Source of the DNA: a virus
Length of the DNA: 38,491 bases
Virus record (IMG/VR): IMGVR_UViG_3300037493_000784
Location: 1-38,491 of that record
Direction: 5' to 3' (one strand)
In this document: piece after piece, positions 1-38,491 of the stretch
Layout of the letters: each line of letters opens with the position of its first letter
Numbering within the stretch: position 1 is the stretch's first letter
Notes under the pieces: generated by a model
Told to the model about the DNA's origin: nothing
Seen by the model: only the letters and a program-made list of their open reading frames with translations
The model's database searches: none
Position numbers and translations under genes: made by a program

Positions 1-125
1 TGCTGGTGATAATACAGGCTGGAATTTTGGTGGAACCCCTGATGTGAATACTGAAGTTGGGTATCGGCTAAGATCATTTACACAAACCCGGAGATTTTAA
101 AATGACGATGAACATTAAAGCAGTT
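1..125. repeat. 125-bp terminal direct repeat, left copy
   Basis: These 125 bases are identical to 38367-38491. The repeat covers the last 33 codons of the second tail protein gene and the first 24 bases of the next gene. A repeat made of coding sequence in the middle of the late region is what a circular assembly overlap looks like. A real T7-type terminal repeat would normally lie in non-coding DNA before the early genes. The genome is therefore read as circular or circularly permuted, 38,366 bp unique. Confidence 0.95.
2..100 (+). CDS. 3' end of second tail protein (duplicate of 38368-38466)
   Basis: Partial open frame of 32 codons plus TAA. It duplicates the C-terminus of the tail protein encoded at 37462-38466, because the window repeats 125 bp at its ends. 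It is not a separate gene. Confidence 0.9.
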   Translation, partial: AGDNTGWNFGGTPDVNTEVGYRLRSFTQTRRF

Positions 126-407
126 ACTTCCTGCATTGGTTACCAACAGATCACATCTTTGTCTTCTGCCGCCAACTTGACTGTCCCAACAACAGACAAA
201 AACGGCATGAATCAAAAGCCTACCTTTGCGCTGATTATTTGCGAAACGCAAAATGTTCGGTGGCGCGATGATGGCACAGCGCCAACAGCTTCAGTTGGTA
301 TGCCCTTAATCCCAAGTGTCCCCTTGCAATATGATGGAGACTTGACCAAGATTCAGTTTATTGAACAAGCAGGCAGCGCCAAGCTAAATATTAGCTACTA
401 TGCTTAA
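102..407 (+). CDS. Small putative virion protein
   Basis: A 101-residue protein with no signal peptide or membrane segment. It is rich in short hydrophobic strands, and the central block (ETQNVRWRDDG, residues 48-58, then PTASVGMPL) resembles small beta-rich virion or decoration proteins that sit beside phage tail genes. A GGAG ribosome site at 91-94 fits the ATG at 102; a second ATG two codons later is possible. It follows the tail protein gene by one base through the circle junction and overlaps the next gene by 8 bp, so it belongs to the tail module. The structural role is inferred from size, composition and position only. Confidence 0.6.
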   Translation: MTMNIKAVTSCIGYQQITSLSSAANLTVPTTDKNGMNQKPTFALIICETQNVRWRDDGTAPTASVGMPLIPSVPLQYDGDLTKIQFIEQAGSAKLNISYYA

Positions 408-669
408 AACTGCCTCTGGCCCAATTCTTGGGTTTATGAAATTGTGCAGCTTTAACGGTTGGACTTCCTTCTGGGGAGACATTTATGTCTTACCCGGTCT
501 GGAGTCTAATCAAACCTTGATTGCACATGAGTCGGAGCACTTGCGCCAGATTAAAGAAGATGGGATACCGTTGTTCACCGTAAAGTATCTTTACTGGCTG
601 TGTCGTTATGGGTATTTAAAGAATCCCTATGAGATACAGGCACGGAAAGCTGCTGGTCAACCACTGTGA
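400..669 (+). CDS. HExxH zincin-like small protein
   Basis: An 89-residue protein containing H43-E44-S-E-H47, the zinc-binding signature of zincin metallopeptidases. NPYEIQAR at residues 75-82 follows, where E79 could be a third ligand. The fold would be a minimal zincin, because only about 40 residues lie on each side. No signal peptide is seen. The gene starts inside the stop region of the previous gene (8-bp overlap), so it is translationally coupled to it. It sits between the tail genes and the scaffold gene. It could be a virion-associated peptidase, a cell-wall remodelling protein, or an inactive structural derivative. The motif is clear; the activity is not shown. Confidence 0.6.
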   Translation: MLKTASGPILGFMKLCSFNGWTSFWGDIYVLPGLESNQTLIAHESEHLRQIKEDGIPLFTVKYLYWLCRYGYLKNPYEIQARKAAGQPL

Positions 670-683
670 AATAGTCATATAAT
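654..683 (+). promoter_or_regulatory. Candidate sigma70 promoter before scaffold gene
   Basis: A perfect TATAAT hexamer at 678-683 lies in the 62-bp gap before the scaffold gene. A weak -35 (TGGTCA, 654-659) is 18 bp upstream. The transcript would start near 690 and include the GAAGG ribosome site before the ATG at 732. This would give the scaffold and coat genes their own strong transcription start. Confidence 0.45.
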
Positions 684-731
684 TAAACAAACCGTACCAG
701 CGAGGTTCACTGGGGAATCGAAGGATTCAAA

Positions 732-1475
732 ATGTCAGAAGAAGTATTAGCGGAGTCACTACCCGTGCCAACATCGGATGAGACGGCCTCAACTGAAGTT
801 GTAGTTACAACGCCGGAAACGCCCGAAACAGCCCCCAAGACATTCTCGCAAGAGGAACTTGATGCTGCCATAGGCAAACGCCTTGCCCGAGAGCAACGCA
901 AATGGGAACGAGAACGTCAGGTTGCACCAGCAGCACCCGTTGATATTCCACCTGTCGATCAGTTTGATTCCGTCGAGGCTTACGCTGAAGCACGGGCAGT
1001 CAAGTTAATCGAGCAGCGTGAACAGCAACGGCAACAAAGCGACATTCTTGAGAGTTATCACGAACGTGAAGAGGAAGCCCGTGGGAAGTATGATGACTTT
1101 GAACAAGTCGCTTATAACCCCAAGCTGACGATTACCAACGTGATGGCTGAGACGATCCAGAACTCTGATGTTGGCCCCGATGTAGCTTACTACCTTGGCA
1201 CTAACCCCAAAGAAGCAGATCGCATTGCCCGTCTGTCACCTTTCTCGCAGGCAAAAGAGATCGGGAAGATCGAAGCTAAATTAGCTGACAATCCTCCCGT
1301 AAAGAAAACGTCCAGTGCTCCAGCGCCTATTGCGCCAGTTACTGCTCGTGGCACTAGCGGTGCAGCTTTCGATACCACTGATCCTCGTTCAACGAAGACC
1401 ATGAATACGTCAGACTGGATTGCTGCTGACCGAGCACGACAGGCCAAGAAGTGGGAAGCGCAACGTAACCGTTGA
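732..1475 (+). CDS. Capsid scaffolding protein
   Basis: A 247-residue, highly charged protein located one gene upstream of the coat protein, where P22-like phages encode scaffold. The N-terminal 40 residues are acidic and rich in Thr/Pro. Residues 38-60 carry the pattern FSQEELDAAIGKRLAREQRK, typical of phage scaffold proteins. A long charged helix (about 75-120) and a basic C-terminus (KKWEAQRNR) follow; in P22 the C-terminal basic helix binds coat. It would direct procapsid assembly and leave before DNA packaging. The GAAGG ribosome site is 7 bases before the ATG. Identification rests on composition, the motif and gene order. Confidence 0.85.
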   Translation: MSEEVLAESLPVPTSDETASTEVVVTTPETPETAPKTFSQEELDAAIGKRLAREQRKWERERQVAPAAPVDIPPVDQFDSVEAYAEARAVKLIEQREQQRQQSDILESYHEREEEARGKYDDFEQVAYNPKLTITNVMAETIQNSDVGPDVAYYLGTNPKEADRIARLSPFSQAKEIGKIEAKLADNPPVKKTSSAPAPIAPVTARGTSGAAFDTTDPRSTKTMNTSDWIAADRARQAKKWEAQRNR

Positions 1476-1506
1476 CCGAAGGTGTTTATCCGTGTAATAT
1501 GATTAT

Positions 1507-2070
1507 ATGGATAAACTAAATGATAATGTAAATGAGGGTAATCAGTGTCTGACTAGTGAGGAACTGAAGCGGCAACGCAACAGGGAAGCATCTGCCAGAT
1601 ACCGAGAACGTAACCGTGAAAAGTTCAATCAGCGCGTAAGAGATTGGCGTGAAGCAAATCGAGAATTAGATCGATTGTATAAACGTGAATCTCGTAACCG
1701 TAAGATTGCGAATGGGACTGTGGAGGAAGTAGCCGCATTGCGTGCTGCGGAATCCAAAAAGACCAAGATCAGTCAAGCCCGGTGCAGGAACGATGTATTT
1801 ACCGCTTATGGTGGCTACAAATGTGCTTGCTGCAATGAAACTGAACAAATGTTTCTATCGATAGATCATATTGACAATAATGGTGCTGAAGAACGAAAAT
1901 CTAAACAATACAGCGGAAGCGGTACTGGTTTTTATATTTGGCTCCGTAAGAATAAATATCCGTCAGGGTATCAGGTTCTCTGTATGAACTGTCAAATTGG
2001 AAAACATAAGAATGGTGGCGTTTGTCCTCACCAGTGTCCCGCTAACTTACTTCTAAAGGAAATTAAATGA
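1507..2070 (+). CDS. HNH homing-type endonuclease
   Basis: A 187-residue protein. The first 90 residues are a very basic, Arg/Asn-rich helical region that probably binds DNA. The C-terminal half has C106-x2-C109, D120-H121, N124 and C159-x2-C162 with K166-H167, followed by GGVCPH. This is the zinc-stabilised HNH nuclease arrangement seen in free-standing phage homing endonucleases. It lies between scaffold and coat, which in relatives are adjacent, so it looks like an inserted gene. Its stop overlaps the coat start by 4 bp, and the coat ribosome site (AAGGA, near 2056) lies in its last codons. No clear ribosome site precedes its own ATG. Confidence 0.88.
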   Translation: MDKLNDNVNEGNQCLTSEELKRQRNREASARYRERNREKFNQRVRDWREANRELDRLYKRESRNRKIANGTVEEVAALRAAESKKTKISQARCRNDVFTAYGGYKCACCNETEQMFLSIDHIDNNGAEERKSKQYSGSGTGFYIWLRKNKYPSGYQVLCMNCQIGKHKNGGVCPHQCPANLLLKEIK

Positions 2071-3278
2071 GCAACTCAATTCTCACGATCGACATGATCA
2101 CAAGAAAAAGTTTAGAAATTCTTGAAAACAACCTTGTGCTCACTCGCAACGTAAACCGTCAGTATGATGACAGTTTCGCTGTTGAAGGCGCTAAAATCGG
2201 CTCCACGCTGCGTATTCGTTTGCCTGACCGTGCTCTCGTTACTGACGGCGCTGCTTTGCAAGTGCAAGACGACAACGAACAGTTCACCACTTTGTCCGTT
2301 GCCAACCAAAAGCACATCGGTATCAACTTCACATCTGCTGAATTGACCATGCAATTGGATGACTTTGCAGAACGTGTGCTCAAGCCTCGTATCAGCCAAT
2401 TGGCTTCCAGCATTGATGCCGATGTCGCTAATGCTTACCGCGCCATTGGTAACTCAGTCGGCACTCCCGGCACTACTCCTTCGACCTCTTTGGTTCTGTT
2501 GCAAGCTCAACAAAAACTGAATGAGAACGCTGCTGTGATGTCCCCTCGCTACGCTACTGTCAATCCTGCTGCTAACGCTGGCTTGGTTGAGGGCATGAAG
2601 GGTCTGTTCAATCCAACAGACACTATCAGCAAGCAGTTCCGTAACGGCATGATGGGCACTGGCGTGTTGGGCTTTGACGAGATCAATATGTCTCAGTCGA
2701 TTAAGCAGCACACCACTGGTTCACGCGATGCCTCCGCTTCAACCTTGGTTAAAACCCCGGGTGTGACCAGCGAAGGTTCCGCAACCATCCTGTTGGAACA
2801 ATCTTCTGTGACTACCACCATTAAAGCTGGTGACGTGTTCACTGTGGCTGATGTCTACGCTGTCAACCCACAGACCCGTGAATCCACTGGTTCGTTGTTC
2901 CAGTTTGTTGCTCTGACTGATGCCACTGGCGTGTCTGGTACTTGGACTGTTACTGTGTACCCAATGTACTCAGCAGCCCACGCACTGGCAACCATGAACG
3001 CTCTGCCTGCTACTGGCAAGACTGTTACCTTCCTTGGTGCAGCCTCCAGCCAGTTCGCACAGAACTTGGTTTACCACAAAGATGCGATCACCTTCGCAAC
3101 TGCTGACTTGCTGCTGCCTCAAGGCGTTGACATGGCTTCACGTCAAGTGCATAACGGTATCTCGTTGCGTATCGTGCGTCAGTACGACATCAACAATGAC
3201 CGTATGCCTTGCCGTATTGACGTGCTCTACGGCTACAGCGCGATCCGTCCACAAATGGCTGCTCGTATCTGGGGTTAA
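2067..3278 (+). CDS. Major capsid protein, P22 coat family
   Basis: A 403-residue protein of the P22 coat type (HK97 fold with a telokin-like insertion domain in P22). The N-terminus (residues 1-35, ITRKSLEILENNLVLTRNVN) and the stretch around IGSTLRIRLPDRALVTDGAA match the family pattern. The ending, with VLYGYSAIRPQMAARIWG, is also typical. Length is slightly under P22 coat (430). It assembles the icosahedral shell with the upstream scaffold protein. The gene has an AAGGA ribosome site and is followed by a strong UUCG-loop terminator, which fits a highly expressed message. Codon choice is noticeably more optimised (CTG, CGT, GGT, AAC) than in the flanking HNH gene. Confidence 0.93.
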   Translation: MSNSILTIDMITRKSLEILENNLVLTRNVNRQYDDSFAVEGAKIGSTLRIRLPDRALVTDGAALQVQDDNEQFTTLSVANQKHIGINFTSAELTMQLDDFAERVLKPRISQLASSIDADVANAYRAIGNSVGTPGTTPSTSLVLLQAQQKLNENAAVMSPRYATVNPAANAGLVEGMKGLFNPTDTISKQFRNGMMGTGVLGFDEINMSQSIKQHTTGSRDASASTLVKTPGVTSEGSATILLEQSSVTTTIKAGDVFTVADVYAVNPQTRESTGSLFQFVALTDATGVSGTWTVTVYPMYSAAHALATMNALPATGKTVTFLGAASSQFAQNLVYHKDAITFATADLLLPQGVDMASRQVHNGISLRIVRQYDINNDRMPCRIDVLYGYSAIRPQMAARIWG

Positions 3279-3283
3279 TTGAA

Positions 3284-3304
3284 ATGGGGCTTCGGCCCCT
3301 TTTC
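3284..3304 (+). terminator. Rho-independent terminator after coat gene
   Basis: GGGGC (3286-3290), TTCG loop (3291-3294) and GCCCC (3295-3299), followed by TTTT. The cUUCGg tetraloop makes the short stem very stable. It lies 7 bp after the coat stop codon. Confidence 0.85.
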
Positions 3305-3331
3305 TCGTTTCATATTTAAAAGGAAATTATC

Positions 3332-3733
3332 ATGGCTCAAGCTCCCCTCCCTAATGGCGCAGGTGGTTACCAAGTCGGTGACGGCAATGTGTCCGAAGTT
3401 ATCATTGGTGTGCAAACCGCACCTGCAACGGCGGCTGCTGTTGCAACTCTGTCTGTTGCTGATGTGACCAACGGTATTATTCAATACACTGGTTCCACCA
3501 GTCCGTACCTGACACTGCCAACAGTTGCTGAACTGGAACTCGTTGTTAGCAGCGCCAAAGTCAACAGCGCGTTTGACTTCAGTGTTTTGGTTACTGGTTC
3601 AGGTTCTCCCGAGATCGGTACTGCTACAGGCTGGTCTTTGGTTGGTTCAATGACAGTTGCTACCGCTACTGCCGCCGTGTTCCGTGCCCGTAAGACCGGC
3701 ACTGGCACTTGGTCTTTGTATCATATTGGCTAA
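3332..3733 (+). CDS. Putative capsid decoration/structural protein
   Basis: A 133-residue, Ala/Val/Thr/Gly-rich protein with predicted beta strands throughout and no charged surface segment or membrane helix. The C-terminal half (LTLPTVAELELVV at 60-72, FDFSVLVTG at 80-88, then GWSLVGSMTVA, FRARKTGTGTWSLYHIG) is a beta-sandwich-like pattern found in phage head decoration or fibre proteins. It has an AAGGAAATTATC ribosome region. It is flanked on both sides by terminators, so it is transcribed by read-through from coat or as a short unit. Function is inferred from position directly after coat. Confidence 0.6.
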   Translation: MAQAPLPNGAGGYQVGDGNVSEVIIGVQTAPATAAAVATLSVADVTNGIIQYTGSTSPYLTLPTVAELELVVSSAKVNSAFDFSVLVTGSGSPEIGTATGWSLVGSMTVATATAAVFRARKTGTGTWSLYHIG

Positions 3734-3740
3734 ACCCGAT

Positions 3741-3762
3741 ACCCCACTTCGGTGGGGTTTTT
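3741..3762 (+). terminator. Rho-independent terminator, second in series
   Basis: ACCCCAC (3741-3747), TTCG loop (3748-3751) and GTGGGGT (3752-3758), followed by TTTT. It is 7 bp after the stop of the upstream decoration-like gene. It uses the same cUUCGg tetraloop as the terminators at 3284 and 4016. Confidence 0.85.
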
Positions 3763-3775
3763 GAAAGAACAAATC

Positions 3776-4012
3776 GTGGCAAATACTAAATCTGTTGGCG
3801 TGGCATACGCCGATCCTGCTCTTGATTCTGCCCAGTTCAAACTGTACACGGTTGGCACTTTGCCAGCAGCGTCTGTTGCTCTGGCTGGCACTCGCGCTGC
3901 TGTTAGCGACTCCAATGCAGCCTATACTGCTGGTATTGGTGTTGCTGTTGCCGCTGGTGGTGCCTACATCGTCCCTGTCTTCTGTGACGGTGTGAACTGG
4001 CTCATCGGTTAA
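3776..4012 (+). CDS. Small putative capsid cement protein
   Basis: A 78-residue protein starting at GTG 3776. An in-frame GTG at 3752 lies inside the terminator stem and is unlikely to be used. Composition is Ala/Val/Gly-rich, with the pattern VANTKSVGVAYADP at the start and VPVFCDGVNWLIG at the end. Such an ending is common in small phage head proteins. There is no membrane anchor or signal peptide. It sits between two terminators next to the coat gene, which suggests a surface or cement protein made in a ratio set by termination. The identification is by context, not by a named family. Confidence 0.5.
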   Translation: MANTKSVGVAYADPALDSAQFKLYTVGTLPAASVALAGTRAAVSDSNAAYTAGIGVAVAAGGAYIVPVFCDGVNWLIG

Positions 4013-4015
4013 TAT

Positions 4016-4037
4016 AGAGGGCTTCGGCCCTCTTTTT
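4016..4037 (+). terminator. Rho-independent terminator, third in series
   Basis: AGAGGGC (4016-4022), TTCG loop (4023-4026) and GCCCTCT (4027-4033), then TTTT. It begins 3 bp after the stop at 4012. A 7-bp stem with a cUUCGg loop and a U tract is a strong intrinsic terminator. Confidence 0.88.
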
Positions 4038-4041
4038 CATT

Positions 4042-4239
4042 ATGACCATCTATCTAAAACACCCCATCTACGGTACTAAAGTTGCAAACATGGAACTTGA
4101 GGCACTGTACGATGAAAAAAATGGATGGGTGCGTTATACTCTGGACACACCCACTGATGAACCAGTCGAGGTGGCTCCTGTAAACGCATTGGAAGCTAAG
4201 CGCAAATACACACGCAAAGTCGTGACTGAAGGAGTTTAA
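4042..4239 (+). CDS. Small head-region protein of unknown function
   Basis: A 65-residue protein beginning MTIYLKHPIYGTKVANMELEA and ending in a Lys/Arg-rich tail (AKRKYTRKVVTEG). It is acidic in the middle and basic at the end. It lies directly before the gp4-like gene, and its stop is one base from that gene's start. No Shine-Dalgarno is visible, because the ATG follows the terminator U tract by only 4 bases; translation may rely on read-through messages. The family is not recognised by name. Confidence 0.55.
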   Translation: MTIYLKHPIYGTKVANMELEALYDEKNGWVRYTLDTPTDEPVEVAPVNALEAKRKYTRKVVTEGV

Positions 4240-4240
4240 T

Positions 4241-4954
4241 ATGGCAAGCACAGCAGGCGACCAGATCAACGGCGCTTTACGCCTCATCGGTATGCTGGCT
4301 GAGGGAGAAGTCCCATCTGCCGAAACTTCACAAGACGCATTGACAGCTATGAATCAGATGATTGATTCGTGGAATACTGAGCGTCTTTCCGTCTTTTCAA
4401 CCCAAGATCAAACGTATACATGGCCTGCTGGTGTTCTGACCCAGACTATTGGCCCAACGGGTACGTTTTCAGGCAATCGTCCTGTCCTGTTTGACGAATC
4501 AACGTATTACCGTGACCCCGGCACAAACGTGTCGTTCGGCATCAAGTTCATCAATCAGCAGCAGTACAACGGCATTGCAGTGAAAACTGTAACGTCCACT
4601 TACCCTCAAGTCTGCTGGGTGAACATGGAGTACCCGAACGCCACAATGACCGTCTACCCAAAACCCACTCGGGACTTGGAATGGCACATTATCTCGGTCA
4701 CTGAACTGACGCAACCCGCTACGCTGGCAACTCAGTTGTCATTCCCACCGGGTTATCTGCGTGCGTTTAAATACAATCTGGCCTGTGAGATTGCTGCTGA
4801 GTTTGGTGTAGAACCAAGTCGGCAAGTGTCTCGGATTGCCATGAGCAGCAAGCGCAATCTGAAGCGCATCAACAACCCAGACGATGTAATGTCTATGCCC
4901 TACTCGCTGGTTGCCACTCGTCAGCGGTTCAATGTGTATGCGGGTAATTACTAA
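4241..4954 (+). CDS. Head-tail connector / tail accessory factor (P22 gp4-like)
   Basis: A 237-residue protein (P22 gp4 is 166). Residues 8-45 (INGALRLIGMLAEGE, then AMNQMIDSWNTERLSVF) are the helical N-terminus characteristic of the gp4 family of packaged-DNA stabilisation proteins. A beta-rich middle follows, then a helical region near residue 180 (YNLACEIAAEFG). In P22 this protein binds below the portal after packaging and extends the portal channel. Its stop overlaps the start of the gp10-like gene (TAATG), as expected for a co-assembled pair. P22 gp4 also has muramidase activity; no catalytic claim is made here. Confidence 0.85.
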   Translation: MASTAGDQINGALRLIGMLAEGEVPSAETSQDALTAMNQMIDSWNTERLSVFSTQDQTYTWPAGVLTQTIGPTGTFSGNRPVLFDESTYYRDPGTNVSFGIKFINQQQYNGIAVKTVTSTYPQVCWVNMEYPNATMTVYPKPTRDLEWHIISVTELTQPATLATQLSFPPGYLRAFKYNLACEIAAEFGVEPSRQVSRIAMSSKRNLKRINNPDDVMSMPYSLVATRQRFNVYAGNY

Positions 4955-6396
4955 TGAAGACGCCCTTCCTTGGCGCTTCTTATGTAGCCCGTAGCATCAA
5001 CGCTGCTGACAATCGCTGTGTCAACTTGTTCCCCGAAGCCATTCCCGAAGGTGGGAAAGAGGCTGGGTTTCTCAACAGAGCACCCGGTCTTCAGTTCCTG
5101 CAATCGGTAGGTGTTGGCCCCATCCGTGCTCTGTGGTCACACCAGACCAATGGTAGCGACTTCTATGTGGTGTCGGGCACTGAGGTGTACAAACTCACCA
5201 GCTTGACGGGTACACCTGTCAAGATTGGCAATGTGTCGGGTACTGGCCCCGTGTCGATTGCAGACAATGGTACTCAGTTGTTCTTTGCCTGCAACGGCCC
5301 TAGCTACATCTACAACGAAGTCACCAACGTATTTGCACAGATCACTGACCCTGACTTTCCGGGTGCTGTGACTGTCCAGTACCTTGATGGCTACTTTACA
5401 TTCAATGAACCAAACAGTCAGCGTCTATGGGTCACAAGCCTGTTAGATGGCTTGTCTGTTGACCCATTGGACTTTGCCAGTGCAGAGGGTTCACCTGATG
5501 GTGTCGTCGCTGTAGCGGTTGACCATCGGGAACTGTGGGTGTTCGGTACAGACACCATTGAAGTCTGGTATGACGCTGGACTGGCTAGTTTCCCCTTTGC
5601 ACGCATTCAGGGAGCTTACAACGAGATTGGTTGTGCTGCCCCATACTCGGTAGCCAAACTCGATAACGCCCTGTTCTGGCTAGGCGCTGATCCTCGTGGT
5701 TACGGCATCGTGTACAAGAACAACGGGTACACGGGTGTTAGGGTTTCTACCCATGCCATTGAGTACGCGATCCAGCAGTACACCGACATCTCGGATGCCA
5801 TTGGGTACACCTATCAGCAAGAGGGCCACGCCTTTTATGTACTGGTTTTCCCTAGTGCCAATGCCACATGGGTTTACGATGTGTCCACTCAGGTCTGGCA
5901 CGAGCGTGCTGGGTTCGAGAATGGTGCGTTCACTCGTCACCGTTCCAACTGCCAGTGCAACTTTGGCTACACCACGATTGTTGGTGACTTTGCCAACGGC
6001 AACATTTACTCGTATGACTTGGACGTGTACGCTGACAATGGTCAATCGCAGAAGTGGCTTCGGTCATGGCGTGCGCTGCCACCGGGTCAGAACAACCTGA
6101 ACCGTACTGCACAGCACAGTCTGCAACTTGATGCTGAGGCTGGTGTCGGTCTGAATCTGGGTCAGGGTTCTGACCCAGAGGTAATGCTTCGCTGGTCAGA
6201 CGATGGTGGTCACACTTGGTCGAATGAACACTGGAAGTCAATGGGTAAGATTGGTCAGTATGGTTTTCGCACACTGTGGCGCAGGCTTGGTATGACCATG
6301 AAGCTGCGTGACCGGGTGTACGAGGTGTCAGGTACTGATCCTGTCAAGATTGCCCTCATGGGTGCAAATCTCATCGTGAGTCCGACCAAAGCATAA
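4954..6396 (+). CDS. Tail accessory factor (P22 gp10-like)
   Basis: A 480-residue protein, close to the 472 of P22 gp10. It begins KTPFLGASYVARSINAADNR and contains NLFPEAIPEGGKEAGFL and NRAPGL, a beginning typical of this family. Repeated beta blades occupy the middle. The C-terminus contains LRWSDDGGHTWSNEHW (about residues 410-425), also typical. It forms the hexameric tail section between gp4 and the needle and helps keep DNA in the head. It is coupled by TAATG overlaps to genes on both sides. No anomalies were seen. Confidence 0.87.
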   Translation: MKTPFLGASYVARSINAADNRCVNLFPEAIPEGGKEAGFLNRAPGLQFLQSVGVGPIRALWSHQTNGSDFYVVSGTEVYKLTSLTGTPVKIGNVSGTGPVSIADNGTQLFFACNGPSYIYNEVTNVFAQITDPDFPGAVTVQYLDGYFTFNEPNSQRLWVTSLLDGLSVDPLDFASAEGSPDGVVAVAVDHRELWVFGTDTIEVWYDAGLASFPFARIQGAYNEIGCAAPYSVAKLDNALFWLGADPRGYGIVYKNNGYTGVRVSTHAIEYAIQQYTDISDAIGYTYQQEGHAFYVLVFPSANATWVYDVSTQVWHERAGFENGAFTRHRSNCQCNFGYTTIVGDFANGNIYSYDLDVYADNGQSQKWLRSWRALPPGQNNLNRTAQHSLQLDAEAGVGLNLGQGSDPEVMLRWSDDGGHTWSNEHWKSMGKIGQYGFRTLWRRLGMTMKLRDRVYEVSGTDPVKIALMGANLIVSPTKA

Positions 6397-7760
6397 TGGC
6401 AACCGCACTCAATATCACCAGCATCCCCGCACCTCGTGTACCTCTTATTGATGAGCGCACGGGTACTATTTCGCGTGAGTGGTATAGATTCTTTTTGAAT
6501 TTGTTTACGCTTACGGGTTCGGGATCTAACCCCACTTCGCTGGAAGACTTGCAAGTGGGCCCACCAGTTCAAGAGATTGATCTGGTGTCAGTTGACCCAA
6601 CACCTTCTGGCTTTGCTGCCTATGCTGCCGGGTCTGCTCAAGAGTCTCAGATCGCTGAGATACAAAAGCAATTGGAGGCATTGGCCTCTAGTACAGATGT
6701 GAGTCAAATTCAATCTCAACTCGCTGAAGTTCAAAAGCAATTACAAGCACTTGGTACAACACCGCCTTTGCTGAACAGCAATACGCTGAACACCAATTAC
6801 ATTGACTTTGAGGTTGACGCTCCACACACTCCCAAAATGGGTCGAATGGGTTGGAATCAAGCTGACCAAACGCTTAACTTGGGCATGGAATATGATGTTG
6901 TTCAACAGATCGGGTTAGAGACTTATGCCCGTGTTCAGAACAACACAGGTATTCTCATCCCCAATGGCACTGTAGTGGGCTTTACTGGTGCCGTGCCGGA
7001 CAGTGCGCTGTCAGTGGCACCCTATCTAGCCAATGGTGCGACAAACACGCTGTATATCGTCGGTGTTATGACGCACGATTTGCCCGACACTGGCGACAAG
7101 GGTTACTGCACGACTTGGGGCTTTGTGCGTGAGGTTGATACCAGCGGGTTTACCCTTGGTGACATCTTGTACGCTTCACCCACCGTGGCTGGAGCGTTCA
7201 CCAATGTCAAACCGACAGCACCGGATAACGTGGTGCCAATTGCTGCCGTGCTTCAAGTCGGTACGATTGACGGCATTATTTTCGTCCGTCCCACCATCGA
7301 ACAACAACTCTATTACGGTGAGTTTTCCAAGACCAACAGCCAGACGCCATTGTTGGCAAACACTGCATACCCGCTGCTGTTTACCAATACCCAAATTGCC
7401 AATGGTGTTAGCATTGGTGGCACTACATCACAGATCATCATTGATGAGGCTGGTTTGTACAATATTGCCTGTTCGGTGCAGATCACATCGGGCAACTCAT
7501 CTCAAAAGTCTATTTGGGTCTGGTTGCGCTTAAATGGCATAACAAATTTCCCCAATTCGGCCCGTGTAGCATCCATTACACTAAACAATGGTTATTTGGT
7601 GGTGACGCTGAATGAAGTGGCATCTTTGCTGGCTGGTGACTTTATCGAAGTAATGTATGCTGCTGACAATATCAATGTAAGCATTGCAACCGTGGCAGCT
7701 ACAGCATTCGCACCAGCGGCACCTGCCGTTATTCTTGCAATCACACAGACTGAACAATAG
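6396..7760 (+). CDS. Needle-like tail protein with C1q/TNF-like knob
   Basis: A 454-residue protein at the gp26 (tail needle) position directly after gp10. Residues 14-38 carry PLIDERTGTISREWYRFF, an N-terminal attachment motif seen in phage tail proteins. Residues 83-119 form two matching coiled-coil heptad blocks (IAEIQKQLEAL and LAEVQKQLQAL), consistent with a trimeric fibre. A beta-rich middle follows. Residues about 305-454 look like a C1q/TNF-type jelly roll (hydrophobic strands IIIDEAGLYNIACSVQI, IWVWLRLNG, FIEVMYAADN). The Sf6 needle also carries a TNF-like tip, so a gp26-type needle with knob is the best reading. A short fibre is the alternative. Confidence 0.6.
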   Translation: MATALNITSIPAPRVPLIDERTGTISREWYRFFLNLFTLTGSGSNPTSLEDLQVGPPVQEIDLVSVDPTPSGFAAYAAGSAQESQIAEIQKQLEALASSTDVSQIQSQLAEVQKQLQALGTTPPLLNSNTLNTNYIDFEVDAPHTPKMGRMGWNQADQTLNLGMEYDVVQQIGLETYARVQNNTGILIPNGTVVGFTGAVPDSALSVAPYLANGATNTLYIVGVMTHDLPDTGDKGYCTTWGFVREVDTSGFTLGDILYASPTVAGAFTNVKPTAPDNVVPIAAVLQVGTIDGIIFVRPTIEQQLYYGEFSKTNSQTPLLANTAYPLLFTNTQIANGVSIGGTTSQIIIDEAGLYNIACSVQITSGNSSQKSIWVWLRLNGITNFPNSARVASITLNNGYLVVTLNEVASLLAGDFIEVMYAADNINVSIATVAATAFAPAAPAVILAITQTEQ

Positions 7761-7769
7761 GAGTAACCC

Positions 7770-8105
7770 ATGACAGTCCTCGTCAAAGTCCTTATCCCTG
7801 CAAAAATTGCAGAATCAACCCAAGTAACCCAATACACGGCTACTGGTGTCACTACCATTATTGACAAGTTTACAGCGACGAACTACAGCGGTAGTGCTGC
7901 CACGATCTCGGTAAACTTGGTAACTGCGTCATACACAGCAGGCAATGACAACTTGATTACCAAGACCAAGACACTCCAGCCGGCAGAGGTCTACACGTTC
8001 CCTGAACTGGTGGGTCAAGTGCTGTCACCGGGTGCATTTATCAGCACGATTGCTGGTACGGCTACCTCGATTAACATTCGTGCCAGTGGGCGTGAGGTCA
8101 GCTAA
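7770..8105 (+). CDS. Small beta-rich virion protein
   Basis: A 111-residue protein built of Thr/Ser/Val-rich strands (VLVKVLIPAKIAES, TTIIDKFTATNYSG, ATSINIRASGREVS), with no membrane helix or signal. An AGGAG ribosome site lies in the 9-bp gap before the ATG. It is coupled by TAATG to the following cupin-like gene. It lies between the needle-like gene and the ejection protein genes, so it is probably a minor structural protein. A specific function cannot be assigned. Confidence 0.55.
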   Translation: MTVLVKVLIPAKIAESTQVTQYTATGVTTIIDKFTATNYSGSAATISVNLVTASYTAGNDNLITKTKTLQPAEVYTFPELVGQVLSPGAFISTIAGTATSINIRASGREVS

Positions 8106-8587
8106 TGCAAGTCACTTATGGGCCTGAATTTTCCCCCTCGCTTAAAATGTGTGGAGAGGTTACATTTCGTGAAGGAATTATGCAACTTCAGGAATATATG
8201 CAAACGTTAGAAAGTACGCTGGAAAATTGTACTTTGCGTCATATTTTTGCCCCTGGTAGCTACGCTCGGGAAATGACAATTCCAAAAGGTACGCTCATAA
8301 TAGGAAAAATTCATAAGCACGCCCACTTAAACATTATTAGTAAAGGAAAAGTTCGCGTTGCTACTGAATTTGGCCCCTTGTATTTTGAAGCGCCGCATAC
8401 GTTTGTTTCGGAAGTGGGAACAAAACGTGCGGTATATGCGTTAGAGGATACGATATGGACGACAATCCATGTAACTGAAGAAACTGATCTTGTAAAGATT
8501 GAAGATTATGTTATAGCTAAAAGCTACGAAGAACTTGAAGCACTTGGGCTATCTCCAAGAATGCAAATTAAAGGAGAAATATTATGA
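8105..8587 (+). CDS. Cupin-like beta-barrel protein
   Basis: A 160-residue protein. After a helical stretch (residues 25-45), residues 58-125 form a cupin-like barrel: IPKGTLIIGKIH, H70-K-H72-A-H74-L, a turn with GKVRVATEFGP, then APHTFVSEVGTKRAVYALED and H122. The His cluster is the usual cupin metal-site pattern. Similar cupin proteins occur among virion genes of other podoviruses, and their role is unknown. The gene is clearly more AT-rich (many AAA, ATT, GAA codons) than both neighbours, so it may have been acquired separately. It overlaps the ejection protein start by 4 bp. Confidence 0.65.
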   Translation: MQVTYGPEFSPSLKMCGEVTFREGIMQLQEYMQTLESTLENCTLRHIFAPGSYAREMTIPKGTLIIGKIHKHAHLNIISKGKVRVATEFGPLYFEAPHTFVSEVGTKRAVYALEDTIWTTIHVTEETDLVKIEDYVIAKSYEELEALGLSPRMQIKGEIL

Positions 8588-9660
8588 CTTGGGGATATAT
8601 AGCAACCGCTGGTGCTGCAGTTATTGGCGGTGCTATTGCGTCTAGTGGAGCACGATCCGCTGCATCTACACAAGCAGATGCTTCCCGACAAGCCGCAGAT
8701 GTTCAAGCGCAGTCTAGTAAGGAAGCACTTGCTTTACAGCGGCAAATGTACGACGAGCAAAAGGCGTTACAGGAACCATATCGTCAAGCTGGCTTGACTG
8801 CCCAAAATCGTTTAATGACATTGCTAGGTCTTGGTGGCGATCCACAGGCTCAAGCAAGGTTAGACGCTGACAAAGCTGGAAAAATACCAATCGGTGGGTT
8901 TTTGGGTAGTATGACTCCAGATATGCTTTTGCGCGGGGGGAAATCATTAAGCGAGTTGGCTGGTGCTCCTAAAGCGCCTCTTGCTGGTGGAGATATGACC
9001 TCTCCAGATTATGGTTTAGCCAATCGAGAGTTTTCAATGGCTGGGTTTGATCCCAACTCGTTGATGAAGAATTTCAGCGCATCTGATTTTCAACAAGACC
9101 CCGGTTACGCTTTCCGTCTGTCCGAGGGGTTGAAGGGTCTGGATCGCAGTGCTGCTGCTCGTGGTGGCCTGATCTCTGGTGGTGCTCTTAAAGCTGCTAC
9201 ACAGTATGGTCAAGAGATGGGTTCGCAGGAATACCAGAATGCGTTTAATCGCTTTCAAGCAGGTCGCGCTACACAAGGTCAAGAGTATGGCAATGCGTTT
9301 AATCGGTTTCAAACCAATCGAACTAATATGCTTCAGCCCCTTGGTAACTTGATGGCATCTGGTCAGAATGCAGCCAGCAACCAAGGCGCTGCCGCTGGTT
9401 CTTACGGATCGTCTGGTGCAAATCTGATGACAGGTGCTGGTCAGGCAATGGCTGGGGGTATTACAGGTGCTGGTCAAGCAACTGCTGCTGGTCAATTAGG
9501 GTTTGGCAATACGATCAGTAATGCGCTTAACACGGGTGCAAGTGCATATCAGAACCAGCAAAACTTTAATCGTTACTTGGCTTCTCAGCAACCGTCTTAT
9601 GGATATATGCCTTCCAATGTTGATACAACAATACCCATGCAACCCGGTGGAGGTTATTAA
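8584..9660 (+). CDS. DNA ejection/transfer protein (gp7/gp14-like position)
   Basis: A 358-residue Ala/Gly/Gln-rich protein. The N-terminus (GYIATAGAAVIGGAIASSGA, residues 4-23) is a Gly/Ala hydrophobic segment. Next comes an amphipathic Gln-rich helix (30-70) ending YDEQKALQEPYRQAG, a pattern shared by many phage internal or DNA-transfer proteins. The middle holds two copies of a QEYxNAFNRFQ repeat (about residues 218-240). The C-terminal third is flexible Gly/Ala/Ser. In P22-like phages three such proteins (gp7, gp20, gp16) leave the head with DNA and build a channel through the envelope. Equivalence is by gene order and composition. Confidence 0.7.
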   Translation: MTWGYIATAGAAVIGGAIASSGARSAASTQADASRQAADVQAQSSKEALALQRQMYDEQKALQEPYRQAGLTAQNRLMTLLGLGGDPQAQARLDADKAGKIPIGGFLGSMTPDMLLRGGKSLSELAGAPKAPLAGGDMTSPDYGLANREFSMAGFDPNSLMKNFSASDFQQDPGYAFRLSEGLKGLDRSAAARGGLISGGALKAATQYGQEMGSQEYQNAFNRFQAGRATQGQEYGNAFNRFQTNRTNMLQPLGNLMASGQNAASNQGAAAGSYGSSGANLMTGAGQAMAGGITGAGQATAAGQLGFGNTISNALNTGASAYQNQQNFNRYLASQQPSYGYMPSNVDTTIPMQPGGGY

Positions 9661-9662
9661 TC

Positions 9663-11009
9663 ATGGCTGATCTTAATTCTCTAATAGCTCAGGGTGTCCA
9701 GTTCAAAGCACCTACCGATCCTTTTGCTCAGTATGCTCAGATGCAGCAGATGCAGCAGGGTCAACAGGCTAACCAGTTGAACCAAATGAAGATGCAAGAG
9801 TATCAACGCGGCATGGAGGAAACCAACGCCCTTCGTCGCCTTGATCCATCCTCACCAACGTATCTTCAAGATGTAACAAGGATCAGTCCTGAAAAGGGAT
9901 TTGCCTTCGGTAAGCTGAAACAAGAAGCTAAAACCGCAGGCACTGAGGGGCAGATTAAGGATACGAAGTTAATAGCTGATAAGCTGGCACTTCTTCCCGA
10001 TGCGTACCGTATGGCAGACACCCCCGAGGCGTATTTGCAATTGCATAAATCTGTTCACTCAGACCCTGTGCTTGGCCCTTGGCTTAATAGCATGGGTGCA
10101 ACACCGGAAAAGGGTATGGCTACATTGCAGGAAGCCGTGCAAACTGGAAAATTTAATGATTTGCGTATGAAGTCAATGCAGAGTGTTAGTCAGTTGCTTG
10201 ACAGCATGAAACCATTAACAGTAGCTGCTGGTAGCTCTGTGTACAACCCACAAGCAGGAACCTTTACCCAAGCACCGCGATCGGAGCAATTGAAGACTCC
10301 TGCTGAAGAAGCCCAAGCAATTCGATTGGCACAAGCTAGTCGTGCTCCCGGTGCAACCGTTATCCTGCCAGCGCAGGAAAAAGCGTTTGAAGCTGAGTTG
10401 GGTAAGGGCCAATCGCAAAAGATTCTTACAAGTAAGACTGCTGCCGAAGATGCTGCACAGATTCTTCAAACCAACGATGTTGGTCGATCACTTCTCAAGT
10501 CTGGTGCTATTACAGGCACTGGTGCTAACTTCTTTGTTGGTCTTAACAATGCACTCAAACAAGGTGGAGTTGACTTCGGGTATGCAGATGCTGCCGCAAA
10601 TTCACAAGCGTACGGTGCAGCAATGGCTGCAAACACTGGTAAGTTAATTAAGCAGTTTGGTGCTGGAACTGGTATATCGGATGCTGACCGTGCCTATGCG
10701 ACAAAAGCTGCCGCTGGTGAAATCTCAATGACTGAGAATGCGATTCGTAAAGTTTTGGATATTAATGATCGTGCTGCACGCAGCATAATCCAAAGACATA
10801 ATCAGTCCGTCAAAGGTATTAAGACAAACATTCCACTGGATGTTGAAGTACCGACAAGTGGTGCGCCTTCACAACCAGCCGAGAATGCGATTCCCACCAG
10901 TCGATCAGCACCCCCCAAACCCGCTGCACGCACTGTAACGCGCACGGGTACACTTGGTGGTCGCCAAGTTATCCAATATAGTGATGGAAGTGTTGAATAT
11001 GCCAATTGA
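9663..11009 (+). CDS. Internal virion/ejection protein (gp20-like position)
   Basis: A 448-residue protein with a Gln/Met-rich N-terminal coiled coil (residues 20-60, AQMQQMQQGQQANQLNQMKM) and a helical body. A central hydrophobic Gly/Ala patch (about 275-335) includes SGAITGTGANFFVGLNNA. The C-terminus is Pro/Ala/Arg-rich with GGRQVIQYSDGSVEYAN, a short tail often found at the end of phage ejection proteins. It is separated by 3 bp from the previous gene and overlaps the next by 11 bp. Probably the second of three proteins injected with DNA. Sequence-level homology to P22 gp20 cannot be judged by eye. Confidence 0.65.
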   Translation: MADLNSLIAQGVQFKAPTDPFAQYAQMQQMQQGQQANQLNQMKMQEYQRGMEETNALRRLDPSSPTYLQDVTRISPEKGFAFGKLKQEAKTAGTEGQIKDTKLIADKLALLPDAYRMADTPEAYLQLHKSVHSDPVLGPWLNSMGATPEKGMATLQEAVQTGKFNDLRMKSMQSVSQLLDSMKPLTVAAGSSVYNPQAGTFTQAPRSEQLKTPAEEAQAIRLAQASRAPGATVILPAQEKAFEAELGKGQSQKILTSKTAAEDAAQILQTNDVGRSLLKSGAITGTGANFFVGLNNALKQGGVDFGYADAAANSQAYGAAMAANTGKLIKQFGAGTGISDADRAYATKAAAGEISMTENAIRKVLDINDRAARSIIQRHNQSVKGIKTNIPLDVEVPTSGAPSQPAENAIPTSRSAPPKPAARTVTRTGTLGGRQVIQYSDGSVEYAN

Positions 11010-13413
11010 TACCGCCAAAATCCAATGGGATACTCCCACTATTGACCCGTCAACGGTTCAGTGGGATGCCCCTCAATCGTCACCCATCCCAACGGGAGTT
11101 GCCCCCACTCGACAAGCTCCGGGGTTTATGACAAGGTTGGGACGTGGTGTGGCATCATTGGCAGACGTTACGCTTGGTGGTGTATTACCAGCAATTGCTC
11201 AACAGGTTGCGTACCCATTAGCACGCATGGGTCGCACACCCGAGGAAGCACAAGCTGCCACTCAGCGTGTTGTCGGTGCAGTCGATCAACCATTCGGTAA
11301 AGCATTTGGTGTTGCTGATACACCCGAGTATCAACAAGAGAGTGGTCGTCAATTATTAGACTTCATTGGGCAAAACTTTCAAAAGGGTTCTAAATGGATT
11401 TCTGATAAGACAGGTCTTCCTCAATCCGATGTTGAAAGTTATCTTGGAACTGCTGCCATTGCATCACCCGTTGTAGCGCCCAAAGTATCCCGTGCCGTTC
11501 AATCAGCAATTGCACCATCTATGGAAAAAGCAGTTGTTGGCACAAAAATGTCACTTGAGCCACGAACACAAGCTCGACTTGAGAAACTATCCGCAGAGGA
11601 CTATGCGAGAGGGCCACAGATAGATGCCGTTGCTGAAGCGCAGCGACTCAAACTTGCAATGAAGCCTACCGATATTCAATCGACAACAGGCCCAAGACTA
11701 ATGGAGAGCATGGCTGGTGAAAAGGGTGTCGATGCCATTACAGCGTTTAATAAAAATCGCATTCGTGAGATTGCCGTTAATGAACTTGGACTCCCACCCA
11801 CCGCACAACTTAATGGTGAAACAGCATTTAAGCAAGCACGGGTTCAATTAGAAAAACCATACAGGGAAGTTGGAAATCTGCCTATACAGCAAGCAGATGA
11901 TGCAATGATCCAACGGCTTGAGAATATTCGCAGCGATTTAGATGTTATCGGTGCAAAGGAATACGCACCCGCAATAAGCAAAATCGTGGACGATGCGATT
12001 GCAAAAACTCAAACTGGTTTAACTGGTAAAGAGTTGTTAAAGAATGTCAGCGTTCTTCGTGAACGGGCACGCAAAACATACAACAATAAAGCTGCCACAA
12101 CTGAGGCATTGGATGTTGCGGATACAAATTTCAGAATAGCGACAGAGTTGGAATCACTAATTGACAACAGCATATCCAATCCAAAGTTACTTGAGCAATA
12201 TCGTGACGCACGACAGAAAATGGCCCGTACTTATGCGTACGAGGGGGCTACGGATTTCAACACAGGCATGGTCGATGCCAGCAAGTTGGCACGCATTACA
12301 TCTAAAAATAATGCCTTGACTGGTGATATTGCTTCGTTGGGTAAAATTGCTGGGAATTTCCCTGAGCGATTTACAACAGTTGCATCAACCCCTTGGTCAA
12401 AAGCTGCCGCACTCGGTAGAACAGGTCTTGCCGGGTCGCTTGGTGGATTAGCAGGGTACGCACTAGGTGGAGATTATGCAAGTGCTGCCATTGGATCGGT
12501 GTTGGGGGCTGGTGCGGGTAGAGTTGGTCAATCTGCTGCTGCTCGACAGGTGGCATCACCCGGTTATCAGGCTGGGTTGCAATTGCGTGATATGCGGATT
12601 CCAGTCAACCAGTTGGCTGCATCCATGCGCCCTGTGGAACCAAGTGTTACAACCAACAGTTTGGTTCCTTACGAAGCGCCCACTGAAGTGTTGATGCCGG
12701 GACAAGGTACTCAGTTTCAAAACTTCACAATGCAAGGTGAACCCACATTCGGTGCAGCCCCCACACCCTATGCTCAACGCTCAATTACCAACGAAGTGCC
12801 AAAACAGGTATATCAAGCACAGAAAAATGCGGAATTGGCACAAGAGTTTCGTGCCGCTGCTGAACGGAAACCAATGGGTCGAGAGCTTCAGTTTGATCTC
12901 GATCCAGTCACAGGTAGGTTAGTTCCGACAAGTGCTGGTGTCCGTGGTGCAACTCCCGAGGTGTTTCAAGCCGATACAGGCGCATCACTCAAGTCGGCTA
13001 CCGACAAGGTTGCAGCAGGCCAACAGTTCGCAATGTCAGCAGCAGAGAAAGTTGCATGGGATAAGACCCGTGTCGATCTGGCATCGGTTGCACCCGAGTA
13101 CAAGTCACTGACACCCAAGCAACTGTCTGTCAAGATGATGGATCGCCAATGGGTTGCTGACACCATTTCAAAGATTCAGGAGAAAATTGCTGCATTTGAT
13201 GAGATTGGTAAACGTGCTCAAGGCGCAGACGCTATTCGTGCAGCAGTTGTGGCCCGTGACAAATTGGCAGACACATTGATGACATTGGAAGAAACATTGC
13301 GCCCACCTCGTCCAGTGTCGGGAACTACTCAAGGGCCAAAGACACGCGATTTCATTCGCAATCAGTTAAACCCTTCAGCAGTTAATCCATCAACCAACGC
13401 ACTTGCGCCATAG
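10999..13413 (+). CDS. Large internal virion/ejection protein (gp16-like position)
   Basis: An 804-residue protein. ATG 10999 was chosen because GGAAG at 10986-10990 fits it; longer upstream frames would overlap the previous gene by 56 bp. It starts with two copies of an IQWDTPTID/VQWDAPQS repeat, then an amphipathic membrane-like stretch (about 45-75). A block with FIGQNFQKGSKWISDKTG (about 120-140) is common to large phage internal proteins. The middle is long and helical. A Gly/Ala-rich hydrophobic segment (about 475-510, GLAGSLGGLAGYALGGDYAS) could insert in a membrane. The rest is helical with a Pro-rich tail. It closes the ejection protein trio; no lysozyme or peptidase motif was found. 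Confidence 0.65.
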   Translation: MPIDTAKIQWDTPTIDPSTVQWDAPQSSPIPTGVAPTRQAPGFMTRLGRGVASLADVTLGGVLPAIAQQVAYPLARMGRTPEEAQAATQRVVGAVDQPFGKAFGVADTPEYQQESGRQLLDFIGQNFQKGSKWISDKTGLPQSDVESYLGTAAIASPVVAPKVSRAVQSAIAPSMEKAVVGTKMSLEPRTQARLEKLSAEDYARGPQIDAVAEAQRLKLAMKPTDIQSTTGPRLMESMAGEKGVDAITAFNKNRIREIAVNELGLPPTAQLNGETAFKQARVQLEKPYREVGNLPIQQADDAMIQRLENIRSDLDVIGAKEYAPAISKIVDDAIAKTQTGLTGKELLKNVSVLRERARKTYNNKAATTEALDVADTNFRIATELESLIDNSISNPKLLEQYRDARQKMARTYAYEGATDFNTGMVDASKLARITSKNNALTGDIASLGKIAGNFPERFTTVASTPWSKAAALGRTGLAGSLGGLAGYALGGDYASAAIGSVLGAGAGRVGQSAAARQVASPGYQAGLQLRDMRIPVNQLAASMRPVEPSVTTNSLVPYEAPTEVLMPGQGTQFQNFTMQGEPTFGAAPTPYAQRSITNEVPKQVYQAQKNAELAQEFRAAAERKPMGRELQFDLDPVTGRLVPTSAGVRGATPEVFQADTGASLKSATDKVAAGQQFAMSAAEKVAWDKTRVDLASVAPEYKSLTPKQLSVKMMDRQWVADTISKIQEKIAAFDEIGKRAQGADAIRAAVVARDKLADTLMTLEETLRPPRPVSGTTQGPKTRDFIRNQLNPSAVNPSTNALAP

Positions 13414-13451
13414 TGGTCTAAAATGACGAAACTCATTAATTGACCCACATC

Positions 13452-13700
13452 ATGACCCCAGATGAACGTGCCGAATTTGCCGCAGAAATAGCGGCTGCAA
13501 TCCGAATCCGAAGTACCGACACAGGGCTATCAGAGGAAGAACAGCGGTGGGTTCGTCTGGCAATTCAGGCAGAGGTTCAACGCATTGAGTTTAGAAAAAC
13601 CGTAATCGAAAAGACCCTACTCAGTCTAATTTGGGCTGGTATGGTGGGTCTCGGTTACATCATCTTGGGGTGGGCTACAAATCATGGTTACAAACCTTAA
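13452..13700 (+). CDS. Single-span membrane protein, lysis cassette
   Basis: An 82-residue protein. Residues 1-55 are charged and helical (EERAEFAAEIAAAI type, then LSEEEQRWVRLAIQ). A single hydrophobic segment lies near the C-terminus (about 57-75, LSLIWAGMVGLGYIILGWA), followed by a short polar tail. It overlaps the lysozyme gene by 17 bp and precedes it. The topology resembles small phage proteins found beside lysozymes and could be a holin accessory, antiholin or pinholin. A TTG codon at 13440 is an alternative start; neither start has a clear ribosome site. Confidence 0.6.
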   Translation: MTPDERAEFAAEIAAAIRIRSTDTGLSEEEQRWVRLAIQAEVQRIEFRKTVIEKTLLSLIWAGMVGLGYIILGWATNHGYKP

Positions 13701-14109
13701 CGAGCAACTCAGGCGCGACGAGGGTGAAGTCTTATCGGCTTATCCTGACAGCCTTGGCTACCTCACCATCGGGGTTGGACGCTTGATTGACAAGCGCCGT
13801 AACGGTGGCATCACCCCAGATGAATCGGCTTATTTGCTCAACAATGACATTCAGCGTAAGACGGTGGAAGTATTCGCAGCCCTACCGTGGGTCAAAGACT
13901 TAGATCAGATCAGGCTCAACGTCTTAATTAATATGGCGTTTCAAATGGGCACAGAGGGTCTACTGGCCTTCAAAAACACTCTCGCTCTGATCCAAGGTGG
14001 CAACTACGACAAAGCCGCAGAAAACATGATTCTCAGTAAATGGCACAGTCAGACACCCGCACGATGTGAACGCCTAGCCAAGCAGATGCGTACCGGAGTT
14101 TGGCAATAA
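13684..14109 (+). CDS. Endolysin, T4-type lysozyme (GH24)
   Basis: A 141-residue muramidase. The catalytic triad is visible as E13 (RRDEG), D22 (AYPDSLG) and T28 (YLTIGVG), matching E11, D20 and T26 of T4 lysozyme. Residues 43-60 (ITPDESAYLLNNDIQ) and NVLINMAFQMG (about 79-89) also follow the family. The ending SKWHSQTPARCERLAKQMRTGVW is the usual substrate-cleft helix. It hydrolyses the MurNAc-GlcNAc bond of peptidoglycan. There is no signal peptide or anchor, so it depends on a holin, which the genes on both sides could supply. It is somewhat shorter than T4 lysozyme (164). Confidence 0.93.
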   Translation: MVTNLNEQLRRDEGEVLSAYPDSLGYLTIGVGRLIDKRRNGGITPDESAYLLNNDIQRKTVEVFAALPWVKDLDQIRLNVLINMAFQMGTEGLLAFKNTLALIQGGNYDKAAENMILSKWHSQTPARCERLAKQMRTGVWQ

Positions 14110-14624
14110 TGGATTGGCTGGCTACCCTCAAGTCAGTGGCCCCAACGGTTGCCGCAGCCCTGTTCGGGCCTCTCGGTGCAGTCGCCGTGGCATCTGTTGG
14201 GGAATTGTTGGGGTTATCTAGCGCCACCAAGGACAAGATCAGCGAGATTATCCAAGCAGGCCAAATGACACCTGACCAAATCGGCAAGCTGAAAGAACTC
14301 GAACTGGAGTACCAGAACAATGAGAAAGAACGTGGGTTTAAGTACGCTGAACTCAGCTTCAAAGACCGTGACTCAGCACGCACAGCCAACGTGTCAGGAG
14401 GTACTCAGAAGCCCTTGTTCTGGTTAAGCCTGCTACTGCTATCCATCACCCTTGGCACAGAGTGTATGGTGCTGTTTAAGGGTTATCCCGAGGGTACTGA
14501 CCCATTGGTTGTGGGTCGTGTACTGGGGTTGATGGATGCCGTTGCCATGCTCGTCCTTAGTTACTGGTACGGCACGACAAACGGATCGGCTATCAAGAAC
14601 GAACTACTCGTTGCGAAGACCTGA
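14109..14624 (+). CDS. Holin, three-TM type (GTA_holin_3TM-like)
   Basis: A 171-residue membrane protein. ATG 14109 overlaps the lysozyme stop (TAATG), and GGAG at 14094-14097 precedes it. Hydrophobic segments are at about 9-33 (Ala/Gly-rich), 102-123 (LFWLSLLLLSITLGTE) and 134-155 (GLMDAVAMLVLSYWYG). They are separated by a long charged helix (40-90) containing FKDRDSAR, which is typical of this holin family described from gene transfer agents and many phages. It would open the inner membrane for the lysozyme. Its last 21 bases overlap the convergent leftward gene. No spanin pair was recognised. Confidence 0.75.
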   Translation: MDWLATLKSVAPTVAAALFGPLGAVAVASVGELLGLSSATKDKISEIIQAGQMTPDQIGKLKELELEYQNNEKERGFKYAELSFKDRDSARTANVSGGTQKPLFWLSLLLLSITLGTECMVLFKGYPEGTDPLVVGRVLGLMDAVAMLVLSYWYGTTNGSAIKNELLVAKT

Positions 14625-14900
14625 CCGGGCTTCCAAGCACTCAATCAGCTTGTCGAGGTAGTGGCGTGCTTTCTGCACATCCTTGAGTCCATCCTTGTCC
14701 TTGTACCGGGCAATGTACTTGATGACGTTGCCCCGCAGGAAGCCTTCAAACTGTTCTGGACTCATCCATGACTCCATTGCATCCCAAGGCTGCACCTTCT
14801 TGCTTTTGTAGTGCTCACCGCCAACTTGGTAGCTACTGGCTAGGGGTTTATCCAGCGTCGAGGGGGAGTTTACTGGGTAGCGGATAATTTCTTCACTCAT
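14604..14900 (-). CDS. DUF3310 family protein
   Basis: A 98-residue protein. After a short N-terminal tail it has HYKSKKVQPWDAMESW (residues 31-46), FLRGNVIKYIARYKDKDG (55-72) and AR-HYLDKLIE near the end. This is the DUF3310 (SaV-like) domain common in phages and sometimes loosely called a nucleotide kinase; no P-loop is present, so that name is not supported. AAGGA lies 7 bases before the start. It is the last gene of the long leftward operon, and its 3' end overlaps the convergent holin gene by 21 bp. The molecular function is unknown. Confidence 0.88.
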   Translation of the reverse strand: MSEEIIRYPVNSPSTLDKPLASSYQVGGEHYKSKKVQPWDAMESWMSPEQFEGFLRGNVIKYIARYKDKDGLKDVQKARHYLDKLIECLEARSGLRNE

Positions 14901-15367
14901 GTTGGTTCCTTGGTTAATTGAATATCATGTGAACGGGGTTTCCCATTCAGTATTTTGTGTAGCCGTTTTTCCGTCAGACGGTGGCAGTGGATCATGGTTC
15001 TGGCTGGCAGCGACTCCAGCACCATTGCATAGTCTTCCAAAATAGCCCGCACCGCTTGAATTCCAGCGCCATCCAATCGGATAGGCTTACCTGCAAAGCT
15101 ACGCTGTCCAGCCTCTGCCAAGGCTCTCATGGCATCAAACAGCAAGTTGTTGGTATCCTCTACCCGTCCACCTTCAATTAGCGTTTCCATCAGGTTTACG
15201 GCATCCGAGCACACTGCCCAATCATCCCGTGTCGGCTCGTCTGAAGTCTCCAGTGCAGATAGACCGCTCCACATCCTTGTAAGCTGATGTCTGCGTTGCT
15301 TCTCATTCATGGGTTCTGTGGGGCTGGCAAGCATAGCGTCCAACATGGTGTACGTTTCTTTTTTCAT
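14897..15367 (-). CDS. Conserved phage protein of unknown function
   Basis: A 156-residue, mostly helical, soluble protein. A recognisable block at residues 30-75 (RMWSGLSALETSDEPTRDDW, then DAVNLMETLIEGG) resembles hypothetical proteins of other proteobacterial phages. The C-terminus has HCHRLTEKRLHKIL, a basic segment. It is joined to its neighbours by 4-bp ATGA overlaps on both sides. No enzymatic motif or membrane segment is seen, and no function is proposed. Confidence 0.72.
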   Translation of the reverse strand: MKKETYTMLDAMLASPTEPMNEKQRRHQLTRMWSGLSALETSDEPTRDDWAVCSDAVNLMETLIEGGRVEDTNNLLFDAMRALAEAGQRSFAGKPIRLDGAGIQAVRAILEDYAMVLESLPARTMIHCHRLTEKRLHKILNGKPRSHDIQLTKEPT

Positions 15368-15570
15368 GGCTTCTTAAATGTTGGTAAGGGAAACCAGTGG
15401 TCGAAGAACTTGTCGTCTTTGCTGCACTGTCCTCTTTGGGCGACGCCTGAGCGCTTGTTAATCAACCACATACTTACCCCTCGTGGGGTGTTCGCATCAA
15501 TCGGTATCCAGTGGCAGTCGGGTGCCACCGCAGCAGCGCCATCGGCTGTAATCTTGTGTTCAGTTGTCAT
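15364..15570 (-). CDS. Small phage protein, WxPID...TPRG type
   Basis: A 68-residue protein with DCHWIPIDANTPRGVSMWLIN (residues 18-38) followed by GVAQRG. This pattern recurs in small early proteins of many phages, where Trp, Pro and the TPxG turn introduce a short beta sheet. It ends HWFPLPTF. It is coupled by ATGA overlaps to both neighbours. Function unknown. Confidence 0.68.
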   Translation of the reverse strand: MTTEHKITADGAAAVAPDCHWIPIDANTPRGVSMWLINKRSGVAQRGQCSKDDKFFDHWFPLPTFKKP

Positions 15571-15821
15571 GTCTCGTCCTTTACGTCACCCCAGTCACCT
15601 ATAAGCGCACCGTACGGCATCACATCCACCTCTCTTCTAATTTGGGCTATGGTGTGGTTTCGCCCCATCCGGTACGCATTTTCAATTGCTTTCTGAACAT
15701 CCTCAGTCCAATGCTTCTCGGGTATGCTCCAAACGTTCCAGCCGTTGATGTACGGGGCAACCACCTTCTTGCCACTATCGCCCTTGCGTCTCACAACGCT
15801 TAGTTTTACTTCAAAGTTCAT
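15567..15821 (-). CDS. Small hypothetical protein
   Basis: An 84-residue protein. The N-terminal half is beta-rich and basic (VKLSVVRRKGDSGKKVV), and the C-terminal half is helical (WTEDVQKAIENAYRMGRNHTIAQIRREVD, residues 38-66). No known motif was recognised. It is coupled by ATGA overlaps to the CxxC gene upstream and to the next gene downstream. Confidence 0.62.
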   Translation of the reverse strand: MNFEVKLSVVRRKGDSGKKVVAPYINGWNVWSIPEKHWTEDVQKAIENAYRMGRNHTIAQIRREVDVMPYGALIGDWGDVKDET

Positions 15822-15988
15822 AATATTTTGTTCCCGTAGTCATCGAATGTTCGTGGTGGTGTGCAAGTGTGGATGCTTGACACAAGCCCAAGGCGCTTAC
15901 CGCAGCGTTGGCAGAAATTGCGTTCAAACAAATGCGGGAAACGCTCATGGCACATCTCCAGTAGCTGCTTGTCTGTAATTACTTTCAT
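15818..15988 (-). CDS. Small CxxC zinc-finger-like protein
   Basis: A 56-residue protein. It has an N-terminal helix (ITDKQLLEMCHERFPHLF) followed by C26-Q-R-C29-G-K and, twelve residues later, H40-T-C42. These could form one compact zinc site. A strong AGGAAAG ribosome site precedes the ATG at 15988. Both ends overlap neighbours by 4 bp in the ATGA form, which is good evidence that it is translated. It may be a small zinc-ribbon regulator; no target is known. Confidence 0.7.
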   Translation of the reverse strand: MKVITDKQLLEMCHERFPHLFERNFCQRCGKRLGLVSSIHTCTPPRTFDDYGNKIL

Positions 15989-16092
15989 TTAACTTTCCTG
16001 TTATGTGCTCGCATAAACACGTTGCGAAACCACAGATTAGCGTTGGGAAATGTCCAGCACCAGAACTGCTTACGAAATTTACGTTGTTTCAT
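15985..16092 (-). CDS. 35-residue basic aromatic peptide
   Basis: A 35-codon frame starting MKQRKFRKQFWCWTFPNA. It is rich in Lys/Arg and aromatic residues (five Phe, three Trp). A near-perfect GGAGAGGAA ribosome site lies just upstream of the ATG at 16092. It has ATGA overlaps with the gene before and the gene after. Those three facts make it a likely real gene despite its size. Function unknown; the composition suggests nucleic-acid or membrane binding. Confidence 0.55.
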   Translation of the reverse strand: MKQRKFRKQFWCWTFPNANLWFRNVFMRAHNRKVK

Positions 16093-16334
16093 GAGTTCCT
16101 CTCCTTCAGCTTGGCTTCAATGGCTTGAAAAAAATCAAACGGCGTGTGGTCTTCCCAGAAGTCACCGTTTTTCTCAATCTCGTTTACCTCTACAAGTGTC
16201 AACCCAACCCACTCGCGCTTTGGTCGAATAGTGACGCTGGTGATTTCATGTGTGCCCTGCACCAGCGCGGCCACGTACTTGGCAATCTGCTCTGGCACTT
16301 GCGCCAGCTTCAGTGCTTCATGTTCTCTAGTCAT
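16089..16334 (-). CDS. REWVGLT-repeat family protein, copy 1
   Basis: An 81-residue protein beginning MTREHEALKLAQ, with KREWVGLTLVEVNEIE in the middle and AIEAKLKERNS at the end. All three blocks recur in the genes at 16327-16713 and 16900-17154, so this is one member of a tandem paralogue set. In this copy the Asp-Glu after GLT has become Leu-Val and the ending is diverged. It overlaps the next upstream gene by 8 bp. Function unknown. Proteins with the REWVGLTDE motif are common in uncharacterised proteobacterial phages. Confidence 0.7.
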   Translation of the reverse strand: MTREHEALKLAQVPEQIAKYVAALVQGTHEITSVTIRPKREWVGLTLVEVNEIEKNGDFWEDHTPFDFFQAIEAKLKERNS

Positions 16335-16713
16335 GATTTAGTTCCTTCAGTTTGGCTTCGATGGCTCGGGCTACCAGTAAATCTCGCCGCCCTACTGCCC
16401 CCGCACTTGTGACCCACTCATCCGTAAGCCCAACCCACTCTTTGCGCTTTGGTGAGGTGGTGTAGAGAGCAGTCCAACCCATCGCAACGTCATTTACTGG
16501 TGGGGATAGTCTCATGCGCCAACCGCTGCCATCGGGGGTGACCCACAACACAGGCTCCTGCTCTGGCTGTGCCAAGGCTTCTTGGATTGCGGTGGTGGCG
16601 GCTTGGGCAATAACATTACCTATGCTGTTTCCATAGGTGTCCCCATTACCTAACTTTGCCAATTTTTCCAGCGCCACAAGCGCCATGAGCAGTGCTTCAC
16701 GTTCTTTAGTCAT
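16327..16713 (-). CDS. REWVGLT-repeat family protein, copy 2
   Basis: A 128-residue protein, the longest of the tandem set. It begins MTKEREALLMALVALEKLA. An extra central segment (residues 50-85, with EPVLWVTPDGSGWRMRLSPP) is absent from the other copies. It then has RKEWVGLTDEWV and ends ARAIEAKLKELNHD. The last six residues (KELNHD) are identical to the end of the neighbouring gene at 16706-16903, which points to recombination at gene ends. It overlaps both neighbours by 8 bp. Confidence 0.72.
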   Translation of the reverse strand: MTKEREALLMALVALEKLAKLGNGDTYGNSIGNVIAQAATTAIQEALAQPEQEPVLWVTPDGSGWRMRLSPPVNDVAMGWTALYTTSPKRKEWVGLTDEWVTSAGAVGRRDLLVARAIEAKLKELNHD

Positions 16714-16903
16714 GATTGAGTTCCTTTAGTTTTTGTAACTGGTGAAATTGCTTTGCTCGATACCTTGCAATCAGCATCTCAAAACCAGAACCGTAAAACC
16801 CCAAGGAACACACAGTAACAAGCCCGTCAGCGAGTTCAGCAAAACCTTGAATAAATCCAATTGCGTGACATTTCAAAGTTGGGTGTTTCCATCGGTAAAT
16901 CAT
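16706..16903 (-). CDS. Small mosaic protein sharing the KELNHD tail
   Basis: A 65-residue protein starting at ATG 16903, which overlaps the upstream stop as ATGA and has AAGGAG 8 bases before it. A longer frame to 16993 would lie inside the upstream gene. The body (YRWKHPTLKCHAIGFIQGF, then LVTVCSLGFYGSG) is unlike the paralogues around it. Its last ten residues, LQKLKELNHD, copy the tail of the REWVGLT family. It appears to be an unrelated core placed between duplicated gene boundaries. Confidence 0.62.
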   Translation of the reverse strand: MIYRWKHPTLKCHAIGFIQGFAELADGLVTVCSLGFYGSGFEMLIARYRAKQFHQLQKLKELNHD

Positions 16904-17154
16904 GTGTTCAACTCCTTCAGTTTGGCTTTGATGGCTCGGGCATATGCAATGTGACGCGACCAGTTGGGTATCGCACCAGAGGCAACATCCCATATTTTCT
17001 GTATCTGCTCATCCGTCAGCCCAACCCACTCGCGCTCTGGCTGTGCCAATTCGTGCCTCACGATATTAAAGATTTTGGCTAGTATCATCGAGTGAGTGTT
17101 GGGCGTGTTTATTGCCTCAAGAATCAACGTCAGTGCTTCACGTTCTTTAGTCAT
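16900..17154 (-). CDS. REWVGLT-repeat family protein, copy 3
   Basis: An 84-residue protein. It begins MTKEREALTLILEAIN, has EREWVGLTDEQIQKIW at residues 41-56 and ends ARAIKAKLKELNT. It is the most regular member of the tandem set, and its ends match copies 1 and 2 closely. It is soluble and mostly helical. It is coupled by ATGA overlaps to the genes on both sides. Function unknown. Confidence 0.72.
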   Translation of the reverse strand: MTKEREALTLILEAINTPNTHSMILAKIFNIVRHELAQPEREWVGLTDEQIQKIWDVASGAIPNWSRHIAYARAIKAKLKELNT

Positions 17155-17438
17155 GCGTTTTTCTCCTGTGCCAATGCTGCTCTTGTCTGCTTTGTAATTC
17201 GCTCCGCATCTTCTGCAAGTGTCTTTGCTTTGATTGGGCTATAGGGGCTTTTGTGGCTGCACTTTGGGCAGACCAGCCATTCTGTAAGCGGCTCTTGTTC
17301 TGGGAAAACACACGCCTTGGCACACTCTGCAATAATCAACTCAGCAAACTTTTCTGCGGCTTCGTGTGCGTTGCCCCCTCGACTGCTTGGGCCTAAAAGT
17401 CCAGCTTGTTCAGCAAGTTCTTGTATTCGTTGGTTCAT
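17151..17438 (-). CDS. Small phage protein with CPKC motif
   Basis: A 95-residue protein. The N-terminal helix (NQRIQELAEQAGLLG) and the segment EKFAELIIAECAKACVFPEQEP are common in small early proteins of related phages. Residues 56-63 hold WLVCPKCS, a half zinc site with only one CxxC, so any zinc binding would need a partner or the Cys residues at about 39 and 43. It ends in a charged helix. It is coupled by 4-bp overlaps to both neighbours. Function unknown. Confidence 0.7.
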   Translation of the reverse strand: MNQRIQELAEQAGLLGPSSRGGNAHEAAEKFAELIIAECAKACVFPEQEPLTEWLVCPKCSHKSPYSPIKAKTLAEDAERITKQTRAALAQEKNA

Positions 17439-17716
17439 GAGATCACCTCTGCTGATTTAAGTTTGCCTGTCTCGCCATCGAATGTGAGTTTGAGGTTGTC
17501 GTTACGCATGAGCTCGCAATCCCAAACCAGCGGCCAAGCAAGGCCGTACCTCACAACATCAGGCTTAGGCTCTGGCTTGATTCGGTATTCCCCGTCGTTA
17601 TCCCATAACAGGGTTGATGTGGAGCACCATATGTCCGTTTTGAAGTACTTGTGTTCAATCTCAGCGCCATCGGCCCAAGCCTTGATTAATTCTGCGTGTT
17701 TGTGTGGTGTTTTCAT
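17435..17716 (-). CDS. Small phage protein, HAELIKAWADGAEI type
   Basis: A 93-residue protein. It begins MKTPHKHAELIKAWADGAEI, with a central LLWDNDGEYRIKPEPKPD. This two-part pattern (helix, aromatic beta hairpin, RIKPEP) recurs in many phage early regions, and the proteins are uncharacterised. It ends in a short beta strand pair. It is coupled by ATGA overlaps to the genes on both sides. Confidence 0.75.
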   Translation of the reverse strand: MKTPHKHAELIKAWADGAEIEHKYFKTDIWCSTSTLLWDNDGEYRIKPEPKPDVVRYGLAWPLVWDCELMRNDNLKLTFDGETGKLKSAEVIS

Positions 17717-17811
17717 AGCGGTGCATCCTCAAAGTTATTAGGGTTGAACTTAGGCAGCGGTGCGTTTGGCTGCTTTATTGGCAGCGTTAAAGGGAAAGGC
17801 CAGTTGTTCAT
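17713..17811 (-). CDS. 32-residue Pro/Asn-rich peptide
   Basis: A 32-codon frame, MNNWPFPLTLPIKQPNAPLP and a tail ending FEDAPL. It is Pro-rich, without predicted helix. It shares ATGA overlaps with the genes on both sides, which is the main support; its ribosome site is weak (AAAG). It may be a short translated linker gene in the coupled chain. Function unknown. Confidence 0.45.
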   Translation of the reverse strand: MNNWPFPLTLPIKQPNAPLPKFNPNNFEDAPL

Positions 17812-17984
17812 TTCTTTATCCCCGTCCAAGCGGTGCGCGGCTCATTTGAGTGTTTGATGTAGAAGTGAATCAAATAGTTGAAGATTTGGATGTAACTCAT
17901 TTTGATGCCAGTGTGCTTGGCTAAAGTTTCGCGTATCAAGTCAACATCTTGGTTCACGCTTACGGTAATGCGTTTTGTGGTCAT
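17808..17984 (-). CDS. Small ribbon-helix-helix-like protein
   Basis: A 58-residue protein. A basic beta strand (TKRITVSV, residues 3-10) is followed by helix DVDLIRETLAKHT (13-25), a Gly turn and helix SYIQIFNYLIHFYIK (30-44). This is the order and spacing of a ribbon-helix-helix DNA-binding dimer such as Arc. It has ATGA overlaps with both neighbours. It could be a transcription regulator of the early genes. A second RHH-like protein opens this operon at 24792. Confidence 0.6.
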   Translation of the reverse strand: MTTKRITVSVNQDVDLIRETLAKHTGIKMSYIQIFNYLIHFYIKHSNEPRTAWTGIKK

Positions 17985-18277
17985 ACCGAGAAACCCAATG
18001 ACTTCATTTTTAAATGATCGTCTGCACCCGGACGTATCTGCTGGAATACCTCACCGTCACCAGTACGATAAGTGGTGCGATCCCAGATATTAGATTTGTT
18101 AGGCAGCGCTTGACCGGGTAATTTAGGCATCAATACAGCGCCACCACTTACATATCGTTTGGGGTTCTTGTCGGACAATGGCGGCAGCACATGGCTCAGG
18201 CTCTGACGATTTTCACGCAGCACGGTACGGGTGCGTTCAGCAACAGTGCGGATAGTTTTGTCAACGGGTTTGGTCAT
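17981..18277 (-). CDS. Conserved phage protein of unknown function
   Basis: A 98-residue protein. The N-terminal helix is basic (TIRTVAERTRTVLRENRQ). The C-terminal part contains YVSGGAVLMPKLPGQALP (residues 42-59) and WDRTTYRTGDGEV, a Gly/Pro-rich beta region. The pattern looks conserved, but I cannot name the family. It has ATGA overlaps with the genes on both sides. Confidence 0.62.
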   Translation of the reverse strand: MTKPVDKTIRTVAERTRTVLRENRQSLSHVLPPLSDKNPKRYVSGGAVLMPKLPGQALPNKSNIWDRTTYRTGDGEVFQQIRPGADDHLKMKSLGFSV

Positions 18278-18465
18278 TTTGTTTCCCCGATATGCAGATA
18301 AGCCGTGAGGCGCTTGATGCGGTCATTGTGGTACTCAGCCATACGCTTCGAGTATTCTTGGCTTGTCTGGGCTTCTAGCAGGCTACGTTCAGCTTGTTCT
18401 AGTTCCCTCAAGGCCAACACTTTAGCACTTGGTGCTCTGAATATTTCAATCAATTTATCAAACAT
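18274..18465 (-). CDS. Small coiled-coil protein
   Basis: A 63-residue protein that is almost entirely one charged helix: REL-EQAERSLLEAQTSQEYSKRMAEYHNDRIKRL (residues 20-54). It begins MFDKLIEIFRAPSAKV. Similar short coiled-coil proteins occur in other phage early regions without known function. It starts 35 bp after the helicase stop and opens the run of coupled small genes, with a 4-bp overlap to the next. Confidence 0.68.
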   Translation of the reverse strand: MFDKLIEIFRAPSAKVLALRELEQAERSLLEAQTSQEYSKRMAEYHNDRIKRLTAYLHIGETK

Positions 18466-18500
18466 TACATTTCCTTTTGGTTACGGTGTACAACAGTGTA

Positions 18501-19913
18501 TCACAGCTTCCTAGCTTGTCTGTATTCTTTTATTGCATTTCTCAAACTACTTTGGCTTTCTGCTTTGGCATCGAGTGCAATCCCCTGTGCTTGGTCAAGT
18601 GTGTCCTGCATCATGATCCTGTGGCAGATCACTGGTACACCCTGACCTTGCCTGCGAACTCGTGCGTTCATCTGCTCGTACAGATCAAGGCTCCAATTAA
18701 GCCCATACCAGACTACGATGTGTCCGTTGGCTTGCAGCCCGTCGATGCCGTGACCCATTGAAGCAGGATGACCGATCATCAGTAAGCAGTCATTGGTTTT
18801 CCATCGGTGCATGGCGTTGACCAAACTTGCCTCAGACTTACATTCGGTCAGATTAATCGGACGTAGGTGTTTAAACTTGGTCATGATCCGTTCAGCGTCA
18901 GACCGATAGGCATATGAGCACAGCACAGGGCTACCGTTGGCCTCGTCAATGATTTCCTCCAGTGCCTCCAGCTTGAGGTCATGGATCGGTTCCCACATGG
19001 GCATCCCTGCCACCGGGTACATTGCGCCGTTGCTGAACTGAAGACACTTGTTAGTCAGTGAGGCTTGGTTAAACACCTCAACTTCAGCACCACTGTCCAA
19101 GCGTAAAAAGAACTCCTTTTCCATCAGGTCATACCGGGCACGCAGACCCAAGGGCATTTCAATCTCGACGTTGTTGACAATCAGATCGGGCAGCGGGTTG
19201 TAGTCCTCAGCAGACATCTCAAGCGTGATGTCACCAATCAGCTTCTTGATCGTGTCCTCGGTGTCATCATAGGCAATCTCTTTGTACGGGCCAATCTTGC
19301 GGTAAAACCGTGTCCTGAACGCAGTCTTGGACACACCCAGTCGCTCACCTTTGTCGATCACCAGAAACTGCCCATGCAGGTCTTTGTAGCCGTTGCTGGC
19401 TGGTGTACCCGTCAACCCGGTAGACCAGACGAAGTGATCCAGAATCTTCTTGGTAGCCTTCACTCGGTCAGTCGCAGAGTTTTTCATCTTACTGATCTCA
19501 TCCCACACAATGCCGTTGAAGGGAAGGGGTCTGTCCTTCTTGATGAAGTAGGTCTGAATCGTCTCCGCTAACCATTTCAGGTTTTCATAATTCACCAGAT
19601 AAACGTCAGCAGGGCGAAGGAGAGCACGGGTGCGCTGATCCTTAGTGCCTGTAATCATGCTGAATCTGAGGTGCTTGGTGTGTTCCCATTTGGCGGCTTC
19701 TTGTCTCCAGACAAGTCGGATAACCCGGATGGGTGCAACGATGATGACAGCACCAAGGAACTGAGTCCTGACAAGGTGGGCAATCGTGGTCAGTGTGATG
19801 ACAGTCTTCCCCAGCCCCATGTCCAGCCACAGCATCGAGTTGGGATGGGAGCACTGGAAGTTGACAGCTTTTTGCTGGTACTCGTGCAGTAAGTTTGGAG
19901 TAAGCAGTTTCAT
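18501..19913 (-). CDS. SNF2-type DEAD-like helicase
   Basis: A 470-residue superfamily 2 ATPase. Walker A is LDMGLGKT (about residues 30-37) and the Walker B box reads WDEIS (about 137-141) instead of DEAH. Motif III is GLTGTPAS (about 166-173), and motif VI is QMNARVRRQGQ (about 414-424) near the C-terminus. The two RecA lobes without accessory domains match phage SNF2-like helicases encoded beside VRR-NUC nucleases and DUF2800 proteins. It probably works in replication or recombination. ATG 19913 gives the ATGA overlap used throughout this operon; ATG 19922 is an alternative. Confidence 0.9.
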   Translation of the reverse strand: MKLLTPNLLHEYQQKAVNFQCSHPNSMLWLDMGLGKTVITLTTIAHLVRTQFLGAVIIVAPIRVIRLVWRQEAAKWEHTKHLRFSMITGTKDQRTRALLRPADVYLVNYENLKWLAETIQTYFIKKDRPLPFNGIVWDEISKMKNSATDRVKATKKILDHFVWSTGLTGTPASNGYKDLHGQFLVIDKGERLGVSKTAFRTRFYRKIGPYKEIAYDDTEDTIKKLIGDITLEMSAEDYNPLPDLIVNNVEIEMPLGLRARYDLMEKEFFLRLDSGAEVEVFNQASLTNKCLQFSNGAMYPVAGMPMWEPIHDLKLEALEEIIDEANGSPVLCSYAYRSDAERIMTKFKHLRPINLTECKSEASLVNAMHRWKTNDCLLMIGHPASMGHGIDGLQANGHIVVWYGLNWSLDLYEQMNARVRRQGQGVPVICHRIMMQDTLDQAQGIALDAKAESQSSLRNAIKEYRQARKL

Positions 19914-20203
19914 TTTGACCATCCCATTACATCAATCATTAACTTACCATCAGCCACGTTGTCCACGACAAACACAAGCACGTTCTGCTGGCGCAACTTC
20001 CCATGCTCACGCTCCTGTGCTGGTGTGGGCTTCTTTCCCCCTCGTTTGAACTCGCAAAAGAACACACGGCCATCGGGTGCAATGAACAGGCGGTCGGGTA
20101 CAGCGGCACGAGCAGGACTGGTGAACTTGTAGGTCAGCATTCCCTTGTCGCGTGCGTACAGGCAGACCTTGGCCTCTATGTCTTTTTCAAGTGGATCGCT
20201 CAT
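19910..20203 (-). CDS. VRR-NUC domain nuclease
   Basis: A 97-residue single-domain nuclease of the PD-(D/E)xK superfamily. The motif series is visible: E6/E10 in the first helix (LEKDIEAKV), VPDRLF with D37, CEFKRGG with E51 and K53, and PAQ with Q63. Stand-alone VRR-NUC proteins in phages are thought to cut branched DNA; FAN1 is the best-known large relative. It is placed between the polymerase and helicase genes, overlapping both by 4 bp, as in many phage replication modules. Confidence 0.92.
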   Translation of the reverse strand: MSDPLEKDIEAKVCLYARDKGMLTYKFTSPARAAVPDRLFIAPDGRVFFCEFKRGGKKPTPAQEREHGKLRQQNVLVFVVDNVADGKLMIDVMGWSK

Positions 20204-22038
20204 GCTAGGCCCAATGTAAGTTTTTCAATCTCTTGGATGTAATAGTCGAAATCGACTGGCATAGTGGCATCTTTGATGTCGTTGCATACTTGAACATTCC
20301 ACCCAGACTCGACACCAATCGGACGCCACTTGAGTGGGTTCTTAGCGAGGGGTGGCATCCATTTCATTAAGGGCTTGCCATCCTTGGCAATGTAATACCG
20401 ACAGATGTTCTGCACCTTTGTTTCACCCCATGCGAGGTGACTAGACCGGGGAACCTTGGTACGCAGCATAAAGTCCATCTTGTCAGGCCACTGCTCCACA
20501 GTCTCACGGATAGGGGCACCATCAAGCAGTACCTTCTCAACAACCTTGGCAATGACCATACCACCAGCGTTTTGATGCCACTCTAGGTCATGCTCGTATG
20601 CGCCTTTGCGTTTTATACGCCCATCCTCATATACAGCGATATAGTTATTTACATCTCGGATCATCATGGTCTTGTAAATGGCTTCCTCAAGCTGTAACCC
20701 GGTGGTGGTTTCCCATGACTCACGCACTTTCTCAAGTTTCCACTTGTTAGCCCTTGGAACACTGACAGTCAGACCATCTGTATTCACTTGGATCAGTTTT
20801 ATACCATCTACATACTTTACCAACCGTTCAGCCAGTAAGCACAGAAGCAGTTGACCGTTGAGCGTGATGCTCATGGTGAACAAGGGGTCATAGAACACGC
20901 TGAACTTGTTATTGCTGTCGCCGTATGTACCATTGAGCGCCAACTTCAGCATGGCGTTCTCTGCGCTACCCTTGGGGTAACTCTTGCGCTGCTCGTACAA
21001 ATCTTTGTAGATTGAGCAGAATGTCTCGCCTAAGTGAGCCGGGTGAAAGCCATTAACGATGGCAAGATTCGGATAATAAGAACTAACGTCCAGATCAACA
21101 ATAACAAATTCGTTATTGGACTCCATGATCTCTGACTCAACAGAACCGTGAATGCCACCAAGTCCGAACACAAAAGTAAACCCGTTAACCATAGCCGTGA
21201 CTTCATTGAAAATCCCCTTAGTTTCGGTAATGGTCTGACCCTTGAGCCAGTTCAGAATACGGGTGAACTCAGGCTGCTGGAAGTCGATCCACGGTAGGAT
21301 GGCATCTCTAAGCGCGATGCTGGAACGCTTGCTCTGCTTGGGTGTGCGTCCCATCGGGCCATACTCATAAGTCGAAACACCAGCTTCCTCTAACTTCATA
21401 ATGAAGTAGTCTTTGCCGATTTTAGTGTCATTGTGGTTCATGAAATCACGACCATACTTGACGGTCAATTCTTCACGAAAACGAATCATGTCCAGCGTCT
21501 TGAGGTAAAACTTCTTGGTTTGGGACACATCATGTGCGTTGTACTGCTTCAGCTTGGGCAGTTGGTCTTGTGTCAACTCAGTGCCTACCTTAAACGGTAA
21601 GTCTTCAATGTTGTCACTTCGCATATTGAACTCAAGCACCTTCAGGCCAGTAGCCCGTGCCTTGTTGTCGAAGTGGTGAATCTTAAACAGGTCAATCTGT
21701 TCGACATAGCGATCACTGGGCTTCACTGAGTGCATCCATCGGTCATCGTCATCCTGACCAAAGATGATAGCCTGAGCCTTTTGGTACAGGGTATTGGCAT
21801 CACTGTTGCCCATCTTCATCAGCATATGCAGGATCGGATAATCGAATCCAAGACTGTTAAAGCCAATCATGCGCGAGTTTGTATCTTTGAGGTGCTGGAC
21901 GAATGAGATGATTTCCTTGCTGTCATTTCGCCAAGGGCTAATCTCAAAGGCCCACGTTATCGGGTAGTCAACGTGCTCCACTGCCATCGTGAACACGTTG
22001 GGATATGTTTCCAAATCCCATACATAGTCGTTACTCAT
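20200..22038 (-). CDS. Family B DNA polymerase
   Basis: A 612-residue polymerase. The 3'-5' exonuclease has D8-x-E10 (WDLETYPN), N61/D66 (IGFNSLGFDYPI) and Y166-x3-D170. Polymerase motif A is DVSSYYPN (D317), motif B is KLALNGTYG (K365, N369, Y372) and motif C is QVNTDGLTV. In motif C the usual first Asp of DTD is Asn (N419) while D421 remains. A GLGGIHGS element lies between the exonuclease and palm. The size is near phi29-type enzymes, but a separate primase-polymerase in this genome argues against protein priming. The weak ribosome site is preceded by a hairpin-bearing leader. Confidence 0.9.
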   Translation of the reverse strand: MSNDYVWDLETYPNVFTMAVEHVDYPITWAFEISPWRNDSKEIISFVQHLKDTNSRMIGFNSLGFDYPILHMLMKMGNSDANTLYQKAQAIIFGQDDDDRWMHSVKPSDRYVEQIDLFKIHHFDNKARATGLKVLEFNMRSDNIEDLPFKVGTELTQDQLPKLKQYNAHDVSQTKKFYLKTLDMIRFREELTVKYGRDFMNHNDTKIGKDYFIMKLEEAGVSTYEYGPMGRTPKQSKRSSIALRDAILPWIDFQQPEFTRILNWLKGQTITETKGIFNEVTAMVNGFTFVFGLGGIHGSVESEIMESNNEFVIVDLDVSSYYPNLAIVNGFHPAHLGETFCSIYKDLYEQRKSYPKGSAENAMLKLALNGTYGDSNNKFSVFYDPLFTMSITLNGQLLLCLLAERLVKYVDGIKLIQVNTDGLTVSVPRANKWKLEKVRESWETTTGLQLEEAIYKTMMIRDVNNYIAVYEDGRIKRKGAYEHDLEWHQNAGGMVIAKVVEKVLLDGAPIRETVEQWPDKMDFMLRTKVPRSSHLAWGETKVQNICRYYIAKDGKPLMKWMPPLAKNPLKWRPIGVESGWNVQVCNDIKDATMPVDFDYYIQEIEKLTLGLA

Positions 22039-22082
22039 TACGATTACCAGTTAGGTGGGGGTACTCGCTGCACTGTTTGCAT

Positions 22083-22100
22083 CACCGGGAACCCCCGGTG
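22083..22100 (-). promoter_or_regulatory. GC-rich hairpin in polymerase leader
   Basis: CACCGGG (22083-22089), a 4-base loop and CCCGGTG (22094-22100) form a perfect 7-bp stem. It sits in the 89-bp gap between the ssDNA-binding protein gene and the polymerase gene. No U run follows on the minus strand, so it is not a standard terminator. It may slow transcription, protect an RNA end or adjust polymerase translation. Confidence 0.5.
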
Positions 22101-22127
22101 CCAGCATCCGCTTTCCCCCCGATTACA

Positions 22128-22772
22128 TTACGCCAAGAACGATGGCAGACCCGGCATGGCGGCAGCTACTGGAGCAAATGGATTCGCACCACCAACAGAG
22201 CCAAACATACTTGACGCATCGGTAGCACCTTCACCGAATGCAGTATCGTCACCAGCAAACTGGAGAGCAACCAAATCGCAACGAATACCGTTACCATGCT
22301 TGTTCACTTGGAGCCAAGGCTTCACGGCAGCGTTGACACGGCATCCACCGTACATCTTGCGAGTTAGGTTCTGGTACGCCATAGTGTTGTTCGGGTCAAT
22401 GGCTTGACCATTGGCTTCAATGATCTGGGGCTGTGACTCACGACCTGTGGTGACATACACGTTGCCAGCATAGCCATCGTAAGGCTTGAATGTTTTCTTG
22501 TTAACCTTTTCCTCACCAACACCAAAGCAACGCAGCTTACGATCAGCTTGGATCATGCCCATCACGGTGCTGGTGTGCTCAAGCCACTTAGCCAAGGCCA
22601 TAGCACCGTAACGCTGCATGAACTGAGCGAAGCCGGGGTGATCTGCTGGCATCAACAGTTCACAGTTGTAACTGATGCGTTCCTTACCAGTGACCTCGTT
22701 AACCTGACGTTGAGGTTCAGCGATGTGAGGGAAGGACAAACGGACATTTGATAAAAAGATAATATCTGACAT
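22128..22772 (-). CDS. DUF2815 single-stranded DNA-binding protein
   Basis: A 214-residue protein. It begins IIFLSNVRLSFPHIAEPQ and contains YDGYAGNVYVTTGRESQP (about residues 99-116), then KMYGGCRVNAAVKPWLQ. These are features of the DUF2815 family, regarded as phage ssDNA-binding (OB-fold) proteins and usually encoded next to DUF2800 and DNA polymerase genes. The acidic and hydrophobic flexible tail (from about 180, with GGANPFAPVAAAMPGLPSFL) resembles SSB tails that recruit partners. It would coat single strands during replication. Confidence 0.87.
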   Translation of the reverse strand: MSDIIFLSNVRLSFPHIAEPQRQVNEVTGKERISYNCELLMPADHPGFAQFMQRYGAMALAKWLEHTSTVMGMIQADRKLRCFGVGEEKVNKKTFKPYDGYAGNVYVTTGRESQPQIIEANGQAIDPNNTMAYQNLTRKMYGGCRVNAAVKPWLQVNKHGNGIRCDLVALQFAGDDTAFGEGATDASSMFGSVGGANPFAPVAAAMPGLPSFLA

Positions 22773-22789
22773 TTTTTACTTTCGTTAAT

Positions 22790-24112
22790 TTACAGTAACC
22801 ATGCTGGCAGTGTTTCCACTGCTGGCGCTTCTACCGCACTGAATAAAGGTGCGGCATTCAAGACCACGGCAACCCGTGAGTCTGATTCGGGAACAACGGT
22901 CAAAGAGCCAGCCAACTTGGTGACGTACTCAGTTTCCATTGTTTTCAATTGACGGGGTGACAGTTGCTTGACAACCTGCTCACCTGCAACAGTCTTTGTC
23001 CATGTCAGGTTCTCAGCCTTAGCTGGACTGACCAACTTTGTCTCATACACATTGCCCTTGGGGACACCCATCTTGATTAGCTTCTGTGCGATCTCATCCT
23101 CAGTCAATGACCAAGCACGGGAGCCACGACCATTCACCAACTTCAGACCGGGTACAGACTGACCAGCTTTCATACGGCGCAGTGCTTCCTTCTCGACAGC
23201 TTCAAGCAACTGGCGCATCAGGGGGGCAGCTTCCATGATCTGGGTAAGCTGTGCATTGTCCATTGTGGTGGGGTCTTTGTCGGCTGACTGTTGCGCGACA
23301 TCTAGCACTTGAGGTTGTGCGACTGGTTGAAACATGATACCGATCTCCTTCATTACATTACCTGCCAGCGCGGTACAAGAACCTTTAGCGCGGCAGAATT
23401 TACATTGACTTTCACCCGGTACGAGTGGGGCATCTATGGCATCGGTAGCTGCTGCTTCCTTTACCATTTGACCTATCTTACCAAGAATATCGTCAGTGCT
23501 GACCTCGTGTGATGAAATAGTTGGAAGATTTCTTGTTGCCAGTTTTGGCTGGATGATCGTCATCCGAATACGCTTGATGGGATAGGCGGCATTCACAGGC
23601 AGTTTAAAGCCAGCCAGCACACCCATTGCATACTGCTCAAGCTGATCGTTGTCTTTCGCGCTTACGATGCCCATACCGTCTTTGTAGTCGATCAGTTCAA
23701 GCAAGTCACCACCAATAATCTGAACGTCCACTGTGCCGCCCATGTCATCACGGCCCAACAGGTAGGCAGGCTCGACACGGCACTCAGTCAACACCTTCAG
23801 GTTCAAGTGACCTTCCTTGACCAAGGCTGTGGTTTGCTCACTGATGTAATCCAGTGCAATCTGTACACGGGCAGCACGGGCAGCATCTACAGTGAACTCC
23901 CCCTCGTGGTCTTTCATGGTCTGACCAATCAACACCGAAGCGTAGATTGAGCCAGTCTTCAGGCACTTCTCCAGCAACGAGTGGGTGTGCGTACCATCGG
24001 CAGCGGCAGGGCCAGAACCCTCATCGGGGAACTTGGCTTGTTCCCGGATGGAACCGGGGCAGCGTTTCCACTGCCCCCGCTTGCTCGGGGAAAGAGTAGC
24101 GTGGGCAGTCAT
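22790..24112 (-). CDS. DUF2800 RecB/Cas4-like nuclease
   Basis: A 440-residue protein of the PD-(D/E)xK superfamily. Nuclease residues are D129 (GGTVDVQ) and D142-Y-K144 (LIDYKDG), followed by DNDQLEQYA, the usual QxxxY element. One Cys near the start (C18, RCPGS) and three later (C237-x2-C240-x5-C246) reproduce the arrangement that holds a 4Fe-4S cluster in Cas4 and AddB. The C-terminal third is helical. It is encoded beside the ssDNA-binding protein and probably processes DNA ends in replication or recombination. Iron-sulfur binding is inferred from Cys spacing. Confidence 0.88.
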   Translation of the reverse strand: MTAHATLSPSKRGQWKRCPGSIREQAKFPDEGSGPAAADGTHTHSLLEKCLKTGSIYASVLIGQTMKDHEGEFTVDAARAARVQIALDYISEQTTALVKEGHLNLKVLTECRVEPAYLLGRDDMGGTVDVQIIGGDLLELIDYKDGMGIVSAKDNDQLEQYAMGVLAGFKLPVNAAYPIKRIRMTIIQPKLATRNLPTISSHEVSTDDILGKIGQMVKEAAATDAIDAPLVPGESQCKFCRAKGSCTALAGNVMKEIGIMFQPVAQPQVLDVAQQSADKDPTTMDNAQLTQIMEAAPLMRQLLEAVEKEALRRMKAGQSVPGLKLVNGRGSRAWSLTEDEIAQKLIKMGVPKGNVYETKLVSPAKAENLTWTKTVAGEQVVKQLSPRQLKTMETEYVTKLAGSLTVVPESDSRVAVVLNAAPLFSAVEAPAVETLPAWLL

Positions 24113-24113
24113 C

Positions 24114-24614
24114 TCAGGCTTTCAGAGCTTCAATGCCAATGAACAGAGCACCGTAGTGGGCAGGGTTCACATCGTTAATATTCTGATAACCCAGACCAGA
24201 CAGAACACCTTGGATACCAGCACCCTTTGCAGCACCAAGCGCTTTGTACGAAGTCATCACAAAGTCGATCAAGCCCTTGGGATCACTGAATGGTGCAGTA
24301 CCGGGTACAACTGGAGCAACCACAGGAGCAGTGAATACGGGTGGGGCTGGCATTACTGGTGCACTAGAAGGGGATACCGCAACAGGTGCAGGCGCTGCAA
24401 TGACCACGGGGGCTGGTGTAACCATCACGGGGGCAACTGGGATAGGTGCAGGCTTTGGGGATTCCACCTTGACAGCCACAGCAGCCACGGGAGCGACTAC
24501 ACTTGCAACCTTTTCACGCACTTCAGCGGGAAGGTGGTCAACGAGTGATTGGATCACTTTAGTGTTGGCAAGGATGGCTTGGGCAATTGTGAGGATAACT
24601 TCATTGTTGAACAT
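24114..24614 (-). CDS. Two-domain protein with Pro/Ala-rich linker
   Basis: A 166-residue protein. The N-terminal helix (residues 1-38, EVILTIAQAILANTKVIQSL) and a C-terminal domain (about 110-166, DPKGLIDFVMTSYKALG, then GYQNINDVNPAHYGALF) are joined by about 70 residues of Pro, Ala and Val repeats. The linker looks fully disordered. The gene stops one base before DUF2800 and overlaps the RHH gene by 14 bp. Proteins with this C-terminal pattern accompany DUF2800 in other phages. It could tether replication proteins, but no activity is known. Confidence 0.7.
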   Translation of the reverse strand: MFNNEVILTIAQAILANTKVIQSLVDHLPAEVREKVASVVAPVAAVAVKVESPKPAPIPVAPVMVTPAPVVIAAPAPVAVSPSSAPVMPAPPVFTAPVVAPVVPGTAPFSDPKGLIDFVMTSYKALGAAKGAGIQGVLSGLGYQNINDVNPAHYGALFIGIEALKA

Positions 24615-24792
24615 AGAGACTTTCTTTACGAGGGTTTGGTTTTACTGAGAGACGATCATCCATGAACGCCTCTATCATTTCGCGCAAGACTTCTGATACA
24701 CCACCGTATCTCGTAGCCTTGTCGTGAAATTTCTTGTGATCGGCAGGTTTGATCCTGACAGTCAAAAACTTGGTGCGGGGTTTAGTTGCCAT
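24601..24792 (-). CDS. Ribbon-helix-helix regulator, operon leader gene
   Basis: A 63-residue protein. A beta strand (TKFLTVRIKP, residues 7-16) is followed by helix HKKFHDKATRYG, a GG turn and helix SEVLREMIEAFM (32-43). This is an Arc/MetJ-type ribbon-helix-helix dimer. It is the first gene of the 10-kb leftward replication operon and abuts a 56-bp divergent promoter region that contains an inverted repeat. Autoregulation of both directions is a natural guess. Confidence 0.78.
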   Translation of the reverse strand: MATKPRTKFLTVRIKPADHKKFHDKATRYGGVSEVLREMIEAFMDDRLSVKPNPRKESLYVQQ

Positions 24793-24848
24793 AATTTAAT
24801 TCCGTTTTGTTGCCCAAATAATAGCACACATCGGATACACTGTGCAAC
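24793..24848. promoter_or_regulatory. Divergent early promoter region with candidate operator
   Basis: A 56-bp gap separates the leftward RHH gene from the rightward primase gene. Leftward, TATTAT (24823-24818) with TGCACA 17 bp upstream makes a fair promoter. Rightward, TTGCCC (24810-24815) and TACACT (24836-24841) would start RNA about at the primase ATG. GCACA (24824-24828) and TGTGC (24841-24845) form a 22-bp inverted repeat that overlaps both and could be an operator. The signals are weak one by one. Confidence 0.45.
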
Positions 24849-27353
24849 ATGGACAACGAAATAAATTCAGAACGGGAAAATATGAGCGCAATGCCACACG
24901 TTATGCAGCACCCTGCATCTGTTGAAAGTTACATACGCCACGGGTGGTCACTTGTACCTATCCCCAATGGAACTAAAGGGCCACGCACACCCGGTTGGAA
25001 CCTCAAGGAGAACGCTATCAAGTCACAGGCTGATCTGCCTGCTGGCTACGGTATCGGTCTGGCCCATGCTTACTCGGGCACGATGGCATTTGACATTGAC
25101 GAGTGGGACATGACTGTCGAAGAACTGACACCACAGGGTGTCGATTTACAGGCACTCTACAACGCCAACGATGCAGTGATTGTTGACAGTGGGCGTGCTG
25201 GTCACGGTAAGCTGCTGTACTCCCTCCCGTTCGGGTTAACCCTACCGTCAAAAAAGATCATCATTAATGGCGTTACAGCCTATGAACTCCGATGCGCCAC
25301 TGTCAATAATCTGACAGTTCAGGACGTACTGCCCCCCAGCATTCACCCAGACACTCACCAGCCATACCGCTGGGCAGGCAAGGGCCACTGGACACGCTTA
25401 CCGACCATCCCCCAGTCCCTGCTTGACCTGTGGCAAGGCTTACTCGAAACTGACAAAGAACGCACCATGCCATCAGGTGACGCTATCCCGACATCATGGG
25501 AAGAGATCAAGTCAGCCGTTGAGCATATCCCCGCTGACTGTTCACGGGAAGAGTGGGTTCAGGTGGGCATGGCGATCCACTGGGCAGCTACTCAGGCAAA
25601 CCAGAACGACTATGGCCTGCAACTCTGGAATGATTGGAGCAAGCAATCAGCTACCAAGTACCCCGGCCCACGCGATATGCTGCATCAGTGGGAATCGTTC
25701 AAGACCAATAAGCCTTCAGCTATTCGTCTAGGGTCGCTTTTTCACATTGCCAAACAACACGGTTGGTTCAAACCTGCTCCTGATGTCGCCTCGTTGTTCT
25801 CTGCACTGGAAAGCCCCGACAAGCCCACCGAGTTGTTAGTTGACCTCAAGCCACTGCCCCCGGTCATGGACTTGTCTCTATGGCCTGCTGTTCTGTCGCG
25901 CCGTGCCACCGAAGTGAGCGAAACGGTCGGCTGTGATCCGCTTATTCCCTTGTTCGCTGGCCTTGGTGCTGTCTGTGGTGTCGCTGATGCCCAATCGAGA
26001 TTAGAGCTTGTGAAGGGCTTTAAAGTGCCGCCCGTGCTTTGGTTAATGACCATCGGGCCACCAGCAGGCAAAAAGTCCCCCGGCTCTAGCCCCATGCTGG
26101 CCCCCATTAGGTCAATCGAGATTGAAGACCGCCCACGGTTTAAAAAGGAACTGCTGGATTGGCAGGGTCTTGAGGCCATGCACACCAATAGCATGAAAGC
26201 GTTTCTAGAGTTCTCGGGTGGCGCTGACAGTATGCTGGGCGCTGACCAAGCCCCAATCGTCAACGAACTGCCACCCCAGCCCGTCAACCTACGCATCACT
26301 GTTGAGGATGTCACCAGTCAGAAACTGATTCGATTAGCGGCCGACCGTCCCCGTGGCTTGCTCTGTTACCTTGACGAAATGAATTCATGGGTAAACAAAC
26401 TGACTGACCGGGCCAGTGGTGAGGATCGTTCAGCATGGGTGCGTGCTTACGAGTCCAGTCATTATGAAATGGATCGGGTAGCTGCTGGGTCAATCACTGC
26501 TGACAACCTCGCAGTGTCGATCTACGGGAACATTCAGCCTCAAGTCTTTAAAGAGAATTTGGCGAATATGGCAGGGGATGGATTGATCCAACGCTTCATT
26601 CCCTGCGTGCTTAATACCAAGCTGACCCGACCATCGGTTGAAATCCCCGACTACCTACTAAACGAGTCAGCATGGGAACAAACCCTACGGATCATCTATT
26701 CCCTGCCCATCACGGCTTACACGCTATCCCCTGAAGGCAAGGCACTCTTTCAGGAATTTCAGCTTTGGTATGACAAGCAAAGACAGGACGAGCAGCTTCT
26801 ACAGTCCGACGATACCTTTATGACTGCCTTCGGTAAGATAGAAGGGCTTACAGGGCGGCTTATGTTGGTTTTCCACCTTATGGAGTCACCCTTTACGATG
26901 TCGCTCTCTGCTGACCTTGTAGCCCGGTGTATACGCATTGCCAAAGAATACCTAATCCCAGCATTCCGTTATGCTCTATCGGATTTAGGCGGCATGTCCA
27001 ATTTCGATACATGGATGCAGGAATACATCATTCACCATGCCGACAAAGAAACCTTGACGCTATCCGAGATAAAGCGTTCAGGCAGACGTCAACTGGGTAA
27101 GACAAACGGATTTCAATCGGATCAAATGGTTGTCAACGCACTTTATGCACTTGAAAAAAGTCGCTGGGTGTTGAGGCTTGATGATGGATCAAAAGAACAT
27201 CAGCATATTGCAACATGGGCCATTAACCCAGCACTCAAAACCCAGTTCAGCGACTACAGAACCGAAGTTATCAACGCAAAGCAGCGTAGGCTTGATGAGA
27301 TATACAAATTGAGCACGAAGGAGAAACCTAGGGTGAGGGGTTACCAAGCATAA
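24849..27353 (+). CDS. Primase-polymerase with DUF3987 helicase-like domain
   Basis: An 834-residue protein with three parts. Residues about 20-195 are an archaeo-eukaryotic primase-type (Prim-Pol) domain with D82-x-D84 (FDIDEWD) and H119 (GRAGHGKLLY). Residues about 215-307 match a PriCT-2 linker domain (WVQVGMAI, LWNDWSKQS, WESFK, LGSLFHIAKQHGW). Residues about 340-780 are DUF3987, with a P-loop-like IGPPAGKKSP (402-411) and a D-E pair in LLCYLDEMNSW. It would make primers and unwind DNA at the origin. It is the only rightward gene in the early half. No ribosome site is seen at ATG 24849; ATG 24882 is an alternative. Confidence 0.9.
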   Translation: MDNEINSERENMSAMPHVMQHPASVESYIRHGWSLVPIPNGTKGPRTPGWNLKENAIKSQADLPAGYGIGLAHAYSGTMAFDIDEWDMTVEELTPQGVDLQALYNANDAVIVDSGRAGHGKLLYSLPFGLTLPSKKIIINGVTAYELRCATVNNLTVQDVLPPSIHPDTHQPYRWAGKGHWTRLPTIPQSLLDLWQGLLETDKERTMPSGDAIPTSWEEIKSAVEHIPADCSREEWVQVGMAIHWAATQANQNDYGLQLWNDWSKQSATKYPGPRDMLHQWESFKTNKPSAIRLGSLFHIAKQHGWFKPAPDVASLFSALESPDKPTELLVDLKPLPPVMDLSLWPAVLSRRATEVSETVGCDPLIPLFAGLGAVCGVADAQSRLELVKGFKVPPVLWLMTIGPPAGKKSPGSSPMLAPIRSIEIEDRPRFKKELLDWQGLEAMHTNSMKAFLEFSGGADSMLGADQAPIVNELPPQPVNLRITVEDVTSQKLIRLAADRPRGLLCYLDEMNSWVNKLTDRASGEDRSAWVRAYESSHYEMDRVAAGSITADNLAVSIYGNIQPQVFKENLANMAGDGLIQRFIPCVLNTKLTRPSVEIPDYLLNESAWEQTLRIIYSLPITAYTLSPEGKALFQEFQLWYDKQRQDEQLLQSDDTFMTAFGKIEGLTGRLMLVFHLMESPFTMSLSADLVARCIRIAKEYLIPAFRYALSDLGGMSNFDTWMQEYIIHHADKETLTLSEIKRSGRRQLGKTNGFQSDQMVVNALYALEKSRWVLRLDDGSKEHQHIATWAINPALKTQFSDYRTEVINAKQRRLDEIYKLSTKEKPRVRGYQA

Positions 27354-27377
27354 AAAAAGGCCCTTACGGGCCTTTTT
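27352..27377. terminator. Bidirectional intrinsic terminator
   Basis: GGCCC (27359-27363), loop TTAC and GGGCC (27368-27372), flanked by A7 on the left and T5 on the right. The stem extends through the A/T flanks, so it can end both the rightward primase transcript and the leftward cluster. The A run starts at the last base of the primase stop codon (27351-27353). Confidence 0.9.
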
Positions 27378-27392
27378 AACGTCTGCATGGGG

Positions 27393-27587
27393 CTACCAAT
27401 TATGAATCATATCCCTAGCTTGACCTGACATATCTCTGATAATAGTGTCGGGTTTCCCGTTCCTAATAACTTTATCAACCTCAATTAGCGAGGTATGGTT
27501 TCTTAAATTGAGCATTTGTACAGCGTATTCAAAATTGTCATACTTGACAATATGTTTTAAATTAGAGTCGTCAATTGTGTAGAACAT
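27393..27587 (-). CDS. Small hypothetical protein
   Basis: A 64-residue soluble protein beginning MFYTIDDSNLKHIVKYDNFE and ending GQARDMIHNW. No motif or membrane segment was recognised. It is 4 bp downstream of the XRE gene, is the last gene of the second leftward cluster, and is followed by the bidirectional terminator. Being paired with a repressor-like gene, it might be an anti-repressor or accessory factor, but nothing in the sequence proves this. Confidence 0.6.
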   Translation of the reverse strand: MFYTIDDSNLKHIVKYDNFEYAVQMLNLRNHTSLIEVDKVIRNGKPDTIIRDMSGQARDMIHNW

Positions 27588-27591
27588 ATTG

Positions 27592-27828
27592 TTATCTCGC
27601 AGGCATAAATTGGGCGTGCATATCGGGTGCCATCACTTCAAGCATCTCGAGAATGTCAATCAATCGAATAGTCGCAGGGGATACGGTACGACTACCATTT
27701 TCCCACTTGATAACTGCATAACTTGATACGTTAAGCATATCCGCGCATTGGTCAACGCTTAGGCTTAAGCGGGTGCGTAATTCCTTGATGCGGTTTATAG
27801 GCGTTTTAAGAGCTTGTAAGGTTGTCAT
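27592..27828 (-). CDS. XRE-family helix-turn-helix regulator
   Basis: A 78-residue protein that is essentially one HTH domain: INRIKELRTRLSLSVDQCAD (11-30), MLNVSSYAVIKWENGSR (31-47) and SPATIRLIDILEML (50-63). The WENGSR turn after the recognition helix is typical of Cro/CI-type regulators. No dimerisation or RecA-cleavage domain is attached. It lies near the 3' end of a cluster of small early genes. Repeated palindromes 1.7 kb away (29560-30207) are candidate operators. With no integrase visible, it more likely times transcription or gives superinfection control than classical lysogeny. Confidence 0.85.
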   Translation of the reverse strand: MTTLQALKTPINRIKELRTRLSLSVDQCADMLNVSSYAVIKWENGSRTVSPATIRLIDILEMLEVMAPDMHAQFMPAR

Positions 27829-27840
27829 GGTGTATCTGGG

Positions 27841-27900
27841 TTAAAGGTTGAATATAAGAGCTGCTAGGGCGGCTATAAGGGCTATAAACAATGTCAGCAT
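27841..27900 (-). CDS. 19-residue hydrophobic micropeptide
   Basis: A 19-codon frame (MLTLFIALIAALAALIFNL) made almost only of Leu, Ala, Ile and Phe, enough for one membrane helix. Its ATG overlaps the stop of the upstream gene by 7 bp, so translation would be by re-initiation; no separate ribosome site is visible. Such micropeptides can modulate membrane proteins, but this frame could also be chance. Confidence 0.35.
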   Translation of the reverse strand: MLTLFIALIAALAALIFNL

Positions 27901-28061
27901 GGGCCGTTACGCTCTAATCGTGCAATATGGGCCTTCAAGTCTTCCACTTCGCAAGTTAACGCGTCAACTTCAGTTTGCATATCAACGATTCGGGCAAACA
28001 ACCCAGCTATCTGCAAATTGCCGATTGTGTAATTCACGGCTTCAAGTTCTGTATCAGTCAT
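27894..28061 (-). CDS. Small coiled-coil protein
   Basis: A 55-residue protein whose second half is a heptad helix (IVDMQTEVDALTCEVEDLKAH, IARLERNG). It starts MTDTELEAVNYTIGNLQIAG. A good AAGGAATCC ribosome site precedes the ATG at 28061, and the start overlaps the upstream stop (ATGA). Probably a homo-oligomer. Function unknown. Confidence 0.6.
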   Translation of the reverse strand: MTDTELEAVNYTIGNLQIAGLFARIVDMQTEVDALTCEVEDLKAHIARLERNGPC

Positions 28062-28234
28062 TTGGATTCCTTGATTGTGAAACTGTTAGGGGTTAGCGTC
28101 TTATCCATGAATAGCTTACGGGTGCAATAGTCGGGGGCTAATACATTGACCCAATGCTCTGCACGCTCACGGGTTTCGGCTATGCAATGGACAATTAAAG
28201 GGTTCAACTTTTCAACAACATTAAATGACTTCAT
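28058..28234 (-). CDS. Small hypothetical protein
   Basis: A 58-residue soluble protein beginning MKSFNVVEKLNPLIVHCIAE, with ERAEHWVNVLAPDYCTRK in the middle. No motif recognised. It starts 2 bp after the upstream stop and overlaps the next gene as ATGA, which supports it as a real gene. Function unknown. Confidence 0.58.
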   Translation of the reverse strand: MKSFNVVEKLNPLIVHCIAETRERAEHWVNVLAPDYCTRKLFMDKTLTPNSFTIKESK

Positions 28235-28236
28235 GA

Positions 28237-28425
28237 TTACCCCAATGAAATTTTATGATGAGTAAAACCATAACCTTTAGCAAAGGTTATGGCACGCTGA
28301 ACTAGTTCAGGGGATGTCCCATTCCCCTCAAATGACTTAATCAATCGACCATGATATGAGACATCAGCACAAAATGAATTCTTGGTGCCGAATATATGAT
28401 TAATGCGAATAGTTGCAGTTTTCAT
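28237..28425 (-). CDS. Small hypothetical protein
   Basis: A 62-residue protein with an N-terminal beta hairpin (TATIRINHIFGTKNSFCADV, then GRLIKSFEG) and a helix (SPELVQRAITFAKGYGF). The beta-beta-beta-alpha order recalls small phage modulators, but no family was recognised. It sits 9 bp downstream of the acidic protein gene. Function unknown. Confidence 0.6.
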   Translation of the reverse strand: MKTATIRINHIFGTKNSFCADVSYHGRLIKSFEGNGTSPELVQRAITFAKGYGFTHHKISLG

Positions 28426-28434
28426 AATTGATCC

Positions 28435-28794
28435 TTAGAAATCAGCGTAAACGATGCCGGATGATGTTTCACCGATAACAGTGGTGTGGTCGTTTAGGTA
28501 CGCCATCACAATTTCAAGTTTGGCGTCTTCAATTTGTTCTAAACCGTAAGCGCTTGATTCGTCCATGCCATCACTTGCTTCACTTAGGTCGATATCATTG
28601 TTCCCCGCGATAGCGTCAATAGTGTCTTCTGAATACGCGCAGCACACCGCTATCACATCAAGTGTCATATTGGGGTTGAGTTCTTCAAAGTATTCAAAGA
28701 GCAAACCCATACCCTCATAACTGAATTGATTCTCACGATCCAGTGCACGGAAAGCATCACGGAATTGGCTTGCATTGTCGATTGTGGTTTTCAT
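28435..28794 (-). CDS. Acidic protein, FRDAFR...QFSYEG family
   Basis: A 119-residue, strongly acidic protein. The N-terminus (MKTTIDNASQFRDAFRALDR), then QFSYEGMGLLFEYFEELN and LDVIAVCCAYSEDT, follow a family I recall from many phages and plasmids whose function is undetermined. The C-terminus (HTTVIGETSSGIVYADF) is also typical. The high Asp/Glu content and small size are compatible with a DNA mimic or a host-enzyme inhibitor, but this is only a suggestion. AGGAC lies upstream of the start. Confidence 0.75.
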   Translation of the reverse strand: MKTTIDNASQFRDAFRALDRENQFSYEGMGLLFEYFEELNPNMTLDVIAVCCAYSEDTIDAIAGNNDIDLSEASDGMDESSAYGLEQIEDAKLEIVMAYLNDHTTVIGETSSGIVYADF

Positions 28795-28869
28795 AATAAA
28801 TTGTCCTAACGTTACCGGATCAAAATTGACCCCGTATACACCCGGTTAGAAGTGCATACAGTGGAAATC

Positions 28870-29055
28870 TTAAGCCTTGGTTTTAACTACCCGATATTTC
28901 ACGTCTGATGGGTAACCAAAGACGTATTTAAACTTCGCCCGTGTGGCCACTAAATAGGCCCTTGCGGCTTCCAAAGTGTCACCCGTGTATGCGTGCACCC
29001 AGTTAGCACGTGAAGCCGGATTAAACGTGTTTCGGTTGTATTGAACGATGAACAT
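28870..29055 (-). CDS. Small hypothetical protein
   Basis: A 61-residue basic protein beginning MFIVQYNRNTFNPASRANWV, with DTLEAARAYLVATRAKFKY and VKYRVVKTKA. The aromatic strands and single helix suggest a compact alpha/beta fold. It starts 3 bp after the upstream stop. A 75-bp gap follows it before the acidic protein gene; that gap holds no clear terminator. Function unknown. Confidence 0.6.
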   Translation of the reverse strand: MFIVQYNRNTFNPASRANWVHAYTGDTLEAARAYLVATRAKFKYVFGYPSDVKYRVVKTKA

Positions 29056-29058
29056 AAT

Positions 29059-29253
29059 TTAAGCCTTAATTGGAATAACTACTTTGCCCATGTGATCCGC
29101 TTGATCCAAGGCTTCGAATAAGCGGTCAGCGAGTGCGTGCCAAACCTTCGAACCTAGTTCATGTACGCCATCAAGCGAGACGGCCATTGCACGGGCTTTT
29201 TGAGCGTTAGAGTGCAAGTCATTGCGCATAGTGTCAAATTGTGCATTGTTCAT
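29059..29253 (-). CDS. Small helical protein
   Basis: A 64-residue protein starting at ATG 29253 (MNNAQFDTMRNDLHSNAQKA), mostly helical and ending GKVVIPIKA. A longer frame to 29400 would run through the upstream gene and was rejected. GGGAAC upstream is a weak ribosome site. Function unknown. Confidence 0.6.
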   Translation of the reverse strand: MNNAQFDTMRNDLHSNAQKARAMAVSLDGVHELGSKVWHALADRLFEALDQADHMGKVVIPIKA

Positions 29254-29254
29254 T

Positions 29255-29413
29255 TTATTTAGTTCCCATGATCCGCACCTTGTCGGTACGTGCAAAGTAA
29301 AACACCCGGTCAAAATTGACCAATAGAGCGGTGCGAGTGGATTGCTTGATGCACTCGTTACCGTTACAAACAAAGCGAGTACCAATTGGTAAAGATGCAA
29401 AAATTGTGCTCAT
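29255..29413 (-). CDS. Small beta-rich early protein
   Basis: A 52-residue protein starting at ATG 29413: MSTIFASLPIGTRFVCNGNE, then TRTALLVNFDRVFYFAR. The pattern FxxLPIGxxFxCNGN followed by a Lys-Gln-Ser-Thr-rich strand is found in many short phage early proteins. The gene begins 1 bp after the upstream stop and ends 1 bp before the next start. Function unknown. Confidence 0.65.
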   Translation of the reverse strand: MSTIFASLPIGTRFVCNGNECIKQSTRTALLVNFDRVFYFARTDKVRIMGTK

Positions 29414-29414
29414 G

Positions 29415-29513
29415 TTACAGATTCCAAGACTGAGCCAAACAGTCGAAGTAGGCAAGCATCAGGCAGACGGTTGCAGCGAGTGCAGCCACAAAGAGAGTGA
29501 AGCGGATCATCAT
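29415..29513 (-). CDS. 32-residue membrane peptide, first gene of cluster
   Basis: A 32-codon frame: MMIRFTLFVAALAATVCLML followed by AYFDCLAQSWNL. It is one N-terminal hydrophobic helix with a short polar tail. AAGGT lies 8 bases upstream of ATG 29513. It would be the first gene read from the leftward promoter at the edge of the control region. It could be a small inner-membrane protein or a secreted peptide. Confidence 0.5.
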   Translation of the reverse strand: MMIRFTLFVAALAATVCLMLAYFDCLAQSWNL

Positions 29514-29554
29514 TTTGTTTACCTTACGTTACATGGCGAGTTTGCCATGAGTCC

Positions 29555-29560
29555 ATTGTA
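29555..29560 (-). promoter_or_regulatory. Candidate -10 of leftward promoter at control region
   Basis: On the minus strand TACAAT (29560-29555) lies 42 bases before the first leftward start codon. The first 13-bp palindrome (29560-29572) occupies the spacer immediately upstream, where a bound protein would block polymerase. No good -35 was found, so an activator may be needed. Confidence 0.35.
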
Positions 29561-29643
29561 ACCCATTGGGTTGATGTTTTACGGTTTAAACGATAAATAA
29601 TTCTATTGAACCCGTTGGGTTGATTGATTATGACTATTCAGTA

Positions 29644-29895
29644 GGGGTGTGACACTGTGACTGTGGCGGGGTATGTTGGTTTTTGAGAAAGTGAAAAATC
29701 AGTTCGTTTAGAAAATAGTGACTCAAATATATATCCCTGCGCGGAGTCCATTTGTCACACCCCTGTTATTTGCCAATATTTGCCAGTATTTGATAGCCCA
29801 TTGGGTCACTTTTCCCCTAAAAACAACACTTATTTGACGAAATATGACGAATCAAGGGTGTGACAGCTTTTTCAGGGGTCTGTCACATTGTCACA
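29644..29895. repeat. Second inverted-repeat family, GGGGTGTGACA
   Basis: GGGGTGTGACA at 29644-29654, its reverse complement at 29753-29763, GGGTGTGACA at 29856-29865, and TGTCACA-T-TGTCACA at 29881-29895. TGTGACAG (29859-29866) and CTGTCACA (29880-29887) make a perfect 8-bp inverted repeat with a 13-base loop. A different protein from the one binding the 13-bp sites probably recognises this set. Confidence 0.75.
29769..29851 (+). repeat. 10-bp iterons (TTTGCCARTA and TGACGAA)
   Basis: TTTGCCAATA (29769-29778), TTTGCCAGTA (29779-29788) and a partial TTTG follow without gaps. Farther right, TGACGAA occurs at 29835-29841 and 29845-29851, also 10 bp apart. Repeats with one-turn spacing in AT-rich DNA are typical of origin melting regions. 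Confidence 0.7.
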
Positions 29896-29913
29896 GTCAA
29901 CACTGTGGCACGC

Positions 29914-29989
29914 AGCCCACTGGGTTGACTGTGTAGCCCGTTGGGTTGATTGTGTAGCCCGTTGGGTTGATTACCTGACCCATTGGGTC
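29914..29989. repeat. Four palindromes at exact 21-bp spacing
   Basis: Sites at 29914, 29935, 29956 and 29977 are each 21 bp apart, two turns of B-DNA, so bound proteins would line up on one face. The last one is extended to a perfect 19-bp palindrome (29974-29992), CCTGACCCA-T-TGGGTCAGG, the most symmetric copy. Confidence 0.9.
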
Positions 29990-30008
29990 AGGACACTGGG
30001 TTGATACA

Positions 30009-30021
30009 AATGATAATCATT
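30009..30021. promoter_or_regulatory. Fur-box-like palindrome
   Basis: AATGATAATCATT is identical to the central 13 bases of the classical 19-bp Fur box (GAT-AATGATAATCATT-ATC); the three outer bases on each side do not match. It may be a host regulator site or simply an AT-rich dyad of the origin. Confidence 0.35.
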
Positions 30022-30023
30022 CA

Positions 30024-30054
30024 GGGGGTGCCGGGGGGGTGGGGCGAGGGAGGG
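30024..30054 (+). other. G-quadruplex motif
   Basis: Five G runs (5, 7, 4, 3 and 3 G) are separated by 4, 1, 3 and 1 bases, which meets the G3+N1-7 rule for intramolecular quadruplexes on the plus strand. It lies between the phased palindromes and the 33-bp repeats. It is the most G-rich spot in the window. Confidence 0.8.
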
Positions 30055-30105
30055 CCCTGCGCCATGTGGCTACGGTTACGGAGGCATCACGAACAATTTT
30101 TTATT

Positions 30106-30182
30106 TTTCAAATTTATCATGATTCATAACCCGTTGGGTTTCAAATTTATCATGATTCATAACCCGTTGGGTTTCAAATTTA
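30106..30182 (+). repeat. 33-bp tandem repeat, 2.3 copies
   Basis: Unit 1 is 30106-30138 and unit 2 is 30139-30171, identical in all 33 bases, followed by an 11-base partial unit (30172-30182). Each unit contains AAATTTATCATGATTCATAA and ends with one 13-bp palindrome site. The AT-rich half and the site half alternate at about three helical turns. Confidence 0.93.
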
Positions 30183-30227
30183 CAGTGTCACTGATACCCA
30201 ATGGGTTCCGAGTCACATCCCCAACAG

Positions 30228-30258
30228 TTGACACACTTACCCACCCCTCGTGCATAAT
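30228..30258 (+). promoter_or_regulatory. Candidate terminase operon promoter
   Basis: A perfect TTGACA at 30228-30233 and CATAAT at 30253-30258, with a 19-bp spacer, slightly long. The start site would fall within a few bases of the TerS ATG at 30268. The palindrome at 30195-30207 ends 20 bp upstream of the -35 box, where a bound protein could activate or repress. Confidence 0.5.
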
Positions 30259-30267
30259 CAGGACACT

Positions 30268-30828
30268 ATGAATAATCAAACCATAGGCGAGATTGACACA
30301 CCACTCGAACTACCTGACTGGCTCAGTGCTGGCGATCTGCCTTTACCCTCTACCCCGCTGTCCGTTGCCAATGCCAAGAGCAATCGGGAACTTATCTACA
30401 TGAAGTTCGCCAATGCCTTCGAGGGTATTCTCGATAGGGTGGCCTCGGGCTACTCATTAAAGAAAGCTCTGGAAGAGGACTTTCGGCAATTTGAAGCGGG
30501 GATGTTTATCCAGTGGATGAAGAAGACGGGTGATCTATACAGTAGGTACGTCAGCGCCAAGGAGATGCGCAGTGAGCTGTGGGTGAGTGACTTGATCGAC
30601 ATTGCCGATGCTGACGACTCGATGGAGGACGTTCAGCGGTCACGGCTCAAGATTGACACGCGGAAGTGGATCATTGCATCGGACAATCGTAAGACCTACG
30701 GCGATACCAAGACCATCGACATTGGTGGACAGATCAGTATCCTCGGTGCGCTGGCTGCTGCCAACAGTCGCACGATTGACCTGATAGACGATGTAACAGA
30801 TGTACCACTGCTCGGGGGAGATGACTAA
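30268..30828 (+). CDS. Terminase small subunit
   Basis: A 186-residue protein starting at ATG 30268; a GTG at 30250 would lie upstream of the likely RNA start. Residues about 95-155 contain YVSAKEMRSELWVSDLIDIA, then DDSMEDVQRSRLKIDTRKWI and KTYGDTK. This is the central oligomerisation helix and RLxIDxRKW motif of many TerS proteins. The N-terminal part holds a helical region likely to bind DNA. It recognises the packaging start on the concatemer and hands it to TerL. Its stop overlaps the TerL start (TAATG). Confidence 0.88.
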   Translation: MNNQTIGEIDTPLELPDWLSAGDLPLPSTPLSVANAKSNRELIYMKFANAFEGILDRVASGYSLKKALEEDFRQFEAGMFIQWMKKTGDLYSRYVSAKEMRSELWVSDLIDIADADDSMEDVQRSRLKIDTRKWIIASDNRKTYGDTKTIDIGGQISILGALAAANSRTIDLIDDVTDVPLLGGDD

Positions 30829-32354
30829 TGCAGAAGCCACTTTACGCGCCGGCTGAGGAGCAGCAGTTGATGAGTCAGTTGTGGAGCACACAGCTTGCCG
30901 ATGACCCTGAGAGCTTCGTTCTGTTCAGTTTCCCGTGGGGAGTGGCGAATACCCCACTGGCGAACTTCAAAGGCCCACGGGCATGGCAGCGGAAGATACT
31001 GCGCTCGGTGAGTGCTCATATCAAGGCTAATCGTGGGCAACTGGACATGGAGGCGTTAAGGGCTGCGGTATCTAGTGGTCGGGGGATCGGGAAGTCAGCA
31101 CTGGTGTCGTGGCTAATCTTGTGGATGCTGTCCACTCGAATTGGGTCAACTGTGATTGTCTCGGCTAACAGTGAGAACCAGTTACGCACGGTTACTTGGG
31201 GTGAGTTGACCAAGTGGGCCACGATGAGTATCAACGCTCACTGGTGGGAGGTAAGCGCGACCAAACTCGTTCCTGCACAGTGGCTGACTGACCTTGTGGA
31301 GCGTGACCTGAAGAAGGGTACGCGGTACTGGGCTGCTGAAGGGAAGTTGTGGAGTGAAGAGAACCCGGACAGTTATGCGGGTGTTCACAACATGGATGGG
31401 ATGATGGTGATCTTCGATGAGGCCAGTGGTATCCCTGATGGGATTTGGTCGGTGGCGGCTGGATTCTTTACCGAGAAGATTCTGGATCGGTACTGGTTTG
31501 CGTTTTCCAACCCCCGGCGAAACAACGGGTACTTCTTCGAGACGTTCAACGGGAAGCGGGAGTTTTGGAACGGGAGCATCATTGATGCGCGTACCGTGGA
31601 AGGCACGGACAAGTCGATCTACGACCAGATCATTGCGGAGTACGGGGAAGACTCCATACAGGCCCGGGTCGAGGTGTATGGTGAGTTTCCAGCTTCGGGT
31701 GAAGATCAGTTCATCTCGCCTGTGACTGTCGAGGATGCGTTTAAACGGGCGAAGTACAAAGACTTGACTGCCCCTATCGTTATAGGCGTTGACCCGGCCC
31801 GTGGGGGCATGGATAGCACGGTGATATTGGTGCGTCAGGGTCGTGACATCATTGCGATCAAACGGTACAAGGGTGAGGACACCATGAGCGTGGTGGGCCA
31901 CGTCATTGAGGCGATTGAGGAATACAAGCCTACGCTGACCGTGATTGACGAGGGTGGACTGGGCTACGGGATTCTGGACAGGTTGACCGAACAGCGTTAC
32001 AAGGTGCGTGGGGTGAACTTCGGGTGGAAGGCCAAAAGTCCAGTGATGTACCAGAACAAACGGGCTGAGATGTGGGGTGCGATGAAGGATTGGCTCAAGA
32101 CTGCCAGCATACCGACTGACCGACAACTGAAGGCAGACCTGACTGGCCCCATGAGGAAAACGAACTCCAGCGGGTCGATTTTGCTGGAGAGTAAGAAGGA
32201 GATGAAGGCCCGTGGACTGGCCTCGCCGGATGCGGCCGATGCTCTTTGCGTAACATTTGCGTTCCCGGTGGCCCATCGGGATTACAATCAAGCAACTACA
32301 CGCCGGGTAAATGCACAGTCCGGTAGCGCAACCACTTCATGGATGGGGTCATAA
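30828..32354 (+). CDS. Terminase large subunit
   Basis: A 508-residue packaging motor. The ATPase half has Walker A SGRGIGKS (residues 83-90) and Walker B MMVIFDEAS (192-200, with E198). The RNase H-like nuclease half has D322 (GVDPARGG), D374 (TVIDEGG) and D468/D471 (SPDAADAL), which would hold two metals. It pumps DNA into the procapsid through the portal and cuts the concatemer. The P22-like head genes make headful packaging likely. The gene is coupled to TerS and to the following small gene by TAATG overlaps. Confidence 0.95.
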   Translation: MQKPLYAPAEEQQLMSQLWSTQLADDPESFVLFSFPWGVANTPLANFKGPRAWQRKILRSVSAHIKANRGQLDMEALRAAVSSGRGIGKSALVSWLILWMLSTRIGSTVIVSANSENQLRTVTWGELTKWATMSINAHWWEVSATKLVPAQWLTDLVERDLKKGTRYWAAEGKLWSEENPDSYAGVHNMDGMMVIFDEASGIPDGIWSVAAGFFTEKILDRYWFAFSNPRRNNGYFFETFNGKREFWNGSIIDARTVEGTDKSIYDQIIAEYGEDSIQARVEVYGEFPASGEDQFISPVTVEDAFKRAKYKDLTAPIVIGVDPARGGMDSTVILVRQGRDIIAIKRYKGEDTMSVVGHVIEAIEEYKPTLTVIDEGGLGYGILDRLTEQRYKVRGVNFGWKAKSPVMYQNKRAEMWGAMKDWLKTASIPTDRQLKADLTGPMRKTNSSGSILLESKKEMKARGLASPDAADALCVTFAFPVAHRDYNQATTRRVNAQSGSATTSWMGS

Positions 32355-32500
32355 TGCCACTTAAAAAATCTGCCAGCCCCGCTGCATTTCGTAAAAATGT
32401 GGCTGCTGAAGTAAAATCCGGCAAACCCGTGAAGCAAGCAGTTGCCATAGCGTATTCAGTCAAGCGCGAAGCCGCTAAACCAACTCCGAAGAAAAAATGA
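32354..32500 (+). CDS. Small basic DUF6496-like protein
   Basis: A 48-residue Lys/Ala-rich peptide: MPLKKSASPAAFRKNVAAEV, then PVKQAVAIAYSVKREA and a KKK ending. The KQAVAIA block is the hallmark of the small DUF6496-type proteins found in phages and bacteria. It overlaps TerL (TAATG) and the GroES-like gene (ATGA), so it is clearly part of the operon. Strong positive charge suggests nucleic-acid binding. Function unknown. Confidence 0.75.
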   Translation: MPLKKSASPAAFRKNVAAEVKSGKPVKQAVAIAYSVKREAAKPTPKKK

Positions 32501-32742
32501 ATCTTGTTCCACTGAGCGATTGCATCCTGATTAAGCAAAATGTTGCCAAACAGGGACTTATCCTACTGCCTGAGAGCAAAATGTACTCTGGCATCATCGT
32601 TGCTGTTGGTAAAAAGGCCACTGATGTTACAGTAGGTGACAATGTGCTGTTCGGTGAACACTCGGGTCAGAAGGTTACTCACGAGGGTAATGACTACCTG
32701 ATGATGCGTGAAAAAGACGTAATTGGAATCTTCAATGAATAA
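32497..32742 (+). CDS. GroES-like co-chaperonin
   Basis: An 81-residue Cpn10-type protein. It has VPLSDCILIKQ at the start, GLILLPE (residues 20-26) at the mobile loop and GIIVAVGKK (32-40). VGDNVLFGEHSGQKV and YLMMREKDVIGIFNE follow near the end. It is a little shorter than GroES (97); the mobile loop is trimmed but keeps the hydrophobic LIL tripeptide that docks on GroEL. Like T4 gp31 it may redirect host GroEL to fold the coat protein; P22 coat folding is known to need GroEL/ES. Placement between terminase and portal suits a head assembly role. Confidence 0.85.
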   Translation: MNLVPLSDCILIKQNVAKQGLILLPESKMYSGIIVAVGKKATDVTVGDNVLFGEHSGQKVTHEGNDYLMMREKDVIGIFNE

Positions 32743-34933
32743 CTCTTCAATGTACGATGTGGCGAAGGTCGCTGCTGGTAGCGTCAAGTCTGGTGATAAA
32801 GCAGACACTTTGACCACCATGCGGTCACGTTTGACGATGGCGATCTCCGCGCTGTCCGAGTCTCGTGAAGATGAGTTGGATGACTTGCGATTCTTTGCAG
32901 GCTCTCCTGATAACCATTGGCAGTGGCCTGCTGATGTCTTGGCTACCCGTGGCGCTGTTCAGGGTCAGACCATCAATGCACGCCCTTGTCTCACTATCAA
33001 CAAGCTGCCTCAGCACGTTCGTCAAGTTACCAACGACCAGCGTCAGAACCGTCCCAGCGGCAAGGTAATCCCTGCCGATGACAAGGCCGATGTAGCCGTT
33101 GCTGAAATCTTTGATGGCATGGTTCGTCATATTGAGTACATCTCCGATGCTGATGTTGCCTATGATACAGCCTGTGAGAACCAAGTGGCCTATGGTGAGG
33201 GCTATATTCGTCTTTTGACCGAGTATTGCACTGACGATTCATTCGATCAGGACATCAAGATTGGTCGGATTCGCAATTCCTTCAGCGTTTACATGGACCC
33301 GATGATCCAAGACCCCTGCGGCTCTGATGCTGCATGGTGTTTCATCACTGAGGACATCCTGAAGGCTGATTATTCCCGTATGTTCCCCGATGCAGTGCCT
33401 ATTTCGTCATTGCAATCACTTGGTGTTGGCGATCAGTCGCTGGCACAGTGGGTAAACGAGGATACTGTGCGTATCGCTGAGTATTTTTACTACGAGCACA
33501 GCAAAGAGAAACTGAACCTGTACACAGGCAACATTACTGCTGTGGATGGTTCACCCGAAGACAATAATCTCAAGCAGATTTACGGCAAACCAAAGCGTAC
33601 CCGTGATGTGGACATCAAGAAGGTCAAATGGTGCAAAACCAATGGCTACGAGATGCTGGAAGAGCAGGATTGGGCTGGAAAATGGATCCCCGTGGTGCGT
33701 GTGGTCGGAAACGAATTTGAGGTGGACGGTAAACTGTACGTTTCAGGCTTGGTTCGTAACGCCAAAGACGCTCAACGGATGTACAACTACTGGGTAAGTC
33801 AAGAAGCTGAGATGCTGGCATTGGCCCCTAAAGCTCCATTCATTGGCTACGGTGGTCAGTTTGAAGGCTACGAGAACCAGTGGAAGACAGCGAATACGAC
33901 CAACTGGCCCTACCTTGAGGTCAACCCAGACGTTACAGACGGTGCTGGTGCTACATTGCCCTTGCCACAGCGTGCCCAGCCCCCTATGGCCTCGTCTGGA
34001 CTGCTTCAGGCTAAGGCTGGAGCCTCTGATGACATCAAGAGCACCACGGGTCAGTATGACTCAAGCCTTGGAGCCACTAGCAACGAGCGTTCGGGTAAAG
34101 CGATCTTGGCCCGTGAGAAGCAGGGCGACACAGGCACTTACCACTTCGTTGACAACTTGGCCCGTGCTGTTCGTTACATCACTCGTCAGTGCGTGGACAT
34201 GATTCCAAAGATTTACGACACCGAGCGTGTTGCCCGAATCATTGGTGAAGACGGTACATCCACAATGGTCAAGACAAACCCTGACCAAGCTGAACCAGTC
34301 AACAAGATCATCAATCAAGACGGTATCGTGATTGAGAAAATCTACAATCTCGGTGTTGGCAAGTACGATGTGTGCGTCACCACTGGCCCGGGTTACATGA
34401 CCAAGCGTCAAGAGTCTTTGGAAGCCATGAGCCAATTGCTTCAGGGTAATCCCGAGCTTTGGGCAGTTGCTGGCGACCTGTTCATCAAGAACATGGACTG
34501 GCCCGGTGCTCAAGAAATGTCGGCACGCTTCGCCAAAACCATTGACCCCAAACTGCTCTCAGACCAAGACGATCCAGCCCTCCAAGCTGCCAATCAGCAG
34601 ATGGAAGCGATGGGTAAAGAGATGGAACAGATGCACCAGATGCTTCAGAATGTCAGCAAGTCAATGGAAGTGCGTGACATGGAGATCAAGGAGCAGGCCA
34701 ACCAGATCAAGATGTTTGATGCTGAGACCAAGCGTATCTCAGCAGTGCAGGCCGGCATGAGCGAAGAGCAGATTCAGGATATTGCGATGGGTGTGGTTGC
34801 AGCGGCTATGGAGTCCAACAACATGATGAGTGGTATGCCTGAGATGCGTGAATCACCCGAAGAGAACATGGGTGAGATGCCAGAACAGATGCCTGAACAG
34901 ATGCAACAACCAATGCAGGAGATGCCCCAATGA
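32735..34933 (+). CDS. Portal protein, P22 gp1 family
   Basis: A 732-residue protein (P22 gp1 is 725). ATG 32735 overlaps the GroES-like stop by 8 bp and has GGAA upstream; the longer TTG start at 32723 is less likely. Early landmarks are REDELDDLRFFAGSPDNHW and TINKLPQHVRQVTNDQRQNR; KSTTGQYDSSLGATSNERSG follows in the second half. The C-terminal 130 residues are Met/Gln/Glu-rich helix, equivalent to the long barrel of the P22 portal. Twelve copies form the DNA channel and the headful sensor. It overlaps the next gene as ATGA. Confidence 0.92.
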   Translation: MNNSSMYDVAKVAAGSVKSGDKADTLTTMRSRLTMAISALSESREDELDDLRFFAGSPDNHWQWPADVLATRGAVQGQTINARPCLTINKLPQHVRQVTNDQRQNRPSGKVIPADDKADVAVAEIFDGMVRHIEYISDADVAYDTACENQVAYGEGYIRLLTEYCTDDSFDQDIKIGRIRNSFSVYMDPMIQDPCGSDAAWCFITEDILKADYSRMFPDAVPISSLQSLGVGDQSLAQWVNEDTVRIAEYFYYEHSKEKLNLYTGNITAVDGSPEDNNLKQIYGKPKRTRDVDIKKVKWCKTNGYEMLEEQDWAGKWIPVVRVVGNEFEVDGKLYVSGLVRNAKDAQRMYNYWVSQEAEMLALAPKAPFIGYGGQFEGYENQWKTANTTNWPYLEVNPDVTDGAGATLPLPQRAQPPMASSGLLQAKAGASDDIKSTTGQYDSSLGATSNERSGKAILAREKQGDTGTYHFVDNLARAVRYITRQCVDMIPKIYDTERVARIIGEDGTSTMVKTNPDQAEPVNKIINQDGIVIEKIYNLGVGKYDVCVTTGPGYMTKRQESLEAMSQLLQGNPELWAVAGDLFIKNMDWPGAQEMSARFAKTIDPKLLSDQDDPALQAANQQMEAMGKEMEQMHQMLQNVSKSMEVRDMEIKEQANQIKMFDAETKRISAVQAGMSEEQIQDIAMGVVAAAMESNNMMSGMPEMRESPEENMGEMPEQMPEQMQQPMQEMPQ

Positions 34934-35292
34934 AATGCGCTGACTTTATCGGAATGTTGTTCTTGGCACGGGATGTAACCCATTCTGTCCACCTGAATAC
35001 CCGGTCTTACTCAAAGCACGTTGCCTTAAATGCCTTCTACGATGAGATCGTTGAACTGGCTGACGGGTTTGCTGAAGCCTACCAAGGGCGGCATGGTCTA
35101 ATCGGGCCTATCTCCCTTGTCTCGGCTAAAAAGACCACCAATGTCATCGAGTTTCTTCAGGGTCAGCTTGAGGAAATCGAGGCTTGCCGTTATGAGGTAG
35201 CTGGTAAAACGGACACCCCATTGCAGAATCTGATTGATGGTATTATTGAGTTGTACTTGTCAACTTTGTACAAATTGCGCTTTTTGGCATAA
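34930..35292 (+). CDS. Small helical phage protein (DUF5856-like)
   Basis: A 120-residue, all-helical protein. Residues 4-50 read DFIGMLFLARDVTHSVHLNT, then SYSKHVALNAFYDEIVELAD, a His-containing helical pair. A second pair follows (VIEFLQGQLEEIEA and NLIDGIIELYLSTLYKL). The arrangement looks like a four-helix bundle and recalls DUF5856-type phage proteins; a ferritin-like metal site is possible but unproven. It overlaps the portal stop as ATGA and precedes the tailspike. Function unknown. Confidence 0.65.
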   Translation: MKCADFIGMLFLARDVTHSVHLNTRSYSKHVALNAFYDEIVELADGFAEAYQGRHGLIGPISLVSAKKTTNVIEFLQGQLEEIEACRYEVAGKTDTPLQNLIDGIIELYLSTLYKLRFLA

Positions 35293-35301
35293 GGAATAAA
35301 C

Positions 35302-37404
35302 ATGACGGTCAATCTTTCCCCTCTTGCTGGTGCAGGCGCACAATTCTTTGACAATAATGGAACCCCGTTAGTTGGCGGCAAACTGTATAGCTATGCTGCG
35401 GGTACAACTACACCACGAGCTTCATATACAACCGCTGCGGGTACTACTGCACACACTAACCCCATCATTCTGAATTCTGCTGGACGAGTAGCTACGGGTG
35501 AAATTTGGATAACAGCAGGAATCGCATATAAGTTTGTTCTTTATACAAGCACTGACGTGCTTATTGCCACATGGGATAACATCACAGGCATAGGCGGCAC
35601 AGGTATTGCTACCAACGCTCTTTATGTCGAATATGACCCAGCAGGCACAGGCGCAGTTACAACCACTGTTGAGGCTAAGCTGCGTCAATATGTAAGCGTG
35701 ACGGATTATGGTGCTGTAGGTGACGGTGTGACCGATGACACGGTTGCTATTCAAGCTGCAATTAATGCCGCAGTTGGTAAACCACTGTCCGGTAATGGGT
35801 TGACGTACAAAGTTAATGGGCAATTAACTAGCAGCGGTCAATTTTCATTAAAGGATATTTATTTTAACTTTTCAGTTAATGGTGGGTTGTTGGTTGATGG
35901 TGGGATTACCACACTGCCAGATTTGGCATCAGATATAGCTGTTGGCTCTCACACTGTTAACTTTGCATCAGCACATGGCCTAAGTGCTGGAGATGTATTT
36001 TGCGTTTGGAATCCTACACCGGGCAGCTTCTTTGCCAGCGAAGTAGAAGCATATGACGGTTGCTGGTTTCGTGTTGCCGAAATAAATTCGTCAACACAAG
36101 TAACAACGTATGTTCAATCCCCGTCAACTTTTCTTGCTGTTGATGTTGATTGCTACGAGATGAACGGTCGCAATGTAAAGTTGGAAAACGTCCAAGCAAT
36201 TGCCGCATCTGGAGGCGGTGTACCACTCACGCCCATTCGAGTAAGGCTGTGTTCTACTGTTACTCTTAATAATTGCAGCGTATTTCCTGCTATTACGCCA
36301 GCAACGCCAGTTGCCGCATACGGAATTTCAATTGACAGATGCTTTGATTTTAATGTTGTCGGAACTCGATCTGAAATTACAGAAGGTTCAAATAGTTACC
36401 CTTTAGGTATCTCAAACTCTCAAAGTGGAATTATATCTGGTGCAATTAATTACTCAGATTGGCACGCTACTTCTACAGGTGGCGGTACAGCGTTAGCATC
36501 TTGTCCAGTCCGCGACATACAGATAGAAGGATCAATATTTAACGTCACAAAGAATGTTGGTGCAGTAAATACCCATGCTCAAAGTGCAAACGTGCAGTAC
36601 AACGGTTGCATTATTAACGGCGCTGCATCTTTACTTGGCCGTGATGTAGATATGTCAAACTGTTTAATCAGAGGTCGGGAAGCATCTGATAATTATGGAA
36701 TTTTAATTAAGCCTGTAGGTGGCGTTATTCGCTTAAACAATATCAGAATTGAGACAGTTGGGAATAGTCCATCTTGGGGAATTATCACTGTTACTGAAGT
36801 TGAGTTAATTGAAGCAGACACAACAATTGAAATTGACACATTAACAATTGTTCACAAAGGTGCGTCTGCATCTGCTGTGCGAATGGTAATGGTAAGTCTT
36901 GGGACAACCGTTCCTGCCTACAATGTAAAAATCAGAATTAAAAGGTTGCGATTTGATGGGCCTGCCCCGTTTGCGGTTTTAAGTTTTCCCGGATCGGCTG
37001 ACTATTCCTCTAATCTTACCGTCGAGATTGGTGACTATGATGGCCCAAATTGCCAATATGTAGTTGCTTCATTGGCTGCAAATTACACCTCACCAATGCG
37101 GCTTCCAATGCAGGTTGCAGGTGAAGATATAAGTTATACCACTACTGAAGATACAAAGATTGGCACTACACAGACTTTGGATTGCTCGTACCCGCGAGTG
37201 CCTACCGTTTATGGTCTGACAATATGCGAATCCACTGGCGTACCATTTTTGCAATCCCCCGGTATTGGTAATCGAGCAATGGTTTATATGTATGACCTTG
37301 CAAAAAACTTTGTTCAACTAGGTATCACTAGCACGGGAACTGGCAACTTCTCAAATGAACATGACGTGCGTGTAAGTGCAACTGTTGGAATCAGGGATTT
37401 TTAA
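35302..37404 (+). CDS. Tailspike with pectate-lyase-type beta helix
   Basis: A 700-residue protein. The N-terminal 110 residues (VNLSPLAGAGAQFFDNNGTP, GGKLYSYAAGTTTPRASYT, GRVATGEIWITAG) form a virion-attachment domain common to podovirus spikes. Residues about 131-155 read VTDYGAVGDGVTDDTVAIQA, the start of a pectate-lyase-superfamily parallel beta helix that continues to about residue 570. The final 130 residues are a separate beta domain. Such spikes bind and often cut host surface polysaccharide. It is AT-richer than the head genes. An AAGGAATAAAC ribosome region lies before the ATG. Confidence 0.85.
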   Translation: MTVNLSPLAGAGAQFFDNNGTPLVGGKLYSYAAGTTTPRASYTTAAGTTAHTNPIILNSAGRVATGEIWITAGIAYKFVLYTSTDVLIATWDNITGIGGTGIATNALYVEYDPAGTGAVTTTVEAKLRQYVSVTDYGAVGDGVTDDTVAIQAAINAAVGKPLSGNGLTYKVNGQLTSSGQFSLKDIYFNFSVNGGLLVDGGITTLPDLASDIAVGSHTVNFASAHGLSAGDVFCVWNPTPGSFFASEVEAYDGCWFRVAEINSSTQVTTYVQSPSTFLAVDVDCYEMNGRNVKLENVQAIAASGGGVPLTPIRVRLCSTVTLNNCSVFPAITPATPVAAYGISIDRCFDFNVVGTRSEITEGSNSYPLGISNSQSGIISGAINYSDWHATSTGGGTALASCPVRDIQIEGSIFNVTKNVGAVNTHAQSANVQYNGCIINGAASLLGRDVDMSNCLIRGREASDNYGILIKPVGGVIRLNNIRIETVGNSPSWGIITVTEVELIEADTTIEIDTLTIVHKGASASAVRMVMVSLGTTVPAYNVKIRIKRLRFDGPAPFAVLSFPGSADYSSNLTVEIGDYDGPNCQYVVASLAANYTSPMRLPMQVAGEDISYTTTEDTKIGTTQTLDCSYPRVPTVYGLTICESTGVPFLQSPGIGNRAMVYMYDLAKNFVQLGITSTGTGNFSNEHDVRVSATVGIRDF

Positions 37405-37414
37405 GCCACGCCTG

Positions 37415-37443
37415 TTGACAAACTTTTGCATTAGTTGTGTATT
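37415..37443 (+). promoter_or_regulatory. Candidate promoter for second tail gene
   Basis: TTGACA (37415-37420) and TGTATT (37438-37443) with the ideal 17-bp spacer, in the 57-bp gap after the tailspike. Transcription would begin about 10 bases before the gene at 37462 and its AAAAGGT ribosome site. It may give the second receptor-binding gene and the small tail genes extra expression. Confidence 0.5.
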
Positions 37444-37461
37444 AACTGAAAAGGTATATTA

Positions 37462-38466
37462 ATGGCAAACAGATATTGGGTAGGTGGTTCTGGCACATGG
37501 AATGCACTAAATACAGCAAATTGGTCAGCTACTTCTGGTGGTGCTGGCGGTGCGTCTGCTCCAACATCAATTGACATTGCAAATTTTGACACTGCATCTG
37601 GCACTGTTACCGTAACGCTAGGTGAGGATGTAACTGTACTTCGGTTCTTGTGCGGGACGTTTTCAGGAACGTTTGATTTCAGCACGTTTAAAGTACTAGT
37701 TGTTGGAAACTCAGCTACTGTTTTTAATGCTGGCAATTCTATGTTAGCTCTTGGCAGCAAGAGAATAGATTTTACTTATTCAGGCTCTACAGGAACACGC
37801 AGTATAAGCACTGGAATTAAAAACGAGGCTAACGCACTTAATTTTCATGTGACTGCTGGTTCTGATATTTTTAGTGTATCAACATACGCAGATACTTTAG
37901 ATTTCACAGGTTTTAGCGGCACATTAACTCAAGCAGCAAGAACAGTTTTTGGTAACTTAACTTTTTCAGCAGGGATGACTGTTCCTACAGGAACAACCGC
38001 TACAACCTTTGCTGCTACTTCCGGCACTAAGCAAATTACGACTAACGGTAAAACTCTTGATTTTCCGCTGACCTTCAACGGCATAGGTGGAACCTTTGCT
38101 TTTCAAGACGCATTAACTCAGGGGTCAACCCGGGCTTTTACTGTTACCAACGGTACGGTGCGGTTGAAGGCTAGTGCAACCAGCACAGTTGGCGCGTTTA
38201 CCACATCTGGAACTACTCGCAAGTATTTAAGCAGCACTTTAGCTGGTACACAAGCTACGCTTTCGCAAGCAAGTGGTACGGTCAACGCTAGTTATTTAAC
38301 TATTCAAGACGTGAAGACGAATGGTGGCGCTACATGGAATGCGTTTACCACTAGCGGAAACGTGGATGCTGGTGATAATACAGGCTGGAATTTTGGTGGA
38401 ACCCCTGATGTGAATACTGAAGTTGGGTATCGGCTAAGATCATTTACACAAACCCGGAGATTTTAA
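37462..38466 (+). CDS. Second tail/receptor-binding-type protein
   Basis: A 334-residue, Thr/Ser/Gly-rich beta protein. The start (MANRYWVGGSGTWNALNTAN, then WSATSGGAGG) is a recurrent beginning of phage tail proteins. The body is a chain of short strands with many GT and TSG turns, suggesting a beta-helix or beta-sandwich fibre. It ends with NVDAGDNTGWNFGG. It has no virion-binding domain like the tailspike, so it may attach to another tail part. It crosses the circle junction and is directly followed by the gene at 102. No catalytic motif was recognised. Confidence 0.65.
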   Translation: MANRYWVGGSGTWNALNTANWSATSGGAGGASAPTSIDIANFDTASGTVTVTLGEDVTVLRFLCGTFSGTFDFSTFKVLVVGNSATVFNAGNSMLALGSKRIDFTYSGSTGTRSISTGIKNEANALNFHVTAGSDIFSVSTYADTLDFTGFSGTLTQAARTVFGNLTFSAGMTVPTGTTATTFAATSGTKQITTNGKTLDFPLTFNGIGGTFAFQDALTQGSTRAFTVTNGTVRLKASATSTVGAFTTSGTTRKYLSSTLAGTQATLSQASGTVNASYLTIQDVKTNGGATWNAFTTSGNVDAGDNTGWNFGGTPDVNTEVGYRLRSFTQTRRF

Positions 38467-38491
38467 AATGACGATGAACATTAAAGCAGTT
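38367..38491. repeat. 125-bp terminal direct repeat, right copy
   Basis: Exact copy of positions 1-125. It joins the end of the window to its beginning, so the gene ending at 38466 is followed by the gene starting at 38468, which equals position 102. See the left copy for the interpretation. Confidence 0.95.
38468..38491 (+). CDS. 5' end of small virion protein gene (duplicate of 102-125)
   Basis: The first eight codons of the gene encoded in full at 102-407, repeated here because the window overlaps itself. Not a separate gene. Confidence 0.9.

Follow-up and report, generated by a model that had tools for sequence, protein, structure and literature searches.

Between an SNF2 helicase gene on one side and a DUF3310 gene on the other, a freshwater phage (IMG/VR virus record IMGVR_UViG_3300037493_000784) carries an operon of small genes on the minus strand whose ends recur from gene to gene. 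The locus raises the question of whether these common ends are kept as parts of proteins, as expression signals or as DNA at which genes are exchanged. The window analysed here is the whole record of 38,491 bases, and related loci are referred to by L numbers. The window encodes a P22-like portal (E = 3e-176), and its other matches include a P22-like coat protein, the SNF2 helicase and a primase-polymerase. An Enc34-type ssDNA-binding protein (22128-22772) and a DUF2800 PD-(D/E)XK protein (22790-24112) are encoded next to each other and are a candidate phage recombination pair. Judged solely from the titles of metagenome-assembled genomes (MAGs), the hosts are inferred to be freshwater betaproteobacteria. 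Our reading, which we hold with good confidence from sequence comparison, is that the region is a hypervariable operon of coupled small accessory genes assembled from interchangeable DNA modules, in which a short repeated element, the joint, would act both as ribosome site and as short homology for exchange.

Organization of the variable region

The original prediction described a tandem set of paralogues within 16089-17154. The protein features on which it was based are present: a common MTKEREAL-like start, a (K/R)EWVGLT core and an AKLKEL/R end occur in three of the four genes (16089-16334, 16327-16713 and 16900-17154), and the fourth gene (16706-16903) is built around an unrelated core and has only the tail (QKLKELNHD) in common with them. 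The repeat set is also real at the DNA level, but the proposed interval was too narrow, since the set extends to 17151-17438, 15985-16092 and 15818-15988 (Table 1). The four genes overlap end to start. An alternative ORF reading of 16706-16993 was dropped, and the ATGA at 16903 is taken as the start of this gene. Over-long ORF calls that begin with ...RSQT.GEEHM correspond to the joint read in another frame and are seen for 16706-16993 in the window and in L023, L079, L096 and L331; starts are probably misplaced where these phages have been annotated automatically.

Table 1. Features of the variable region, its joints, exchange blocks and flanks (window coordinates)
Feature	Position	Strand	Description	Basis or comparison
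Fixed upstream flank	17981-18465	-	Genes 18274-18465 and 17981-18277	Order conserved among relatives
Chimeric small gene	17151-17438	-	95 aa; N2 module MNQRIQELAEQAG..ECAKAC, Cys-containing core EPLTEWLVCPKCSHKSPYSPIKAKTLAEDAERITKQTRAALAQ, variant joint tail QEKNA	
Exchange block A	17309-17438	-		92% to L139, there joined to block C
Exchange block B	17143-17294	-	End inside start of next gene	95% to L139, other gene there
Joint 1 (variant)	17152-17168	-	CAGGAGAAAAACGCATG; ribosome site and ATG for gene 16900-17154	Pattern match
Small gene	16900-17154	-	84 aa; N1 start MTKEREAL, EWVGLTDEQI module, tail AKLKELNT	
Joint 2	16901-16923	-	AAACTGAAGGAGTTGAACACATG; starts gene 16706-16903	Pattern match
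Gene with unrelated core	16706-16903	-	65 aa; without W module, end QKLKELNHD, joints on both sides	
Joint 3	16711-16732	-	AAACTAAAGGAACTCAATCATG, continuing into ATGACTAAAGAACGTGAAGCACTG (MTKEREAL)	Pattern match and DNA alignment
Small gene	16327-16713	-	128 aa; N1, EPVLW..ALYTTSP core, KEWVGLTDE..AIEAKLKELNHD	
Exchange block C	16301-16438	-	W-tail module, joint and next start	95% to L139
Joint 4	16332-16353	-	AAACTGAAGGAACTAAATCATG; starts gene 16089-16334	Pattern match
Small gene	16089-16334	-	81 aa; MTREHEAL start, REWVGLT, tail EAKLKERNS	
Joint 5	16090-16112	-	AAGCTGAAGGAGAGGAACTCATG; starts 35-aa ORF 15985-16092	Pattern match
ORF after joint 5	15985-16092	-	35 aa; ATGA overlap with next start	
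Last variable gene	15818-15988	-	56 aa; zinc-ribbon-like module NFCQRCGKR..IHTCTPP, second exchangeable tail RTFDDYGNKIL	
Fixed downstream flank	14604-15570	-	Genes 15364-15570 and 14897-15367, DUF3310 gene 14604-14900	

A pattern search of the window located five copies of the joint (17-23 nt, minus strand), all between the genes at 15985-17438, at 17168, 16923, 16732, 16353 and 16112, exactly on gene boundaries; the pattern had no occurrence in 200 shuffles of the window. Repeats inside the window show identities of 91% over 43 nt (joint plus MTKEREAL start), 97% over 29 nt and 100% over 25 nt. The consensus of the ATGA tail junctions of the relatives is GAAGCCAAACTNAAGGAGAAGAACACATGA. The joint encodes the common tail IEAKLKEKNT/KELNHD, which is present in 120 distinct proteins of the relatives versus none of 11,929 ORFs from reversed sequence. 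Positions from about -28 to +3 have a high information content, of which only ∼0.1 bit per base remains right after the ATGA; the sequence behind the joint is therefore arbitrary. No RNA structure or inverted repeat was found for the joint, three joints folding no better than shuffles (z of +0.4 to +1.5).

The joint as ribosome-binding site of the next gene

The tail A-K-L-K-E-x-N is coded GCC AAA CTN AAG GAG AAG AAC ACA TGA, with AAGGAG placed 8 nt ahead of the ATG, which shares bases with the stop codon. At the five window joints AAGGAG or AAGGAA is located 7-8 nt ahead of the ATG of the next gene. Stop and start overlap as ATGA or, for ends of the ...KELNHD type, as CATGACTAA; in the KELNHD form (AAGGAACTGAATCATGACTAAAG) the final His and Asp are the start of the next gene in another frame. 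Since the AAGGAG/AAGGAA lies inside the tail codons before the next ATG, the conserved protein end doubles as the ribosome-binding site of the following gene. On this sequence evidence, the repeated end is the predicted ribosome-binding site and translation-coupling signal of the next gene, a role that had been missed when the repeats were first noticed.

Codon usage was examined in 137 tail genes of relatives that had been found by codon-neutral searches. Lys-Glu is coded as AAGGAG/AAGGAA in 129 of the 137 tails, but in only seven of the 77 Lys-Glu pairs at other places in these genes and in 470 of the 1161 found in long ORFs (Fisher p of ∼1e-38 and 5e-37, respectively). In 121 of the 137 the distance to the next ATG is 7-8 nt. 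A perfect AAGGAG is present at 89 of 110 ATGA tail junctions versus 148 of 1413 other ATGA junctions of the same loci. Loci from L233 onward were fetched via the joint-DNA pattern and were excluded from the tail-codon, ATGA-junction/information and control-gene codon statistics. One codon count that included them was set aside, the unbiased figures being those of the control-gene pair comparison (see below). As the ribosome-binding site of the next gene, the joint has sufficient reason to be conserved without a dedicated role in recombination.

Joints at unrelated genes

In five relatives (L321, L331, L316, L036 and L097) the joint follows an unrelated gene out of frame, which means that the DNA is kept without the peptide. 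In L321 and L331 the gene concerned encodes a DNA N6-adenine methyltransferase (Pfam Dam; for L331, E = 1.7e-25) and is bounded by joints on both sides; it begins behind the first of these joints, and its stop, which is out of frame with the second, lies 7 nt ahead of the Lys codon there. The Dam-type gene is located at 6553-6972 in L331 and on the minus strand of L321 (619-1041 in reverse-complement coordinates), and a similar ORF is present in the same variable interval of L152 (3892-4323). Such a methyltransferase cassette is possibly anti-restriction cargo of the locus. The unrelated genes of L036 (238 aa) and L097 (58 aa) enter the joint in another frame and end in ...SKPN*, the unrelated frame of L316 stops within the joint and a 13-codon ORF of L012 consists of the tail alone (MRAIKAKLKEKNT).

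Three further counts, all of which include the loci from L233 onward, extend these cases. Ten joints have no preceding in-frame ORF of at least 30 aa. Among 270 joints surveyed, 181 are followed by an ORF without the family marks, and the downstream proteins form 118 clusters. Joints are present on both sides of 44 genes, several of which (including 16706-16903 of the window) have no W module, so that an unrelated core with the same tail is a general pattern. In 41 of these 44 genes the joint is in frame with the tail, which indicates that the C-terminal peptide may also be selected.

Exchange of genes and cores among relatives

For the comparison of flanks, relatives were fetched by their flanking genes. 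The upstream flank is kept and usually so are the three genes of the downstream flank (Table 1), and the interval between them is ∼0.6-2.8 kb and differs in gene content across relatives. The comparison that the original prediction called for, namely whether the same ends enclose different cores in relatives, gave a positive result, with the same flanking genes around differing cores. Recurrent elements include two starts (MTKEREALKLALEALE..ALAQPEQEP and MNxRIQELAEQAG..AECAKACEP), the cores EPLTEWLVCPKCSYKSPYSP.., ARIGMIGEEHFADVCRKAGGNS, EPVGHIYTIAGVQHCTIE, SKPCEYCGCDLPVG.. and NFCPRCGKR..HTCCPP, and two tails (EWVGLTDDEI..AKLKEKN and RTFDDYGNKI), which are found in many combinations.

The genes of the window take part in this mosaic. 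The N2 part of 17151-17438 is joined to a different C-half in L139 (= L009), and its core has other starts and tails in L008, L015/L159, L149 and L139. The C-half of 16327-16713 is found under another start in L139/L009 (95% DNA identity), and the module and tail of 15818-15988 occur in other combinations in L140, L145, L151, L157, L159 and L228. The order of blocks A, B and C and the genes that contain them differ in L139, the flanks of which are mostly 73-87% identical to those of the window. The tail RTFDDYGNK(I/L) is seen on different cores (zinc-ribbon-like, EP core or none) in 15818-15988 of the window, L159 (5152-5556), L157 (2681-2950) and L228 (6771-7184). Gene 17435-17716, of the phrog_15048 type (RIKPEPKPDV), corresponds to the N-terminal part of a chimeric protein in L157 (2032-2697) and to a separate gene in L151.

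The decisive comparisons are between two pairs of close relatives. L143 and L144 come from two metagenomes and differ by a 604-nt indel that comprises two whole genes; outside it their identity is 99.7-100%, and the indel junction is the 24-nt repeated gene start ATGACTAAAGATGAAGCACTGAAG. L142 and L145 share 99.8% identity as far as an EP-type linker, beyond which they have different cores, followed by the same W-tail module (88%) and joint, a second different core and a return to 97% identity. The predicted cassette exchange between repeated ends is borne out by this two-gene indel and these two core swaps, in contigs that are metagenomic, as are those of the other relatives, and in which assembly errors could be hidden. 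Change-points between close relatives sit in repeated segments (gene start, EP linker, PP/W segment and tail), and, as read from these junctions, the exchange is inferred to proceed by homologous recombination. Exchange also takes place inside genes, at EP-linker, PP/W and tail-B points, an aspect that had not been foreseen.

Further blocks are shared by L144/L156 (167 nt, 98%), L144/L151 (135 nt, 97%) and L140/L159 (284 nt, 99%) and end at joint, W, PP or tail-B points. Mosaic proteins, with one highly similar segment and an unlike remainder, were found in L139/window, L149/L159/window, L144/L156 and L144/L151. Block ends coincide with module landmarks in 58 of 148 cases versus 37.6 expected, a weak enrichment among ends that are non-independent, which does not serve as a main argument for our reading.

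Synonymous sites were compared in pairs of diverged phages whose control gene (homologues of 14897 or of the DUF3310 gene) has 55-75% amino-acid identity. Where residues agree, the codons are identical as well at a rate of 0.67-0.76 in the tail and 0.61-0.65 in the W module, compared with 0.39-0.44 in the controls. The modules have thus been exchanged after the genomes diverged or are constrained as DNA. Ribosome binding accounts for the AAGGAG part, but not for the W module, for the GAAGCCAAAC stretch or for wobble conservation upstream of the Shine-Dalgarno, and recent exchange by homology would be the simplest explanation for the W module and that stretch.

Proposed mechanism and alternatives

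In the mechanism that we propose, a joint of ∼30 nt closes each gene, encodes the tail (I)EAKLKE(K/L)N and brings AAGGAG/AAGGAA to 7-8 nt before the next ATG. Each joint would start and couple the translation of the following gene and would have been kept for that reason. Its repetition within phages and from one phage to another would also supply homology for exchange, in the form of short repeats of ∼25-50 nt. RecA- or phage-driven homologous or annealing recombination could then insert, delete or swap a gene or core, the Enc34-type ssDNA-binding and DUF2800 proteins being candidates encoded nearby, and every remaining gene would retain a working ribosome site after the exchange.

The joints could instead be strong coupled ribosome sites only, the mosaic arising from illegitimate or relaxed phage recombination and selection for intact genes, with no preferred crossover at the joints. 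The Shine-Dalgarno signal does account for the tail and the landmark enrichment of block ends is weak, but the L143/L144 junction falls exactly within a 24-nt repeat, the gene-start, EP and W segments, which contain no ribosome sites, are also conserved synonymously, and the clearest exchanged blocks end at EP, W, PP or joint points; we regard this explanation as unlikely. Somewhat more doubtful still is a bolder form of our own proposal, according to which the joint is a population-wide standard of freshwater phages, a universal adaptor, such that any gene between two joints would be expressed at once and be exchangeable by homology, and a dedicated phage or host factor would recognize its extra conserved bases.

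Tandem duplication of one ancestral gene, with diverged cores, functional protein ends (start helix, W motif and tail helix) and little exchange, would fit the tandem arrangement, the start, W and tail segments common at the protein level and the N- and C-terminal helices of the structural model (see below). It is nevertheless improbable, since the synonymous sites of the modules are far more conserved than those of control genes in the same phage pairs, blocks occur in differing orders and combinations and, barring assembly errors, it is contradicted by the out-of-frame joints behind unrelated genes, by the L142/L145 differences and by the whole-gene indel of L143/L144 with its ends in a repeat. 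That the joints are integron-like recombinase sites, or are bound by a phage factor for translation or recombination, is very improbable: ∼30 nt are conserved, beyond the Shine-Dalgarno core, and joints flank unrelated genes on both sides, but they have no inverted repeat or stable fold, no dedicated recombinase such as a tyrosine integrase was found among the window proteins scanned (part of the ORFs) and exchange takes place at other repeats too, as homology alone permits.

Comparison with known systems

Nearest in kind to the joint are the Start-Associated Sequences (SAS/ESAS), short conserved repeats that occupy the ribosome site of many genes within one phage and are known from Cluster K mycobacteriophages and Cluster EF Microbacterium phages (PMC3203893, PMC7302621). 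The SAS is 13 bp long (GGGATAGGAGCCC), combines AGGAG-type pairing with extra conserved bases and stands ahead of different gene families; about half of the Cluster K SAS genes also have an inverted repeat (PMC3203893, PMC7302621). Similarly, the joints occupy the ribosome-site position directly before several starts (five in the window and 110 ATGA tail junctions in relatives). The joint consensus has only a purine-rich core in common with GGGATAGGAGCCC and GGGAAAGGACCCC, and an extended inverted repeat was not found at the three joints tested. Unlike the SAS, the joint is ∼30 nt long, encodes the end of the upstream protein and overlaps its stop and the next start. Its setting is an accessory operon, where it marks the places at which genes and cores are exchanged, whereas the papers cited for the SAS do not describe it as forming protein ends that are shuffled.

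Smug et al. (2023; PMC10684548) found fragments shuffled among otherwise different phage proteins and expected more in accessory proteins of unknown function. The segments described here are likewise shuffled between otherwise unlike proteins; their survey concerns mainly core functions via known domains, whereas here unannotated accessory proteins have common ends and linkers at the DNA level. Gene 14 of Corndog is flanked by a 17-bp direct repeat that is present as a single copy in relatives without the gene (PMC4351075). The gain or loss in L143/L144 is similarly bounded by short direct repeats, but Corndog involves one gene and one repeat, in contrast to a repeated joint in many phages and at many genes. 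Termination-reinitiation coupling at ATGA is generic in prokaryotes (PMC6728339); the joints resemble such pairs, as seen here from sequence, in the ATGA overlap and the Shine-Dalgarno site inside the upstream gene, and differ in that one sequence is reused before unrelated genes. Unlike integron cassettes, the three joints analysed show no attC-like folded site, folding being no better than for shuffles.

No description of this joint was found in the open-access literature searched. For cultured phages, the joint was found only in a few lake or spring virome records, in which the genes are hypothetical where annotated. None of 401 genomes from the family to which the MAG with L103 belongs contains the joint pattern, which is thus not a common host feature.

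Predicted properties of the small proteins

The small proteins are presumed to be dispensable early accessory proteins. Searches of Pfam and PADLOC returned no family matching the small genes of the window, and PHROG gave nothing convincing. Gene 15567-15821, at the downstream edge of the variable region, weakly matches the C-terminal domain of NfrA, at an E of 0.0013 that does not reach the Pfam cut-off. One of 85 chimeric relatives contains a Pfam domain, and their PHROG matches are scattered, with at most three members each; this one protein (L033, 7311-8129) has a WDGH domain (PF25311, E = 4e-36) as the core between the common ends. In the AlphaFold model of 16327-16713 (pLDDT 74, pTM 0.41), a helical hairpin and a pair of C-terminal helices seem to accompany a small β core, and the C-terminal peptide encoded by the joint is predicted with modest confidence to be part of a helix. 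A fold search with this model gave no significant match (best E = 0.8).

Implications

The protein motif EAKLKEKN, which would otherwise pass for a conserved functional domain, is explained by the joint, and annotation by these ends does not define a single functional family of proteins. Expression signal and recombination foothold would be the same few codons, so that genes could be added, lost or swapped without breaking the translation of their neighbours. The joint thereby offers a testable mechanism by which phages may keep compact accessory operons evolvable.
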